Of a DNA stretch of 64,000 nucleotides, positions 1 to 64,000 are shown one piece after another (position 1 is the first letter of the stretch; each line of letters starts with the position of its first letter). The notes below the pieces were generated by a model that did no database searches, had not been told where the DNA came from, and worked only from the letters and a program-made list of their open reading frames with translations. The position numbers were made by a program, and so were the translations under genes. The DNA is from Gemmatimonadaceae bacterium. Its GTDB lineage: Bacteria > Gemmatimonadota > Gemmatimonadetes > Gemmatimonadales > Gemmatimonadaceae. The stretch is taken from contig JADLCY010000005.1 in assembly GCA_020846935.1 (NCBI GenBank), positions 1-64,000 of the forward strand. Direction: 5' to 3'.

Positions 1-3000
1 GCGAACCCGACCACCGGGCCCACCACGGTCACCGACCTGCTGCCCGCGGGTCTGGCGTTCGTGTCCGCGACGGGGCCGGGCTGGTCGTGCAGCGCGGCGG
101 GGCAGCAAGTGACGTGTACCCACGCGGGCGTCATCGCGCCCGCCACGAGCACGGCGATCACGCTGACGGTCGCGGTCAGCGCGCCCGCCGCGCCCGCAGT
201 CACCAACTCGGCAAGCGTAACGACGCCCGGCGACGGCAACGCCGGCAACAACACGTCCACCGTTACCACGAACGTCAACAGTTCCCCGCTCGACCTCGCC
301 GTCACCAAGACACCGGCGTCGGCGTTCACCGCGGGTCGCAATGCCTCATACCAGATCGCGATCGCGAACCTCTCATCGAGGCCGACCACGTCGACGGTCA
401 GCGTGAACGACGTGCTGCCGGCTGGCCTCACGTTCGTGTCGGCAGCCGGCACGGGATTCACGTGCAGCGCCACCGGGCAAACGGTCTCTTGCACCTACTC
501 TCCGGTCCTCGCACCCGGCCAGGTCGTGTCGCTCACGCTCACGGTGGCCGTGGACCCCAACCTTGCCGGGACCGTCTCGAACACGGCGACGATCAGCACG
601 GCGGGCGACAGCAATCCGTCCAACAACAGCTCGACAACGTCCGTCAACGTCGGCAGCGCCCTCGACCTCGCGCTGACCAAGGCCGCCGGGCCACTGGTCA
701 TCGGCAGCAACGGCACGTTCACGCTCACCGTGCGCAACGTCGGCGCGTCCACCACGCGCGGCACGATCACCATCACGGACAACCTCGCGACCGGCCTGAC
801 CTTCGTCTCCGGCGGCGGCAGCGGCTTCACCTGTACGGCGTCCGGAGCGCTCGTCACGTGCGTGCGCACCACCCCTATGGTGGCCGGTGACGTCGCCACG
901 GTGACGCTGGTGGTGGCCGTCGGCACCGGTGCCGCGCCGTCCGTGGTCAACACGGCGACGGTATCCACGCCGGGCGACGTGAACCCGGTCAACGATACGA
1001 GCACGACGGGATCGATCCCGGTGTCGACGCCGGTCACGGTACCGCCGCCAGACCTCAGCGTCACGAAGGCGCTCATCACGCCGGCGGTCAGCGGATCCAA
1101 CGTCACGTTCCGCGTCACCGTGAAGAACGTCGGTGCGGGAGCCACGACAGGCCCGATCACCATCGTCGACCAGTTGCAGCCGGGCCTCACCTACATCGGC
1201 AGTGCTGGCGCAGGCTGGTCATGTACGGTGGCGGGCACCGTGGTCACGTGTGTGTATCCGGCGCCGCTGGCGCCCGGGGCGACCACCACGCTCGACCTGA
1301 CGCTTGCCCTCGCCTCGAACGTCACGCTCCTCGGCAACACCGCGGTCGGCTCGACGCCCGGTGACGACGACGACGACAACAACACCGGGACGGTCCTGCC
1401 GGTGCCCACGGTCGAGCCGCCCGATCTGGCGCTCACCAAGACCGCCAGCGGCCCGTTTGTCGTCGGCAAGCCGTCGACGTATTCCATCGTGGTTCGCAAC
1501 GTGGGCAACGGTGCGACCGTCGGCGCCATCACGGTCACGGACACCGTTCCCGCGGGTCTGACGATCACCGGCGCCAGTGGATCGGGCTGGACGTGCACCG
1601 TGACCGGACGAGTCGTCACGTGTACGCATCCGGGCCCGCTGGCCGGCGGCGCCTCGCTTCCGCCGATCACCGTCAACGTGATCCCCACGGCGAGCGCGAT
1701 GCCGTCCGTCACCAACACGGCGCGTGTGACCACGCCAGGCGATGGGAACGGCACCAACGACGGCGACACCGTAACCACGCCGGTCAGCGGCCAGCCGGAT
1801 CTGGCGCTCGACAAGCAGGGACCGGATTCGCTGACGGTGGGCGGTACCGCGCCGTGGACCCTCACCGTGCGCAACACGGGCACGACCGCCACCACGGGAC
1901 CGATCATCGTCACCGACACCCTCCCGGCCGGCCTCACGTTCGTCAGCGGTTCGGGCCCCGGCTTCACCTGCACCGCGAGCGGTCAGGTGGTGACGTGTAC
2001 GCGGACGGCGCCCCCGTTAGGCGCCGGCGAGTCGGTCGTCATCGACCTGGTGACGCAGGTGGCCACCACGCTCAGCGGACCGGTGCGCAACGTCGCGTGT
2101 GTGCGCACGACCGGCGACACGAACGCCGCCAACGATTGCGATACGCATACGGCGACGCCCGCCGGGCTGGTGGATCTCGTCGCGTTCAAGGATCTGACCG
2201 GTCCGCTCGTGGTGGGCCAGCAGGCCACCTTTACGCTCGCGGCGCGCAACGTGGGCGCGGGGCCGGCGCTGCCGCCAATCGTCCTCGTCGACACGCTCCC
2301 GCCGGGCCTCACGTTCGTTTCCGCCTCGGGCCCCGGCACCACCTGCGCAGTGCTCGGCGCCATCGTGACGTGTACCCGTACGACGCCGCTTGCGCCGGGT
2401 GAGACGGTAACGGTCACACTCGTGGTGAACGTGGGCGCGGCGGCCGGTCCGCGCGTGACCAACTGCGTCGACGTGCGCGCGGCCAACGAGCAGGGCTCGA
2501 AGGCCAACAACCGCGCGTGCGCCGAGGCACCGGTCGAAGGCACGGGCCGCCTCGAGATCAGCAAGGTCGTCTCGCGCGCCGAGGTGCAGGTCGGCGATGT
2601 GGTTGACTACACGATCGAAGTGCGCAACACCGGCACCGGTGCCGTCACCGGGGTCGTCGTGCGCGACGTGCTTCCGCTCGGCTTCCTCCTCGAAAGCCAG
2701 AGCGTCCGCCTCGACGGCGTTGCCGGCACTCCCGTGACGGGCGCGCCCGGCCCGGAGCTCGTCTTTGATGTGGGAAGCATTCCGGCGGGTGGTCGACGCG
2801 TCATCACGTATCGCGTACGCGTTGGCCCGGGAGCGCGTCTGGGGCAGAACGTGAACGTGGCGGTGGCACGCGCCCGCGGTACCGAGACTCCTCCGGCGCG
2901 CGCCCGCGTGCAGGTGAGTGGCGGCGTGTTCGACGAACGCGGCGCCATCGTCGGCAAGGTCTACGTGCAGTGCGACTGCGAGCGCAACGCCATGCAGGAC

Positions 3001-6000
3001 GCCGGTGAAGTCGGTATCCCGGGCGTTCGCGTCTACCTCGAGGACGGCACGAGCGCGATCACCGACGTCGAGGGCAAGTACAGCTTCTACGATGTGGCCT
3101 CGCGGCTGCACGTCGTGAAGGTGGATCGGACGACGCTGCCGGTTGGCGCGGTGCTGGTCCCACTCGTGAACCGCAACGCCGGTGACGGCTACTCCCGCCT
3201 GGCCGACGTGAAGGCCGGCGAGCTGCATCGCGCCGACTTCGCCGACGGATCGCGGAGTGCCGAGGTCCTCGAGCGCGTACTGGAGCGCCGCCGTGCCGGA
3301 GAGGTGAGTGCGGCGGGTGAGCCGACCGCATCGTCACTCACGGGACTGCCCCTGTCGGCGCGCGCCGACCGTCAGCCCCCAACGAGCGCCTACGTACCGC
3401 CGCCGATCGCTCCGCTGACCGAGTCCAACTCGCAACTGCCGGTGACGCCACTGCGCGCCGCCGCACAGCAGGCGCGCGCCACGCCGTCCGTGGGGAGCAT
3501 GGTGAGTCTGGAAGCCCTGCTCGACGGTGCGGCGACCCACCAGGCGCCGGCGGACGGTCGCACGCAGGTCCGCGTCCGCGTGCGCGCGCTCGATCCGGGA
3601 GGAAGCCCGCGCGCGGGTACGCTCCGGGTCACCCTGGAGTCGTCGCTCGGGCGCTGGCTTGACGCCGACCGCAATGCCACGCAGGAGGGCACACAGGTGG
3701 ACCTGGTGGATGGCGAGGGCACCTTCACGCTCGTGACCGCGGCGAGGCCGGGTCACGGCGAGGTGCGCGTGACCACCGACGACGCGTCGACGACGATCCC
3801 CATGACGTTCGTGCCGGTCAACCGGCCGATGCTGGTGAGCGGACTCCTCAACGCTCGCGTCGACTTCCTTGATCTCGTGCGCGGCGGACTTGCCGTGGGT
3901 GCGAGCGAGCGCTTCGAAGACGAACTGCGCGACGGACGACTGACCGACGACAGCGCGAGGACGCGCGCCGGTGCGCGTGCTGCGCTCCTGATGAAGGGCA
4001 CCGTGCTCGACGATCGGCTGCTCACGCTCTCCTATGACAGCGAACGCGACCGTGGCCGCACCTTCTTCCGCGACATCCGGCCCGACGACGCGTACCCGAT
4101 CCACGGTGACGCCTCGATGCGCGAATACGATGCCCAGTCGCGCCGCCGCTTCTACGCACGGCTCGACAAGGGCACCAGCTACACGATGTACGGTGACTTC
4201 CAGACGACGCGCGCGGATGATCGCCGAATCCTGTCGGCGTACGACCGCAGCCTGACCGGCGCCGTCCAACACCTCGAAGGCCGTGCCGGCAGCGCCACGC
4301 TGTTCGCCAGCCGAGGTCGCATCCGCCAATCGGTCGTCGAACTGCCAGGGCGGGGCATCTCCGGCCCCTACGCGATCGACGCGACCGGCCTCGTGAACAG
4401 CGAGCGCGTGGAGATCATCGTGCGCGATCGCAACCAGCCATCGCTCATCCTCCGTCGGACGCCGATGGTGCGCTTTGCCGACTACACACTCGAAACCGGC
4501 ACCGGGCGCATCATCTTCCGCGCGCCGGTGCCGAGCGCTGACGCGAACCTCAACCCGACGTCGGTCCGTGTCACGTTCGAGACCGAAGACGGCGCCAGTG
4601 AGGCCTTCTGGGTCTACGGGTTCGATGCATCGGTCCGCGCCGGAACGCGCGCAGAGATCGGTGGCACGTTCGCGCGGGACGAGGGCCCGGCCACGAGTCA
4701 CGACATCCTCGGGCTGAACGCGTCGGCGCGGCTGGGCGCCGGCACCACGCTCCTCGGCGAGTATGCACGTACGAAGGACGCCGTCGGAGCGACCGGTGAC
4801 GCTCAGCGGGTGGAGTTGCGCCACCAGTCGGCGAGTCTCGAAGCCAGGGTGTTTGCCGTGCGCAGTGACGCCGGGTTTGCCAACCGGTCGTCGGTATTCG
4901 CCGGCGGTCGCACCGAAATCGGCGGGCGATTCACCAGGCAACTGACCGAGGGAACCCGGCTTGTCGGCGAAGCGCTGCGATCCGAGACCTCGGCGCTGGC
5001 CGATGCGCGTCGCGAAGGCGCGCTCCTGGCCATCGAGCGGCAGTTCACACCGGCGGTGCGAGGTGAACTGGGCTACCGTTACGCCCGGGACGACACACCG
5101 TCCGCCGGATCCGGAATGATTACGGATGCCACCGATCGCGACGTGAGCGCGGTGCGGGCGCGTGTGCATGTGGCGCTGCCCCGCGAGACCAGAACCTCGC
5201 TCTTTGGCGAAATCGAACAGGACGTGCGCGAGTCGGATCAGCGGCGAGTGGCACTGGGCGGCGAGTACATCCTGGCCAATCGCGCGCGCCTCTATGGGCG
5301 CCACGAGATCCTCTCCGGCCTCACCGATCCCTATGCGCCGAATGCTGGCGCCGATCGCAACGTGACGGTCTTCGGCATCGACGCCGACTACCTGCGCAAC
5401 ACGCACATGTTCAGCGAGTACCGGGCGCGTGACGCATTCGCCGGTCGCGATGCCGAGGCCTCGATCGGCCTCCGGAATCGCGCGACGCTTGCGCCGGGCC
5501 TCGTGCTCAACACGTCCTTCGAACGCGTGTCGCCGCTCGCAACCACCGGCACCGAACGCGACAAGGCGCTGGCCGTCACGGGCGCCATCGAGTGGACGCG
5601 GCCCGATCTCTGGAAGACCACCGCTCGCCTCGAGCGTCGCGACGCGTCCACGGGTGACAACACCCTGGCCTCGTTCGGCTACGCGAGAAAGCTGTCGCGT
5701 GACTGGACGCTGATCGCCCGCACGCTCTGGGACGACTTCGATGCCACCGTCGATCAGACGCGCAGCTTCTCGCAGTTCGGGCTCGCGTGGCGCGAGACGG
5801 ACCGCAATCGCTGGAACGCGCTTGCACGCTACGAGCAGCGTTTCGAGCGGTACTCGGAAGCCCTCGGTGCAAGCCGACGCGACCTGGCGCACATCGTCGC
5901 CGCGGCCGTCAACTACCAGCCGGTCCAGCGGTTCACGCTTTCCGGTCGCTACGCCGCAAAGGCGGCGACCAACAGCATCAACGGCGTGGGGACGCACAGC

Positions 6001-6306
6001 ACCGCGCAGCTGTTCATGGGCCGCGGCGTGCTCGACCTCTCCAGCCGGTTCGACCTCGGCGCCATCGGGAGCCTCCTCACGAGCGATGGATTCGCTGACC
6101 GTCGCTACGGCCTTGGCGGGGAACTCGGCCTGATCCTCATGAAGAACCTCCGCGTCGCCGGCGGCTACAACCTGTTCGGCTTCACGGACCGTGACCTGAA
6201 CTCATTCGGCACGACGCGCCGCGGTCCGTACGTGGAGCTCGGATTCAAGTTCGACGAGGCGCTCTTTGGTGCGGGTGCAACCAGGGATGGAGGATCAAGG
6301 CAATGA
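1..6306 (+). CDS. DUF11-repeat surface protein with C-terminal outer-membrane barrel (5' partial)
   Basis: The frame is open from base 1, so the start lies upstream; about 2,100 residues are visible. From the N-terminus there are tandem DUF11-type Ig-like repeats of about 125 residues, each opening with a PDLALTK-like motif. An SdrD-B/carboxypeptidase-regulatory-like domain follows around nt 2935-3200 (VGKVYVQCDC...GVRVYLEDG). Next comes an invasin-like Ig domain near nt 3500-3820. From about nt 3900 to the end there are roughly 800 residues of alternating strands rich in Tyr, Arg and Asp, ending in Phe-rich strands (YVELGFKFDEALFG), typical of an outer-membrane beta-barrel. DUF11 repeats usually occur in adhesins and cell-surface proteins; a surface adhesin or scaffold anchored by its own barrel is inferred. 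The stop overlaps the next gene's start (ATGA), so the two are probably co-translated. Confidence 0.85.
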   Translation, partial: ANPTTGPTTVTDLLPAGLAFVSATGPGWSCSAAGQQVTCTHAGVIAPATSTAITLTVAVSAPAAPAVTNSASVTTPGDGNAGNNTSTVTTNVNSSPLDLAVTKTPASAFTAGRNASYQIAIANLSSRPTTSTVSVNDVLPAGLTFVSAAGTGFTCSATGQTVSCTYSPVLAPGQVVSLTLTVAVDPNLAGTVSNTATISTAGDSNPSNNSSTTSVNVGSALDLALTKAAGPLVIGSNGTFTLTVRNVGASTTRGTITITDNLATGLTFVSGGGSGFTCTASGALVTCVRTTPMVAGDVATVTLVVAVGTGAAPSVVNTATVSTPGDVNPVNDTSTTGSIPVSTPVTVPPPDLSVTKALITPAVSGSNVTFRVTVKNVGAGATTGPITIVDQLQPGLTYIGSAGAGWSCTVAGTVVTCVYPAPLAPGATTTLDLTLALASNVTLLGNTAVGSTPGDDDDDNNTGTVLPVPTVEPPDLALTKTASGPFVVGKPSTYSIVVRNVGNGATVGAITVTDTVPAGLTITGASGSGWTCTVTGRVVTCTHPGPLAGGASLPPITVNVIPTASAMPSVTNTARVTTPGDGNGTNDGDTVTTPVSGQPDLALDKQGPDSLTVGGTAPWTLTVRNTGTTATTGPIIVTDTLPAGLTFVSGSGPGFTCTASGQVVTCTRTAPPLGAGESVVIDLVTQVATTLSGPVRNVACVRTTGDTNAANDCDTHTATPAGLVDLVAFKDLTGPLVVGQQATFTLAARNVGAGPALPPIVLVDTLPPGLTFVSASGPGTTCAVLGAIVTCTRTTPLAPGETVTVTLVVNVGAAAGPRVTNCVDVRAANEQGSKANNRACAEAPVEGTGRLEISKVVSRAEVQVGDVVDYTIEVRNTGTGAVTGVVVRDVLPLGFLLESQSVRLDGVAGTPVTGAPGPELVFDVGSIPAGGRRVITYRVRVGPGARLGQNVNVAVARARGTETPPARARVQVSGGVFDERGAIVGKVYVQCDCERNAMQDAGEVGIPGVRVYLEDGTSAITDVEGKYSFYDVASRLHVVKVDRTTLPVGAVLVPLVNRNAGDGYSRLADVKAGELHRADFADGSRSAEVLERVLERRRAGEVSAAGEPTASSLTGLPLSARADRQPPTSAYVPPPIAPLTESNSQLPVTPLRAAAQQARATPSVGSMVSLEALLDGAATHQAPADGRTQVRVRVRALDPGGSPRAGTLRVTLESSLGRWLDADRNATQEGTQVDLVDGEGTFTLVTAARPGHGEVRVTTDDASTTIPMTFVPVNRPMLVSGLLNARVDFLDLVRGGLAVGASERFEDELRDGRLTDDSARTRAGARAALLMKGTVLDDRLLTLSYDSERDRGRTFFRDIRPDDAYPIHGDASMREYDAQSRRRFYARLDKGTSYTMYGDFQTTRADDRRILSAYDRSLTGAVQHLEGRAGSATLFASRGRIRQSVVELPGRGISGPYAIDATGLVNSERVEIIVRDRNQPSLILRRTPMVRFADYTLETGTGRIIFRAPVPSADANLNPTSVRVTFETEDGASEAFWVYGFDASVRAGTRAEIGGTFARDEGPATSHDILGLNASARLGAGTTLLGEYARTKDAVGATGDAQRVELRHQSASLEARVFAVRSDAGFANRSSVFAGGRTEIGGRFTRQLTEGTRLVGEALRSETSALADARREGALLAIERQFTPAVRGELGYRYARDDTPSAGSGMITDATDRDVSAVRARVHVALPRETRTSLFGEIEQDVRESDQRRVALGGEYILANRARLYGRHEILSGLTDPYAPNAGADRNVTVFGIDADYLRNTHMFSEYRARDAFAGRDAEASIGLRNRATLAPGLVLNTSFERVSPLATTGTERDKALAVTGAIEWTRPDLWKTTARLERRDASTGDNTLASFGYARKLSRDWTLIARTLWDDFDATVDQTRSFSQFGLAWRETDRNRWNALARYEQRFERYSEALGASRRDLAHIVAAAVNYQPVQRFTLSGRYAAKAATNSINGVGTHSTAQLFMGRGVLDLSSRFDLGAIGSLLTSDGFADRRYGLGGELGLILMKNLRVAGGYNLFGFTDRDLNSFGTTRRGPYVELGFKFDEALFGAGATRDGGSRQ
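283..2547 (+). repeat. Six tandem DUF11 coding repeats
   Basis: Six in-frame repeats begin near 283, 658, 1048, 1420, 1795 and 2170, each opening with a (P/L)DL(A/S)(V/L)TK-like motif. A more divergent unit starts near 2548. Unit length is 372-390 nt (124-130 codons). Each unit also carries a (L)PAGLTFVS-like motif and a SGxGFTCxASGxxVTC-like motif with two cysteines. Another partial unit precedes base 283. The array probably continues upstream of the window. Confidence 0.85.
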
Positions 6307-7418
6307 TGACGCTGCCTGTTCGGGCACTTTCGCTCGGCCTGCTCGCTGTGCTCGTGGGCTGTGCCAGCGGTGCGCCGCCCTCGGGCGCACGACTGACACC
6401 GGTGTCGCGACGGATCACGGACGCCGCGATCGCGCGGGACCTCGCGGTGTTTGGTGAGCTGCGACAGCGTGCGGTGCGCGCTGCGGATGGCGCGTCCGGG
6501 GGGCGCCGTTATCTGGCGGCGCGCGCGGCGGCCTGGCTCGCCCTCGCGCAGCACGCATACGAACGCAACGATCGCTCGGCGTTTCCCGAGGACATGATCG
6601 TGCTCGCGGAGCGTGACCTCATTGCGCTCGAATCGCGCACGGACTCGGCGGTCACCGCCGTCGGGACCGCCGTGCTCTTTCCGAACGACGTGCGGCTGTT
6701 TGACGACGATGCCTGGGGACGCGCGCTCGCACTGCGGAGCGCGGCCGGAGAGGTCGGCGCGCCGGACGAGATCGCTCGTGCCGAGGCGCTGCTCGTCCGG
6801 CAGGGGAATCGCATCCTTGCTGGCCCCGCCTGCCTCGGTGACGCGGAGGCGTCGCGGCACGCGGCGGCCATTCTTGCGGCGGTCGAGCGCACGCGCGTAG
6901 CGCCGACGCCCGTCCTGCCGGATCCTCCCCGCGTGGTGGAAGAGCGCCCGGCGCCGGTGCCGCAACCCGATAGCGCACGGCTCCCCCGCCTCTGCGCCGC
7001 ACCTGAGCGACTCACCGGCGTGCCGGCCGCGGTGCACTTCGCCCTCGATCGGAACAATCTGACGGATGCCAGCCGCACGGTGCTCGATCGGACGGTTGCT
7101 GCTTTGCGCGAGTTCCCCGGCGTGCGCATCCGGCTCTCGGGACACACCGATCCGCGGCACAACGACGCCTACAACGACGCGCTTTCGCAGCGCCGAGTGG
7201 ATGCGGTGACGGACTATCTGCGCCAGCAGGGTGTCGATCCGTCGCGCGTCATCCGCGCCGAAGCGCTTGGCGAGCGACAACTGCTGACCCGGGGGACCAC
7301 CGCACGCGAGCAGGCACGCAATCGTCGTGTAGACATCGTGTACGTGCGCTGCGACGGTTCCGAGCTCGTGCCCGAGGAGACCCTGGACGACCTGCAACTC
7401 GAGCGGCGCGATCGCTGA
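6303..7418 (+). CDS. OmpA-family lipoprotein
   Basis: This 371-residue protein begins with a lipoprotein signal peptide whose lipobox LVGC gives the lipidated Cys20. A helical middle region of about 170 residues and a Pro-rich linker follow. Residues about 240-360 form an OmpA C-terminal peptidoglycan-binding domain: VHFALDRNNL, then RIRLSGHTD, then NDALSQRRVDAVTDYL and a closing NRRVDIVY. Such domains tie the outer membrane to the cell wall. The start overlaps the stop of the barrel protein upstream by four bases, with a GGAGG-like ribosome site about 10 nt before it. The lipoprotein may stabilise or anchor the barrel protein; that is inference from the coupling. Confidence 0.85.
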   Translation: MMTLPVRALSLGLLAVLVGCASGAPPSGARLTPVSRRITDAAIARDLAVFGELRQRAVRAADGASGGRRYLAARAAAWLALAQHAYERNDRSAFPEDMIVLAERDLIALESRTDSAVTAVGTAVLFPNDVRLFDDDAWGRALALRSAAGEVGAPDEIARAEALLVRQGNRILAGPACLGDAEASRHAAAILAAVERTRVAPTPVLPDPPRVVEERPAPVPQPDSARLPRLCAAPERLTGVPAAVHFALDRNNLTDASRTVLDRTVAALREFPGVRIRLSGHTDPRHNDAYNDALSQRRVDAVTDYLRQQGVDPSRVIRAEALGERQLLTRGTTAREQARNRRVDIVYVRCDGSELVPEETLDDLQLERRDR

Positions 7419-7420
7419 GC

Positions 7421-7441
7421 GGACCGGGATGGTCCCGATCC
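7421..7441 (+). terminator. Possible terminator hairpin after the OmpA-like gene
   Basis: Three bases past the OmpA-like stop an inverted repeat can fold: arms GGAcCGGGA and TCCCGaTCC with a TGG loop, i.e. eight pairs and one mismatch. There is no U-tract, so intrinsic termination is uncertain. Confidence 0.3.
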
Positions 7442-7589
7442 ACGCGAGGTGTTCCAGGGCTTTTTCGACGAGCCTGGCTGGTGCCTCCGGGGCTTCCGGG
7501 CTATCGAGCGTCCTGAGCAGAGTGGAACCTCGGCGGCCTGGGCGACACCCGGCGCTGGGGCGTCGCCTGCGTGGGTGCCGGTGCGCTGC

Positions 7590-8432
7590 TTACGACGCCC
7601 GGCGACCAGCCTCCCACGCGATCATCGCTCGCTTGCGTGGCAGGCCCCAGCGGTAGCCGCCGATAGCGCCGCTGGCCCGGATCACCCGATGGCACGGGAT
7701 GAGAAAGGCCACCGGGTTGCGGCCGACGGCCGTGCCCACGGCCCGAACGGCTCGCGGCGCGCTGATCGCGTGGGCGATGTCCTCGTACGCGGCAAACCGT
7801 CCCGGCGGAATGCGCAGCAGCGCACTCCACACCTGCACCTGAAAGTTTGTTCCTCGGACCAGCAGGGCCAGCGGACGTCTCGCGCGGCCGCGCAGCGGTT
7901 CGAAGATCGCGGAGACGAGGCCCGACGTCCGGGCCCGCGACTCCGTGACGACCGCCGCCGGCCATCGCTGCTCGAGATCGGCCCAGCCCGCGTCGCGGTC
8001 GCCCTCCACGAAGCTCAGGCCGCAGATCCCGCGCTCCGTCACGGCCACCAGGCACTCGCCGAACGGCGTGTCGTGGAATCCGGCGTCGATGCGCACGCCC
8101 TGACCCCCGCTGCGGTACTCGCCCGGCGTGACGGCCTCGAGGTTCACGAACAGGTCGTGCAGCCGGCCGGCGCTCGAGAGGCCCGCCGTGTAGGTGCCAT
8201 CGAGCACGCTGCGTGCACCGTCAAGCGCTTCCTTGGCGTGGTGCAGGGTCTGCACCTGCATGAAGCGCTTTGGGCTGATGCCCGCCCACCGCGTGAACAG
8301 GCGCTGCACGTGGAATTCGCTCAGGCCCACGTGCGCCGCCAGCTCGTGGAGACTCGGCTGATGCGGCGACGCGCCCTCCAGGTACCGGATGGCCGCCGTC
8401 ACGCGCTCGTAGTCCTGAGTTGCACGACTCAT
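7590..8432 (-). CDS. ada: AraC-type regulator fused to O6-methylguanine-DNA methyltransferase (Ada-like)
   Basis: The 280-residue protein has an AraC-family helix-turn-helix domain at residues about 1-100 (HELAAHVGLSEFHVQRLFTR). It is followed by a methylated-DNA-protein-cysteine methyltransferase domain with the active-site PCHRV motif, acceptor Cys247. It would remove alkyl groups from O6-alkylguanine or O4-alkylthymine irreversibly. The N-terminal zinc domain of E. coli Ada, which senses methyl phosphotriesters, is absent, so any transcriptional switch must work differently. The start is ATG at 8432, preceded by a GAGGTGA ribosome site 6 nt away. It is transcribed apart from the OmpA-like gene, which points toward it. 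Confidence 0.9.
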   Translation of the reverse strand: MSRATQDYERVTAAIRYLEGASPHQPSLHELAAHVGLSEFHVQRLFTRWAGISPKRFMQVQTLHHAKEALDGARSVLDGTYTAGLSSAGRLHDLFVNLEAVTPGEYRSGGQGVRIDAGFHDTPFGECLVAVTERGICGLSFVEGDRDAGWADLEQRWPAAVVTESRARTSGLVSAIFEPLRGRARRPLALLVRGTNFQVQVWSALLRIPPGRFAAYEDIAHAISAPRAVRAVGTAVGRNPVAFLIPCHRVIRASGAIGGYRWGLPRKRAMIAWEAGRRAS

Positions 8433-8559
8433 GAAATCACCTCGCTTGCCCGAGTCTACCCCAGCGAGGCGCCGCCACCAACCCGAAACTTGCCTTCAGC
8501 GACACACGGAGGGCGGCCGACGCGGGCGCGTCTCCCCCGGTGTCGCATTCCGGCGAGTC

Positions 8560-8958
8560 TCAGCCGCGCTTCACCAAAGTCACCTGGGCCAGGACGGCCG
8601 ACCGCTCGGCGCACGGGTCCTCGACCGGGGTGAAGCGCACGCCCTTGGCGCTGATGGCAACCTTGTATGTCGCGGGCGAAGGGCACGTCAGCTGGCCCTC
8701 GACGTCGGTGAGGGTGATCACGTCGCCGTTCATCTTCGTCGTGCTCTTCACCAGCACCGTACCGGCCTGGATCGCCGTCATCGTCGACTCGGTGAACTCG
8801 ACCACGATGCCCGAGACGTCAAAGCCCGCCGCGTAGTTCGCGTCGGGCACCAGTTCGTAGTTGCCTGCCGGAATCTTCACCTGAGCGGCCGCGCTCGACG
8901 GAGCGACGACGGCCAACAGCGCGAGTGTGACGAACAGGGCACGCAGGAGGTTCTTCAT
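8560..8958 (-). CDS. Small secreted protein of unknown function
   Basis: This 132-residue protein has a clear Sec signal peptide (MKNLLRALFVTLALL... cleaved after a SSAAA-like site). The mature part of about 108 residues looks all-beta, with alternating hydrophobic residues and two cysteines (LTCPSP and VEDPCAE) that could form a disulfide. I chose ATG at 8958 because the signal peptide starts there and an AGGA ribosome site sits about 10 nt upstream; the frame is open further but that extension looks non-coding. I do not recognise the family. The repeated INTO-type phrases in the sequence (TLTDVEGQLTC, TYKVAISAKG) resemble small lipocalin-like or META-like folds only in a general way. Confidence 0.7.
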   Translation of the reverse strand: MKNLLRALFVTLALLAVVAPSSAAAQVKIPAGNYELVPDANYAAGFDVSGIVVEFTESTMTAIQAGTVLVKSTTKMNGDVITLTDVEGQLTCPSPATYKVAISAKGVRFTPVEDPCAERSAVLAQVTLVKRG

Positions 8959-9089
8959 CGTGGGTCCTCGTCCGTGGAAGCGTTTGGGTGTGCGCGGGCC
9001 CTCAGGCCCGCGTGTGCGGATTGTACCCGCGCCGGGCGCGAAGTGGCAGTGCGCCGGGGCGAGCGGTGCGCGGCTGTCTGTTTCGTCAA

Positions 9090-9434
9090 CTACACCTGAC
9101 GCCAGAACGCGCGATCGACGATCGAGACCTCGAGCGTGAGGCCGGTCGTGCTCTGGTCGTCTCCGACGATGTCGATGCGGGCCGTGTCGACCTCGGCGCC
9201 ATCGCTGCCGTGCAGCGACAGGTCGAGCGTGTCCCGCGCACGACGGTAGCGCGATTCGCGCTCGAGCGCATCGGGGCTGGCCGGGTCCGGGGGGCGCAAG
9301 ACAAAGATCGGCTCGACCAGCTCGTAGCCGAGTCCGCGTCGGAACTCGCCGCGCGCGAGGCGCGTCGACGGGTCGCGCGATTCGAGGTCGCACCAGCCGA
9401 TGGTGATGTCCTTGAGCCGGAGCGTGTACGTCAT
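9090..9434 (-). CDS. Conserved-looking hypothetical protein downstream of nadE
   Basis: The 114-residue product has no signal peptide, membrane segment or cysteine-rich motif. It opens with MTYTLRLKDITIGWCDLE and is rich in acidic and arginine residues (RARDTLDLSLHGSDG), consistent with a small alpha/beta cytoplasmic protein. Its ATG lies four bases after the stop of the NAD synthetase gene on the same strand, so the two are almost certainly on one message. I do not recognise the family and infer no function beyond this link. Confidence 0.65.
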   Translation of the reverse strand: MTYTLRLKDITIGWCDLESRDPSTRLARGEFRRGLGYELVEPIFVLRPPDPASPDALERESRYRRARDTLDLSLHGSDGAEVDTARIDIVGDDQSTTGLTLEVSIVDRAFWRQV

Positions 9435-9438
9435 GTGC

Positions 9439-11307
9439 TCAGTAGTCCACGGGCCGCAGGTACGATTCGCCGATGGCCGTGCCGGTGAGCATGGCCACGG
9501 TCGGCAATTTTCGCTTCCAGTGGGTGCCGTCGAGTCGGCGCCTGACGAGCTCGATCTCGTGGCGTGCGAAGCCGCGGTCCTCGAGTTCGCGTGCAGTGTA
9601 GCCGGCGACGAGCCAACTCAGGATAGCATCCGCCGTCGCGTAGCTCACGCCAAAGTCCCCTTCGTCGGTCTGCCCGGTGATCAGGTCCGCGGAAGCGGGC
9701 TTGTCAACGATCACGTCAGGGACGCCGAGGTGGCGGGCCAGCGACCAGACCTGCGTCTTGAAGAGGTCGCCGAGCGGATTGATCGGCGGCGAATCGTCGG
9801 CGTGCCAGGTGAAGTACCCGAGGAGTCGTTCCGACTTGTTTCCGGTGCCGAGCGGCACGCCTCGGAGTCGAGCCGACTGATCGAAGAGGGCGATCATTCG
9901 CGTCCGCGCCATCACGTTGCCGCGGCGCGCGGGATCGGCGTCGGCGGCGTGCGCCAGATACCCATCCACCGCCGCCGAGATGTCGATGGTTTGCGCGGGG
10001 AGGCCGAGCGCATCGATGACGAGTTGCGCGTGGGCCAGGCTCTCGGGGTTCGAGGTGCGGTATGGGAGTCGAATGGCGTGAACGTGCTGAGGGCCGATGG
10101 CTCGGGCGGCGAGGTACGCGGTGACCGCCGAGTCGACGCCACCGGAGAGGCCGACGACGACGTCGGTCATGTGGCGGCGTGCGAGTTCGTCAGCGAGGAA
10201 GCCGGTGAGCCAGCGTTCGACGAGCGGGGCGTCGATTTCGAGGGGCGCTGGGCCGCCGCCGCTGAGTCCCTGCGGGGAAACGATGCGAACGGGGACGTGA
10301 TGGTTGTGGTTGGGGGCGGCAGGAGTGTTACCGTGGTTTTCGGGGGGGGCCCCCCGCGTCGCGTCCACAACCCGCACGGCCCCGTCAAACGCGAGCCCCG
10401 GTCGCTCGCCGCCGCGCTCCGCGGTGTCAAGGCACCGACGCAAATGCGGGAGCGCCGTGCGAAGGTCCGCCAGCAACGGCGTGTCCGCCCGCGCGCGACC
10501 CACATCGCCGAAGTCCACGGGCACCATCAACACGGCCTCTTCCCACGCCGGCGAGCGCCCTCGCAGGTCGCCCCGCGGTCCAAACACGCACGAGCTTCCG
10601 GCGAACACCTTCCCCCCTTCACTCCCCACCAGGTTCGCCAGCGACACGAACACCCCATGCTCCTCGGCGAGTTCGCGCACCAGCCGTTCCCAGCGCGACA
10701 CGCTCCCCGGTCCCGGGATCTCGTCATGCCGCGGGTGAATGCCACGCGCCGGTGCCGCGGACGAGACGAAGATCAGATCCGCGTCGTCGAGTGCCACGAT
10801 CGTGCCCGACAGCGAGTGCCACGCGTCTTCGCAGATCAACATGCCAGCGCGTCCCCACGCCGTGTCGAATGCGCGCAGGTCGTGACCTCTCTCCACAAAC
10901 CGCTCTTCGTCGAACAAACCGTACGTCGGCAGGAACGCCTTGCGGTGGACGTGGACGACGTGAGCCGGCCCATCACCGAGGCGAAGGTAGGCCACGCTGT
11001 TGTGGAGCGTCTCGCGCCAGCGCTCGTAGAAGCCAATCACCACGTCGATCGGGCGCAACGGGCCACCGTGCGCTCGCAGGGCGTGGTCCAGGTCGGCGGC
11101 CAGCATTCCCGCCGTGACCGCCACCTCACGAACGCCGCCCTCCACGAAGTAGCCCGACAGGACGGTCTCCGCGAAGTGCACGACGTCGGGACGAGGGTCG
11201 GCGGCCGCGAGCTGGGCCAGGACGGCGCCAACCCGGTCGACGTTGGCGGCGTAGTCCCCCTTTCGCGGCCGCAGCTGGGCGACGGCGAGCGTGATCGGCT
11301 GAGGCAT
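9439..11307 (-). CDS. nadE: Glutamine-dependent NAD+ synthetase
   Basis: This 622-residue two-domain enzyme makes NAD+ from deamido-NAD, ATP and glutamine, the last step of NAD synthesis. The N-terminal nitrilase-type glutaminase (about 1-290) shows the expected triad: Glu in AETVLSGY, Lys in HRKAFLPTYG and Cys in MLICEDAWH. The C-terminal ammonia-dependent synthetase has the ATP-pyrophosphatase loop SGGVDS near residue 385, then GTGNKSERLLGYFT and the KPASADL segment. The linker between the domains is Pro/His/Asn-rich and is encoded over a G8C6 run (10342-10355). I chose ATG at 11307 (MPQPITLAVAQLRP), where homology to nitrilase domains begins. It is divergent from the penicillin-binding protein gene and followed closely by a small gene. 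Confidence 0.93.
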   Translation of the reverse strand: MPQPITLAVAQLRPRKGDYAANVDRVGAVLAQLAAADPRPDVVHFAETVLSGYFVEGGVREVAVTAGMLAADLDHALRAHGGPLRPIDVVIGFYERWRETLHNSVAYLRLGDGPAHVVHVHRKAFLPTYGLFDEERFVERGHDLRAFDTAWGRAGMLICEDAWHSLSGTIVALDDADLIFVSSAAPARGIHPRHDEIPGPGSVSRWERLVRELAEEHGVFVSLANLVGSEGGKVFAGSSCVFGPRGDLRGRSPAWEEAVLMVPVDFGDVGRARADTPLLADLRTALPHLRRCLDTAERGGERPGLAFDGAVRVVDATRGAPPENHGNTPAAPNHNHHVPVRIVSPQGLSGGGPAPLEIDAPLVERWLTGFLADELARRHMTDVVVGLSGGVDSAVTAYLAARAIGPQHVHAIRLPYRTSNPESLAHAQLVIDALGLPAQTIDISAAVDGYLAHAADADPARRGNVMARTRMIALFDQSARLRGVPLGTGNKSERLLGYFTWHADDSPPINPLGDLFKTQVWSLARHLGVPDVIVDKPASADLITGQTDEGDFGVSYATADAILSWLVAGYTARELEDRGFARHEIELVRRRLDGTHWKRKLPTVAMLTGTAIGESYLRPVDY

Positions 11308-11448
11308 GCCGAAAGCTGCTGCCCCAGCCCGCCGACCAGCAACGCCCTCCGCCACCGTGTGAACTCTCCGGGCGCAGGGACGGTATCAGAGGGAGGGTTA
11401 GCTTTGATCACCCCACAGCCGTCCTGCGGCGAGGATTCCCTTTTCCAG

Positions 11449-13488
11449 ATGCTGTTAGGCACGCCCGCGTTTCGTCGGTACGCTGCGCGCCAGCTCCTCC
11501 CGGTGCTGGGCGTGCTGGGGTTCGCGATCCCCACCGCGGGCGCCCAGGACTCGGCGAAGACCACGACGGGCGAGGCCTGGCGCATCGTGACGCCGTCCCA
11601 GTCGTCGGTGGTCCTCGCCCGCGACGGCTCCGTCATCGGGGAAATCGGCCGCGAGTGGCGCACGCTCGTCTCCCTGCGCAGCCTGCCTCGCTACGTGCCA
11701 CAGGCCTTCATCGCCGTCGAGGACCAGCGGTTCTACCAGCACGACGGCGTCGATCTTGTGGGCGTCGCCGGCGCCCTCAAAGACGCGCTGCGGGGTCGCG
11801 TGCGCGGCGCGAGCACCATCACGCAGCTCCTCGTCGGCAACATGCACCCCGACATCATCGATCGCACTGATCGCACGCTGGGCCGCAAGCTGCGTGAGCA
11901 ACAGGCGGCGCGCGAGATGGAGCGCCACTACACCAAGGAGCAGATCCTCGAGGCGTTTCTCAACCAGATCCACTTTGGGCGCCGCTACTACGGCATCGAA
12001 AGCGCCGCCCGTCACTATTTCGGCAAACCGGCGTCTCGACTCACCATCGCCGAGGCCGCATCGCTCGCCGCCATGCCCAAGGGACCGGCGATCTACGATC
12101 CGGTTCGCAATCCCGCGCGCAATACCACGCGTCGCAACACCGTGCTGGCCCTCATGGCCCAGCAGGGCTTCATCACGGAGGCGCAGGCCCGCGCGGCTCA
12201 GGCAGAACCCCTGGTCACCGTGGCCGACGAAGGCTTCGCCGCGCCCGCCCCATGGTTCATCGACGTGGTTCGCGTCCAGGCTGCCCGCAACAATCACGTC
12301 ATCGGCGACCAACCGTACCGAATCCACACCACGCTCGATCCGCAGGTACAGCGCGCGGCCGTCGAGGCTCTCAACGAAGGCATCGCCGAGGTGGAGGCCC
12401 GACCCGGATACCGTCCTCGGCGCGGCGCCAAGGGTGACACCGCGCGACTGCAAGGCGCTGTCGTCGCGCTCGATCCGTTCACCGGCGACGTGCGCGCGCT
12501 CGTCGGAGGGCGCGACTACGCGCGTTCGTCGTTCAATCGGGCGGTGAACGGCATGCGACAGCCCGGGTCCGCCTTCAAGCCGATCGTCTACGCGACCGCG
12601 GTCGCCGATTCGCTGCCCGCCAACGAGATGGTGGCCGATACGGCGATTGCCATCGCGATGTCGCGCAATGTCACCTACCGACCCAGGAATTCTGACGGTG
12701 AGTTTCTCGGCAACATCACGCTGCGCGAGGCGCTCACGCGTTCGCGAAACCCGGTCGCCGTGCAACTCGCCGAGCGTTTCACGATGGACAGCGTGATCGC
12801 GACGGCCCGCGCGCTCGGCATCACATCACCGATCTCGCCGTATCCGTCCAGCGCGATTGGTGCCTCGGTGGTGCAGCCGCTCGACCTCGTGGTGGCCTAC
12901 GCCGCCTTCGATAACCTGGGCGCGCGCGTCGAGGCGCGGTTCATCACGCGGATCGAAGACGCGAGCGGCAAACTCGTGTGGCAGAACCCGATCACGCCAC
13001 CCGTGCCCGCGATCGACCCCAGGGTCGCGTTCATCGTGCGCGACATGATGCGTGATGTCGTGGATCGCGGAACAGCAACCGCCATCCGACGCTACCTGCC
13101 ATCGACGATTCCGGTCGCCGGAAAGACCGGCACTACCGACGACAATTCGGACGTCTGGTTCGTGGGCATGACCCCCGACCTCGTCGCCGGTGTGTGGCTC
13201 GGTTTCGATCAACCCGCGCCCATCGCGCCCGGCGCAGCGGGAGGCGTGCTCGCCGCGCCGATCTTTGCGCGCATGCTGCAGCATTCCGGTACTCTGCGCG
13301 CGGGTCTCCCCTGGCGAGCTCCGTCGGGCCTCGTGGTGGCCGAGCTCGATCGCGCGACGGGGCAGGTCGCAACAGACGCCACGCCGCCGGAGCGGCGCTA
13401 CACCGAGTATTTCCTCGACGGTACCGAGCCCGCCGTCCTTCGCATGGATGTCTGGCGACTGCTCAAGGGCGGGACGCTGATCTACTGA
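11449..13488 (+). CDS. Class A penicillin-binding protein (PBP1A-type)
   Basis: This 679-residue bifunctional peptidoglycan synthase acts at the periplasmic face of the inner membrane. The glycosyltransferase-51 domain has catalytic Glu91 in EDQRFYQHDG and the GASTITQ motif. The transpeptidase domain has all three motifs: S374-x-x-K377 (GSAFKP), S432-R-N434 and K559-T-G. The start is ATG 11449; the frame is open far upstream, but that stretch is the antisense of nadE. The N-terminus reads like a signal peptide with a possible AGA cleavage site instead of the usual short cytoplasmic tail and permanent anchor. It converges on lon at a strong hairpin and may share a divergent promoter region (11308-11448) with nadE. 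Confidence 0.92.
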   Translation: MLLGTPAFRRYAARQLLPVLGVLGFAIPTAGAQDSAKTTTGEAWRIVTPSQSSVVLARDGSVIGEIGREWRTLVSLRSLPRYVPQAFIAVEDQRFYQHDGVDLVGVAGALKDALRGRVRGASTITQLLVGNMHPDIIDRTDRTLGRKLREQQAAREMERHYTKEQILEAFLNQIHFGRRYYGIESAARHYFGKPASRLTIAEAASLAAMPKGPAIYDPVRNPARNTTRRNTVLALMAQQGFITEAQARAAQAEPLVTVADEGFAAPAPWFIDVVRVQAARNNHVIGDQPYRIHTTLDPQVQRAAVEALNEGIAEVEARPGYRPRRGAKGDTARLQGAVVALDPFTGDVRALVGGRDYARSSFNRAVNGMRQPGSAFKPIVYATAVADSLPANEMVADTAIAIAMSRNVTYRPRNSDGEFLGNITLREALTRSRNPVAVQLAERFTMDSVIATARALGITSPISPYPSSAIGASVVQPLDLVVAYAAFDNLGARVEARFITRIEDASGKLVWQNPITPPVPAIDPRVAFIVRDMMRDVVDRGTATAIRRYLPSTIPVAGKTGTTDDNSDVWFVGMTPDLVAGVWLGFDQPAPIAPGAAGGVLAAPIFARMLQHSGTLRAGLPWRAPSGLVVAELDRATGQVATDATPPERRYTEYFLDGTEPAVLRMDVWRLLKGGTLIY

Positions 13489-13501
13489 GTCACCGCCCGT
13501 T

Positions 13502-13536
13502 GGACGCGGGCCGCCGCGCTAGGCGGCCCGCTGTCC
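13502..13536. terminator. Bidirectional terminator hairpin between the PBP gene and lon
   Basis: The arms GCGGGCCGCC (13506-13515) and GGCGGCCCGC (13522-13531) pair perfectly over 10 bp around a six-base loop. Flanking GGAC/GTCC adds four more pairs with one bulged T. It begins 13 bases after the PBP stop; the stop codon of lon (13519-13521) lies inside the loop. No long U-tract follows, as is common in GC-rich genomes. Confidence 0.7.
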
Positions 13537-16062
13537 TGCTTTGGGCTCCGATCCCACGAGTGCGATCTTCAGCACGTCGGCGAGCGTTTCCACCGGGTGG
13601 AACGAGAGATCCTTGCGCACCTCGCTCGGTACGTCTTCGAGGTCGGCTTCGTTCTGCTTCGGGATGATGATGGTCTTGATCCCCGCGCGATGGGCACCGA
13701 GCACCTTCTCCTTCACTCCACCGATCGGCAGCACTCGGCCGCGGAGCGTGATCTCGCCAGTCATCGACACGTCGCGCCGCACGGGAATGCCCGAAAGCTC
13801 GGACACAATCGCGGTGGCGATGGCGATGCCGGCGGACGGGCCGTCCTTGGGGATCGCGCCCGCGGGCACGTGGATGTGCGCCTCGGTCGCCCCCGCCAGC
13901 TGTTCCGGCAGGATGCCGAGCGCTGCGGCATTGTTGGTGGCGTAGGTGAGCGCGGCACGTGCGCTCTCCTTCATGACGTCGCCCAGCTGACCGGTGAGGA
14001 TCAGCGACATCGGTGCGGTGCGGCCGCGGCCTTCGTCGTCCTCTCGCCGCACGCCCGCATCGCGTCGGATCGACGCTTCGACGAACATGATGTCGCCGCC
14101 CATCGGCGTGTAGTACATGCCGGTGGCAATGCCCACCTCGTGCGCCTGCTGCGCGCGTTCAGGGTGCACCTTGGGCCGACCCAGCAGCTCCCGGACCTCC
14201 TTGTCGTCGATCACGGTGTCGGCCAGGTCGCTCTCATCTCCACCGGCGATCTTGCGCGCAACCTTGCGCGCGGCGCGTCCGATCTCGCGCTCGAGCTGAC
14301 GCACGCCGCTCTCGCGCGTGTACTGCGACACGACCGACATCACCGCGTCGTCGCTGAACGTCACCTGCTTGTCCGCGAGCCCCGACTCCTCGAGCTGGCG
14401 CGGAATGAGGTACTTCTTCGCGATCTCCGCCTTCTCGCGTTCCGTGTACCCACTGAACTCCACGACCTCCATGCGGTCGAGCAGCGGACCAGGGATGTTC
14501 TGGATAAAGTTCGCGGTCGCGATGAACAACACCTCGCTCAGATCGAACGGAACGCCGAGGTAGTGGTCGGTGAACGAGTCGTTCTGTGCGGGGTCGAGGA
14601 CTTCGAGCAACGCCGATGCCGGGTCGCCCTGGAACGACTGGCCGAGCTTGTCGACCTCGTCGAGCAGAAAGACCGGGTTCTTTGTGCCAGCCTGCTTCAT
14701 GCCCTGGATGATGCGCCCTGGCATCGCACCCACGTAGGTGCGCCGGTGCCCCCGAATGTCGGCCTCGTCGCGCGCCCCGCCGAGTGCGACGCGCACATAT
14801 TGGCGATCGAGCGAGCGGGCGATGGACTTGGCGATCGATGTCTTGCCCACGCCTGGCGGGCCCGCGAACAGCAGGATCGGCCCGCGCGCCATGGCGCGCG
14901 CCTTGGCCTCGACTGCGTCCGTGATGCGATCGTCGTCGCTGCCCTGCTTGCCAAGCGTCGGCGTCGCGTCCTCCCGGGCCGCCTTCAGCCGCGACGCCGG
15001 AAACTCGCCCGTCTTTGAGACCTCCTCGGCGACCTGCTTGGCCCGCAGCTGGCGCACGGCCAGGAACTCCAGCACGCGATCCTTCACGTCCTGCAGCCCA
15101 TAGTGGTCCTCGTCCAGGATGTCGCCCGCGCGATTGAGGTCGAGATGATCGTCCGAACGCTTGCCCCACGGCAACTCGGCGATCCACTCGAGATACGTGC
15201 GGATCACCTGCGCCTCCATCGACTCACGGCCCGAACGCTCCAACCGGCCCAGCTCGCGCTCCACTTCCGCCCGCGCCTCCTTGGGCAGTTCGAGCTTCGT
15301 CAGGCGGTCGCGGAGCTCCTGGACCTCCTTCGACTGGTCATCGTCGCCCAGCTCCTTCTGGATCGCCTTCATCTGCTCGCGAAGGAACATCTCACGCTGC
15401 CGCTCGCCCAGCTCTTCCTGGACCTGCGACTTGATCTCTTCCTGCGCCTCGAGCATGCCGATCTGACGCTGCACGTGGACGAGTACGCGACGCAGCCGCT
15501 CCTCGACGCTCAGCGTCTCGAGGAGTCCCTGCTTCTCCGGGACCGTGAGCTCGATGTAGCCAGCGACGAGGTCGGCGAACTTGCCTGGGTCATCCACGGA
15601 GTCCAGCACCTGGTGCACGACCTCCTCCGGGAGCCCCCGCTTTTCCCCCAGCTCCTGGGCGCGCTCGCGGGTCTCCTTGTGCAAGGCCTCGAACGCCGCG
15701 TCCTGCTGGTCCAGCGGGTTCATCTCCTCCGTCGGCAGGATCACGGCCGTCAGGTAGCCGTCACCCTGGGTGTACTGCAGCGCCGTCGCGCGCTGCTCGC
15801 CCTGCAGGAGCAGCTGCACCCCGCCAAGGCCGCGCTGGATCTGCCCAATGCGGGCGATGACGCCCATCGAATAGAGGATTTCGGGCGCCGGCTCGTCGGT
15901 GTTGTCGCGCTGCGCCACCGCAAAGACCAGGCGGTCACCCTTGAGCGCGGCTTCGATGGCGCGCAGGGTGCCCGGTCGTCCCGCCGCAATCGGGTTCGTG
16001 ACGCCGGGGAAGATGACGGTGCCTCGCAGGGGCAGGACTGGAAGGGTCTGACGCTGTGACAT
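13519..16062 (-). CDS. lon: ATP-dependent Lon protease (LonA type)
   Basis: This 847-residue soluble protease degrades damaged and short-lived regulatory proteins. It contains an N-terminal substrate-binding LON domain (about 10-205), a coiled-coil region (about 205-330), and an AAA+ module with Walker A GPPGVGKT near residue 400 and Walker B FLLDEVDKLG. The protease domain has the Ser-Lys dyad: Ser743 in DGPSAG and Lys786 in GVKEKVLGAHRAG, with the family's usual 43-residue spacing. I chose ATG 16062 because the LON domain (LPVLPLRGTVIFPG) starts just after it. The length is slightly above the E. coli enzyme (784). Transcription is opposite to the kinase gene upstream. Confidence 0.96.
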   Translation of the reverse strand: MSQRQTLPVLPLRGTVIFPGVTNPIAAGRPGTLRAIEAALKGDRLVFAVAQRDNTDEPAPEILYSMGVIARIGQIQRGLGGVQLLLQGEQRATALQYTQGDGYLTAVILPTEEMNPLDQQDAAFEALHKETRERAQELGEKRGLPEEVVHQVLDSVDDPGKFADLVAGYIELTVPEKQGLLETLSVEERLRRVLVHVQRQIGMLEAQEEIKSQVQEELGERQREMFLREQMKAIQKELGDDDQSKEVQELRDRLTKLELPKEARAEVERELGRLERSGRESMEAQVIRTYLEWIAELPWGKRSDDHLDLNRAGDILDEDHYGLQDVKDRVLEFLAVRQLRAKQVAEEVSKTGEFPASRLKAAREDATPTLGKQGSDDDRITDAVEAKARAMARGPILLFAGPPGVGKTSIAKSIARSLDRQYVRVALGGARDEADIRGHRRTYVGAMPGRIIQGMKQAGTKNPVFLLDEVDKLGQSFQGDPASALLEVLDPAQNDSFTDHYLGVPFDLSEVLFIATANFIQNIPGPLLDRMEVVEFSGYTEREKAEIAKKYLIPRQLEESGLADKQVTFSDDAVMSVVSQYTRESGVRQLEREIGRAARKVARKIAGGDESDLADTVIDDKEVRELLGRPKVHPERAQQAHEVGIATGMYYTPMGGDIMFVEASIRRDAGVRREDDEGRGRTAPMSLILTGQLGDVMKESARAALTYATNNAAALGILPEQLAGATEAHIHVPAGAIPKDGPSAGIAIATAIVSELSGIPVRRDVSMTGEITLRGRVLPIGGVKEKVLGAHRAGIKTIIIPKQNEADLEDVPSEVRKDLSFHPVETLADVLKIALVGSEPKAGQRAA

Positions 16063-16140
16063 ATCGGCTGGGCGCGCTGGATTGCGGTGACGAGGGGAAG
16101 CCCCCAAGGGTGCTTACCCCAGAGCACATCCTGCGCTTCT

Positions 16141-16169
16141 GTTTTACGCCACCCTGACGGGGATTGCAA
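16141..16169 (-). promoter_or_regulatory. Possible sigma-70-type promoter of lon
   Basis: On the minus strand TTGCAA (16169-16164) is followed after 17 bases by TAAAAC (16146-16141), each matching four of six consensus positions. This lies about 80 bases upstream of the chosen lon start. No CIRCE or heat-shock sigma motif was recognised. Confidence 0.35.
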
Positions 16170-16281
16170 CTTTCGACCGCCAGACTGACGTAGGGGCTGC
16201 TGCCATGCCGCCTACCCGGACAACTCGGCCAATGCTACACTTCGCGTCGCCTATGTCCGCGCCGACTCCACACACCTGACG

Positions 16282-18231
16282 GTGGCCGAACCCCTCTTCC
16301 CGGCGTCCGACTCCGAGCTGCGCGCGCACGTCGAGCGCGTCCTGAGCGACGGATACGAGCTGGACCGCGAGATTGGCCGGGGCGGCATGGGGATCGTCTA
16401 TCTGGCGCGCGATCGACGGCTCAAGCGGCAGGTCGCCGTCAAGCTGCTGCCGCCGGAGCTCGCATTCCGCGCCGAGATCCGGTCTCGCTTCCTCCGCGAA
16501 GCCGAGACCGCCGCTCAGCTCGGGCACCCCAACATCGTGCCGATCTATTCGGTCGATGAACGGGAAGGCCTCGTGTTCTTCGTCATGGCGTACGTCGATG
16601 GCGAGAACCTCGCCATGCGCCTCCATCGCGACGGAGCCATGCCCGGCCCGGAGGTGCGCCGCATCCTCATCGATGTGGCCAGGGCGCTGTCATACGCACA
16701 TGAACGCGGCGTCGTCCACCGCGACATCAAGCCGGACAACATCCTGATCGACTCGGGTGGGCGCGTGATGGTGACCGACTTCGGCATCGCGCGCGCCGTG
16801 ACCGAAGGGGCCGATGCCCGCCTCACCGCGACCGGCATGGCGATCGGTACGCCGGCCTACATGTCCCCCGAGCAATCCATGGGGGAGCGCGAAGTGGACG
16901 GGCGCAGCGACCTGTATTCGTTAGGCATCGTTGGCTACCAGATGCTGAGCGGCGAGCTTCCGTTCAACGCATCGAGCACGCCGGCCCTGCTGGTCAAGCA
17001 CCTGTCCGAGGTCCCGCCGCCCATCGAGGAGCGCTGCCCCGGCGTCGAGCCCGACCTCGGGCGCGCCATCATGCTGCTCCTCGAGAAGGAGCCCGCCAAC
17101 CGACTCCCGAGCGCGAGCGCGCTCGCGGCCGCGCTCGAGTCGGGCAACGTTCCCGATGCGCGCGGCAACCTGGTCGCGCGACCCGTCACCACGCCGTCGT
17201 CCGCACGTGCACCCGCAGCGAATCAGGTTCCGCGTCCGCTCGCCGACGTCGGCTTCGGTGCCATCTCGGCCGAAGAAGCACGCCGGTGGAGCGACGCCAA
17301 GGTCATCGCGTTCCGCAAAGGCGCCACGCCATGGGCGTTCTTCGGTGTGGCCGCCATCATCCTCTCGGCGTTCGGCGTCATCGACGTCGTCGGACTCTGG
17401 GGGATGTGGACCATCTTCATCGCCTGGAAATACGCCAAGCTCTGGACCGACGGCTTCGACTGGCGCGACGTCATGAAGGAGCCGCGGGACCGCATGTTCT
17501 TCGACGTCGTCGCGGACTGGGTCGACTCTGTTCGAGCCATCTGGGATCCGCGCAAGCGCGCCGAAGTGCGGGAGCGCGAACGCCTCAAGAACGAACGCAC
17601 CAGCGCGCTCGCCGCCGGAGACGTGGCACCAATCGCCCTGCCCGGTGGCGCGTCACCCGCAAGCCTCTCGTCCGTCGTGGGGAGATACGCCCGCGCCGTG
17701 CAGGACGCGGCGCGCAACCGCGAGGAGATTCTTCGCCTGATGCAAACGCTGCCAAAGAAGGACCAGCAGCTGCTGCGCGAGGTACCTTCCGGAGCGGCGG
17801 CGCTGTACCAGAAGATCGAGGCGCTGGCCGTCGCCCTCGGCGAGGCCGAGCGCGCGCTCCCCGACACGCCCGGCTCCGAGATCGACAACGAAATCGCGCG
17901 CCTCGAGTCGGAGGCCAATCCCCTCGATACGCAGGGCAGCGATGAACGTGTGCGACGGCTCGCGTACCTCAAGCGGCAACGCCGCGCCGTAGCCGAGATC
18001 GAGGGTCGTACCAAAACGCAGCGCGAGAAGCTCGAGTCGTGCGCCATCGCGCTGCAGAACATGCGGCTCGACATCGTCCGGCTGAAGGCAGGTTCCCAGA
18101 CGTTCGAGCACATTACCTCGGTCGCCGAGCAGGCCGTGGCGCTCGCGCGTGAGGTCGACACCGCCATGTACGTAAAGGACGAGATGTCGAAACTGTCGGC
18201 GCGTCGCGCGGGTAGTGTCAGACGGCAGTAG
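16282..18231 (+). CDS. Membrane Ser/Thr protein kinase with C-terminal coiled coil (first of a pair)
   Basis: This 649-residue Hanks-type kinase has an N-terminal catalytic domain (about 25-290) with the glycine loop IGRGGMG, ATP-binding Lys54 (VAVK), catalytic Asp148 (HRDIKPDN) and DFG at 166-168; all key residues are intact. Around residues 346-383 two closely spaced hydrophobic segments resemble a 2TM hairpin. The C-terminal 230 residues are charged and probably coiled-coil. There is no PASTA or other extracellular sensor, so it likely responds to intracellular or membrane cues. The GTG start at 16282 is chosen because an upstream in-frame ATG is absent; no good ribosome site is visible. 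The next gene is its paralogue. Confidence 0.9.
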   Translation: MAEPLFPASDSELRAHVERVLSDGYELDREIGRGGMGIVYLARDRRLKRQVAVKLLPPELAFRAEIRSRFLREAETAAQLGHPNIVPIYSVDEREGLVFFVMAYVDGENLAMRLHRDGAMPGPEVRRILIDVARALSYAHERGVVHRDIKPDNILIDSGGRVMVTDFGIARAVTEGADARLTATGMAIGTPAYMSPEQSMGEREVDGRSDLYSLGIVGYQMLSGELPFNASSTPALLVKHLSEVPPPIEERCPGVEPDLGRAIMLLLEKEPANRLPSASALAAALESGNVPDARGNLVARPVTTPSSARAPAANQVPRPLADVGFGAISAEEARRWSDAKVIAFRKGATPWAFFGVAAIILSAFGVIDVVGLWGMWTIFIAWKYAKLWTDGFDWRDVMKEPRDRMFFDVVADWVDSVRAIWDPRKRAEVRERERLKNERTSALAAGDVAPIALPGGASPASLSSVVGRYARAVQDAARNREEILRLMQTLPKKDQQLLREVPSGAAALYQKIEALAVALGEAERALPDTPGSEIDNEIARLESEANPLDTQGSDERVRRLAYLKRQRRAVAEIEGRTKTQREKLESCAIALQNMRLDIVRLKAGSQTFEHITSVAEQAVALAREVDTAMYVKDEMSKLSARRAGSVRRQ

Positions 18232-18256
18232 TCCTCCCCCGGCGCCCTCGGTCAGC

Positions 18257-20296
18257 ATGTCCGACACCCTCAGGGATCGTGTCACCATCGCCCTCGGCGA
18301 CGCCTACGACGTCGGCATCGAGATCGGGCGCGGTGGCATGGGCGTCGTCTATCGCGCCACGGACCGCAAGCTCCGGCGCCAGGTCGCGATCAAGGTGCTG
18401 CCTCCGGAACTCGCGTACCGCGATGACGTGCGGCAGCGCTTCCTGCGTGAGGCGCAGACCGCCGCGCAGCTGAGTCACCCCAACATCGTCCCGATCTTCG
18501 CCGTCGAGGAGCGCGAAGGGCTCGTCTGCTTCGTGATGAGTCTCGTCGAGGGTGAGAGCCTCGCGACGCGCATTTCACGCGACCGTCGGCTTCCGTTCGA
18601 AGACGTCCGCTCCATCCTCATGGCGGTCGCCGATGCGCTCGGGTACGCGCACAGCCGCGGCATCGTGCATCGCGATGTAAAGCCCGACAACATCCTGATC
18701 GATCGCAGCGGTCGACCGATGGTGACGGACTTCGGCATCGCTCGCGCCGCCGAGGGCGATGCGAGGCTGACGCTGACCGGCATCGCGGTCGGGACGCCGG
18801 CGTACATGTCGCCCGAGCAGGGCATGGGTGACCGCGAGATCGACGGTCGCTCCGACCTCTACTCGCTGGCCGTCGTCGGCTACCAGATGTTGTCCGGCGA
18901 GTTACCGTTCCAGGCCGGAAATACGCCGGCGATGCTGATGAAGCACATCAGCGAGGCGCCACGGCCGCTCCTCGAGCTGCGCGCCGATGTGCCGTCGTGG
19001 CTGCTGCACGTGCTGGAGAAGTCGCTGGCAAAAAAGCCGGATGATCGCTTCGCGACCGCGGCAGAGTTCTGCCGCGCCCTTGCTGATCGACAGGATGCGG
19101 GCCGCGGTCGACAGGCACCGGTGGCGGACGGGCAACCCGGAGTCGCGTCGGATCGTTTGTCATCGGCATGGAAGCATTCCGTGGCGCCGCGATCCGCGGT
19201 TGATGCGGCCCGTGCCGGCCGCCACGAAGAACGCGCCATCGATCGACTGCAGCGCTCGGCGCGTGAGCGCGGCGGCGCACGCGACGCGGTTGACGCCGCG
19301 AACGCTGGCTGGCGACCGGGTCTGCAAGGCAACCCGCAGGCGCTCAGGAAATACGGTCCGGAAGGCTCGGCCCGACGCGACCTCGCGCCCGTGCCGCCCT
19401 GGATGCCTCCGTCGTGGCGCGATGCCCGGAGTCAGTGGCGGCACGTGGGCCGTGGCGGAGAGCCGTACGCGCCGCTTGCCGGACTGCCAGTTTCGGAAAA
19501 GATCCGACGGTTCCGCCGGCAGAGCGCGAGTGCCGCCATCACCGTTGGAATGCTCGCGGCCATCAACATCGCGTTTTCACCCGACTTTCTCTGGTTCCTC
19601 TTCCCGATGGCCGGGCTGTCGATCGGGTTGTTGCATCGCGCCGGATCGTTGTGGGCCGAAGGCATTCGCCTGAAGGACGTATTCGGACGCGAGGCGCGCG
19701 ATCGCCTGCAGGAACGTTCGGAGCAGGAGCAGTTGCTGGCCGGGCCGTCGCCGGCGGTCTACGCGGAGAAGCTGGCCCCGCGGGACGTGCTGGCCGGGCC
19801 CCACGGTGCCGTCGTCCGGCGCGCAGCCACCGATCGACAGACCATCCACGAAGCGGTGTCCAAACTCACGAAAGCCGACCGCGACCTCATCCCCGACGTC
19901 CTGCCAACGGTGGACGCCCTCGCCGAGCGCGTCGGGTCGGTCGCGCAGTCGCTGCACCGGCTGGACGAAGATGTGCAACCGGGGGTGGTTGAGGAACTCG
20001 GCCAGCGCATCGAGGCGGCCAGGGCTCTGCCCGAATCGCGCGATCGCGACCACAAGGTGCAGCTGCTGGAACGGCAACTCAGCACCATCAAGGATCTCGC
20101 GTCGCGGCGCGACACGCTGGTCTCGCAGCTCGAAAGCGCCTCGCTCATGCTCCAGAGCATGCGCATCGACCTGATTGCGCTGCGATCAGCCGGCGTGCAG
20201 TCGGTGCTGAACGACGTGGGCTCGGCGACGCAGGAGGCGCGGGCGCTCTCGCGCGAGATCGCCAACGCACTCGACGCCGCGCGGCAGGTTCGTTAG
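18257..20296 (+). CDS. Membrane Ser/Thr protein kinase, paralogue of the preceding gene
   Basis: This 679-residue kinase shares layout and long stretches with the gene before it: IGRGGMGVVY, Lys46 (VAIK), HRDVKPDN with Asp140, TDFGIAR and the GTPAYMSPEQ activation-segment end. After a linker of about 130 Arg/Pro-rich residues come two hydrophobic segments (about 424-465) and a coiled-coil C-terminus. I chose ATG 18257, 26 bases after the previous stop; a GTG at 18215 would add 14 residues and overlap that gene. The tandem arrangement indicates local duplication, and the pair may phosphorylate each other; that is inference. The stop codon TAG is part of a CGTTAGGC octamer. Confidence 0.9.
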   Translation: MSDTLRDRVTIALGDAYDVGIEIGRGGMGVVYRATDRKLRRQVAIKVLPPELAYRDDVRQRFLREAQTAAQLSHPNIVPIFAVEEREGLVCFVMSLVEGESLATRISRDRRLPFEDVRSILMAVADALGYAHSRGIVHRDVKPDNILIDRSGRPMVTDFGIARAAEGDARLTLTGIAVGTPAYMSPEQGMGDREIDGRSDLYSLAVVGYQMLSGELPFQAGNTPAMLMKHISEAPRPLLELRADVPSWLLHVLEKSLAKKPDDRFATAAEFCRALADRQDAGRGRQAPVADGQPGVASDRLSSAWKHSVAPRSAVDAARAGRHEERAIDRLQRSARERGGARDAVDAANAGWRPGLQGNPQALRKYGPEGSARRDLAPVPPWMPPSWRDARSQWRHVGRGGEPYAPLAGLPVSEKIRRFRRQSASAAITVGMLAAINIAFSPDFLWFLFPMAGLSIGLLHRAGSLWAEGIRLKDVFGREARDRLQERSEQEQLLAGPSPAVYAEKLAPRDVLAGPHGAVVRRAATDRQTIHEAVSKLTKADRDLIPDVLPTVDALAERVGSVAQSLHRLDEDVQPGVVEELGQRIEAARALPESRDRDHKVQLLERQLSTIKDLASRRDTLVSQLESASLMLQSMRIDLIALRSAGVQSVLNDVGSATQEARALSREIANALDAARQVR

Positions 20297-20471
20297 GCGC
20301 TGAGGATCTGCGACAAGCGTTCGCTGCCCCTTGCGCCACGGAGAGGGCGATGTCGAGCGCGTCGAGGCGGCAACGCTGCATGAACCAGCTGGCCATCGTG
20401 GAATGCCAGTCCTGATTTGCAGGGCTGACTTCGGGCTCCCGCTTCATCGTGACGCTGGGGTGTCCCGGTGC

Positions 20472-21638
20472 TCACCGTGCCCCGTCCGGTTCGGCTGCCA
20501 GTTCATCCACGTAGCGCCGGTAGCTGAACACGCGCCCGCGCCGCCGGTTCGTCAGTTCCATAACGATTCGCAGGCGCTCCAGGTGCGCCAGCGACTTGTT
20601 GACGGTGGCGGCCGTGAGCCCGGTGATCTTCACCAGCGCTGCCGAGGTGGCGATGGGCTGGCGCTGCAGCGCCTGGTGTACGTCGAGCGCCGAGGGCGCC
20701 GCGCGCCCCAGCCCGGCGATGCGGTCGCGGTCCGCGTTGACCAGCGCGAGCAGGGCGTTGGCTGTGGCGGCCGCTTGTGTTGCACTTGTCTCAACCCCCT
20801 CCGCGAAGAACTCCAGCCACCGTTCCCAGTCGCCGTGCAGCCGCACTTCGTTCAACAGCTCGTAGTAGAGCGCGCGGTGGGTCTTGAAATAGAGGCTTGG
20901 GTACAGCATTGGCTCGCGCAGCACGCCGTCGGCCACCAGTTGCAGGACGATGAGCAATCGCCCGAGGCGGCCGTTGCCGTCGAGGAACGGGTGGATCGTT
21001 TCGAACTGCACGTGTGCAAGCGCCGCCTTGATCAGCGGCGGTGTCGGCTCCGGCTCGTCGTTCAGAAACCGCTCGAAGGGTTTCAGGCACCCGCTCAGCG
21101 CGCTGGCGGGCGGCGGCACGAACGCGGCGTTCCCGGGGCGGGTGCCGCCGATCCACACCTGCGAACGGCGGATCTCCCCCGGCGTCCTGGCACGTCCCCC
21201 GGGATGTGCCATCAACACCTCGTGCATGCCACGCAGCAGGCGCATCGACAGCGGCAGCCCGCCGCGCAACTTCGCGCGACCGTGCTCCAGTGCGGCGACG
21301 CAGCGACTCACCTCGCTCGCGTCAGCCACCGGCACGCCCGGTTGCTCGTCGATCTCGTAGAGCAGCAGGTCAGCGAGCGAGGACTGCGTGCCTTCGATCT
21401 GCGATGAAAGCACGGCCTCTTTGCGCACGAAGCTGTAGAGCACGAGCGCCGCGTTAGGCAGGTGCGCGGTGAGCGCGTCGAGTCTGCCAAGCGCGAGGAG
21501 CGCTTCGTCGAAGCGCCGGCGCAGCGTGCCGGACCACGCAAGCGGCGGATCTGGCGGCAGCGGTGCGGGAAGGAAGGCCCGGAATCGCTCTCCCGCCGTG
21601 GCGATCTCGACGTAGCTCCCGGGCGGCGGTCGGTGCAT
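20472..21638 (-). CDS. Class II Fic-family protein (AMPylator) with C-terminal winged helix
   Basis: This 388-residue protein has a Fic domain with the complete active-site motif H216-PFLDGNGR-LGR, which in this family transfers AMP from ATP to target hydroxyls. The inhibitory helix motif (S/T)xxxE(G/N) is N-terminal to it: S78-SQI-E82-G83, which marks class II enzymes that hold themselves inactive. The C-terminal region (about 320-380) reads as a winged helix (TAATVNKSLAHLERLRIV) and could bind DNA. Start ATG 21638 lies 13 bases from a perfect palindrome and a good promoter, suggesting autoregulation. No antitoxin gene is adjacent, as expected when the inhibitory helix is built in. Confidence 0.92.
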   Translation of the reverse strand: MHRPPPGSYVEIATAGERFRAFLPAPLPPDPPLAWSGTLRRRFDEALLALGRLDALTAHLPNAALVLYSFVRKEAVLSSQIEGTQSSLADLLLYEIDEQPGVPVADASEVSRCVAALEHGRAKLRGGLPLSMRLLRGMHEVLMAHPGGRARTPGEIRRSQVWIGGTRPGNAAFVPPPASALSGCLKPFERFLNDEPEPTPPLIKAALAHVQFETIHPFLDGNGRLGRLLIVLQLVADGVLREPMLYPSLYFKTHRALYYELLNEVRLHGDWERWLEFFAEGVETSATQAAATANALLALVNADRDRIAGLGRAAPSALDVHQALQRQPIATSAALVKITGLTAATVNKSLAHLERLRIVMELTNRRRGRVFSYRRYVDELAAEPDGAR

Positions 21639-21651
21639 GCCACGGAACCTG

Positions 21652-21698
21652 AAATAAGGACCGACCTTATTTTAGGATGCTACGCCATTGTGAATCAA
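21652..21698 (-). promoter_or_regulatory. Promoter with palindromic operator of the fic gene
   Basis: On the minus strand a -35 TTGATT (21698-21693) and a -10 TAAAAT (21674-21669) are 18 bases apart. Directly downstream, overlapping the -10 by four bases, is a perfect inverted repeat: AAATAAGG (21652-21659) and CCTTATTT (21665-21672) around five bases. A repressor bound here would cover the transcription start. The likeliest binder is the winged helix of the Fic protein itself (inference). The stretch is an AT-rich island in GC-rich DNA. Confidence 0.6.
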
Positions 21699-21805
21699 GG
21701 CCCGGCCCTGCAATACCCTCGGTGGCCGCGCCCGGCCCCTGTGAATCCCCGGATCCCCGCGATCCCCAAGGTACCTCATCGGGGGTCGGTCGTGTGCCCG
21801 AAACG

Positions 21806-22333
21806 CTATTTCGGCACGTCGGCCGGTAGCCACTTCTCGCCGCCAAGCGCGTAGCCGACGCCGCCGCCCACCACCGCGCCGATCGCCAGGCCAACCGGCG
21901 CGCTCTTGAGGAAGTCCTTGAACGTGGGGTTCACTTCGGGCGCCTGACCAAAGCCGATCAGCGCCGCGCCGATCACGCCGCCGATCAGGATGCCCTTGAT
22001 CGTTGCCGATCGCGTCGTGCGACCGCCGCTCACCTCGATGGCGTCGATCGCGCCCGTCCGGATGCGCACGCGGCGGAACGACTCCACGAGCACCGGCCCC
22101 ATCTCGAAGCCAAGGCGTCGTCGCACGCCCGCGGTGTCGAGCACCATCTCGCCCGTGTCGAGGGAGTCGATGCGCCCGACGAACCGATCACGCCGAAGCG
22201 AAGGCGCCAGGACCCGCACGCGCGCACCAATGCTCACCGGCTGCCGTGCGGGCCCGATGGCTCCCTGGGCTTCAACAAGCGCGACGGGGCTGAGGAGCAA
22301 CGCGGCAAGGATGAAGAGACGGGTCGTGCTCAC
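21806..22333 (-). CDS. Secreted or membrane-associated glycine-zipper protein
   Basis: This 175-residue protein begins with a signal peptide ending in VEA-QGA. A small beta-rich middle follows (ARVRVLAPSLRRDRFVGRIDSL, VLDTAGVRRRLGFEMG) that might form an SH3-like barrel. The C-terminal 70 residues hold two Gly/Ala-rich hydrophobic stretches (GILIGGVIGAALIGFG and GLAIGAVVGGGVGYALGG) typical of glycine-zipper membrane segments. The GTG start overlaps the previous gene's stop by four bases, so it is the last gene of a three-gene operon. Function is unknown. Confidence 0.7.
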   Translation of the reverse strand: MSTTRLFILAALLLSPVALVEAQGAIGPARQPVSIGARVRVLAPSLRRDRFVGRIDSLDTGEMVLDTAGVRRRLGFEMGPVLVESFRRVRIRTGAIDAIEVSGGRTTRSATIKGILIGGVIGAALIGFGQAPEVNPTFKDFLKSAPVGLAIGAVVGGGVGYALGGEKWLPADVPK

Positions 22334-22653
22334 TCGGAATCCTCCAGGACATCGAGTCGTTCACGGAGTTCATTGGCCATGCTCGGATGCCCGAACCGAT
22401 GTGCCGCTGCGATGCCGCGGCGCAAGGCCTCGGCGGCTTCGGTGCGACGGCCCAGGGCTTCGAGCGCCTCGGCGTGGCGACCATGGCCGTTGCCTTCGTC
22501 GTCGTACCCTTCGAGGTAAGCCCGCAGATGTTCTTCTGCCTCGCCCCAGAGTTGCGCCTTGAGCAGTTCGTTTGCGAGGCCGAAGCGCGCCAGGACATTC
22601 GAGGGGCTTTTCGCCACCATCGCGCGAAACGTGTCGAGCCGAGTGCCGGTCAT
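22330..22653 (-). CDS. Small TPR-like protein
   Basis: This 107-residue, all-helical protein has paired helices with the Ala/Leu/Gly spacing of tetratricopeptide repeats: FRAMVAKSPSNVLARFGLANELL, then WGEAEEHLRAYLEGYDDEGNG, then HAEALEALGRRTEAAEALRRG. It has no signal peptide, so a cytoplasmic protein-binding role is expected. Its ATG overlaps the stop of the alpha/beta-hydrolase gene (ATGA), and its own stop overlaps the start of the glycine-zipper gene, giving strict translational coupling on both sides. The partner is unknown. Confidence 0.75.
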   Translation of the reverse strand: MTGTRLDTFRAMVAKSPSNVLARFGLANELLKAQLWGEAEEHLRAYLEGYDDEGNGHGRHAEALEALGRRTEAAEALRRGIAAAHRFGHPSMANELRERLDVLEDSE

Positions 22654-23474
22654 CGGGAGAGCAGGGAGGAGACCACGTCGCCCACGCGTTCGGGCGATTC
22701 CTCGGGAAGGAAGTGACGACCGCCCGGGACGAGATCGATCGTCGACCCCGGTATCGCGTCGTGAAGCCGCCGCGCAAGGTTCACCGGAAGGAAAGGGTCG
22801 TCCGCCCCCCACACAATGGCGGTGGGTACCACGACGTGCTGCAGGCGAACGGCGTGTGCGATCGTCTCTGTGGCGTCCAGCGATTCCAGGTGCCGCACCA
22901 ACGTCTGCACTCCCTCGCCATCGGCGAACGGCTTGATGAACTGGTCCACACTGTGGGCACCTTCCTCGGACGAGGCATAGCCGCGGAGCAGGTCGGCCCT
23001 GAGGATCGAGCCAATCCAGCTTCCCGGGAGGTGGCGCGTGAGCGGGAGCGTGGCACGTGCGAGCCGCACTTCGCGACCCGGCCACTCGCCAAAGGCTACG
23101 CTATCGACAAGACAGAGCCGCGATACCCTCGCTGGCGCTCGCAGCGCCAACTCGATGGCGATGCCACCGCCCAGGTCATGCCCAACAAGCGCCGCGTAGT
23201 TGATCCCGAGGGCGTCCATGAGCTTGAGGACGCGGTCCGCGTGGCCACGGATGGAGAGATCGACGGAAGCTCCGGGTCGATCGCTGCGACCGTACCCAAG
23301 CAGGTCGAGCACCACGACCCGGTGGCCCGGCGGGAGCAATGGCACGACGCGACTCCAGACGTGCGACGAGGTGGGGAAGCCGTGGAGCAGGACGATCGGC
23401 TCACCGGCGCCGCGAGTACCGGCGGCGTAGTAGTAGAGCCGAGCATCGCCGACATCGACGAATTCACCTCGCAC
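22650..23474 (-). CDS. Alpha/beta-hydrolase with Asp nucleophile (epoxide hydrolase/dehalogenase-like)
   Basis: This 274-residue cytoplasmic hydrolase has oxyanion motif HGFPTSSHVW, a nucleophile elbow GHDLGG with Asp100 in place of the usual Ser, a candidate acid at Asp225/226 (WGADDPF) and His254 (GGRHF). Asp nucleophiles in this fold are typical of epoxide hydrolases and haloalkane dehalogenases, which act through a covalent ester; the exact substrate cannot be read from sequence. Two cap-domain Tyr residues would support an epoxide hydrolase, but I could not assign them. It uses a GTG start and is the first gene of a three-gene overlapping operon. Confidence 0.85.
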   Translation of the reverse strand: MRGEFVDVGDARLYYYAAGTRGAGEPIVLLHGFPTSSHVWSRVVPLLPPGHRVVVLDLLGYGRSDRPGASVDLSIRGHADRVLKLMDALGINYAALVGHDLGGGIAIELALRAPARVSRLCLVDSVAFGEWPGREVRLARATLPLTRHLPGSWIGSILRADLLRGYASSEEGAHSVDQFIKPFADGEGVQTLVRHLESLDATETIAHAVRLQHVVVPTAIVWGADDPFLPVNLARRLHDAIPGSTIDLVPGGRHFLPEESPERVGDVVSSLLSR

Positions 23475-23573
23475 GCGTGCGGCCGTTGAGTGTCATAGCG
23501 GCCAACCTACACGCACGGGGCCACTAGCGCCGCGAACATAAAAGGATATCGTTACGCCGCCCGCCGGGCTGTC

Positions 23574-24782
23574 GTGATGTGCGTGCCCGTATCTTCATGT
23601 GGCGTAGTGGCTTACCTCGAAAGCGACGCGATGATGCTTCCACTGGATGACGATTCGGAGTTACCGCTCCCGCCGCCGCCTCCTCCTGCGCCGCCGCCTC
23701 CACCCCCGCCGCCGCCACCCATCGACGTTCCGGTCGATTGGCTGCTCAGCAATGGCTCACATTCAGTACAGTATCGAGCCATCAAGGCGTTCTTGCCAGA
23801 AGAAGGACAGCCAAGGCAACTCGATGCACTGACCCTCACCAAGGAAGCGGCCAGGCTCGTCGTACACCAGTCGGTCGAAGGAACCTGGGGTGGATCCATT
23901 CTTCAGGTCCCCGTGCCGGGCGGCCGAAGCCCTGCGACGCACATTGGGACCGCGAGCGCCGTCCACCGTTTGCTCGAACTTGGGTGGCATCAGGAGTCCC
24001 CACCGCTTCATCACGCGCGTCGGCCGCTTTTCCGGCTCCTCGCCGAAGATGGCGACCCACAGTTTCTCTATGAGCTCGCGGGCAACGGCAAAGACCCGGA
24101 AACCGTGGCGTGGGGGCGCGGCGTGCTGCGGGCCGCCGCCGCGGCTGCGCTCGCGCACGCGGGGTACGAACGCGACCCCAGGCTGCGCGGGGCCGCGACC
24201 CGGGCCGTCGAGCGCGTCGACGACTTCATCTCGTCTGCGCTCGCTGAGGATCCATGGGTCAAGGTGTCGGGTGCGCACGCGATCTCGGCCGACGCCTCGC
24301 CGCCGACGCTGCATTTCCTGCTCATGCTGGCCTTCATGCCGGGGTTTCGGAACGAGCGTGACGACTTCGTCGAGCGGCTGATGGCGTATCTCTCGCGACC
24401 GGCGTCGAAGCACGCGCCGGCACAGGTCGTGGCGGGCAGCGTGCTCCCGCATCCGTATCTCGTGCTGGGAGATCCGCTCGGCACGCGGGCGGGCGTGGAC
24501 GGCGACGTGCCGTTTACGCTGTTCTGGTTCGAGTTGATGGCGCGACTGACCATCCTGCAGCGGCACGAGGGCTGGATGAGGCTCTTCGAGCGGTTCATTG
24601 ACGACCGCGACCGCGACCTGGTGTGGCGGCCATCCAAATCCCACGGCGCCGTCACTGCCAACACGGTCGCGTGGCCCTTTGCCGACCTTCAGGGTGCTGG
24701 GGCATCCGGTCTCCCGGTCGACGCGACGTTTCGCCTTGGCCTCATCGCGTCGTTGCTTGGGCGACCGGTGGAGTGCGCGTAG
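23574..24782 (+). CDS. Polyproline-headed protein with terpenoid-cyclase-like helical repeats
   Basis: The 402-residue product starts with a short acidic stretch and then a run of about 24 residues that are nearly all proline (LPPPP...APPPP). The rest is helical with motifs seen in prenyltransferase/squalene-cyclase-like alpha-toroids: DWLLSNGSHSVQYRAIKAFL, EGTWGGSIL and THIGTASAVHRLLELGW. Such toroids in orphan proteins are usually of unknown function. It lacks a signal peptide and membrane segments. Start is uncertain: GTG 23574, ATG 23577, or ATG 23631 just before the acidic stretch; none has a good ribosome site. It is divergent from the hydrolase operon. Confidence 0.75.
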   Translation: MMCVPVSSCGVVAYLESDAMMLPLDDDSELPLPPPPPPAPPPPPPPPPPIDVPVDWLLSNGSHSVQYRAIKAFLPEEGQPRQLDALTLTKEAARLVVHQSVEGTWGGSILQVPVPGGRSPATHIGTASAVHRLLELGWHQESPPLHHARRPLFRLLAEDGDPQFLYELAGNGKDPETVAWGRGVLRAAAAAALAHAGYERDPRLRGAATRAVERVDDFISSALAEDPWVKVSGAHAISADASPPTLHFLLMLAFMPGFRNERDDFVERLMAYLSRPASKHAPAQVVAGSVLPHPYLVLGDPLGTRAGVDGDVPFTLFWFELMARLTILQRHEGWMRLFERFIDDRDRDLVWRPSKSHGAVTANTVAWPFADLQGAGASGLPVDATFRLGLIASLLGRPVECA

Positions 24783-24935
24783 CGTGCGTGGAATTGCAGC
24801 GTCATAGGGTGGATATGGACCCTCAATCGGCCGCGTGAAGACCGAGATGATAGGCGTTGGGAGGTTCGCACCGGTCGGAGCGTCGAGTGTCGCACCTCGC
24901 TGTTAGCTTCAGCAGTCAACGGCACTCCCTCAGGC

Positions 24936-26222
24936 ATGACATCCAGGAAGCGATCCACTCGGCGCCACGAGGCGCCGTCAGGCGACGCGGCGATCGCGCC
25001 GGCCGTCGTTGCATCGGCCGTCGAGGAGGCGACCTCCGTGGAGGAGGCGCCGCCGTCGGATAGCGGGGCTCTCACCAGGGAACATCAGAAGGAGGCCTCG
25101 CCAGCGTGGACGGCCCTGGGCCTGATCCCCGAAGTGCTGCGCGCGGTGGCGTCCGCCGGCTACGCGTCTCCGACGCCGATCCAGGAGCAGGCGATTCCCG
25201 TCGCGCTGCGCGGCCGGGACGTGATGGGCCTGGCGCAGACTGGCACGGGCAAGACCGCCGCGTTCACCCTGCCGATCGTGAATCGGCTGAGTGGTGGCCC
25301 GCGGCGGTTGCGCGCGTTGATCCTGACGCCAACGCGTGAACTCTGCCAGCAGGTGGAGACCTCGTTCCGGAAGTACGGCAAGTACGCGGCGGTGGACGTG
25401 GCGCCGATCTATGGCGGGGTTGCCTATGAACCGCAGGAGCGTGCCCTCTCCACCGGCGTCGACGTGCTCGTGGCCACGCCGGGTCGGCTCATCGACCACA
25501 TGGAGCGCGCGAACGTCTCGCTCGATCTCGTCGAGATTCTCGTGCTCGACGAAGCCGATCGCATGCTCGACATGGGGTTCGCGCCGCAGATCAGCCGCAT
25601 CGTGGGTGGCATCTCGCCGTATCGGCAGACCTTGCTCTTCAGTGCGACCATGCCGCCCGAAGTGGAGGCGCTTGCACGCAAGTACCTGCGTCGGCCCACG
25701 GTGGTGCAGGTCGGTCGGCGGTCGCAGGCGGCGCATACGGTGCGTCACGCCGTGTATCCGGTGCCGGGGTCGAGGAAGACCTCGCTGCTGGTGGCGCTGC
25801 TCAAGCAGCCGTCGATGGACTCGGTGCTGGTGTTCACGCGCACCAAGCATGGTGCTGACCGGGTGGTGCGCGGCCTGCAGGAGGCTGGGATCGAGGCGAC
25901 CGCGATGCACGCCGACAAGACGCAGGCGCAGCGCAACGCCGCACTGGAGGGATTTCGCGCCGGCACGACGAAGGTGCTCGTGGCGACCGACATCGCGCAG
26001 CGCGGGCTGGACATCTCCGGCATTTCGCACGTCGTCAACTACGATGTGCCGGGGCAAGCGGAGGACTACATCCATCGCATCGGGCGGACGGGGCGGGCGG
26101 CGCAGACGGGGGATGCGTTCACGTTCATGGCGCCCGACGAGATCGCGATGGTGCGCACGATCGAGCGCGTGCTTGGTCAGCCGATCGACCGCGTTTCGAT
26201 GCCGGGGTTTGATTTCGGCTGA
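24936..26222 (+). CDS. DEAD-box ATP-dependent RNA helicase (RhlE-like)
   Basis: This 428-residue helicase unwinds short RNA duplexes with ATP and usually serves ribosome assembly or RNA decay. After a low-complexity Ala/Glu head of about 55 residues come the motifs in order: Q motif (ASPTPIQEQAIP), motif I AQTGTGKT (100-107), PTREL, TPGRL, DEAD (205-208), SAT, and in the second RecA domain the ARG/TDIAQRGLDI and HRIGRTGRAAQ segments. It is short, ending just after the core, without the basic tail of many RhlE proteins. The coding end faces the pseudopilin gene with only six bases between the two stops. Confidence 0.93.
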   Translation: MTSRKRSTRRHEAPSGDAAIAPAVVASAVEEATSVEEAPPSDSGALTREHQKEASPAWTALGLIPEVLRAVASAGYASPTPIQEQAIPVALRGRDVMGLAQTGTGKTAAFTLPIVNRLSGGPRRLRALILTPTRELCQQVETSFRKYGKYAAVDVAPIYGGVAYEPQERALSTGVDVLVATPGRLIDHMERANVSLDLVEILVLDEADRMLDMGFAPQISRIVGGISPYRQTLLFSATMPPEVEALARKYLRRPTVVQVGRRSQAAHTVRHAVYPVPGSRKTSLLVALLKQPSMDSVLVFTRTKHGADRVVRGLQEAGIEATAMHADKTQAQRNAALEGFRAGTTKVLVATDIAQRGLDISGISHVVNYDVPGQAEDYIHRIGRTGRAAQTGDAFTFMAPDEIAMVRTIERVLGQPIDRVSMPGFDFG

Positions 26223-26228
26223 TCGCGC

Positions 26229-26672
26229 CTATCGCCGTACGCGCCCTACACGGCTGACCGTAACGGTTTCGGCAGCCGCCCCGCGCGCCACGATGAACCG
26301 CGCGTTGGAAGCGCCGTAGGCGAGTCCGTCCGGGAGGTACGCCAGCGAATCGCGCGTGGCCTCCAAAGTCACTCCGAAGACCGTGCGCAGGTCGTGCAGC
26401 GCCAGCGGCCCGCTCATGGTCCCGATGGTGGCTCGGCCCAGAGCCGTATCCACACGTACCGCCACCCGCGTGCCGAGCCTCCATGCGGCGTGCCGCGCAT
26501 CGAAGAGCGCGCGGGTGAGCAGACCCGCGGCGCCGCGGGCTGCCAGGCGATCGTGCAGGCCCGCGATGCGTGTCAGCGACATTGCAGCGACGATTGCGAG
26601 CAGCGCGATCACGAGCAGCAGCTCAGGCAGCGTGACGCCGAGTCGTGCGGGAGGAGGGAGGGGTCGAGGCAT
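26229..26672 (-). CDS. Type IV pilin-like / GspH-type pseudopilin
   Basis: This 147-residue protein has a class III signal: a basic leader, then Gly before VTLPE with Glu at +5, and a hydrophobic helix (LLLVIALLAIVAAMSL). Prepilin peptidase would cut after the Gly and methylate the new N-terminus. The rest resembles GspH/FimT minor pseudopilins (LTRALFDARHAAWRLGTRVAVRV). Those usually prime pilus or type II secretion assembly. No other pilus or secretion gene lies nearby, so this is an orphan whose machinery must be elsewhere. Start ATG 26672 is the only one that gives a normal short leader. Confidence 0.8.
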   Translation of the reverse strand: MPRPLPPPARLGVTLPELLLVIALLAIVAAMSLTRIAGLHDRLAARGAAGLLTRALFDARHAAWRLGTRVAVRVDTALGRATIGTMSGPLALHDLRTVFGVTLEATRDSLAYLPDGLAYGASNARFIVARGAAAETVTVSRVGRVRR

Positions 26673-26793
26673 GATCGGTCTCAGGTCGGGACTGCATGAT
26701 CGTCGATCGCCGCCCGTCGCCTGGCACCGATTTCGCGCCGCTTGAATCGTTTCGCTGCTTTCGCGGATGTGGTGGCGGGCGTAAGGTTTGGGC

Positions 26794-27057
26794 ATGGCAC
26801 ACCAATCCTCAGGGTGGAAGGTCCAGGTGAGCTGCGTGGCGCTCGTCGCGGTGGTCGCGGGCTGCGGGCTCCCCACGCGTCAGGACGTGGACATGGCGCA
26901 GACGGTGTTCGAACTCGGGACGGCGGTGCAGGACATGCGCGAAGGGCAGCTCGACCTGCAGGAGCGTGTGGACTCGCTGACGGTGCTCGTGGGTCGGCAG
27001 GATTCGACCATCCGTGCACTCGCCAATCTGTTGGGCGCGCCGCTGCCGCCTCGATAG
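26794..27057 (+). CDS. Small lipoprotein with coiled coil
   Basis: This 87-residue protein has a lipoprotein signal with lipobox VAGC, then a mature part that is almost all helix with heptad spacing (FELGTAVQDMREGQLDLQER, VDSLTVLVGRQDSTI). It resembles small Lpp-like or YbgF-N-terminal-like trimerising lipoproteins in shape, not in identifiable homology. Start ATG 26794 has an AAGG ribosome site 8 nt upstream. It is divergent from the pseudopilin gene. An envelope structural role is likely but unproven. Confidence 0.75.
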   Translation: MAHQSSGWKVQVSCVALVAVVAGCGLPTRQDVDMAQTVFELGTAVQDMREGQLDLQERVDSLTVLVGRQDSTIRALANLLGAPLPPR

Positions 27058-27121
27058 GCAGGAGAGCGCTACACGTTGCACGACCGTTAGGCGGACACCC
27101 AGACAGCGTACGGGGGACACG

Positions 27122-27625
27122 ATGACTGCCCGGAAGGCCGAGACGAAGCCAAGACCCGCAGCTCCCGGACCCGGGAAGGCCAGGGCGCCGCAAGGCAAGA
27201 CGGCCACGGCGCTGCCAGTATCCATGCTCGCCGGCAAGGCCAGTCCGGCGAAGGCAGCCGTTGGAGACAAGGCGGTCTTTGCCTACATCGCGAGTCTGCC
27301 TGAGCCGCAGCGCACCATCGCGGAGACGGTCGATGCGCTGGCGGCGAAGACACTGCCGGGCCTGCAGCGCTCCGTGAAGTGGGGCATGGCGTATTATGGC
27401 GTCGGCGACGGCTGGTGCTTCTCGTGCGGCGGTTTCGCCGGCCACGTCAAGCTCATGTTCATCAGCGGCGCGGCGCTTGAGCCTGTCCCGCCGGTGACGC
27501 CAGTGGCGATGGGCAAGGCGACGCGCGGCGTGGATCTCCGATCCGTCGAGGACCTCGATGTGCAACAGGTCCAGTCGTGGATGAAGCAGGTTGTGCGCGT
27601 TCCCGGCGTTGGGAAGAAGCGGTAG
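27122..27625 (+). CDS. DUF1801 domain protein
   Basis: This 167-residue protein has a Lys/Pro/Ala-rich tail of about 45 residues at its N-terminus, then a DUF1801 (YdhG-like) domain with the characteristic SVKWGMAYYGVGDGWCFSCGG and HVKLMFISGA segments and the closing DLRSVEDLDVQQVQSWMKQVV. The family is widespread, cytoplasmic and of unknown biochemical role, with suggested links to iron or small-molecule binding. Start ATG 27122 has a GGGGGA ribosome site. The positively charged tail could bind nucleic acid (inference). Confidence 0.85.
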   Translation: MTARKAETKPRPAAPGPGKARAPQGKTATALPVSMLAGKASPAKAAVGDKAVFAYIASLPEPQRTIAETVDALAAKTLPGLQRSVKWGMAYYGVGDGWCFSCGGFAGHVKLMFISGAALEPVPPVTPVAMGKATRGVDLRSVEDLDVQQVQSWMKQVVRVPGVGKKR

Positions 27626-27671
27626 GCCGCGCGTGGCCTCCGGTGGATCTCACGTTCTCGAAGGCGTGTCG

Positions 27672-28460
27672 ATGTTCACGCGTGTGGCTTCTTCTCTGCG
27701 CCTGATCCTTCTGGCGCTGGCCTTGCCCGGGTACGCCGCGGCCGCGCAGCGCACGACCTCGGGAGCGGCCGAGGCTGCATACCGGCAGGAAGGGTCGCTC
27801 GCCGGGTTCCCATATCTCGCGTTCGTCACCGGAGGGGCCAGGCCGACCGATCGGCTGCCGATGATCGTCGGGCTCCACTACTCGGGCGCGACGCTCGACG
27901 AGATGGCTGCGTACTTCGCCGACCTGGGATTCAGGGCCAGGGTCGTCCTTCCCCAGGGGAGCTACCCGCGACCGGGTGCCGGACGCTCGTGGTTCCCGTC
28001 CGGATTCACGGCATTGCCGCTCGCTGAACAGGAGGAACTGACGAATGCCGTCGTCGAAGAGGTCTCGGGATTCATTGCCGCGGCCACCGCGACCTTTCCC
28101 ACACGCGGCAAACCAGTGGTTGCCGGCGTGTCGTACGGTGGCGATCTGAGTTTTCTCATTGCCCTCCGCCATCCCGAACGACTCGCGGCGGCGTTTCCGG
28201 TCGCCGCGCGCTTCAGGCCGGATTGGATGCCACGGGAGAACCACTGCACGCCGCAGTGTCCCTTGATCATGGCGATGCACGGTGAGGCGGATACGACGGT
28301 ACCGCCCGAACCCACACGGCGTGCGGCGCAACAGTTGGCGCGTATGGGGTTCCGTGTCGAGTTTCGTCCATACGCCGGCGTCGCACACGACTTCGCCCCG
28401 CAGATGCGGAGAGATTTCGCCACCGCGGTTCGCCAGCTGGTCTCGCTCGACCGTCCGTGA
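27672..28460 (+). CDS. Secreted alpha/beta-hydrolase (carboxylesterase/phospholipase-like)
   Basis: This 262-residue protein carries a signal peptide ending near AAAAQ and a serine-hydrolase triad: Ser154 in GVSYGG, Asp207 in HGEADTTVPP and His239 in GVAHDF. The layout matches phospholipase/carboxylesterase and feruloyl-esterase-like polyester hydrolases, with an oxyanion segment GLHYSGATLDEM. It probably acts in the periplasm on esters; the substrate is unknown. ATG 27672 was chosen because the signal peptide starts there. It follows the DUF1801 gene by 46 bases and may share its message. Confidence 0.85.
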   Translation: MFTRVASSLRLILLALALPGYAAAAQRTTSGAAEAAYRQEGSLAGFPYLAFVTGGARPTDRLPMIVGLHYSGATLDEMAAYFADLGFRARVVLPQGSYPRPGAGRSWFPSGFTALPLAEQEELTNAVVEEVSGFIAAATATFPTRGKPVVAGVSYGGDLSFLIALRHPERLAAAFPVAARFRPDWMPRENHCTPQCPLIMAMHGEADTTVPPEPTRRAAQQLARMGFRVEFRPYAGVAHDFAPQMRRDFATAVRQLVSLDRP

Positions 28461-28824
28461 TCCGTGGCTCGGGCGTTCGGTGCGCGACGAGAGCCGACCA
28501 ATGGATGGGTGGCGGAACGGGACCAGCCGAGGTTCATCAGGCCTTGCTGCGCCGCGCGGTGTTCGACCAGCCGTGGCGTCATTCGCCGCGGTGCGGAGAA
28601 GGGCACTTCCTGACACAGTGAGTAGGCGATCCTCGGACGCCAGTCGTGGAGGGTCTCTGACAGTGGGATCGACCGAAAGCGACAGGTTCAACCTGTGGCG
28701 GTGCCTTCGAGCGTCGGCGTTGGCTCGCCAATGAAGGTGTCCTGCCGTCGCGCCCAGGGCCTGCTGTCGGATAGCGAACGACTGGGCCGGAAGATCAGTT
28801 ACAGCGTCATGACCGGAGGCGCTC
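28461..28824. other. Gene-free stretch of 364 bases
   Basis: I see no convincing gene, RNA or repeat here. Short open frames lack ribosome sites and plausible protein composition. The last 12 bases hold the GGAGG ribosome site of the CMD gene. It may contain the promoter of the CMD-regulator pair, but no strong -35/-10 pair was recognised. Confidence 0.4.
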
Positions 28825-29163
28825 GTGGATGGATTGACGCCAGGACTCCCCAAACCACCAACATCGTACCGCCATTTCGCTGAGCAGTACCCGGATGTCG
28901 CGAAGGCCTACGAAGAGATGACCGGACTGATCGCCCGGGCGGGCCCGCTCACGCTCCGGGAAGTGGCGCTGGTCAAGTTGGCGATCTCGATCGGCGCCCG
29001 AATGGAGGGGTCGGCACACGCCCATGCGCGCAAAGCGCTGTATGCCGGGGTCGAGCCCGAAGCGCTGGAGCACGTCGTGCTGTTGTCATGTCCCACGATC
29101 GGCTTTCCCAACATGATGGCTGCCCGTGGGTGGGTGCGCGACGTCCTGAAGGAGTCTCCGTGA
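28825..29163 (+). CDS. Carboxymuconolactone decarboxylase (CMD/AhpD-like) family protein
   Basis: This 112-residue helical protein has the CMD family core: LTLREVALVKLAISIGARMEGSAHAHARKALYAG followed by EALEHVVLLSCPTIGFP, where I break the first segment only for description. The CxxC redox pair of AhpD-type peroxidase partners is absent (GSAHAH in its place), so it is more like the non-redox members. GTG 28825 is the start, with GGAGG about 6 nt upstream. Its stop overlaps the GTG start of the next gene (GTGA), so the CMD protein and the GAF-BTAD regulator are translated together and likely work in one pathway. Confidence 0.85.
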   Translation: MDGLTPGLPKPPTSYRHFAEQYPDVAKAYEEMTGLIARAGPLTLREVALVKLAISIGARMEGSAHAHARKALYAGVEPEALEHVVLLSCPTIGFPNMMAARGWVRDVLKESP

Positions 29164-30950
29164 GGCGAATGCGCCGGCCGAACGAACGCACCGTTCTGGG
29201 TGCGCTCACCGAGCGGCTGGTGCCCGGCGACCTCGGACGTACACTCGACGAAGCCGCCGACCTGCTTCTCAAGGCCACGGGTGCCGTGGATTGCGAGATC
29301 GCGCTTCGCGAGCCCGAGGGAGAGGACATGCTGTTGGCGTGTTGCCGGGGTGTGCATCGTCGCGTGCTTCAGGAGCAGCTTCGCTTCAGGACAGGCGACG
29401 GGTTCCCGGGCATCGTGGCGTCGACCGGACAGCCGGTGTCCACACGAAGCCTGCAGGACGACGCGCGCTTCCTCCGGCCGGGACTCACCCGCTTCGGTGT
29501 GACATCGTTCCTGTCGGTGCCGCTGGTGTCGGGACCCGGGCACACGCTCGGGTGCGTGAGTCTCGCCTGGCGGAGCCGCCGTGCCCCGCTGCAGACGGCA
29601 ACGACATTGGTCCAACGTGCGGGCCTGACGCTGGCCGCGTTTGTTCGTGCCGAACTGCTGGCCGCTCGCGAGAAGATGGAGCAGGCGGTCTTTGACGCCG
29701 GCCCGGGAACGGACGTGCGCGCTTCCGCGTGCCTGGCGACGCTGATCGCGTCGGCCAGAGCCAGGCATGGCTCGCTGGTCCTCTATGGAGCTCCGGGCCG
29801 TGAGTCGTCCCTCTTCAGCTGCGAAGGCACGGCCAGTATCTGTGCGGACGCGCTCGACGGCATGGTGCGGTGCCGCCAGGTTCAGTCGGGCCACGGAGTG
29901 ATCGTCGCCGGCGCTCGCGAGGAATGGCCGCTCGCGTGTCGCTGCCTCCCGCCGGGCACGCAGTCACCGCTCTGCCTGCCGCTGCGGGTGGACCGCCGCC
30001 TGGTTGGCGTGGCCGTCCTCGATCGACCGGAGCCCCCGGAACCGGCGAGCAGGGATCTGATTCCCCTGCTCGCGATGGCTGCCGAAGCCGCGGTCAGACT
30101 CGACCCCGGTCCCGGCGTGGCGAAACGGAAGTCCGTACCCAGGCCGCGCGCCGACCGGATGCTCGACATCCGGTGCCTGGGTGGTCTCGAGGTCCACGCG
30201 TCGGGGACGCCCGTGCCGTTATCGCGCTTTGCCAGACGCAAGGCGCTGACGCTGCTCCGGATCCTCGTGCTCGAGCCCGGGACGCCGATGAGTCGCGATG
30301 CACTGGTCGAACGACTGTGGCCGGGCGTGGACGGCGCGAGCGGCGCCAACAGGCTTCACGGCGTCATCCACGCGCTGCGCTCGGTCATCGAGCCGTATCG
30401 ACATCAGCGCAAGTGGCTGTTCCTCTGCAACACCGGCGATGTGTACTACTTCAACGCCCAGTCGCCACACTGGATCGATCTGCAGCACTTCCGGCGGGGA
30501 GTCGCGGCGGGAGAAGCCGCGATCCGGCAGGGCCGGCGAGACGAAGCCATGGCAAGCCTTGAAGGCGCGCTCGAACTGTATCGTGGCGACCTCTTTGCCG
30601 ATGATCCCTACGCGGACTGGTGCGAGGTCGAACGAACTGAAGCGCGCAAGGTGTTCGTGGCAGCGTCCGCACGCCTGGCGGACTTGTGCTGTGCGCAGGG
30701 CGCGATGGACCGTGGCATCGCCTGCCTGCACCGCGCTCTGCGTGTGGACCCCTTGCGCGAGGATCTGCATCAGCGGGTCATCCGGGCGCTGATCCGGAGT
30801 GGTCGGCGCGAGGACGCGCTCCTGCAGTACCGCCTCTGCTCACAACTCCTCCGCGACGAACTCGGAACCGCACCGCAGGCCGAGACGAGACGACTCGAGC
30901 GGGCCGCCCTGTCGGGGCAGGATCCGGTATCCTTGCCGATCCTCGTGTGA
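29160..30950 (+). CDS. GAF-GAF-BTAD (SARP-like) transcriptional regulator
   Basis: This protein of about 596 residues starts with two GAF-type sensor domains (about 10-165 and 180-330); the second contains several cysteines (FSCEGTASICADALDGMVRC). Next is an OmpR-like winged helix (about 345-440: LGGLEVHASGTPVPLSRFARRK, then MSRDALVERLWPG). A bacterial transcriptional activation (BTAD) helical domain fills the rest. SARP-type proteins activate nearby operons upon ligand sensing. The start is GTG 29160, overlapping the CMD stop; ATG 29169 is an alternative. It faces the sortilin-like gene tail to tail. Target genes are unknown; the coupled CMD gene suggests control of a small redox or catabolic function. 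Confidence 0.85.
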   Translation: MRRMRRPNERTVLGALTERLVPGDLGRTLDEAADLLLKATGAVDCEIALREPEGEDMLLACCRGVHRRVLQEQLRFRTGDGFPGIVASTGQPVSTRSLQDDARFLRPGLTRFGVTSFLSVPLVSGPGHTLGCVSLAWRSRRAPLQTATTLVQRAGLTLAAFVRAELLAAREKMEQAVFDAGPGTDVRASACLATLIASARARHGSLVLYGAPGRESSLFSCEGTASICADALDGMVRCRQVQSGHGVIVAGAREEWPLACRCLPPGTQSPLCLPLRVDRRLVGVAVLDRPEPPEPASRDLIPLLAMAAEAAVRLDPGPGVAKRKSVPRPRADRMLDIRCLGGLEVHASGTPVPLSRFARRKALTLLRILVLEPGTPMSRDALVERLWPGVDGASGANRLHGVIHALRSVIEPYRHQRKWLFLCNTGDVYYFNAQSPHWIDLQHFRRGVAAGEAAIRQGRRDEAMASLEGALELYRGDLFADDPYADWCEVERTEARKVFVAASARLADLCCAQGAMDRGIACLHRALRVDPLREDLHQRVIRALIRSGRREDALLQYRLCSQLLRDELGTAPQAETRRLERAALSGQDPVSLPILV

Positions 30951-31025
30951 CCCGCGTGCGCTGATGAGACCGGGCGTTGGTTCGATCGCCCGATCCCCCG
31001 ATCGCGTGAGCGCGGCGCGTTGTGC

Positions 31026-34000
31026 CTAACGTCCCACGCCCAGCGCAGCGGCCCGTGCCTGGGCGGTCCTCCACCGGGCCATCACTGCGGCCAGCTGTCT
31101 TCGCGCCGCCTCGCACGCGCCCACCTGCACGGCCGTCGGCCGAGCTTCCGTCGCCTGGAGAGCCATGCCCGCCGATTGCAGCGCGTTGCTCACCTGTTCG
31201 AGCGACGGCGTCGCCACCGGGGCCCCACGTCGCCGAAAGCCGCCGGGCATGGTGCGCCGCTGTCCCGTCGGGGCGAGCGATTCCAGCTCACTCTTCAGCG
31301 CCTCGGCCGCGGTGCCACTCAGGGATGCAACCTTCGAGGCCAGGGCCTTGGCGTCGTTGAACGCCCGGTGCGCCGACACCGCGCCCTGGTACATCTCGAC
31401 GCTGAGTGCGTTGATCTGCGCCAGGACGGCCGGCGCGATCTTCACGCGCGGGTCGAGCTTCACCTCGATCGGCTGTGTGTACGTCTTTCCCTCGACCGTG
31501 AGGCGGACCGTGTAACTTCCCGCCGGAACCCACGGCACGTTGTAGTTGGGGTACGTTCGACCGGGCACGGCGCCGGTGGCCTCCTCATCGCCGGCCGGTA
31601 TCAGATCCTGCGGCGAGACGGGGTCGAAGCGGAGGTCCCAGCTGAAGCGGTGCATCCCGGCCTTCGTCGAGATGATGTACTGTGGCGCGGGCCAGTAGAG
31701 CGGCAGTCCGCAATACGCCGCCGTGGGGTTCTTCTGACACACCGCGTCGTACGCCGCCATGTCCTTGCCCGGATCCGGATCAAAGACCGGTTCGGTGCTC
31801 GAGAACGAACGCACGACCGTTCCCTTCGTGTCGAGCACCTCGAGCTTCACCTCGCCGCTCGCGTCACGCGGGAGGTAGTAGTCGATGAGTCCTCCCGGTG
31901 GCGGGTTCTCTCCGGCCGGAAGCTCGGGTGGCCACGGTGTCGGCTCGTTGGTGGCGAAGCGCACGCGCACGGCAGTCCCTGGCTTGAACAGGTAGGGACT
32001 GCCTGACGAGAGCGCCTGGCGCGCCGCCGCCGCCTGGCGCAGCGGCGTCACGTTGTCGAGGATCCAGAAACCGCGACCGTGCGTTCCGGCGATGAGGTCG
32101 GCGCAGAGGCAGGTGGAGTCATCCTTGATCTGCAGGTCGCGAACCGAAATCGCCGGCATGCCGTTTCGGAGCGACTGCCAGTGATCGCCGTCGTCGAACG
32201 AGACCCAGACCTGCGCGTCGGTCGCCGCGTACAGCAGGCCGCGCTGCCGCGGGTCTTCGCGGATGGAATTGGCCACCGCACCACCCGGAATCCCGGTGTT
32301 GATCTCGGTCCACGACTTCCCGCCATCGTGTGTGCGATAGAAGTGCGGATTGATGTCGTCGAGCCGGAGCGTATTGGCGGCGGCGTATGCCGTGAGATTG
32401 TCGAAGTGTCCGGCCTCGATGTTGAAGATCCGGGTCCATGGCCTGATCGATGGCGGCGTGACGTTGCGCCACGAGGTGCCCCCGTCGGTCGTGACCTGGA
32501 TGAAGCCGTCGTCGGTCCCGACCCAGATCGTCGACAGCGACCGAGGCGAGGGTGAGAGGGCGGTGATGCTTCCCCACGGGCCGGGCGTGACGGTGGAGGC
32601 GTACTTGCCGGCGTTGGCCGGCACCGCCCACGTCTGGCGGGTGAGGTCCGGGGAGATGCGGGTCCAGGAGTGCGCCTTGTCGGTGCTCTTCCATACCACG
32701 TTCGACGCGTAGTACAGCGTCCGCTGGTCGACCGGTGAAAAGTGCAACGGCATGGTGCGCACGTTGCGGTTCATCGCCCCGCCGCCTGGGAGCGTTCCCG
32801 AGACGTCAGGCCCCACCTGCTGCGTCTGGCGCGTGCGACGATCGTAGCGCGACACTCCGGACCGCTGGCTCCCGAACACCACGTCGGGATCGGTCGGATC
32901 CGGCGCCGCCATGCCGTACTCCTGGATGTTGACGGGATGCCAGTCGTGGAACGTGATGCGTCCGTCGTCCGAGCGGCTCTGCACACACGCCGACCCCGAG
33001 TCCTGCTGACCGCTGCAGACGCGGTACGGGAAGGAGAAGTCGGTGGTGACGTGGTACATCGCCGCGGTGTTCTGGTTGTACCAGTTGCTCCATGACACGC
33101 CGCGATTGGCTGACACCACCGCGCCCTGGTCCGCGACGGCGACGATGATCTTCGGATCGTTGGGGTTGATCCAGATCCGCTGGTAGTCGTCGCCGCCGGG
33201 GGCGCCACGCACCGCGCTCCAGGTCAGGCCGCCGTTCTCGGTGCGCCACATCACGACCGAGGCGCTGTACACCACGTCCGGGTTGCGTGGGTCGACGGCG
33301 AGAGTGGGGAGATCGCCTCCGCCAATGCGCGAGAGCGGGCGCATGTCCTGCTTCGCCTCCGGCGTCTCGTTGCGCGCGCCGAGGATCGGCTGATACCAGG
33401 TGGCCCCGCCGTCCGTCGACTTGTAGAAGCGGATCGGCCCCTCGCCCGGCGCGACGACGGCGTAGAGGACGTTGGTGGCGCTGGGTGCGACCGCGATATT
33501 CGCCTGAAGCGTCGAGGGCAGGCCCATCGAGAGCTGGGTCCACGTGGTGCCGCCGTCCGTCGACTTGAAAATCCCCATTCCCGCGCCGTTGAAGGCACGC
33601 CCTTCGATGAAGCTCTCCTGCTGCTGCCAGAGCGTGGCGTAGACGATGTTCGGGTTGCCGGGGTCGATCACCACCTCGTTGGCGCTGGTGTATTCATCCT
33701 TGAACAGCACCTTCTCGAAGGTCCGCCCACCGTCCATCGACCGAAACACCCCACGCTCGGCGTTAGGCGCGTACGGGTGGCCAAGGACTGCGACGAAGAG
33801 ACGGTTCTCGTTGCCCGGATCGACGGCGATCGCGGCGATCATCTGGCTCTCGCGCAGTCCCAGGTGCGTCCACGTCGCGCCACCATCGATCGACTTGTAC
33901 ACCCCGTCGCCGATCGAGAGGTCGGGGCGGATGATCCCGGCCCCGCTTCCTACATAGATGACGCGGGGATTGGACGGCGCCACGGCGATCGCGCCGATGG

Positions 34001-34283
34001 ATCCCGTGGACTCCCGGTCAAAGAGCGGCACCCAGTTGGCGCCGAAGTCCGTCGAGCGCCACACACCGCCGTTGTCGAAACCGGCGTAAAAGGTGTTGGG
34101 CTGACTGGCGACGCCGGAGACGGCGCGCGCGCGCCCGGCACGTGTGGGGCCGATGTCGCGCCAGCGCATCTGCGAAAAGTCCAGATCCTGCGCGTCGAGG
34201 CGCGCCACGGGGACGACCGAGGCAAGGGAGACGACGGCACCGAGCACGGAGCCAGCCACGGCATGGCGAATGATCGAACGCAT
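31026..34283 (-). CDS. Secreted sortilin/VPS10-like BNR beta-propeller protein
   Basis: The 1085-residue protein has a signal peptide (ARLDA-QDL site) and then about 800 residues of Asp-box/BNR repeats: GGVWRSTDFGANW, DGVYKSIDGGATW, MGIFKSTDGGTTW, MWRTENGGLTW and others. These build one or two large beta-propellers like sortilin VPS10 and xyloglucanase folds, though no glycosidase acid pair is recognisable. A C-terminal beta-sandwich (about 830-990) and a helical tail follow. It is exported, likely to the periplasm or cell surface. Starts at 34283, 34292 and 34301 all fit; three ATGs are clustered. The divergent susC-susD pair suggests a shared nutrient-uptake role (inference). Confidence 0.85.
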   Translation of the reverse strand: MRSIIRHAVAGSVLGAVVSLASVVPVARLDAQDLDFSQMRWRDIGPTRAGRARAVSGVASQPNTFYAGFDNGGVWRSTDFGANWVPLFDRESTGSIGAIAVAPSNPRVIYVGSGAGIIRPDLSIGDGVYKSIDGGATWTHLGLRESQMIAAIAVDPGNENRLFVAVLGHPYAPNAERGVFRSMDGGRTFEKVLFKDEYTSANEVVIDPGNPNIVYATLWQQQESFIEGRAFNGAGMGIFKSTDGGTTWTQLSMGLPSTLQANIAVAPSATNVLYAVVAPGEGPIRFYKSTDGGATWYQPILGARNETPEAKQDMRPLSRIGGGDLPTLAVDPRNPDVVYSASVVMWRTENGGLTWSAVRGAPGGDDYQRIWINPNDPKIIVAVADQGAVVSANRGVSWSNWYNQNTAAMYHVTTDFSFPYRVCSGQQDSGSACVQSRSDDGRITFHDWHPVNIQEYGMAAPDPTDPDVVFGSQRSGVSRYDRRTRQTQQVGPDVSGTLPGGGAMNRNVRTMPLHFSPVDQRTLYYASNVVWKSTDKAHSWTRISPDLTRQTWAVPANAGKYASTVTPGPWGSITALSPSPRSLSTIWVGTDDGFIQVTTDGGTSWRNVTPPSIRPWTRIFNIEAGHFDNLTAYAAANTLRLDDINPHFYRTHDGGKSWTEINTGIPGGAVANSIREDPRQRGLLYAATDAQVWVSFDDGDHWQSLRNGMPAISVRDLQIKDDSTCLCADLIAGTHGRGFWILDNVTPLRQAAAARQALSSGSPYLFKPGTAVRVRFATNEPTPWPPELPAGENPPPGGLIDYYLPRDASGEVKLEVLDTKGTVVRSFSSTEPVFDPDPGKDMAAYDAVCQKNPTAAYCGLPLYWPAPQYIISTKAGMHRFSWDLRFDPVSPQDLIPAGDEEATGAVPGRTYPNYNVPWVPAGSYTVRLTVEGKTYTQPIEVKLDPRVKIAPAVLAQINALSVEMYQGAVSAHRAFNDAKALASKVASLSGTAAEALKSELESLAPTGQRRTMPGGFRRRGAPVATPSLEQVSNALQSAGMALQATEARPTAVQVGACEAARRQLAAVMARWRTAQARAAALGVGR

Positions 34284-34301
34284 GGCACACATGGCACGCA
34301 T

Positions 34302-34967
34302 GGTATGGATGAATGGCAGGTGGAGGAGCGGCCGACACCCGAACATGTCGTCGCGCACACGAAGCCGACAGGATGAAGTTCCTGATGCCCGGCCCGGGCT
34401 GCGCTGCCGTCGACGGTGGTGCGGATTCACTCGCCGCGCGTGCGATGCGGGTTCTGACGCGCCGTCCCGGGTGCTGTGCCGGTGGCACGTCGCGCTCGAA
34501 CGGCGCGAATGCGCCTGCGAATCCGGTGAATGCTGGCGAGCCCAGCCGCCCCATGAGCCGTTCGCGAGGTCCGGAATCTCCCTACGTCGATCGGGGATCA
34601 ACCGGGATGCAGCTTAATCGTCGCTTCGTCGACGTTCGACGCGCGGCCTCGCTGAGTCGCAACGGATGCGCGTTGGTGCACGTACGGGCGCGCAGGAGAC
34701 CTTGGTCATGGCGGCTGTCGCCCCGGCGACAGCACGGCGAGTCACGTGCGCCGCGCTGGAGCCGCGGGCGCTGAGGTGCGTACGGTGCACCGCCGACTGA
34801 AGAGTATCGATGGTGGTGGTGGCAATCTCAGCAATGGCGCGAGGCGGGGTTCCACTTCGAATGTGCGCTTCTGCGTGCTCTTTCGCAGCGCTGCGCCGGT
34901 TCTTATAGTCGGCCCGATCGCCAGGGATTCTGAATCAGTCTCCGAATGCGCAGACAGGAGGTAGGTG
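34302..34967. other. Gene-free divergent region before susC (about 665 bases)
   Basis: This space separates the sortilin-like gene from susC. I see no believable protein gene in it. A TATAGT (34904-34909) could be a -10 element for susC, but its -35 is weak. An AGGAGG ribosome site (34956-34961) lies six bases before the susC ATG. The length allows a long leader or unrecognised small RNA. Confidence 0.4.
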
Positions 34968-37900
34968 ATGTACGCAATGCCGCGACGGTGGGCGAGCGCG
35001 TGGCTCGCGATTACGACTCTGTTCGTGCTCTTCACCTCGGCGGGTGCGCGTCATGCCGGCGCCCAGGGCGGAACGGTCACTGGCACCGTCACTGATGCGG
35101 CGAGCAAGCAGCCGCTTGCCGCGGTGCAGGTCTTCGTGACCGGGACGACGCTTGGTGCAACCAGCCGCGCGGACGGCAAGTACTCCATCAGTGGTGTGCA
35201 GCCGGGGGAAGTTGCGCTGACGGTTCGGCGCATCGGCTATGCGTCCATGTCGCGACAGGTACAGGTGACCGCCGGCCAGACGATCACCGTCGACTTCGAG
35301 CTGACGAGCGCGGCGGTGTCGTTGAGTGAGGTGGTCGTCACGGCCACCGGAGAGCAGCGGAAGCGTGAGATCGGCAACGCGGTCAGCACGATCGACGTCG
35401 TCCGGCAGGCGGAACTCAAGGCGCCGACCAACGTGGCGACGCTCATCCAGGGGAACGCGACCGGCGTGGACATCACCACGGCGAGCGGCTCGGTGGGCAA
35501 CGCAGTGAACATCAGGATCCGCGGGAACACCAGCATCAACCTGAGCAACACGCCCATCGTGTACGTGGACGGGGCACGCATCAACACCGACGCGCGCGGC
35601 CGCGGCGTTGGCGGGGCCATGTCGGACCGGATGCTGGATATCGACCCCAACAACATCGCGTCGATCGAGATCGTGAAGGGACCCGCCGCGGCAACGCTCT
35701 ACGGCACAGAGGCGGCCGCCGGGGTCATTCGCATCACCACGAAGACCGGTGGCAGCAGCACGAGCGCGCAGTTCTCCGCGCACGCGGAGTACGGCACCAT
35801 GTGGGATCCGAATGAGTATCCGGTGCGGGCCTGGAACCCATCGATGGATCTGGGGCCCGGCTACAAGGACACCACGTACTACATCAACACGCTCAAGGGC
35901 TCGGTCGACATGCCCAACGCGCGTGCCTACTACAATCCCTTCCGCCAGGGTCCCACGTCCAAGGCCGGAGTGTCGCTGCAGGGGGGAAATGCGGGGCTCA
36001 AGTACTACACGTCGCTGGAGTACAAGGATCAGGATGGCGTGTTCCGGACCAATGGACAGCGCGCCTACAACGTCCGCGGCAACTTCACGCTCATGCCCCG
36101 CGACAACGTGAGCGTGATCATCTCCAACGGGTATACGACCAGTTCCACGGCCTACAACTACAATGACGGCGAGAGCTGGGGCTACATCGGAGCGGTGATG
36201 CTCGGACAGCCGATGTGGGCGCCGATCCGCGCCACGGATCCGAACGGCGCAGGCGCGTCGATGCTCACCTGCCCGCGCGCGCTCGAAGAGGCGCGCAAGT
36301 CGGGCGGCGCCCTCGCCACCGTGACTGCCTCCACGTGCGACTACGATCGGACCTTCGTCGGAAACAACAACTTCGCACGGCTGGAAACGATGGACAATCA
36401 GGTCAAGCTGGAGCGCTACACCGGTTCAGCGACCCTGACGCACACCCAGAGCGATCGCTGGACGAATCGCTTTACCCTCGGGTACGACGCCTACTCGGAG
36501 TATGGGTGGAACATGATCCCCAACGTCCCGCTCAAGATCCTCGACAACGATCCGCAGCGTACGGTGAACGATGTGCAGAACCGCGCGGTGACCATGGAAG
36601 GGACGAGTGCACTGACACTCCCGCTGCCTGGCGGTTGGACATCACAGACCACGATCGGAGGTCAGTACCACACGACGCTGCTGCGCGCGGCCGAGGCCAC
36701 CGGCTTCGGATTTCCGCCGGGAGCGGGTACGGTGGGCAACGGCGCGGCCACCGAGGCCGGCGAAGCATTCAACGAAGTCCGCACGGTCGGCTTCTTCGTC
36801 CAGCAGCAACTGAGCTACGCCGATCGCGTCTTCGTCACGCCGGCGGTGAGGTTCGACCGCAACAGCGCCTTTGGCAGCAACCTCGGTTCGGTGGCCTATC
36901 CCAAGATCGCCGCCTCGTGGGTCATCAGCGATGCGCCGTGGTTCCCCGGGCTTCCGGTGGACGAACTGCGGCTGCGCGCCGCGTGGGGAACGTCGGGCAA
37001 GCAGCCCGGCACGTTCGACGCCAGCACGCTGCTCCAGGTGACGAGCGTGACGATGCCGAACGGTTCGGCAGCGTCGGGGTTCAGCACGCTGCGTCAGGGC
37101 AATCCTCAGCTCAAGCCTGAACGCGGACAGGAGCTCGAGATCGGCTTCGATGGTTCGTTCTTCTCGCACCGGATCGGGCTGGAACTCACCTACTACGACA
37201 AGCTCACCAAGGACGCGCTGGTCCTGCGGCCCCTCCCGCCGTCCAACGGCTTTCCCCAGGGGATCTGGAGCAACGTGGGCGGCGTCAAGAACACCGGTTT
37301 CGAGGCCGCCCTCGACGCCACGCTCATGAGCCGCGAGTCGGTGCGCTGGATGTCACGCCTGGCGGTCTCCCACGTGAACAGCGAAATCACCCGGCTCACC
37401 GCACCGATCCCCGTGGGCGGTCGTGGGCTGCAGCAGCATCGCGAAGGCTATGCCTACGGTGCGTATTTCATGCGACCCGTGAGCCTCGATGCCTCCGGCA
37501 AGGTGGTCATCGGCCCGGAGGCCCTCTACCTGGGTCAGCCAACGCCCACGTACACCGGGAGCCTCTCGTCCACGCTCACGCTCCTCAAGGACCGGCTTAC
37601 GCTCCACGGGCAGCTCGCGGCGTCGGGCGGAAACAAGCAGGTGAACTACACGGAGGTCTATCAGTGTCGGCAGGCGTTCGGCACATGTGCGGCGAAGTAT
37701 GAACGCGGCCCCGATGGGAAGCCCACGAAGACGGCGATCCTCAAGGCCAACCCGGCCGCCAACTTCCAGCCGTACATGTTCCTCTACGACGGCGGGTTCG
37801 TGAAGCTCCGCACACTGTCAGCAAACTACCGACTGCCTGCCTCGTGGGTGCGCGGGATCGGCGCCTCCGGCGCGACGGTGAGTCTCACGGGAACCAATCT

Positions 37901-38033
37901 CGGCACGTGGACCGACTACCCCGGCACCGACCCGGAGATCAACAGCCAGGGCCGCCAGAACGCCTCGCAGCGCGACTTCTTCAGCGCGGGGCAGACGCGT
38001 GCCATCGTCGTTGGCCTCTCCCTCAACTACTGA
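34968..38033 (+). CDS. SusC/RagA-family TonB-dependent outer-membrane receptor
   Basis: This 1021-residue receptor has a signal peptide (RHAGA-QGG site), then a carboxypeptidase-regulatory-like domain (about 32-115: GTVTGTVTDAASKQPL). The plug domain carries the SusC signatures TGVDITTASGSVG, NIRIRGNTSIN and PIVYVDGARIN. A barrel of about 750 residues completes it. SusC proteins import oligosaccharides or peptides with SusD as lid, powered by TonB. I chose ATG 34968, which is six bases from a perfect AGGAGG; GTG 34965 is only three bases from it. The susD gene follows after seven bases. The substrate cannot be inferred. Confidence 0.94.
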   Translation: MYAMPRRWASAWLAITTLFVLFTSAGARHAGAQGGTVTGTVTDAASKQPLAAVQVFVTGTTLGATSRADGKYSISGVQPGEVALTVRRIGYASMSRQVQVTAGQTITVDFELTSAAVSLSEVVVTATGEQRKREIGNAVSTIDVVRQAELKAPTNVATLIQGNATGVDITTASGSVGNAVNIRIRGNTSINLSNTPIVYVDGARINTDARGRGVGGAMSDRMLDIDPNNIASIEIVKGPAAATLYGTEAAAGVIRITTKTGGSSTSAQFSAHAEYGTMWDPNEYPVRAWNPSMDLGPGYKDTTYYINTLKGSVDMPNARAYYNPFRQGPTSKAGVSLQGGNAGLKYYTSLEYKDQDGVFRTNGQRAYNVRGNFTLMPRDNVSVIISNGYTTSSTAYNYNDGESWGYIGAVMLGQPMWAPIRATDPNGAGASMLTCPRALEEARKSGGALATVTASTCDYDRTFVGNNNFARLETMDNQVKLERYTGSATLTHTQSDRWTNRFTLGYDAYSEYGWNMIPNVPLKILDNDPQRTVNDVQNRAVTMEGTSALTLPLPGGWTSQTTIGGQYHTTLLRAAEATGFGFPPGAGTVGNGAATEAGEAFNEVRTVGFFVQQQLSYADRVFVTPAVRFDRNSAFGSNLGSVAYPKIAASWVISDAPWFPGLPVDELRLRAAWGTSGKQPGTFDASTLLQVTSVTMPNGSAASGFSTLRQGNPQLKPERGQELEIGFDGSFFSHRIGLELTYYDKLTKDALVLRPLPPSNGFPQGIWSNVGGVKNTGFEAALDATLMSRESVRWMSRLAVSHVNSEITRLTAPIPVGGRGLQQHREGYAYGAYFMRPVSLDASGKVVIGPEALYLGQPTPTYTGSLSSTLTLLKDRLTLHGQLAASGGNKQVNYTEVYQCRQAFGTCAAKYERGPDGKPTKTAILKANPAANFQPYMFLYDGGFVKLRTLSANYRLPASWVRGIGASGATVSLTGTNLGTWTDYPGTDPEINSQGRQNASQRDFFSAGQTRAIVVGLSLNY

Positions 38034-38040
38034 GCCCGCG

Positions 38041-39372
38041 ATGACCATGACCACACATTCGGGGAAATCCTCGCCGCGCACTGGTCAGTCGCCCGCGGCG
38101 GCACGCCCGCTGCGTGCCTGGCGCCGCCTCGGTCGCACGCTCCTCATGACCGGCGTGCTCCTCGCCGGCGTGTCCTGTACCGACTTCCTCCAGGTCGAGG
38201 ATCCGGTCAACCTCACACCGGATGATCTCAAGGCCGGTTCCATCGCGCTGACCGTGAATGGCGTCCGGGGCTCGTTCCAGTCGATGTTCGACTACTACGT
38301 GCTGCATACGGCGCTCCTCACCGACGAGATGGTGCTTGCCGGTACGTTCCCGTATCGCGCCGAGATCGATGCCCGCACCATCGATGCCGCCAACGAAGGG
38401 ATGCTCGGCGACTTCTACACGCCACTCTCGACGGCACGCTTCATGGCGGATACGGCCGTTGCGATCCTGCAGGCGGCAAAAGGCCAGGCCGCCGTCGCCG
38501 AAGCCGAGCGCCTGAGCGGGATCGCGCTGTCGTCGTACTATGGCGCGTACACCCGCATGCTTCTCGCGGAGTCGTTCTGCAAGAGCGCGATCAACGGAGG
38601 GAAGGGACTCACGTCCGACGAGCGAATGGCTGACGCCCTCGCGTCCTTCGCGAGCGCGCGAGCCGCTGCCCAGGCCGCCGGAATGGCGGAGCTGGTCAAC
38701 GCATCCAGGCTCGGTGAGGCTCGGGCACAGCTGTGGCTCGGCAAGTATTCCGAAGCATCGCAGGCAGCTGGCGCCGTGCCGAACGACCTGCGCGTGCTGT
38801 CGTACTACTCCACCGCCAGCGTTGCACAGAAGAACAAGGCGGTCCGTCTCACCTACGCCATCGACGAGGCTCGTCGATTCACCATCGGCGATGGGACGCT
38901 GGCCTCCACGGGGAACGAGGTCTGGCCGTACCTCGCGGAGTGGGAGGCGCTCGGACTCCTCGAGAAGCGTCCGGATCTCATTTCCTTCAACCCGGTCGTG
39001 CCGGTCGTGCTCCAACTGAAATACCCCACGGCGGGTGCTCCGATCGTGATTGCTTCGGGGAGCGAAGCACGCCTCATCGTGGCCGAAGCCAGGCTTCGTA
39101 CGGGTGATCGAACGGGCGCGGCCGCCATCGTCGACAGTCTACGCAGCAAGAACTGGGGCCTGCCGGCCATCGCGTTCAGCGGCAGCCTGACGAGTGATCT
39201 GCGGACGATGGCGCGCGAGCGCGCGCGAGAACTCTGGCTCACGGGCGAGCGCCTGCCCACGTTGCGCCGATATCTGAAGGACGGCGTAGACCTCTTCCCG
39301 GGCGGCAAGCAGGGAACGAACACCTGCTTCCCCGTGCCGCAGCGAGAGCTGGACACGAATCGGGGATTCTGA
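38041..39372 (+). CDS. SusD/RagB-family outer-membrane lipoprotein
   Basis: This 443-residue lipoprotein has a long basic N-terminus (RPLRAWRRLGRTLLM) and lipobox AGVSC followed by TDFLQVEDPVNLTPDDL, a classic SusD opening. The helical TPR-like body and the late motif ARERARELWLTGERLPTLRRY are typical of the family. It would sit at the cell surface and close over the SusC barrel to deliver ligand. ATG 38041 lies seven bases behind susC, so they are one operon. It is shorter than many SusD proteins (500-600), as seen in members with fewer inserted loops. Confidence 0.92.
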   Translation: MTMTTHSGKSSPRTGQSPAAARPLRAWRRLGRTLLMTGVLLAGVSCTDFLQVEDPVNLTPDDLKAGSIALTVNGVRGSFQSMFDYYVLHTALLTDEMVLAGTFPYRAEIDARTIDAANEGMLGDFYTPLSTARFMADTAVAILQAAKGQAAVAEAERLSGIALSSYYGAYTRMLLAESFCKSAINGGKGLTSDERMADALASFASARAAAQAAGMAELVNASRLGEARAQLWLGKYSEASQAAGAVPNDLRVLSYYSTASVAQKNKAVRLTYAIDEARRFTIGDGTLASTGNEVWPYLAEWEALGLLEKRPDLISFNPVVPVVLQLKYPTAGAPIVIASGSEARLIVAEARLRTGDRTGAAAIVDSLRSKNWGLPAIAFSGSLTSDLRTMARERARELWLTGERLPTLRRYLKDGVDLFPGGKQGTNTCFPVPQRELDTNRGF

Positions 39373-39747
39373 GGCGTTTGCGACGGCGCACGTCCGCCGG
39401 AGCCTCCGTCACCGCCTGAGCGCCACCTGCGCGCGAGGGCGGTTGGTCGGCGCATCACTGCGCGTCGTCGCTGGTGCTGGGCGCCTCGAGACGCGTCCGT
39501 ATCGCATCGTCGCCAATCTGGACATTCCCGCCGCTGAGGTGCGTCGCGGCGGGCGCTCCGATCGTGATGGCTTCCCCGATCCGGGCGTCGCCCGCCTCGT
39601 AAGCCGGCTGTAAGTACCAATCACTACCCTGGTCGAGAAGCGGGCACCGGGACTCCGCGACGACCAGCACAGGCCAGAGGAAGGTCGTCGAGGTCCATCC
39701 CACTCTTCGTGCCCCGTTCGACGGACGGCGCGACCAGGAGGACCTGA
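39373..39747. other. Stretch between susD and the nitrate reductase operon (375 bases)
   Basis: Apart from one doubtful minus-strand small frame (39455-39703) I see no gene. I looked for an FNR/Crp-type site (TTGAT-N4-ATCAA) ahead of the operon and did not find a convincing one. An AGGAGG ribosome site precedes the cytochrome start by six bases. Confidence 0.4.
39455..39703 (-). CDS. Doubtful small hypothetical protein
   Basis: An 82-residue frame with high third-position GC, a GAAGAGTGGG stretch directly before its ATG that could act as ribosome site, and balanced composition (GEAITIGAPAATHLSGGNV). No signal peptide or known domain is seen. It points away from the nitrate reductase operon and toward susD. 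It may be a real small gene or chance; I cannot decide from one sequence. Confidence 0.25.
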   Translation of the reverse strand: MGWTSTTFLWPVLVVAESRCPLLDQGSDWYLQPAYEAGDARIGEAITIGAPAATHLSGGNVQIGDDAIRTRLEAPSTSDDAQ

Positions 39748-40254
39748 ATGACGCGACGAGCGTGGCGAGCGTTGTACCGGATGACCGGCCGAGCGGTATT
39801 CACGGCCGTGGGGGCGGCAACGATCCAGTCGGCAGTGTCGACGGTGGCGCGAGGGCAGGATGCTACCGAAGGAAAGCGTGTCTTCGAAACACTCTGCCTC
39901 GCCTGTCACACCGTTGGCGGCGGCGTCAAGATCGGCCCGGACCTGCAGGGCGTCACGGAACGACGCGATGCCGCCTGGCTCAGGAAGCAGATCACGGACC
40001 CTGCCGGGCTCAAGCGGTCAGGCGATTCCGTGGCGCTTGCCAACCAGGCGAAATACGGCGTCCCGATGCCTCCTCTCGGTCTCAAGGAGGCGCAGGTCGA
40101 TGCAGTGCTGGCGCACCTCGGCGTCGCCGAGTCGGCGCCCGCGTCCCGGCCGGCCCTGTTCGTGCCCTCGCTGGCGCTCGCCGCCATTCTGGCGACAGGC
40201 ATCACCATCCTCGCCCTGGGCGTGGCCACCAGGAACTCGGAGATCCGCGCATGA
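39748..40254 (+). CDS. Membrane-anchored monohaem cytochrome c of the nar operon
   Basis: This 168-residue protein has an N-terminal signal sequence, one haem-binding CLACH motif (about 50-54), a likely Met axial ligand in YGVPMPPLG, and a C-terminal transmembrane helix (LFVPSLALAAILATGITILALGV). It would face the periplasm and carry electrons to or from the nitrate reductase membrane part. Its stop overlaps the narG start (ATGA), so the cytochrome is part of the complex's stoichiometry. In Thermus a cytochrome gene (narC) also leads the nar operon; that one is dihaem, this one monohaem. A strong AGGAGG precedes the ATG. Confidence 0.88.
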   Translation: MTRRAWRALYRMTGRAVFTAVGAATIQSAVSTVARGQDATEGKRVFETLCLACHTVGGGVKIGPDLQGVTERRDAAWLRKQITDPAGLKRSGDSVALANQAKYGVPMPPLGLKEAQVDAVLAHLGVAESAPASRPALFVPSLALAAILATGITILALGVATRNSEIRA

Positions 40255-43200
40255 AGAGCCGATGGTTCCGCATCAGCGATGAGTCCCGGTCGTGGGAAGA
40301 CTTCTACCGCAGCCGCTGGTCGTACGACTACAGCGTGCGCACGGGGCACGGCGTGAACTGCTCCATGGCCTGCAGCTGGGAGGTGTTTGTCAAGGACGGG
40401 ATGATCTGCTGGGAACTGCAGAAGACCGACTATCCGCAGATCGATCCGGACATACCCAACGTGGAACCGCGCGGTTGCCAGCGCGGCACGACGGCCTCGT
40501 GGTATCCGTACAGCCCGCTCCGCCCGAAGTACCCCTACATCCGCAAGGTGCTCTGGGACTTCTACCAGGAGGAGAAGCGCGCGGGCAAGGATGCCGTCGA
40601 GGCCTGGGCCGCCGTGGCCGAGGACGAGGCGCGCAGCAAGGCGTACAAGGTTGCCCGCGGAAAGGCGGGGTGGAAACGCGTGACGTGGGACGAGGCCGCC
40701 GAACTCGTTGCGGCGGCCCAGATCCACACGATTCGGCGCTATGGTCCCGACCACATCGCCAACTTCTCGCCCATCCCGGCGATGAGCCTGGCCAGCTTCA
40801 TCTCCGGAAGCCGATACAACAACCTGCTGGGCGGTATCTACTGCAGCTACTACGAGTGGTACCACGATCTCCCGCACTGCAGCCCGTCCATGTGGGGCGA
40901 CCAAACCGAGAACTGCGAGAGCTCCGACTGGTACCAGGGCACCTACTGGGTCGTTGCCGGCACCAACATCAACATGACGCGGACGGCCGACGCGCACTTT
41001 CTGCCGGAAGCCAAGTACCGGGGCACGAAGATCGTGGTGGTCTCGCCCAACTACTCGGACGTGGCCAAGTACTCCGATCTCTGGGTGCCAGTGGTCCCTG
41101 GCAGCGACGGCGCGTACTTCATGGCCTGCATCCACGTCATTCTCAAGGAGTTCTACGCGGACCGGGAGACGCCGTACTTCACGGACTACGTGAAGCGGTT
41201 CACGAACCTTCCCTTCCTCGTCGCGCTGGACAAGGACGGTGCGAAGTACCAGATGGGCCGATTCGTACGCGCATCGGACATCGCGGAATATGCCGGCGAG
41301 GAGAACGCCGACTGGAAGCTCATCATGCGCGACGCCGCGGGAAGGCTGCACGTTCCGACGGGGTCGATCGGGTTCCGCTGGGAGAAGGAGCCGACCGGCA
41401 ACTGGAACCTGCAGCTGAAGAACGCGGTCACGAAGGAGGACTTCGATCCGCTCCTCACCGTGCTGAGCGCTGGCGGGGAGCGGGCCATGGTGTCGTTCAG
41501 CGACTTCACGGACACGTTCAACATCCAGACGGGCAAGACACCGGGAAAGGGCGGCAACGCCAGCGAGATCCTGCGCGAGGTGCCCACGGTCCGCATCCGA
41601 ACGGCGGGTGGAGAGGAGTTGCTGGTGACCACGGCGTTCGACCTGCTGATGGCGCAGGCCGGCGTGTCCCGCGGACTCGGCGGCGACTACCCGGTCGACT
41701 ACGACGATCCGAGGCCGTACACGCCCGCGTGGCAGGAGAAGATGACCGGGGTGAGCCGGAACCTGGCCATCCAGGTGGGGCGCGAGTTCGCGGAGAACGC
41801 CGAGAAGACGAAGGGCAAGTCGCTGGTGATCACCGGGCCCGGCATCCAGCACTTCTACCACGGCGCGTCACTGTACTACCGGAACGAAGCAGTGATGCTG
41901 GCCCTGTGCGGCTGCAACGGCGTCAACGGCGGCAACTTCAACCACTACGTGGGCACGCAGCACACCCGCCTGCACGCCGCGTTTGTCAACCTGAGCGGCG
42001 CCCTCGACTGGCATCGCCCGCCGCGGCTCATGAACTCCACGTCGCTCTGGTACTTCCAGACCGGCCAGTGGCGCTACGATGGAATGCAGCTCGATACGCA
42101 GTGGGCCCCCGGGGCGACGAAACTCAAGCCGTTCAACCACGCGGCCGACGTGAATGCCCTGGCCGTGCGGCTGGGATGGCTGCCGTTCTTCCCGCAGATG
42201 GACAAGAAGAACCCCATTCGGCTGTACGAAGAGGCGGTGGCCGCGGGCTGCACGACGGACGACGAGGTGAAGGCCTGGGTGCTGCGCCAGTTCAGGGAGG
42301 GAAAACTCGACTTCGCGGTGCGCGATGTGGATGCGCCGGAGAACCGCCTGAAGGTGCTGACGGTGTACCGCGGCAACCTGATCGGTACGAGCATGCGTGG
42401 CCACGAGCTGGCGTTGAAGCACTTCCTCGGCACGCATGACAACTCACTGTGGGAGAAGGAGCCGGCCAAGGGGCTGGTGAATGAGGTGGAGTGGCGGGAG
42501 CCGTCGCCGATCGGCAAGCTCGACCTCCTGGTGAACCTCAACTTCCGCATGGACTCGACGGCCAACTACTCGGACGTCGTGCTCCCCGCAGCGTTCTGGT
42601 ACGAAAAGCATGACGTGACCTTTGGCGACATGCACACCTTTGTGCATCCGCTCACGCCGGCCACCGATCCGCCCTGGGAGGCGAAGCACGACTGGATCGC
42701 CTTCCAGTTGATCGCGAAGAAGTTCTCGGAACTTGCCGGGAAGTACTTCCCGAAGCCGGTCAGGGAAGTCGTCCTCAAGGCGCTCTGGATGGACAGCCCC
42801 GAGATGCTGGCCCAGCCGAACGGCGAGGTGAAGGACTGGCGCGCGGGGGACGTGGAGCCCATTCCGGGCAAGACGTTCCCCAGCATCGAGATCGTGGAGC
42901 GCGACTACACGCAGACCTTCGACAAGCTGGTCTCGCTCGGTCCGTTGGTGAGCAGGCCCAAGGGGTATGGGTCGAAGGGGCAGTACACGGACCTGACGCC
43001 GATCGTCGAGGAGCACCTCAAGCAGAACGAGGCGCTCTCGGTTCGGGATGGCCGCGTCAGGTTCGAGAGGCCCGAGCAGCTCTGTGAGCTCATCTGTCAG
43101 ATCTCGCCGGAGCTGAATGGGCGGCTGGCGCACATGTTCTTCAGGGAGATGGAGAAGAAGGTCGGGCTGCCGCTGGCGGATCTGGTGGACGCCGTCCGCG

Positions 43201-44006
43201 AGCGCCGAGTGTCGTTCAGGGACCTCGTGGCCCAGCCGCGACGCATCCACACGACGCCGCAGTGGAGTTGTATCCTGTCCGACCCCGACACGGGGAAGCA
43301 ACGCACGTTCGCGCCGTTCACGATGAACGTGGAGCGACTCAAGCCGTGGCACACGCTGTCGGGCCGGCAGGAGATCTACTACGACCACCAGGGGATTCGT
43401 GAGCTGGGCGAGGGACTGCCGACGAACAAGCCACCGCTGGACATGGTGGCGATCGGCGATGTGCGGCTGGACACGGCCGAAACGAAGTCGAAGGTCTTCC
43501 GTTTCATCACGCCGCACGGGAAGTGGCAGATCCACAGTTCGTTCCGCGACCACTGGCCCATGATGCAGCTCTCCCGCGGCGGCCCGACGGTCTGGATTCA
43601 TCCGGACGACGCCGCCGAGATCGAGGTGCAGGACAACGACTGGGTGGAGATGTACTGCGAGAACGGCATCGAGGTGGTGCGTGCCGTCGTCAGCCACCAG
43701 GTGCCGCGCAACATGGCCATCACCTACCACCAGGTGGAGCGGCACGTGAACGTCCCGTTCTCGCCGCTGGCGAAGAAGCGTCGCCGTGCGGACCTGCGCG
43801 GCGGCAACAACAACGCGACCACGCGCATTCTGATGAATCCGGCGACCATGATCGGCGGGTACGCCCAGTTCAGCTACTACATCAATTACTGGGGGCCAAG
43901 CCCGTCGGAGCGTGACCACGCCGTGCTCATCCGGAAGATGCCGTTGGGCGCGCGCGGCCGTCCGGTCTACGGGGAAGAGCAGCTCGCCATCCTGCCATCC
44001 GTCTAG
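40251..44006 (+). CDS. narG: Respiratory nitrate reductase alpha subunit (molybdopterin)
   Basis: This 1251-residue subunit (E. coli NarG 1247) binds bis-MGD molybdenum and the FS0 [4Fe-4S] cluster and reduces nitrate to nitrite. FS0 ligands are His33, Cys37, Cys41 and Cys76 (HGVNC, SMAC, RGCQRG). The SPIPAMS, TRTxDAHF, SIGFRW, ATMIGGYAQ and MNSTS segments of NarG are present throughout. No twin-arginine export signal is visible at the N-terminus (MKSRWFRISDESRSWEDF), which suggests a cytoplasm-facing enzyme. The residue matching the E. coli molybdenum ligand Asp222 (FYDWYCDLP) is Glu202 here (YYEWYHDLP). A nitrite oxidoreductase role is possible in principle, but the narGHJI order fits a nitrate reductase. 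Confidence 0.93.
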   Translation: MKSRWFRISDESRSWEDFYRSRWSYDYSVRTGHGVNCSMACSWEVFVKDGMICWELQKTDYPQIDPDIPNVEPRGCQRGTTASWYPYSPLRPKYPYIRKVLWDFYQEEKRAGKDAVEAWAAVAEDEARSKAYKVARGKAGWKRVTWDEAAELVAAAQIHTIRRYGPDHIANFSPIPAMSLASFISGSRYNNLLGGIYCSYYEWYHDLPHCSPSMWGDQTENCESSDWYQGTYWVVAGTNINMTRTADAHFLPEAKYRGTKIVVVSPNYSDVAKYSDLWVPVVPGSDGAYFMACIHVILKEFYADRETPYFTDYVKRFTNLPFLVALDKDGAKYQMGRFVRASDIAEYAGEENADWKLIMRDAAGRLHVPTGSIGFRWEKEPTGNWNLQLKNAVTKEDFDPLLTVLSAGGERAMVSFSDFTDTFNIQTGKTPGKGGNASEILREVPTVRIRTAGGEELLVTTAFDLLMAQAGVSRGLGGDYPVDYDDPRPYTPAWQEKMTGVSRNLAIQVGREFAENAEKTKGKSLVITGPGIQHFYHGASLYYRNEAVMLALCGCNGVNGGNFNHYVGTQHTRLHAAFVNLSGALDWHRPPRLMNSTSLWYFQTGQWRYDGMQLDTQWAPGATKLKPFNHAADVNALAVRLGWLPFFPQMDKKNPIRLYEEAVAAGCTTDDEVKAWVLRQFREGKLDFAVRDVDAPENRLKVLTVYRGNLIGTSMRGHELALKHFLGTHDNSLWEKEPAKGLVNEVEWREPSPIGKLDLLVNLNFRMDSTANYSDVVLPAAFWYEKHDVTFGDMHTFVHPLTPATDPPWEAKHDWIAFQLIAKKFSELAGKYFPKPVREVVLKALWMDSPEMLAQPNGEVKDWRAGDVEPIPGKTFPSIEIVERDYTQTFDKLVSLGPLVSRPKGYGSKGQYTDLTPIVEEHLKQNEALSVRDGRVRFERPEQLCELICQISPELNGRLAHMFFREMEKKVGLPLADLVDAVRERRVSFRDLVAQPRRIHTTPQWSCILSDPDTGKQRTFAPFTMNVERLKPWHTLSGRQEIYYDHQGIRELGEGLPTNKPPLDMVAIGDVRLDTAETKSKVFRFITPHGKWQIHSSFRDHWPMMQLSRGGPTVWIHPDDAAEIEVQDNDWVEMYCENGIEVVRAVVSHQVPRNMAITYHQVERHVNVPFSPLAKKRRRADLRGGNNNATTRILMNPATMIGGYAQFSYYINYWGPSPSERDHAVLIRKMPLGARGRPVYGEEQLAILPSV

Positions 44007-44017
44007 GAGGAGCGATC

Positions 44018-45580
44018 ATGAGGGTCAGGGCCCAGCACAGCATGACGTTCAACCTGGAGAAGTGCATCGGCTGCAACACGTGCACGGTGGCCTGCAAGAA
44101 CGTCTGGACGAACCGCGAAGGTGCGGAATACATGTGGTGGAACAACGTCGAGACGAAACCGGGAATCGGGTACCCCAGGAAGTGGGAGCACCAGGAGATC
44201 TGGAAGGGTGGCTGGGTGAAGCAGGGGGACTCGCTGACCCTGCGCTACGGCGGCAAGGGGTATCAGCTGGCCAACCTGTTCTTCAACCCGCGCGTGCCGG
44301 AGATGCGCGACTACTACGGCGACGACGTCTACACCTACACCTACGACGACCTGCACAACCCGGAGCAGCAGACGCAGCAGCCGATGGCCAGGCCGAAGTC
44401 GATGGTCACCGAGGAGAAGGACATCCCCATCACGTGGGGCGTGAACTGGGAGGACAATGCCGGAGGGACGCACGTCACCGGCAGGGAGGATGCGAACTTC
44501 AAGGGCATGCCGGCGGCCCAGCGTGATGCCCTGCTCAGGTTCCGGGACGTCTTCTATTTCTACCTGCCGCGCATCTGCAACCACTGCGTCAATCCCGCCT
44601 GTGTGGGAGCGTGCCCTTCGGGAGCAGCCTACAAGCGCGAAGAAGACGGAGTCGTGCTGATCGACCAGACGCGGTGTCGCAGCTGGCGGTACTGCGTGTC
44701 CGCCTGCCCGTACAAGAAGACGTACTACAACTGGGTGTCTGGCAAGATGGAGAAGTGCATTCTGTGCTTCCCGCGTCTGGAGTCGGGGCTCCCACCGGTC
44801 TGCTTCCACACCTGTGTCGGCAAGATCCGCTCGTTCGGGCAGATCTTCTACGATATGGACAAGGTGCCGGGTGCAGCCACCGTGCCCGAGCATGACCTCG
44901 TGCGCTCGCACCGGGACGTGATCCTGGATCCGCACGATCCGGCGGTGGTGGCCGCCGCGCGCCGTGAAGGCATCAGCGACGACTGGATCAGCGCCGCGCA
45001 GCGTTCGCCCGTGTACCAGCTGTTCAAGCGCTGGGAGCTGGCGCTGCCGCTGCATCCGGAGTTCAGGACGCTGCCGAGCCTCTTCTACATTCCGCCGCTG
45101 AGCCCGATCACGACGAGCGCCGGGAACGTGTCGCCCGACGAGAAGGACATCTTCGACATGGAGCAGTCGAAGGGGCCGCTCATCGATCCCGACGAACTGG
45201 ACAAGTTCCGTGTGCCGATGCAGTACCTGGCATCGCTGTTCGGGGCCGGGAACGAGGAGCCGGTGCGGGTGTCCCTGCGCCGCCAGCTTGCCGTCCGCAT
45301 CTACGAGCGAAGCCTGCGTGTGGAGAAGACGCCGAACACCGATGTGCTCACGCGCGTGGGGCTGACCGTCGAGGATGCCAACGGCATCGTCAGGGCACTG
45401 TCCCTGGCCTTCTACAACGAGCGCTTCGTGGTCCCGACCACCAGGCGCGAGAACGCGGACATCAGCCCGTACACCGAACGCGGCACCGCCGGCTTCCACG
45501 CGTTGGGCCCGCTCACCCAGCTCAAGCGCCGGAAGAGCTACCACAAGGCCCCACACGATCCGGACAAGGACTATGAGTGA
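44018..45580 (+). CDS. narH: Respiratory nitrate reductase beta subunit (iron-sulfur)
   Basis: This 520-residue electron-transfer subunit (E. coli NarH 512) has the four ferredoxin-like cysteine groups: CIGCNTCTVAC (Cys16, 19, 22, 26), CNHCVNPACVGACP, CRSWRYCVSACP and CILCFPR...CFHTC. In the third group Trp replaces the second Cys, as in E. coli NarH, which gives the [3Fe-4S] cluster FS4. It passes electrons from the haem b subunit to NarG. A strong AGGAGGAGC ribosome site precedes the ATG, 11 bases after the narG stop; its stop overlaps narJ by eight bases. Confidence 0.95.
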   Translation: MRVRAQHSMTFNLEKCIGCNTCTVACKNVWTNREGAEYMWWNNVETKPGIGYPRKWEHQEIWKGGWVKQGDSLTLRYGGKGYQLANLFFNPRVPEMRDYYGDDVYTYTYDDLHNPEQQTQQPMARPKSMVTEEKDIPITWGVNWEDNAGGTHVTGREDANFKGMPAAQRDALLRFRDVFYFYLPRICNHCVNPACVGACPSGAAYKREEDGVVLIDQTRCRSWRYCVSACPYKKTYYNWVSGKMEKCILCFPRLESGLPPVCFHTCVGKIRSFGQIFYDMDKVPGAATVPEHDLVRSHRDVILDPHDPAVVAAARREGISDDWISAAQRSPVYQLFKRWELALPLHPEFRTLPSLFYIPPLSPITTSAGNVSPDEKDIFDMEQSKGPLIDPDELDKFRVPMQYLASLFGAGNEEPVRVSLRRQLAVRIYERSLRVEKTPNTDVLTRVGLTVEDANGIVRALSLAFYNERFVVPTTRRENADISPYTERGTAGFHALGPLTQLKRRKSYHKAPHDPDKDYE

Positions 45581-46157
45581 CGCGACGGCTGTCAGGGGAG
45601 ATGCCTACTCCGTCCTGAGTGAACTCTGGTGCAGCCCGCAGGACACCGACGCCGCGGAGTTGCGGCGGAGGGCCAGTGAGGTCGCCGACGAGCTGGAACT
45701 GCGCGACCGCGAGGCTGCGGTCGCTCTGCGGACGTTCCTTGCCGGCGAGATCGCCGATGAGGACTACATCGCGCTGTTCGAGCTGGCCCCGCAGTGCGCG
45801 CTCTACCTCGGCAGCCATTCGTTCGACGAGCCGATGACGTGCGCCCAGGCCGGCGTGTCCGACCGCAACGGCTACATGATCGAGTTGCGTGGTGTGTATG
45901 GCCACCTCGGTCTTGCCCCGGACCGGTCCGAGCTCCCCGACTATCTGCCGCTCATGATCGAGTTCCTGGCGCTGACCGCGGAGTCCGACGATCCGGTCAG
46001 GAGGAAGCTGATCACCGAGTACATGCTGCCGTACCTCCCGCCAATGCGATCACGGTTGGTGGAGCTGCAGAGCCACTACGTGCACCTCCTCGACGCACTG
46101 GAGCGCATCCTGCGCAGTGAGACGGGATCAGATACGACGGAGGGCAACCATGTCTGA
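45573..46157 (+). CDS. narJ: Nitrate reductase assembly chaperone
   Basis: This 194-residue all-helical protein belongs to the NarJ/TorD/DmsD chaperone family, which holds the apo alpha subunit while the molybdenum cofactor is inserted. Recognisable parts are YSVLSELWCSP at the start, LFELAPQCALYLGSHSF and the LPDYLPLMIEFLALTA segment. The ATG at 45573 overlaps the narH end by eight bases; the stop overlaps narI by eight. It is not part of the finished enzyme. Confidence 0.88.
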   Translation: MSDATAVRGDAYSVLSELWCSPQDTDAAELRRRASEVADELELRDREAAVALRTFLAGEIADEDYIALFELAPQCALYLGSHSFDEPMTCAQAGVSDRNGYMIELRGVYGHLGLAPDRSELPDYLPLMIEFLALTAESDDPVRRKLITEYMLPYLPPMRSRLVELQSHYVHLLDALERILRSETGSDTTEGNHV

Positions 46158-46848
46158 GAACTTCTTCTTCGTCGGCCTCCCGTACGTGACGATCCTGATC
46201 CTGGTTGGCGGGACGGCCTATCGAGCGTTCACGGGGGGAAAGACCCAGTTCCGGGGCAGGCTGGCCTGGAGTGCTCGCGGTGACTACCTGTGGACCACGA
46301 GGTCCACGGGCTTTTTCGGGAGGGCATCCATCGGTCCGGCGGCTTTGAGTCTGCACTGGGGCATGCTCGCCGTCGTCGTGGGCCACATCGCCGGATTCAT
46401 TGGCGGTGCCTACGGGCTGGCTTCCTGGGTGGAGTTCTTCCGATGGACGGCACTCGCTGGCGGTGTGCTGCTTCTCTACGGACTGATCTGGGCCCTCGTG
46501 CGCCGCCTCATGTCGCCACAACTGCGTGCGATGAGCACGTTCGATGACTACGCCGTGCTGGTGCTGCTCATCCTGGTCGCCGGGCTCGGGCTCTACAATC
46601 CCGCCATCAAGCTCGCCTTTGGAGTCTCCTACTCGGTCGGGCCGTGGTTCGCCGGGATCTTCAAGCTTCGCCCCGATGCGTCGCTGATGACCGGTGCGCC
46701 CTTCATCGTGCAGCTCCACATGGTTGTGGCCATGTTGTTCCTCTGCTACCTGCCGTTCACCAAACTGGTACATGCCTTCAGCTATCCGCTCGGATACGCC
46801 CGCCGTCCCTACATCTCGATGCGCAGCTACCAGGGCCTGAAGAAGTGA
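46150..46848 (+). CDS. narI: Respiratory nitrate reductase gamma subunit (dihaem cytochrome b)
   Basis: This 232-residue integral membrane protein (E. coli NarI 225) has five hydrophobic helices. Candidate haem b ligands are the two His in SLHWGMLAVVVGHIAGF and the two in QLHMVVAML...KLVHAFSYP, the same helix 2 and helix 5 placing as in NarI. It oxidises quinol on the periplasmic side and sends electrons to NarH. The C-terminal YARRPYISMRSYQGLKK resembles the tail that docks NarG-NarH. ATG 46150 overlaps the narJ stop. Confidence 0.93.
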   Translation: MSENFFFVGLPYVTILILVGGTAYRAFTGGKTQFRGRLAWSARGDYLWTTRSTGFFGRASIGPAALSLHWGMLAVVVGHIAGFIGGAYGLASWVEFFRWTALAGGVLLLYGLIWALVRRLMSPQLRAMSTFDDYAVLVLLILVAGLGLYNPAIKLAFGVSYSVGPWFAGIFKLRPDASLMTGAPFIVQLHMVVAMLFLCYLPFTKLVHAFSYPLGYARRPYISMRSYQGLKK

Positions 46849-46990
46849 CGTCCGCGGCGGGGTCTCACCTCGCTGCCTGCATCCCCCGAACGCCGGGCGA
46901 GACAGGTGGCCAGGCGTGGAGACACGTCGCCGCGGGACAGGCGCGCGCCGGGTTGCCGGAATCCACGTGCAGGACCGGGCGCGTCACCAC

Positions 46991-48073
46991 ATGAGCTGGC
47001 TGGCGGAGGGGGTACGGCGGCTATCGCCGGCCTACTTCGCCCTGGTGATGGCCACCGGCATCGTCTCTCTGGCCTCGATGCGCGCGGGCTTCCGGCTGAT
47101 CGCCGTTGCCCTCTTGTGGCTGAACGTCGCGCAGTACGTCATCCTGGTCGTGCTGTTTGCCGTTCGTGCGGCGCAGTACACGCGCGCGTTCACCGCTGAC
47201 CTCCGCGATCACCGCGCCGCACCAGGATTCCTCACCGCGGTTGCCGGAACCTGTGTGCTGGGGAATCAGTTCATCCTGATCGTTGGCTGGTCCGGCGTGG
47301 CGCAGGGTCTGTGGGTGGCCGGCATGCTGCTCTGGATCATCCTGACGTACGTCATCTTCACCAATCTCACCATCAAGGAGCACAAGCCATCCATTCAGGA
47401 CGGCATAACGGGCGGTTGGCTCCTTGCCGTCGTCGCATCCCAGGCCATCGCGGTACTCAGTGCGCTGCTGTCACGGCAGTTCGAGCAGCCCGACCGCTTG
47501 TACGTCAACTTCCTCGCCCTCTCCATGTGGCTCTGGGGCGGGATGATGTACATCTGGATGATCTCGCTGATTTTCTACCGATACACGTTCTTTCCGTTCT
47601 CGCCGGGCGATCTGTCGCCGCCGTACTGGATCAACATGGGCGCCATGGCGATTTCCACGCTGGCGGGATCTCTGCTCGTGGAGAACGCGGATGACGCCTG
47701 GTTCCTCCGGTCGCTGCTCCCGTTCCTCAAGGGGTTCACCGTGTTCTTCTGGGCGACCGGTACCTGGTGGATCCCGATGCTCGCGATCCTGGCGGTCTGG
47801 CGTCACTGGTGGAAGCGGTTTCCCCTCACCTACGATCCGCTCTACTGGGGCGCCGTCTTTCCCCTGGGCATGTACGCGGTGGCCACCTTCCAGATGGCTC
47901 GATCAATGAACCTGGACTTCCTGTTGCCAGTGCCGCGCGTGTTTGTCTTTGTCGCACTGATGGCCTGGGCCGCGACATTCTGGGGCATGATCAGGCATAT
48001 GCTCGTGACGGCACGGCGTGATGGTCGATCGCCGACAGCCGGGATCGCCGCATCTCAGGAGGGCCACGCCTGA
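46991..48073 (+). CDS. TDT/SLAC1-family anion channel or exporter, last gene of the nar operon
   Basis: This 360-residue membrane protein has about ten hydrophobic helices in the pattern of the tellurite-resistance/dicarboxylate transporter (TDT) family, which includes TehA, Mae1, the sulfite exporter SSU1 and the plant anion channel SLAC1. It opens with LSPAYFALVMATGIVSLAS, the family's conserved first helix with FALVMATGI. Plant relatives pass nitrate and chloride, so a nitrate-uptake or nitrite-export role is plausible here (inference). It follows narI by 142 bases on the same strand. ATG 46991 starts directly before the first amphipathic stretch. Confidence 0.85.
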   Translation: MSWLAEGVRRLSPAYFALVMATGIVSLASMRAGFRLIAVALLWLNVAQYVILVVLFAVRAAQYTRAFTADLRDHRAAPGFLTAVAGTCVLGNQFILIVGWSGVAQGLWVAGMLLWIILTYVIFTNLTIKEHKPSIQDGITGGWLLAVVASQAIAVLSALLSRQFEQPDRLYVNFLALSMWLWGGMMYIWMISLIFYRYTFFPFSPGDLSPPYWINMGAMAISTLAGSLLVENADDAWFLRSLLPFLKGFTVFFWATGTWWIPMLAILAVWRHWWKRFPLTYDPLYWGAVFPLGMYAVATFQMARSMNLDFLLPVPRVFVFVALMAWAATFWGMIRHMLVTARRDGRSPTAGIAASQEGHA

Positions 48074-48231
48074 GCGGGTCGCTTCGACGAGGTCACGGCC
48101 CGGCGACGAGACCGCGTGACTTCCGGACTCATGGGCCGTGCTGCCCGAACCGCGGTCTCTATCCGCTAGATTGGCACGATGACCCCGCCGCGGTGCTGCC
48201 CGTCGGCCCCGCCCCCCGCCCCAAAGCAACG

Positions 48232-48468
48232 ATGCGCATAACGATCGAATACTGCACAATGTGAAACTACGAACCCCGGGCGGTCAGTCTGGCTGCCGAG
48301 GTTCGTCAGGCCTTTCCAGACGCCGAGGTGGATCTGGTTGCGTCGGGAGGAGGTCGCTTCGAGGTCCTTCGCGACGGCCAACCAGTCTTCGAAAAGTCCC
48401 GGCTGCGCCGGCACGCCACGCCTGGGGAGGTGGTGCGCTTGCTCCGGGCAGCCGACACTCCTCCCTGA
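48232..48468 (+). CDS. SelW/Rdx-family selenoprotein with Cys-x-x-Sec motif (in-frame UGA)
   Basis: Read through the in-frame TGA at 48262-48264, the 78-residue product starts MRITIEYCTMUNYEPRA (U = selenocysteine 11) and continues with SLAAEVRQAFPDAEVDLVAS, GGGRFEVLRDGQPVFEKS and a PGEVVRLLRAA end. This is the thioredoxin-like Rdx fold (SelW/SelT/SelH): beta strand, redox loop, helix, then the GGGxFEVxxDGxxVFxK signature. Relatives carry CxxC or CxxU at exactly this place. The real stop is TGA 48466-48468. A hairpin follows the UGA (see next entry). Selenoprotein W relatives are small thiol redox proteins. Gene callers that treat TGA as stop miss it. The selA, selB, selC and selD genes are not in the window. 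Confidence 0.8.
48269..48306 (+). promoter_or_regulatory. Predicted bacterial SECIS element in the selenoprotein gene
   Basis: Beginning five bases after the UGA, outer arms ACGAACC (48269-48275) and GGTTCGT (48300-48306) pair over 7 bp. Inner arms GGCGGTC (48279-48285) and GGCTGCC (48291-48297) pair over another 7 bp including two G-U pairs. A small internal loop separates them. The apical loop AGTCT (48286-48290) has G at its second position, and the distance from UGA to loop is 21 bases. These match the published bacterial SECIS rules as I recall them; the loop also resembles that of E. coli fdhF. SelB would bind it. Confidence 0.7.
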
Positions 48469-48566
48469 GCGTCTGCGGCCCGATGCCGGCGCAATGGTCG
48501 CCTGACCAGGATGCTGAATCCGCCGAAAGAGCCTCTCGCAACGCGCCTCCCTTCGAATACCTGACG

Positions 48567-49646
48567 ATGAAGATTGCGATCTCCACCGGTGGCGGTGACG
48601 CGCCGGGTCTGAATGCCGTCATCCGCGCCGCCGTGCTCTCGGCCACGAGTCGGGGCTGGGACGTCCTCGGCATCTGTCGCGGGTACTTCGGGCTCCTTGG
48701 CGAAGACGAGATTCTCACGCTCACGCGCGATTCGGTGCGGGGCATCGGGCACCTCGGCGGCACCATTCTGCGCACCACGAATCGCGGCAACCCGTTCGCC
48801 TTTCCGGTTGCTCAGCCGGATGGGACGTTTCGGGAGGTCGATCGGTCGCACGAGATCCTGGCCAACATCAAACGACTTGGCATCGACGCCATCGTCACGA
48901 TCGGGGGCGACGGTTCGCTCAGGATCGCGCAGCAGCTGCACGACCTGGGCGTGAAGATCGTGGGCGTGCCCAAGACGATCGACAACGACGTGAGCGGCAC
49001 CATCACCACGTTTGGTTTTGATACGGCCGTGAGCACGGCGATCGAGGCGCTGGACAAGCTGCACACGACCGCGGAGAGCCATGAGCGCGTGCTCGTGATG
49101 GAGGTGATGGGTCGCCACGCGGGCTTCATCGCGCTGCACGCCGGCGTTGCGGCATCCGCGGACGTGATCCTCATCCCGGAGATTCCCTACGACATCGAGG
49201 CCGTGTGCGAAAAGGTGCGTGCGCGGGATCGCGCGGGCCGGCATTTCTCGATCGTGGTGGTGGCCGAGGGCGCGACGCAGGCCGGCGGAGAGCAGTCGGT
49301 GATCGGCGAATCACTGCCGGGCCAGGACAAACGTGTGGGTGGCATTGCCGGTCGACTGGCCTGGGAGATCCAGGCACGCACGGGCAAGGAGGCGCGCTCG
49401 CTCGTGCTGGGGCACCTCCAGCGCGGCGGCTCGCCGACGGGCTACGATCGGTTGCTCGCGACGAGGTTCGGCGGGGCGGCGATCGAGGCGGTGGAACAGG
49501 GGAAGTGGGGCGAAATGGTCGCGCTGCAATCACCACATATCGTCACGGTCCCTATCAGCGAGGCGCTGCGCGAGCCCAAGCGCGTGGATCCATCGCACGA
49601 CGTCGTTCGCACGGCGAGGGCGGCGGGGATCTCCTTCGGCGACTAG
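48567..49646 (+). CDS. pfkA: 6-phosphofructokinase (group III / mixed-substrate type)
   Basis: This 359-residue enzyme phosphorylates fructose 6-phosphate, committing sugar to glycolysis. Motifs: STGGGDAPGLNAVIR at the N-terminus, GGDG (113-116), catalytic PKTIDND (135-141) and MGRHAGFIA. The Gly of GGDG fits ATP users, whereas Lys136 of PKTIDND is found in pyrophosphate-dependent and group III enzymes; the combination is the known group III pattern and most such enzymes use ATP. ATG 48567 starts exactly at the conserved MKIAISTGGG; upstream sequence in frame is not protein-like. It stands alone, 98 bases after the selenoprotein gene. Confidence 0.93.
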   Translation: MKIAISTGGGDAPGLNAVIRAAVLSATSRGWDVLGICRGYFGLLGEDEILTLTRDSVRGIGHLGGTILRTTNRGNPFAFPVAQPDGTFREVDRSHEILANIKRLGIDAIVTIGGDGSLRIAQQLHDLGVKIVGVPKTIDNDVSGTITTFGFDTAVSTAIEALDKLHTTAESHERVLVMEVMGRHAGFIALHAGVAASADVILIPEIPYDIEAVCEKVRARDRAGRHFSIVVVAEGATQAGGEQSVIGESLPGQDKRVGGIAGRLAWEIQARTGKEARSLVLGHLQRGGSPTGYDRLLATRFGGAAIEAVEQGKWGEMVALQSPHIVTVPISEALREPKRVDPSHDVVRTARAAGISFGD

Positions 49647-49877
49647 TCGGGAGGGCACTCCGCGGCGCGGCGAGGGTACCTTGCCAGCGAGCCGTCGTTC
49701 GATGTCCTCGTGTCTTGCGGGGCTGTCCCGCTCCGGGGACGCATCCAAACGACGACGGTTGCCATGTTCTCAACACGTTGTGTGCTCTATGTTTAGCCCC
49801 CGTGCCCGGCTGAGGATCTCTGGCACCCGTCGTGCAAGGCAGGCGGTTGACGCATCGCGCAGGCCGCAGGAGAAGGC

Positions 49878-50216
49878 ATGACTCGTACCGGGATAACGAT
49901 CGCGATTGGCGGAGTTGCGGCCGCGCTGGTGCTGCCCGTCGGGGCATCGGCGCAGGTCGTTCGATCGTTCACTCCGCCCTCCCGCGACACCGATCAAAAG
50001 AGCGAAATCCCGCGCGAATACAGACCGCCCCGGGGCATGTGTCGCATCTGGATCGACAGCGTGCCACCGCGTCAGCAGCCTGCACCGACGGACTGTGCCA
50101 CCGCGGTACGCAACAAGCCTCGCAACGGACGCGTGATCTGGGGCGAAGACGCCAAGGGCAGCGACAAGAAGGACGAAAAGCGCAAGAAGCCCGAGGACGA
50201 CACGGGCACGCCGTAG
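49878..50216 (+). CDS. Small secreted protein with PPRG-MCRIW motif
   Basis: The 112-residue protein has a signal peptide (VGASA-QVV). Its core is REYRPPRGMCRIWIDSVPP, then RQQPAPTDCATAVRNKP and NGRVIWGE, with two cysteines that probably form a disulfide. A Lys/Asp/Glu-rich tail follows. I recall similar short proteins as common in Gemmatimonadota genomes, without known function; this is memory, not a search. An AGGAGAAGG ribosome site precedes the ATG by few bases. It is likely exported to the periplasm. Confidence 0.8.
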   Translation: MTRTGITIAIGGVAAALVLPVGASAQVVRSFTPPSRDTDQKSEIPREYRPPRGMCRIWIDSVPPRQQPAPTDCATAVRNKPRNGRVIWGEDAKGSDKKDEKRKKPEDDTGTP

Positions 50217-50259
50217 CGCTCGGGCCGGATTGAGACGGTTCGCGTCGGTCGCTTAGGTT

Positions 50260-52947
50260 GTGGGCGTGCTGACCGACATTCGCGACCGCGCGCTCCCGCT
50301 GGACCACGCGGCATTCGTCGCCGCCGAGCCGCCGACGGGTCGCATCATCGTCATCGCTCCCACGCGCGCGGCGTGCGAAACGATCGAGATCGCACTCGGT
50401 CTGCATGTCGACACCGTGCTCGAGCGGCGACACGGCCAGGAGATTCGCGACCTGGCCGCGAGCGGGGCCGGGTTCGGCATCGTGGCCGGCACGGGGACGG
50501 GAAAGACGCTCGCGGTGCGACCCATCGCCGAGTCGATCCTCGGCACGACGGACCTTCGGATCGGCGTCGTGAATCGCGAGCGCGAGGCAACACCGGAGAC
50601 GCCCACCTGGAACGTCATCATCGTGACCACCGGCATCGCACGCCGGTGGTTCCAGGACGGCGACATCCTCCAGCGCGACACGCTCATTGTCGACGAGATC
50701 CATCAGACGTCGGCGGAACTCGAACTGTGCCTCGCGTTAGGCAAGCGCGTGGGCTGCCGCTTCATCTGGTTGTCGGCCACGGTGGATCCGGGGTTCTACG
50801 CGCGCTACCTCGGCTCAGCATCGGTCATCCAGACGACGGCCTTCGATCCGGCAAAGGCGGCCGACGTCCGTGTGGTGCGCAAGGATCCCGCCGAGTTTCT
50901 GGATGACCGGTTCCTGCAACAGGTGACGCGGCAGCGGCGTGGTGTCGGGATGTTCTTGCCGACGCGGGCGGCCGTGGAGCAGGTCGCCGTGGCAGTCGGC
51001 GACCGGTTTCAGCGCATCACCTCGGCATTTTATCACGGTGGCGAGCCCATTCGCGTGATCCGGCCGTTTCTGGAGGAAGGGGCGCCACGGCCGTTCTTTC
51101 TTGCGATGACGGCGGCGGGCCAGAGCGCGCTGAACATCAAGGGCCTCGACACGGTCGTCATCGACGACACGCGCTTCGCCAACGTAGTGGAGCGGGGAAA
51201 GAACGTGCTCACACGATTGCACCTTGGGACCAACGAGATCCTGCAGATGGCCGGACGCGTGCACGGGCGCGTGGAAGAGGGGAAGGTGTTCATCCTGTCG
51301 GACCGCGACATCGACTTTGCCTCGCTCCGTCCGACAGCGCCTGAGTTCCAGCTCGCCGGCGATTCGGAGCGGGTGGCGCTCACGTGCGCCGATCTCGGAG
51401 TACGCGCCGACGAGCTGGACCTTCCGGTGGAACTCGATCGCGAGGCGTATCGTCGCGCGCTGGCACACCTCGAGTCACGCGGCGTGGTGGAGCACGGGCG
51501 GCTGTCGCGCTACGGGCGCATGGTGGAATCGATGCCCGTCGACCGCGCGTGGGCCGAGCTGATCGTGCATGCCGACGCGGATCTGCTGCCCGCGCTGTCG
51601 GTGATGGCGAGTATCGAGTCGCTCCACCGCATGACACGCGACCAACGGGAGCTGAGCGGCCTCGTGATCGCCGGCAGCGATCACCTCACGGCCTACAACG
51701 TCTATGCCGAAGCCTTCGGCAAGGCCGGGTACCTGGGCGAGGTATACGGGCTGCCGCGTCACCTGTTCGATGAGGCGATCATCGAACGCTGGGCCGAGCG
51801 CCGTGGCGTGCTCGTGAAGGCCATCGAGGACACCGCGCTGGCGATGGCCAGCGTGTGCCGCACGGTGGGCGTGACGCTCCCCGACCGTCTCCCGCTCGTC
51901 AACGATGATCTGCGGCGACGCTATGCCGACCTCGTTGCTCGCATCATGCCGTTCGATCTGGTGATCGATGAGGAAACGGTCGATGGGCAGGAGGCGCGCG
52001 TGTCCCGCAGCAGCGTGTGCGGATCGTGGGGCGCCGTGGCCGGCACGTTGCGCTACTTCGCCGATCGGTTTGGCGTGCCTCGCGCGTCGATCGAGGGCAC
52101 GCAGATCCCGGGTGACCTGGTGCGTCGATACGCACAGCGCGGCGACCCGGAAATCGTGTACGAGGGGAGCGAGCGGCGCGACGCGCTGCTGCGCCGGAGC
52201 CGCCTCACCTACTTTGGCTTCGATCTCGAGCGCGACGAGGAGTACCTCGACCGCTTCGCTGGCGAAGACGCACCGGCCGCACGCCGGGCCCTGGCCGATG
52301 CGCTCGCGCGCGAAGAGGCGCGCCATCCAGCGGTCAAGCGCAATCGAGCAACGATCGCGGACATCCGCGAACTGTATCGGCGATCGGGCGGCGCCACGCG
52401 TCGACTCGGCCAGGCAGAGTTGCGCGAGGTCTACCTCACGGCGCTGGCGGACGTGTCAACCATCGCGGAGTACCGTGCGGCTTCGCTGCGACTCGATCTG
52501 TCCGCGTCCGTGTCGCGGGACGATCGCGAGCGGCTGCTGGCGCTCCCCGACATGGTGGAGGTGCGAGGCCTGCCGGTGGGGATCGACTACGATGTGGAGG
52601 AGGCAAACGGCCAGGTGCAAGGCATCGCGCGCCTCGTCGTGCCGGAGAAGCTCGCGCGTACGCTGTCGGCGGTTGAGCTGCCGACCCTGGATCGGCCGGT
52701 GCGGTTCATCGTGCACCGCGGCAAGCGGGGGTCGGTGCGTGCAGCGACCCTCGATGAGTTGCAGGAGCTGCTCGATCGCCCGTGGATGCCGGACGAACGG
52801 CCGAGTCGTCGGCAGGAGCGCGAAGACGATGCGCGCCGGCGCCATCGTCGGCGTGGGGGCGATCAGCGTACGAGCGGGGAACGGGAGCGGTTCGAGCGGG
52901 CGCGGGACGGGCGCCGGGTGAACCCTCGGCGGCGTCGCGGTCGTTAG
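50260..52947 (+). CDS. DEIH-box helicase, divergent HrpA/HrpB-like
   Basis: This 895-residue protein has two RecA-like domains: Walker A GTGTGKT (near residue 80), Walker B as VDEIH, SAT in IWLSATVDP, and motif VI as QMAGRVHGR. The order fits DEAH/RHA-type helicases such as HrpA and HrpB, but the rest (a long helical region with no clear helicase-associated signature, then an Arg/Glu-rich tail of about 60 residues) is not typical. It probably acts on RNA. The start is GTG 50260 or GTG 50266, both without a good ribosome site. Its stop TAG belongs to a CGTTAGGC octamer. Confidence 0.8.
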   Translation: MGVLTDIRDRALPLDHAAFVAAEPPTGRIIVIAPTRAACETIEIALGLHVDTVLERRHGQEIRDLAASGAGFGIVAGTGTGKTLAVRPIAESILGTTDLRIGVVNREREATPETPTWNVIIVTTGIARRWFQDGDILQRDTLIVDEIHQTSAELELCLALGKRVGCRFIWLSATVDPGFYARYLGSASVIQTTAFDPAKAADVRVVRKDPAEFLDDRFLQQVTRQRRGVGMFLPTRAAVEQVAVAVGDRFQRITSAFYHGGEPIRVIRPFLEEGAPRPFFLAMTAAGQSALNIKGLDTVVIDDTRFANVVERGKNVLTRLHLGTNEILQMAGRVHGRVEEGKVFILSDRDIDFASLRPTAPEFQLAGDSERVALTCADLGVRADELDLPVELDREAYRRALAHLESRGVVEHGRLSRYGRMVESMPVDRAWAELIVHADADLLPALSVMASIESLHRMTRDQRELSGLVIAGSDHLTAYNVYAEAFGKAGYLGEVYGLPRHLFDEAIIERWAERRGVLVKAIEDTALAMASVCRTVGVTLPDRLPLVNDDLRRRYADLVARIMPFDLVIDEETVDGQEARVSRSSVCGSWGAVAGTLRYFADRFGVPRASIEGTQIPGDLVRRYAQRGDPEIVYEGSERRDALLRRSRLTYFGFDLERDEEYLDRFAGEDAPAARRALADALAREEARHPAVKRNRATIADIRELYRRSGGATRRLGQAELREVYLTALADVSTIAEYRAASLRLDLSASVSRDDRERLLALPDMVEVRGLPVGIDYDVEEANGQVQGIARLVVPEKLARTLSAVELPTLDRPVRFIVHRGKRGSVRAATLDELQELLDRPWMPDERPSRRQEREDDARRRHRRRGGDQRTSGERERFERARDGRRVNPRRRRGR

Positions 52948-53275
52948 GCGCGCACGCGGCGCCCTGGATGAGGGTCCGGCGACGGCTGTCCTGCGCGTCA
53001 TGACGGAGACACGGGTGCTCGTGGCGCCGGCCCCGTTGAGGCGGGCTGCCTGGCCAAGCCGTCGCCGAGCCCATCCGATCGCGGCTATCCGCTCAACGCT
53101 CGCCATGCCATACGCCGCTCTGGCGCCCCCTGGCCTGGCAGGCTAGCGTACGCCGAAGGACGAACGACCGAAGGTTGACACCAACCAGTGGATGGAGGGC
53201 TGCATGGCCCCTGCCCCTGAGTGAATCGACCGTGTCTCGGTGATCGACCGGTATCAACTTCGAAGAGGGCAGCGA
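52948..53275. other. Gene-free stretch of 328 bases
   Basis: No gene, RNA or repeat is convincing. The final 20 bases hold the GAGGGC ribosome site of the propeller gene. Short minus-strand frames here are arginine/proline-rich shadows. Confidence 0.4.
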
Positions 53276-54373
53276 ATGACCAGTTGCTGGCCAGCCGTCC
53301 TTGCGGCTGTTGGGATGCTGGCTCCGGCGATCGACCACCCGCACGCGCAGGGCTCCCTGCGCGTGTCGGGCCCGACGCGGGTGCTCGAGTCGTTGGCTCC
53401 GGGATCGGACTCCGTCGCATTTGCCTCGGCGATCGCGGCCACACGACTCAGCGACGGCACCATCGCCGTGGCCGTTCCCCTGACACCCCGCATTGCCTTC
53501 TTTGACCAGGCCGGAAGGCTGACCCGCGTGGCCTTACGCAAGGGAACCGGACCGGGTGAGTTCCTCACCTTGCGCTGGATCGGCCAGTGCGCACGCGACA
53601 CGCTGTTCGCGTTTGAGCAGGCGCGCGTCCAGGTTCTGTCTCGCCAGGGCGCGTACATCCGCACGATCGACGCGGGCGGACGGCTGCCGGGGCAGCTCTT
53701 CTGCAATCGCTCCGGTCTGATTGCCGCGGTGGGAGCCGGCAACTGGGAAGCACCAGCCGGAAAGGGTCTCCGGCGCGTGTCAGCTGACGCCTGGCTGTTC
53801 GATACCGATGGAAAGGAGCGCGCTCGACTGGGCACGGTACCGGTCACCGACGCCGCATGGAACGGGAGCTACTGGGCACCCGTGCCCCTCGGCAACCAGA
53901 TGTTCATGACGCTCGATGGAGCGGATGCCATCATGTCGACCGGTGAGTCCGGCATCCTGTCGACGTGGCGCGGGACCCAATGGAGCGTCGGGCCGGATCT
54001 TGGGCGCATCGAACGGCGTCCGGCGACGGCCGACGATCTCGAGGCCGGCATTTCATCGTTGCTCGCGCTTGCCCCCAACCGAAATGCGCGTGGGCTGCGT
54101 GACCAGTTCGCGGCGCTCCCAAGGCATGAGACGATCCCGGCCGTATCGCGGGTCGTCAGTGATGGGCAAGGACGCGTGTGGAGTCAGCTGAGCCCGCCGG
54201 GGTCTGCGCCCACTCGCTTGCGCTGGTTTGACCGACCCTCGGGCCGATCCGGCGACCTCGTAGTTCCCGCAGCCCTGATCCTGCAGGAAGTCGGCCGCGA
54301 TTACCTGCTCGCCATCGAAGAGATGCCGACCGGTGAGCAGCGAGTGGTGGAGTACGCCGTGGTGGCGCGCTAG
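53276..54373 (+). CDS. Secreted six-bladed beta-propeller protein
   Basis: This 365-residue protein has a signal peptide ending near HPHA-QGS and then repeated strands of the NHL/6-bladed propeller kind: FASAIAATRLSDGTIAVAV, PRIAFFDQAGRLTRVALRKG, GTGPGEFLTLRWIGQCARDTLFAFE. The phrase KGxGPGEF is a hallmark of this propeller group. Such secreted propellers are common in Gemmatimonadota; ligands are mostly unknown. Start ATG 53276 has a GAGGGC ribosome site. The next gene begins 17 bases after its stop and is probably cotranscribed. Confidence 0.8.
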   Translation: MTSCWPAVLAAVGMLAPAIDHPHAQGSLRVSGPTRVLESLAPGSDSVAFASAIAATRLSDGTIAVAVPLTPRIAFFDQAGRLTRVALRKGTGPGEFLTLRWIGQCARDTLFAFEQARVQVLSRQGAYIRTIDAGGRLPGQLFCNRSGLIAAVGAGNWEAPAGKGLRRVSADAWLFDTDGKERARLGTVPVTDAAWNGSYWAPVPLGNQMFMTLDGADAIMSTGESGILSTWRGTQWSVGPDLGRIERRPATADDLEAGISSLLALAPNRNARGLRDQFAALPRHETIPAVSRVVSDGQGRVWSQLSPPGSAPTRLRWFDRPSGRSGDLVVPAALILQEVGRDYLLAIEEMPTGEQRVVEYAVVAR

Positions 54374-54390
54374 GCGCCCGGCCAGGCCGG

Positions 54391-55023
54391 ATGCGCCTCC
54401 CTTCGCGGGCGTTGGCCCGGCAGGCCGCGACGGCGCTGCGGGCGAGCCGCGCCGGGCGACGGCTCATCGTGCTGTCGTTAGGTTGTGCGCTCTGGGCAAC
54501 CCGCGAGGTCGAGGCGTGGTCGCGAACCGGGACCGATCCGCGCACCCCGGATGCCGTGGTCGACGCGCTGGCCCGCTCGTTCGTCGGCCGGCCGATCGAC
54601 AGCAGGCATACCGGCGTGTTCCGCGCGGAACGCGACTTCCCGGGCCCCGCGGTGATCTTTGCGTACTACTCGATAGAGGACGAATACTCGCACATCATGC
54701 TGCGGGATCTGTCCTGGCTCTCGGAACGGTTTGCGGAACGGGGCCTTCGCGTGGTGGCGATCGCGCTGGATGATACGAGCCACCTGCCCGCCATTCGCCG
54801 CGAGCGGAAGGTACGCGGATATCCCTTCGAGTGGCTCCTGGATACCGAGGGGCATGCGTCCGCGCTCCAACTGGCTCGACCCGTTCCCATGGCATTCCTG
54901 TTTGTCGGCGACACGTTGGTGCGTCGCTCGTTCAGCATCGTTCAGGAACAGGGGCGCACGATCTGGGGCAGCATGCGTGTGCAGATGCAGCTCCACGAGC
55001 TACTGCCCTCGGCGACCCCCTGA
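54391..55023 (+). CDS. Thioredoxin-fold (TlpA/AhpC-like) protein lacking redox cysteines
   Basis: This 210-residue protein has an N-terminal hydrophobic segment (RLIVLSLGCALWA) that is a signal peptide or anchor. Residues about 75-195 follow the TlpA/AhpC-TSA pattern: PAVIFAYYSIEDEYSHIMLRDL, VVAIALDDTS, then a cis-Pro-like VPMAFLFVGDTLV. Where WCxxC is expected the sequence has SIEDEYS, so disulfide chemistry is impossible and a binding role is more likely. It lies 17 bases after the propeller gene. The family assignment is by pattern and moderately sure; the cysteine loss is seen directly. Confidence 0.65.
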   Translation: MRLPSRALARQAATALRASRAGRRLIVLSLGCALWATREVEAWSRTGTDPRTPDAVVDALARSFVGRPIDSRHTGVFRAERDFPGPAVIFAYYSIEDEYSHIMLRDLSWLSERFAERGLRVVAIALDDTSHLPAIRRERKVRGYPFEWLLDTEGHASALQLARPVPMAFLFVGDTLVRRSFSIVQEQGRTIWGSMRVQMQLHELLPSATP

Positions 55024-55225
55024 GCAGCGCGGTTGTGCGGGTGGGCGGGACCAGAGGGCGCGCGTAAGAGCGCAGCCCGCGCCGCGCGCGCGATCCGATC
55101 GGTCGCGGGGTTGCCGGGGCGGACGAAGTCCCCGCTCAGCCCCGGCCAGCTCAAACCGGCGATTCCTTCGCGTCCTCGATGGAAGGTGACGGGCAGACCA
55201 GAACGGGCGAGGGGCTGGATTTTCC

Positions 55226-55253
55226 TTGCATTTCTAACTGTCGACGTTACAAA
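55226..55253 (+). promoter_or_regulatory. Promoter and palindromic operator of the DUF4143 ATPase gene
   Basis: A -35 TTGCAT (55226-55231) and -10 TACAAA (55248-55253) are 16 bases apart. Across spacer and -10 lies an imperfect inverted repeat (55231-55253): TTTcTAAC, a central GTCGAC, and GTTAcAAA, with one mismatch pair and one extra T. Transcription would begin at or next to the ATG at 55257, giving a nearly leaderless message. Binding protein unknown. Confidence 0.45.
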
Positions 55254-55256
55254 TTC

Positions 55257-56423
55257 ATGGAAATGAACAGCCGGCGCACCGCCTATCTCGGGGTCATCCG
55301 AGCCCGTCTACGGGACAACCCCATCGTGTGTCTGACCGGGCCGCGCCAGGCCGGAAAGACCACCCTTGCTCGTATGCTGGCGGCGGAGTCCACCGAAGCC
55401 GTGCACTTGTTTGATCTCGAGTCGCCGGCCGACCTCGCCCGACTCGCCAACCCCGAACTGGTCCTCTCCCCGCTGTCCGGGTTGGTGGTGCTCGACGAGG
55501 TCCAGCGCCGTCCCGACCTCTTCCCCGTGCTGCGCGTGCTGGCCGATCGACCCGGTACCCCGGCCCGCTTCCTCCTTCTTGGTAGCGCTTCGCCCGATCT
55601 CATCAAGGGGAACAGCGAAAGCCTCGCCGGCCGCGTGTCGTTCGTTGACATCACCGGATTCTCGCTGGCCGAGTTGCATGCCGACGATCTGTCCAAGCTC
55701 TGGTGGCGCGGGGGATTTCCTCGTGCGTACCTGGCGCCGGACGACGCGACAGCGCGGCAGTGGCTCGAAGACTTTCGCCGGACCTTTCTGGAGCGCGACA
55801 TCCCCCAACTGGGCATCCAGATTCCCGCCGCCACGCTTGGCCGCTTCTGGACGATGATCGCCCACTTCCACGCGCAGGTGCTCAACCAGGCAGAATTGGC
55901 ACGCGCGCTGGGCAGCTCCGAACCGACCGCACGGCGCTATCTCGACATCCTCGCCGGTACCTACATGGTGCGACTCCTCCCGCCGTGGTTCGAAAACCTC
56001 GGCAAGCGGCAGGTGAGGTCGCCCAAGGTCTACATAAGGGACTCAGGCGTTCTGCATGGACTGCTCGGCATCCCCGACGGCGCGGCGCTGCAGTCGCACC
56101 CAAAGCTGGGCGCCTCGTGGGAGGGGTACTGCCTGGAGCAGATCCTCGCCGTGTGCGGCGATCGCGCCGCGTACTTCTGGGGCACGCACAGCGGCGCCGA
56201 GCTCGATCTGCTGCTGTTTCACGAGGGGCGCCGGCTGGGTGTCGAGTTCAAGTTCTCGGAGCAGCCGACCACCACCAAGTCGATGCGCATCGCCCAGCAC
56301 GATCTCTCGCTCGCCCATCTCTATGTCGTACACCCGGGCGAGCACGAGTACCTGCTCGACGAGGGGATCACGGCCATCCCGCTCCCGCGCTTGCTCGACG
56401 TGCTCCAGTCGGCGCCCACCTAA
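55257..56423 (+). CDS. AAA ATPase with DUF4143 domain
   Basis: This 388-residue cytoplasmic ATPase has Walker A GPRQAGKTT (about 28-36), Walker B LVVLDEVQRRPDLF, sensor GSASP and, in the C-terminal DUF4143 domain, the nuclease-like core AELDLLLFHEGRRLGVEFKFSE, which I split as ELDLLL and GVEFK. The family is abundant in bacteria and archaea; its role is not settled, with proposed links to DNA or toxin-antitoxin-like functions. ATG 55257 or 55263 may be the start; both are near the predicted promoter. The surrounding AT-rich island differs from its neighbours, hinting at separate acquisition of gene plus promoter. Confidence 0.9.
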   Translation: MEMNSRRTAYLGVIRARLRDNPIVCLTGPRQAGKTTLARMLAAESTEAVHLFDLESPADLARLANPELVLSPLSGLVVLDEVQRRPDLFPVLRVLADRPGTPARFLLLGSASPDLIKGNSESLAGRVSFVDITGFSLAELHADDLSKLWWRGGFPRAYLAPDDATARQWLEDFRRTFLERDIPQLGIQIPAATLGRFWTMIAHFHAQVLNQAELARALGSSEPTARRYLDILAGTYMVRLLPPWFENLGKRQVRSPKVYIRDSGVLHGLLGIPDGAALQSHPKLGASWEGYCLEQILAVCGDRAAYFWGTHSGAELDLLLFHEGRRLGVEFKFSEQPTTTKSMRIAQHDLSLAHLYVVHPGEHEYLLDEGITAIPLPRLLDVLQSAPT

Positions 56424-56635
56424 CGGTGAGCGAGCCGGTTCCGACAGTCGAACGCAGCGCGGCGTGGGATCCATCGTCGGGATCCCGGACGCGTCCTGCG
56501 TTCGCGCCATGGTGCGCCAGCACGCGCATTGCCGGTGGCTCTCGCGCCTCCACGCCCGAAGAGCCGTAGCACGCCCCCGCGACGACCGCAGCTTCTCGAT
56601 GTTCGCAGCGCGGATGCACCATCAACGGGACAGTC

Positions 56636-57106
56636 ATGATCCGCTCGCACATCGAGATCGATCGTACACCCACGGAAGTCTTTGCGTACGTCGCAGACCT
56701 TGACCGGCACTGCGAATGGCAAGACGCGATCATCTCGGCCCGGAAAGTGCCAGCAGGTCCGACACGGCTTGGCACGCACAACTTTGAAACGCGGCGCCTC
56801 CCGGGTGGGCCTCGCGAAGTCGAGTCCGAAATCTACGAGTACGAGCCGCCTCGGCGCATCGCCGCGAAGGGCGTGAACGGACCCGTCCGCGCAACCATTG
56901 TCATTTCCATCGAACCGCTCGACGGGGCCTCGCGGTCACGACTGACAACTGAACTCACGCTGGAAGGGCGCGGCATCGGGCGGCTCCTCCTTCCGCTGGC
57001 GCGGCGCGTTGCCCGCAAACAGGTGCCACGAGACCAGCTGCGTCTGAAACACATCCTGGAGAGCGGACAGGCTGTCCCAGCTTCAGCTCCGGCGGCTGCG
57101 GAATAG
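56636..57106 (+). CDS. SRPBCC-family (polyketide cyclase/START-like) protein
   Basis: The 156-residue protein has the helix-grip fold pattern of SRPBCC proteins: SHIEIDRTPTEVFAYVADLD, HCEWQDAIISARKV, then paired strands ending YEYEPPRRIAAKG and a long C-terminal helix (GRLLLPLARRVARKQVPRD). These bind hydrophobic ligands in a deep pocket; the ligand here is unknown. No signal peptide. Start ATG 56636 is the first in frame near the conserved opening. A second SRPBCC-related gene, truncated, follows 88 bases later. Confidence 0.8.
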   Translation: MIRSHIEIDRTPTEVFAYVADLDRHCEWQDAIISARKVPAGPTRLGTHNFETRRLPGGPREVESEIYEYEPPRRIAAKGVNGPVRATIVISIEPLDGASRSRLTTELTLEGRGIGRLLLPLARRVARKQVPRDQLRLKHILESGQAVPASAPAAAE

Positions 57107-57194
57107 CGGAGCCGAGTTTGCACAATGGATCGACGAGCTTCCGCCTAATAGGCACCTGCGGGCGAATCGCGACTCACTATCTGCAACCAGGGAG

Positions 57195-57644
57195 ATGTTG
57201 CACATGAAGGTTCCGAGTGGGACTTCGAGGGCCGCTGACGACAGGGCCTGCGAGCAGAAAACCGGGCGCTGGCGCGCTCACTGGATCGACGCGATCGACA
57301 AGTGGGGAGCTCAGGGGCGCGCAGCCGTCGGCAAGTACCTGCTATCCGAAAAGGTCAATCCCTGGTGGATTGCCACGCTCACCGTTGATCACGAGGCCGC
57401 CAAGGGCATTGTCGAGAAGGACGGGCAACCCAAGGGCTACTCGATCTGTTCCACCAAGTCACCGGCGGTGAGTGCGGAACGCGTCTTCGAAGCCCTGACG
57501 TCGCCGGAAGACCTGGCTCACTGGTTCGGACCGGGCGCGGTCTGCCGCACTTCCACTACGTGCCAACCTACCCGAGCCTGGCCGGGTGGCAAGCGTCACC
57601 GATGTTCCGCTCGCGCCGGCCATCCGGGCCCGAGTCGTCGCTGA
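57195..57644 (+). pseudogene. Truncated DUF4287-SRPBCC gene
   Basis: From ATG 57195 (or 57204) the frame encodes a DUF4287-like segment (KTGRWRAHWIDAIDKWG, then KVNPWWIATLTVDHE) and the beginning of an AHSA1-type SRPBCC domain: SAERVFEALTSPEDLAHWFGPGA. After residue 115 (near nt 57540) the expected strands vanish and the frame runs into Arg/Cys/Pro-rich non-protein-like sequence for about 33 codons. Roughly 100 residues of the domain are missing. A deletion or rearrangement point near 57540 explains this best. It may still be expressed as a shortened protein, but loss of function is likely. Confidence 0.6.
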
Positions 57645-57649
57645 GTGCG

Positions 57650-58174
57650 TTAGGCGTCGGCGTCTGGCATCTCCACCTGGTAGCGCTCCACCCGGTACGG
57701 CACAAAACCCCGCGCACGATAGTTCGGCAACGCAGCCGGCGCGTCGAGGGTGCACGTGTGCAACCACACACGCGACGCGCCCCAGGCAAACGCCGCCCGG
57801 CACGCCTCGACCAGCATCCATCGCCCAAGCCCTCGACCCTGCGCATGCCCCATGAGCCCGAAGTACGCGATCTCCACCGAGCCATCGGCGTGGCGCACGA
57901 GCTCGAAGAAGCCGTCATCACGCCCGGCTGACCGCGCCACGAACACGCGAACATCCTCGCGGGTGAGATACGCGTGCAGGTCGTCGTCAGAGATCGCGAG
58001 TCGATCGCGCCAATGATACCGCGCGCCGACGTCGTGGTAGAGCGTTCGCGCGACCGACACGGGGCACGGGCGCAGCTCCACGAGCACCTCGTCGGACTGG
58101 CTCGCGCCCTGTCGGTCGAGATCCGCGAGGGAGAGCAGCTGGAGATAGGTGCGCTCGACGTCGATCAGGGCCAT
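57650..58174 (-). CDS. GNAT-family N-acetyltransferase
   Basis: The 174-residue protein shows the GNAT core: DLHAYLTREDVRVFVARS, VEIAYFGLMGHAQGRGLGRWML with the acetyl-CoA loop QGRGLG, and the closing NYRARGFVPYR. It transfers acetyl groups from acetyl-CoA to an amine; the substrate is unknown. ATG 58174. Its TAA stop is formed by the complement of a CGTTAGGC octamer. It stands next to the broken SRPBCC gene and is convergent with it. Confidence 0.88.
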   Translation of the reverse strand: MALIDVERTYLQLLSLADLDRQGASQSDEVLVELRPCPVSVARTLYHDVGARYHWRDRLAISDDDLHAYLTREDVRVFVARSAGRDDGFFELVRHADGSVEIAYFGLMGHAQGRGLGRWMLVEACRAAFAWGASRVWLHTCTLDAPAALPNYRARGFVPYRVERYQVEMPDADA

Positions 58175-58245
58175 GCAGGCAAGCTACACGCGGACACCGC
58201 GTGCCTCACCGGGCGACCTCGCGTCGCGTGACACGCGGCGCCTGC

Positions 58246-58905
58246 TCAGGCGCTCGCGATCGGTGGTTCGTGATGGTGACGCTCGCGAAAGCGCGCCGCC
58301 TTGGCGCGGTTGCCGCAGGTCGCCATTTCGCACCAGCGGCGGCGCCCGTTGCGGGTGGGGTCGAGAAACACGCGCGCGCAACGCGAGTCGCAGCAGCGGC
58401 GCACGCGACGCAGTTCGCCGTTGATCAGGGAGTCCGCCGCGGACTCGACGACGGGGATGATGAGTCCGGCGAACGCATCGCCCACCGGCACAAAGCTGCG
58501 CGCGAACGACCCGTCGGCGCGCGGCTCCAGGCGACGTGTGCCGGCCGAGCGTCCGAGCACGCGGTTGATCTCGGCCAGGGCGTCCCATCGCGCCTTGTCG
58601 GACGTACCGCCGCGCTCGGCGAGCACGCGCAAGGCCGCACGGGTTCGACGGGCATCCACGAGCGCGGCGGCGGCTCCGGCCGGTTGCTGCACCGCGCGCC
58701 GCCGCATGCCACTCGCGCGCTCGACGTCGAGGGTGCCGGACTCCTCGAGGAACAGCACGAGGGTCTCGAAGTCGCGCAGCAGGTCGGCGCGCGCACCTCG
58801 CCGGATCTCGTCGGTGTTCACGAAATCCAGCCACAGCCGCTCGCCAACGTGGCTGAAGCGGAGGGGAGCACGGGTCGCCGGTCGTCGCACGGGGAGGTCC
58901 ACCAT
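58246..58905 (-). CDS. CGNR zinc-finger / ABATE domain protein
   Basis: This 219-residue protein has an ABATE domain (about 15-150: LWLDFVNTDEIRRG, then LREF-like FETLVLFLEESGTLD) followed by a CGNR zinc finger: Cys-Cys-Asp-Ser-Arg-Cys ... WCEMATCGNRAKAARFRER. The zinc finger is thought to bind DNA, so it is probably a stress-linked transcription factor. ATG 58905 lies 106 bases from the start of the divergent DUF84 gene; their control regions overlap and it may regulate that operon (inference). Confidence 0.9.
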   Translation of the reverse strand: MVDLPVRRPATRAPLRFSHVGERLWLDFVNTDEIRRGARADLLRDFETLVLFLEESGTLDVERASGMRRRAVQQPAGAAAALVDARRTRAALRVLAERGGTSDKARWDALAEINRVLGRSAGTRRLEPRADGSFARSFVPVGDAFAGLIIPVVESAADSLINGELRRVRRCCDSRCARVFLDPTRNGRRRWCEMATCGNRAKAARFRERHHHEPPIASA

Positions 58906-59011
58906 GGCGCCCTAGCATATCCGCGATCGGGGGACGCAGCAAGGCGACACGTTCGTGGTGCTAGATTGCCGGGACGTCGGCCGTCCCGCTCCCTTCGTCA
59001 CCTCGCCCGCC

Positions 59012-59596
59012 ATGTCCACTGTCCCGACCGTTGCGGTCGGTTCCGCGAATCCGGTAAAGGTGCGCGCCGTCGAGAGAATCGTTAGGCACTGGCACGCCGA
59101 CGCTGTGGTGCACGGCGTCACGGTGCCGTCGGGCGTGCCGGACCAGCCCTGGGGCGACGACGAGACGATCCGCGGCGCGCGCGCGCGCGCGATCGCCGCG
59201 CGCGAACGGCTCGACGCCGACGTGGGCGTGGGGATCGAAGGCGGCGTGGTCGATGTCGGCGAAGAACTGCGGACCTGTGCCTGGGCGGTGGTTGCCCTGC
59301 GCGACGGGCGCACGTTCCTCGGAGGGTCGCTGTCGCTTTCGTTGCCGGCCGCCGTCGCGGCCCTGGTGCGCGGCGGCACCGAGTTGGGACACGCGATGGA
59401 CACGGTCACCGGGGCGAGCGGCACGAAACACGGCGCGGGGGCCGTCGGTATCCTCACCGATGGACTCGTCGACCGCCAGCAAGCCTACGAAACGATCGTC
59501 GCCTACGCGTTTGCGCCCCTGCTGGTGCCCGATCACTACGGCGTCGCGATCGACGCCGAGCTCTCGCCGGCACCGGCGACGGAGCGCGCGACATGA
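59012..59596 (+). CDS. DUF84 inosine/xanthosine triphosphatase (YjjX-like)
   Basis: This 194-residue enzyme has the DUF84 layout: VAVGSANPVKVRAVERIV, VPSGVPDQPWGDDETIRGA, and the acidic GVGIEGGV site. Family members remove non-canonical ITP and XTP before they enter nucleic acids. ATG 59012 was chosen at the conserved beginning. It is first of a tightly overlapping run; its stop overlaps the thioesterase start by four bases. Confidence 0.87.
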   Translation: MSTVPTVAVGSANPVKVRAVERIVRHWHADAVVHGVTVPSGVPDQPWGDDETIRGARARAIAARERLDADVGVGIEGGVVDVGEELRTCAWAVVALRDGRTFLGGSLSLSLPAAVAALVRGGTELGHAMDTVTGASGTKHGAGAVGILTDGLVDRQQAYETIVAYAFAPLLVPDHYGVAIDAELSPAPATERAT

Positions 59597-60048
59597 CGCC
59601 CGCTCCTTTCGTGATCCACGAGCGTGTGCGCTGGGGTGACGTCGACTACGCCGGCATCATTAGATACGACGCGTACACCCGCTTCATGGAACTGGCCGAG
59701 TCGGAGCTGTTTCGCAGCATCGGCATCGCGTATCGCGAGTTCGTGGAGCAGTTCGACTTCACGATCCCGCGGCGCGCGATGCACGTGGACTTTGAATCGC
59801 CGCCGCGGCTGGACGAGCGCATCGCCACGGTGGCCTACATCTCCCACGTCGGCACCACATCGCTCACGCTGAACTTCGACTTCTACGGCGACGGTGGTGT
59901 GGTGCGGGCCACCGGACACCTGGTGCTGGTCTGCCTGCCCAAGGGTGCCACGCGCGCCGCGCCGTGGCCCGCCGACTTCATCGCCAGGCTCGCACCCTAT
60001 CGGCTGTCCTCCGAACAGGCGCGCGCCACCGTCCCGTTCGACGCATGA
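59593..60048 (+). CDS. Acyl-CoA thioesterase, 4HBT hot-dog family
   Basis: This 151-residue hot-dog-fold protein has the 4-hydroxybenzoyl-CoA thioesterase/YbgC signature RWGDVDYAGIIRYDAYTRFME, with Asp in the usual catalytic place, then FESPPRLDERIATVAYISHVG. It probably hydrolyses short- or medium-chain acyl-CoA. ATG overlaps the DUF84 gene stop and its own stop overlaps ispH by four bases each. Confidence 0.88.
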   Translation: MTPAPFVIHERVRWGDVDYAGIIRYDAYTRFMELAESELFRSIGIAYREFVEQFDFTIPRRAMHVDFESPPRLDERIATVAYISHVGTTSLTLNFDFYGDGGVVRATGHLVLVCLPKGATRAAPWPADFIARLAPYRLSSEQARATVPFDA

Positions 60049-61286
60049 CGAGCGGCCCGCCAGACACCTGGTTCCGCAAGGGCTTTGGCCTCGGCGCGGC
60101 GGTGCAGCAGGATCTGGACGCCGCGTACGCGGGCAGCCTGGTCGATCGCCTGCGCGCGAACGACGATCGCCTGACGGTTGGCGAGGTCACCGTGCGACTG
60201 GCGAAGGAACTCGGTTTTTGCTACGGCGTCGAGCGCGCGGTGGAGTACGCCTACCAGACGCGACGCAAGTTTCCCGATCGGCGGCTCCACCTCCTGGGCG
60301 AGATCATCCACAACCCGCACGTCAACGCCACGCTCCGCGGGATGGGGATCGAAATCATGGAGCCACGCGCGGACACACGGGACGGCGAGCCGCGCTTCGA
60401 CTACGAGACGGTGCGGCCGGATGACGTGGTGATTCTTCCCGCCTTCGGCGTCACGATAGCCGACTTCCAGGCGCTGCGCGCGCACGGATGCATCGTGGTG
60501 GACACGACGTGCGGCTCCGTACTCAACGTGTGGAAGCGCGTTGAAGCCTACGCGCGCGACGGCCTCACCTCGCTGCTCCATGGCAAGTACTACCACGAAG
60601 AGACGCGGGCGACGGCGTCGCAGGTGCTCAAGTACCCCGGCGGGAGTTACCTGGTGGTGCGCGACATGCGCGAAGCCGAGCTGGTGATCGAATACATCGC
60701 CGGGCTGGGCGCCGGGCGTATCGACGACGCGGCGCGCACACGGTTCCTGACCACGTTTGCGCGCGCGGTGTCACCTGGTTTCGACCCCGACGTCCACCTG
60801 CGTCGCATCGGTGTGGCCAACCAGACGACGATGCTTGCGCGCGAGTCGCTGGCGATCGGTGAGCGGGTCGGCGAGGCGATGGCAGCCGCGTGGGGCGCGG
60901 ACCACCGGGCGTCCAACTTCCGCACCTTCGACACGATCTGCTCAGCCACCCAGGACCGGCAGGACGCGGTGCAGGCGCTCCTCGACGAGCAGCCGGATGT
61001 CATGATCGTCGTTGGCGGCTTCAACTCGAGCAACACGATCTCCCTGGCCGCGCTCTGCGCCGAACGCGTCCCGACGTATCACGTCGAGGACGCCGAGGGC
61101 ATCGATCCGGCGACGCACACGCTGCACTACCGTCTGGCACAGGTGAAACACGCCGAGGCGGATGCGGTGGACTGGCTGCCCCCGGGTCCGGTGACCGTGG
61201 GCATCACCGCCGGGGCAAGCACGCCGAACAACAAGATCGGCGAAGCCATGGCTCGCGTGTTCGCCACGCGCGGCCTGCGGCCCTGA
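60045..61286 (+). CDS. ispH: 4-hydroxy-3-methylbut-2-enyl diphosphate reductase
   Basis: This 413-residue [4Fe-4S] enzyme makes the isoprenoid precursors IPP and DMAPP in the last step of the MEP pathway. The three cluster cysteines are Cys59 (LGFCYGVERAV), Cys156 (VDTTCGSV) and Cys299 (FDTICSATQDRQ). The end carries GASTPNNKIGEAM, the usual substrate-phosphate motif. It is the long form, like those of plants and cyanobacteria, with an N-terminal extension of about 45 residues compared with the E. coli enzyme (316). Confidence 0.95.
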   Translation: MTSGPPDTWFRKGFGLGAAVQQDLDAAYAGSLVDRLRANDDRLTVGEVTVRLAKELGFCYGVERAVEYAYQTRRKFPDRRLHLLGEIIHNPHVNATLRGMGIEIMEPRADTRDGEPRFDYETVRPDDVVILPAFGVTIADFQALRAHGCIVVDTTCGSVLNVWKRVEAYARDGLTSLLHGKYYHEETRATASQVLKYPGGSYLVVRDMREAELVIEYIAGLGAGRIDDAARTRFLTTFARAVSPGFDPDVHLRRIGVANQTTMLARESLAIGERVGEAMAAAWGADHRASNFRTFDTICSATQDRQDAVQALLDEQPDVMIVVGGFNSSNTISLAALCAERVPTYHVEDAEGIDPATHTLHYRLAQVKHAEADAVDWLPPGPVTVGITAGASTPNNKIGEAMARVFATRGLRP

Positions 61287-61298
61287 GCCCGCGGCGCG

Positions 61299-62318
61299 AT
61301 GCGCATTCCCTTTCTCTCGCGGCCCCGGCGGGTGTTTCCGGCGGCGCGGTCCTTCCCGTTCATCGAGCTGGTTGGCGGGGAGTCGCGGGTGCTCGTACTT
61401 CCCACGTTAGGCGGGAAGATCGCCGAGTTGTGGATGGCCGGGCGGCAGTGGCTCTGGGAGAACCCCGTGATCCCGCTGTCGGCCGGCATCGACGGGGAGT
61501 CGTACGTGGAGACCGCGGATACCGGCGGCATGGACGACTGCGTGCCGAGCATCGGCGCGTGTCGCGTGCCGGGGTGGGTGCGGACCTTCGGGGGAACGGA
61601 GATCCCGGAACACGGTGAGCTGTGGTCCAGGGAGCCGGTCGTCGACGTGCGGACGAGCGCGGCGGGGCAGTTGGTCCGCTGTTCTTGGGAGAGCCAGCGT
61701 CTCCCCTACCGATTCGAGCGGGAGATCCGCGTCGATGCGGCGGGGCTCGTGCATTTCGCGTACGCCATGCATAACGACAGCGAGGAGCGCATGCCGTTCG
61801 TGTGGGCGGCGTACCCGTTGTTTCCGCTCACGGACGACACTCGGCTGGTGTTGCCCGACGGTGCGCGGCTTCGCGTCTATGCGCGGCACGGCATCGACCT
61901 GGGCGAAGTCCGGTCCGAACATCGTTGGCCCCTCGTCCGCGGCGGAGGCAAGGCGCACGACTTCACGCACCCCGCCGGTGTGGCGCGAAAGTACGCGTGC
62001 AAGCTGTTCCTCGACGTCGTCGAAGGCGGCGTGTCGATCAGGGAAGCGGGCCACGAGCTGCGCTTCACGTGGGATCCGGGCGAGATCCCGCACCTTGGGC
62101 TGTGGATCAACAAGAAGGGCTGGACGCCCTTTCGCGACGAAGAACCGTACCTGAACCTCGGCGTGCATCCCGGGATCGGCGCGCCGGACACCATCGTGGA
62201 GGCACTCGGCGACTGGAAGAGCGCCGCGTGGCTGGACCCCGGTCGCACGCGGCGCTGGTCGTTCCGGTTGGCAGCCAGCCGCGTGGTCACCCAGGAATCG
62301 GACGGCATCGACTCATGA
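61299..62318 (+). CDS. Galactose-mutarotase-like (aldose 1-epimerase superfamily) protein
   Basis: This 339-residue protein has the beta-supersandwich pattern of galactose mutarotases: LVLPTLGGKIAELWMAGRQWLWENP at the start (split as LGGKIAEL and WLWENP), HGELWSREP in the middle, YAMHNDSEERMPFVWAAYP and LGVHPGIGAPDT near the end. A His in HGELW and the Glu-containing EEPYL segment could be catalytic, but this is not certain. It follows ispH by 13 bases and overlaps the next gene by four. The sugar substrate is unknown. Confidence 0.75.
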   Translation: MRIPFLSRPRRVFPAARSFPFIELVGGESRVLVLPTLGGKIAELWMAGRQWLWENPVIPLSAGIDGESYVETADTGGMDDCVPSIGACRVPGWVRTFGGTEIPEHGELWSREPVVDVRTSAAGQLVRCSWESQRLPYRFEREIRVDAAGLVHFAYAMHNDSEERMPFVWAAYPLFPLTDDTRLVLPDGARLRVYARHGIDLGEVRSEHRWPLVRGGGKAHDFTHPAGVARKYACKLFLDVVEGGVSIREAGHELRFTWDPGEIPHLGLWINKKGWTPFRDEEPYLNLGVHPGIGAPDTIVEALGDWKSAAWLDPGRTRRWSFRLAASRVVTQESDGIDS

Positions 62319-63907
62319 ACCACAGGTGGATGTGCATCCTCGGCGCCGTGTGCGTGGCGCTGACTGGAGCCCGGGTGGGCGCCCAGGCATGGGACCTCGT
62401 GATACGGGGAGGGACGGTCATCGACGGCTCCGGACGGGCGAGGTTCCGCGCCGACGTCGCCGTGCGGAGCGGGCGCATCGTGCGCGTGTCGCGGATCCCG
62501 CTCCGGTCGAGCGATGCCAGGAAGGTGATCGACGCGACCGGGCAGATCGTGGCACCCGGATTCATCGACCTGCACGCGCATCTCGAGCCGCTGCTGCAGT
62601 TGCCTGGCGCGGAGAGCCACGTGCGGCAGGGCGTGACGCTTGCGTTGGGCGGGCCGGACGGAAGCGGGCCCTTTCCGCTGGCCGCGTATTTCGACAGCGT
62701 GACGCGAAGCGGAATCGGGATGAACGTGGCGTACCTCGTGGGGCACAATGAGGTGCGTCGGCGAGTGATGGGCACGGCGGACCGCGCCCCGACGGCCGCC
62801 GAGCTGAAAGACATGCAGCGCCTCGTGGCCCAGGGCATGCGCGACGGAGCGTTTGGCCTCAGCACCGGGCTGCGATACGTGCCCGGGTTCTATTCAAAGA
62901 CCGACGAAGTCGTGGCCCTTGCGCGCACCGCGGCGGAGGCCGGCGGCATCTATACGTCGCATCTCCGTGAGGAGGGACGCGGTCTGCTCGACGGCGTCGG
63001 CGAGGCCATTGCGATCGCCCGTCGTGCGCGGATTCCGGTGGTGCTGACGCACCACAAGGCCGTCGGGCAGGCGGCGTGGGGCCAGAGTCGAACCACACTC
63101 GCGATGGTCGACTCGGCGCGACGTCGAGGGCTCGACGTCATGATCGACCAGTATCCCTACACCGCCAGTTCGACGTCGCTGTCCGTGCTCATCCCGCCGT
63201 GGGCGCTCGCGGACGGCGACTCCGCGTTCGCGCGTCGGGTGCGGGATCCCGTGCTGCGCGACAGCATCGAGCGCGGAATCGTGGACCTGATTCTGAATGA
63301 TCGCGGCGGTGGCGACCTGCGCCGCGTGCAGTTTGCGAGGGTGTCGTGGATGCCCGAGCTCGAGGGCAAGACGCTGTACGACTGGGCGGTGATGCGCGGG
63401 GTGGATACTGCGGCGGCCAAGGGGGCGCCGCTCGTGATCGACGGGCAGCTGCGCGGCGGCGCGTCCATGATCTTTCACGTGATCGACGAGAACGACGTGC
63501 GGCGGATCATGCAGCACCCACAGACGATGATTGCGTCGGACGGCCGGCTCTCGAGGCCTGGTGACGGCAGGCCGCACCCGCGGTCCTACGGCACGTTCCC
63601 GCGCGTGCTTGGGCGCTACGTACGCGAGCTCGAGCTGCTGACGCTCGAACAGGCGGTGAACAAGATGACTGGCATGCCGGCAAGACGGCTTCGCCTCATC
63701 GATCGCGGGGTCATTCGCGAGGGCGCTTGGGCGGACGTGGTCGTATTCGACCCGCGAACCGTCACCGATCGCTCGACGTTCGAGGACCCGCATCAGTATC
63801 CGGGCGGCATCAGTCACGTGCTGGTGAACGGCGTGCCGATGGTGGAGCAGGGGGCCTGGACGGACCGGCGCCCGGGCCAGGTCGTGCGCCGCCCGCGCAC
63901 GCGCTAA
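62315..63907 (+). CDS. Secreted N-acyl-D-amino-acid deacylase (amidohydrolase)
   Basis: This 530-residue metal enzyme has a signal peptide (GARVGA-QAW) and the amidohydrolase pattern: DLVIRGGTVIDGSG, metal ligands His87 and His89 (IDLHAHLEPL), His216 (YTSHLREEG), a THHKA segment and the late MIASDGRLSRPG Asp. It resembles D-aminoacylases, which release D-amino acids from N-acyl forms, and the related peptidoglycan/dihydroorotase-like branch. The signal peptide suggests a periplasmic role, perhaps in recycling D-amino acids. ATG 62315 overlaps the previous stop. It ends the five-gene run begun by the DUF84 gene. Confidence 0.9.
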   Translation: MNHRWMCILGAVCVALTGARVGAQAWDLVIRGGTVIDGSGRARFRADVAVRSGRIVRVSRIPLRSSDARKVIDATGQIVAPGFIDLHAHLEPLLQLPGAESHVRQGVTLALGGPDGSGPFPLAAYFDSVTRSGIGMNVAYLVGHNEVRRRVMGTADRAPTAAELKDMQRLVAQGMRDGAFGLSTGLRYVPGFYSKTDEVVALARTAAEAGGIYTSHLREEGRGLLDGVGEAIAIARRARIPVVLTHHKAVGQAAWGQSRTTLAMVDSARRRGLDVMIDQYPYTASSTSLSVLIPPWALADGDSAFARRVRDPVLRDSIERGIVDLILNDRGGGDLRRVQFARVSWMPELEGKTLYDWAVMRGVDTAAAKGAPLVIDGQLRGGASMIFHVIDENDVRRIMQHPQTMIASDGRLSRPGDGRPHPRSYGTFPRVLGRYVRELELLTLEQAVNKMTGMPARRLRLIDRGVIREGAWADVVVFDPRTVTDRSTFEDPHQYPGGISHVLVNGVPMVEQGAWTDRRPGQVVRRPRTR

Positions 63908-64000
63908 GGCGCCCGGCCGGACCGGGACGTCGCCCAGGCGTGCCGGCGCTCTGGTGGCGCGCGCGTTCGGCATGTTGGAACCGTCCCCGCAGCTCGTGCC

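Follow-up and report, generated by a model that had tools for sequence, protein, structure and literature searches.

A SelW-like Gene with an In-Frame TGA

The window analyzed here, a 64,000-nucleotide stretch of a Gemmatimonadaceae contig (JADLCY010000005.1), contains an ATG-initiated reading frame at positions 48232–48468 of the forward strand that is interrupted by a TGA at codon 11 (48262–48264). Does the gene end there, or is this TGA read as an amino acid? An earlier note, made from the letters of the window, had described a hidden SelW/Rdx-like gene with a CxxU motif at this place and had proposed that the TGA specifies selenocysteine (Sec). Translation confirmed its description of the frame: the TGA is followed by 67 codons with features of the Rdx family, and then by a TGA terminator at 48466–48468. 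With the internal TGA translated as U, the product has 78 residues and opens with MRITIEYCTMUNYEPRA...GGGRFEVLRDGQPVFEK...; the CxxU motif (Cys8-Thr-Met-Sec11) lies near the N-terminus, just past the first strand (residues 2–8). No clear Shine–Dalgarno sequence was found upstream of the start codon. Ordinary gene calling would miss such a gene, which is easily overlooked, and overlooked SelW genes have been reported before (PMC4607533).

We conclude that 48232–48468 is almost certainly a genuine SelW-like selenoprotein gene, here called rdx, and that its in-frame TGA encodes Sec. Every test proposed in the earlier note that could be run supported this assignment. The reading that we favor as a whole is that of an Rdx (SelW-like) thiol oxidoreductase with Sec as its second active-site residue, its UGA decoded through a hairpin and SelB, and its gene adjacent to pfk; judged from sequence data, we put its probability at about 97%.

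Family and Predicted Fold

Family searches were run with Cys substituted for Sec. Residues 2–72 matched Pfam Rdx (PF10262) with an E-value of 1.8e-18 (66.9 bits against a cut-off of 22.6), and the product also scored above the cut-offs of NCBIfam TIGR02174 (55.2 vs. 34.2 bits) and NF041051, “SelT/SelW/SelH family (seleno)protein” (91.9 vs. 88 bits). Solved SelW-related proteins were matched by sequence search as well. The AlphaFold2 model (pLDDT 93.4) displayed a thioredoxin-like Rdx fold, for which Foldseek returned 2fa8, 2ojl, 2obk and 3dex at TM-scores of 0.83–0.89; mouse SelW was also among the matches. The top match was the SelW-related protein of Agrobacterium (2fa8, TM 0.89, 39% identity). 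While this protein and other CxxC Rdx proteins have the fold in common with the rdx product, the alignment places a Cys in 2fa8 where the rdx product has Sec. The Cys–Sec pair would form a selenenylsulfide/thiol redox center, and the most likely role of the protein is that of a general glutathione- or thioredoxin-linked reductase.

Bacterial SelW-like CxxU selenoproteins have been described from epsilonproteobacteria, Geobacter, Desulfotalea and marine metagenomes (PMC1794560, PMC1088965, PMC2398784, PMC4607533). They have in common with rdx the family PF10262, the CxxU motif, a Sec form that is commoner than the Cys form, a SECIS element directly past the UGA and, often, the lack of annotation. 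SelW-like proteins were the most abundant selenoproteins in the Sargasso Sea set (PMC1088965) and again in the Global Ocean Sampling data, with 427 Sec and 56 Cys forms (PMC2398784); few Cys homologues were found in Sec-using organisms (PMC1794560), and a 2026 review lists SelW-like proteins as a high-confidence prediction (PMC13188914). Since the family is already known and abundant in bacteria, rdx is a further member of it rather than a new family. The Gemmatimonadota went unmentioned in the SelW papers that we searched for the name of the phylum, and a literature search combining Gemmatimonadota and selenocysteine gave no title that appears to concern rdx. With the present data, the range of SelW-like selenoproteins extends to this phylum, where Sec is commonly used.

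Sec Machinery and Conservation of the TGA

The earlier note had suggested searching for selA, selB, selD and tRNA-Sec, and all four are present in the genome (4.5 Mb in 15 contigs). The scores were 536 bits for selA, 358.9 bits for selB (619 aa) and 370.3 bits for selD; the tRNA-Sec (70.2 bits) has the anticodon TCA and adjoins selD. The UGA at codon 11 would be decoded by this Sec-tRNA(UCA), brought to the ribosome by SelB. The presence of such a tRNA together with complete SelA/SelB/SelD argues against readthrough with another amino acid, for example Trp, whether through near-cognate suppression or through an altered genetic code. Homologues carry Cys at this position, not Trp, and TGA is in use as an ordinary stop, including as the terminator of rdx itself; we consider this kind of readthrough extremely improbable. 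The selD gene (L018, G000:C13:10109-11029) is itself a selenoprotein gene, with an in-frame TGA in its CAGU active-site motif.

A homologue of rdx was found in 150 of the 298 Gemmatimonadota genomes searched. An in-frame TGA was present in 147 of these, including the genome of the window, and two homologues (in genomes G128 and G051) had no stop; the match in the last genome (G099) was weak and was not displayed. When 70 loci were extracted, the TGA fell exactly at codon 11 in 68, and the two stop-free genes had TGC. The comparison with relatives suggested in the earlier note showed TGA or Cys at this position, not random codons. Two of the Sec-type genes, L055 (G025:C3) and L070 (G013:C1), look broken after the TGA by a frameshift or an internal deletion.

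The gene for selA scored above the cut-off in 220 of the 298 genomes, and both genomes with the Cys form lack it. Among genomes with the Sec form, with G099 counted as Sec, selA was found in 143 and missing in five, whereas the remaining genomes were divided between 83 with selA and 67 without. The four genomes that displayed a TGA but gave no selA match are draft assemblies with a completeness of 85–96%. The association between the Sec form and selA has an odds ratio of 23 and a Fisher P of 1.6e-18, which overstates the independence of the data because the genomes are related; the pattern is nevertheless the one that the earlier note had named as decisive. The relatives that lack Sec machinery, and have either no rdx or the Cys form, provide a clean natural comparison.

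One base change is enough to turn a Cys codon (TGC or TGT) into TGA, and rdx might accordingly be imagined as a pseudogene left when such a mutation broke an ancestral Rdx gene with a CxxC motif. This explanation is already refuted by the conservation of the TGA throughout the phylum: the 147 genomes with an in-frame TGA belong to several families, and the same codon is affected in all 68 aligned Sec-type loci. The sequence after the TGA is under purifying selection, with a median dN/dS of 0.34, about the same as before it (0.38), the hairpin described below is conserved, and Cys forms are confined to genomes without selA. We give the pseudogene essentially no chance, and retain the reading of the TGA as Sec.

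A SECIS-like Hairpin

Just past the UGA, positions 48279–48297 of the forward strand can form a SECIS-like hairpin with a 7-bp stem (48279–48285 paired with 48291–48297) and the loop AGTCT (48286–48290; AGUCU in the RNA), which would recruit SelB. In the single sequence of the window, the hairpin is modestly beyond chance (z = −2.0, with 8% of synonymous recodings folding as well), and its strength comes from the alignment. In the 68 aligned Sec-type sequences, the stem was paired in 94.3% of cells, while sliding the stem partner as a control cut the pairing to at most 60.1%. Covariation was evident from 30 cells in which both sides had changed, compared to 7.5 in shuffles.

Counted from the U of the UGA as +1, the apical loop spans +25 to +29, and the G at +26 is invariant in the 68 sequences. 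Most of the loop is formed by codon 19, for which only AGT, GGT, AGG and GGG were seen; its synonymous bias of 3.95 bits is far above that of any other codon. Synonymous codon choice would be expected to give the loop motif RGKYU in 7.8 of 65 genes, yet all 65 have it, and 64 of the 65 hairpins folded better than the mean of their own synonymous recodings. The Cys homologue of G128 is without the motif and has GCGTT in its place.

The SECIS element of the E. coli fdhF type, recognized by SelB, has a small apical loop with GU about 20–25 nt after the UGA. The rdx hairpin has a similar small, GU-bearing apical loop, which is GGUCU in many homologues, but its stem sequence differs, and it is a putative SelB site. 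It also agrees with the bacterial SECIS definition used by bSECISearch, a hairpin just past the UGA whose small loop has a G among its first two bases; the loop guanosine is stated in PMC1088965.

Outside the phylum, in records labelled Acidobacteria, Desulfocapsa, Poribacteria, Chloroflexi and others, the loops were mostly GGTCT, AGTTT, AGTCT and CGTGC, in a set that includes some Gemmatimonadota and that came from a DNA search pattern leaving the loop region unconstrained. Because this pattern requires a TGA, the scan is silent on the frequency of Cys forms. SelW-like Sec genes labelled Alphaproteobacteria had a CGTGC-like class of loop, as opposed to GGTCT or AGTTT elsewhere (L107, L110, L120, L128, L129, L131, L147, L151, L165); the label of L147, Rhizobium sp., may stem from a binning error.

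A SECIS covariance model run over the whole genome detected only rdx, and no other selenoprotein gene, above noise, the model being too family-specific to recover even selD. The region past the TGA of selD folds, and the RGKYU loop was not found at the same place in it.

Gene Neighborhood

The earlier note had placed the gene directly after the nar operon and had suggested a link to nitrate respiration. In the window, narH and narI do lie upstream, but the gene for a SLAC1-type anion transporter (46991–48073, forward strand; Pfam SLAC1, 1.7e-51) intervenes between narI and rdx, and nar is not a conserved neighbor. Tblastn searches with NarI and SLAC1 gave zero matches in the flanks of rdx in relatives (roughly 1–8 kb), and we rejected the nitrate connection. 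What relatives have near rdx instead is pfk, which encodes 6-phosphofructokinase and is found at 48567–49646 on the forward strand of the window (Pfam PFK, 2.6e-101; TIGR02483 PFK_mixed above its cut-off). In 52 of the 70 loci, pfk immediately follows rdx on the same strand, nearly all of them in the order seen in the window. Going by gene order, the conserved partner of rdx is phosphofructokinase, not nitrate respiration.

In most Gemmatimonadales loci examined, rdx stands directly before pfk, and the two probably form one transcription unit. Most of the more distantly related families of the phylum did not show the pairing, and neither did the other phyla that were sampled. A conserved phosphofructokinase neighbor distinguishes rdx from the known bacterial SelW-like selenoproteins, and our literature search found no paper joining SelW and phosphofructokinase in bacteria, or describing the pairing in the Gemmatimonadales, where it may reflect a functional link. 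The arrangement offers a directly testable genomic hint at the possible partners of a bacterial SelW-like protein.

One possible link is translational. The decoding of codon 11 as Sec could, in addition to yielding a redox protein, gate the translation of pfk: at low selenium, the UGA would act as a stop, the rest of rdx would go untranslated, and the output of a coupled pfk would fall. The rdx–pfk gap is at most 4 nt in 24 loci, and start and stop overlap by 4 nt in 12, as might be expected of coupled genes. Among 19 selA-lacking genomes in which the pfk locus was read, 18 had nothing Rdx-like upstream of pfk and G128 had the Cys form; however, the 18 had been picked for having no Rdx match and therefore show absence from the pfk site, and not how often the gene has been lost. 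Six genomes with selA also have pfk without rdx. In the genome of the window, the gap is 98 nt, which makes tight coupling unlikely there. A translationally coupled rdx–pfk operon in the Gemmatimonadales, with Pfk output set by selenium-dependent UGA decoding, is in our estimate a long shot; if it existed, it would link glycolytic flux to the selenium or redox state of the cell.

The conserved adjacency could also mean that the Rdx selenoprotein acts on Pfk as a redox partner, with a Pfk cysteine as substrate. The only widely conserved cysteine of Pfk (214), however, is equally present with and without rdx. Cysteines 125 and 133 are commoner where rdx is present, but inconsistently so, and the Pfk of the window's genome has neither. 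As the conserved cysteines do not clearly track the presence of rdx, we rejected Pfk as the redox target, a role that appears slightly more doubtful still than gating by selenium. The general reductase proposed above, encoded next to pfk, remains our preferred reading. A mechanical call of open reading frames would place the start of pfk at position 48261, on a GTG that lies within rdx in another frame, while the conserved start is the ATG at 48567.
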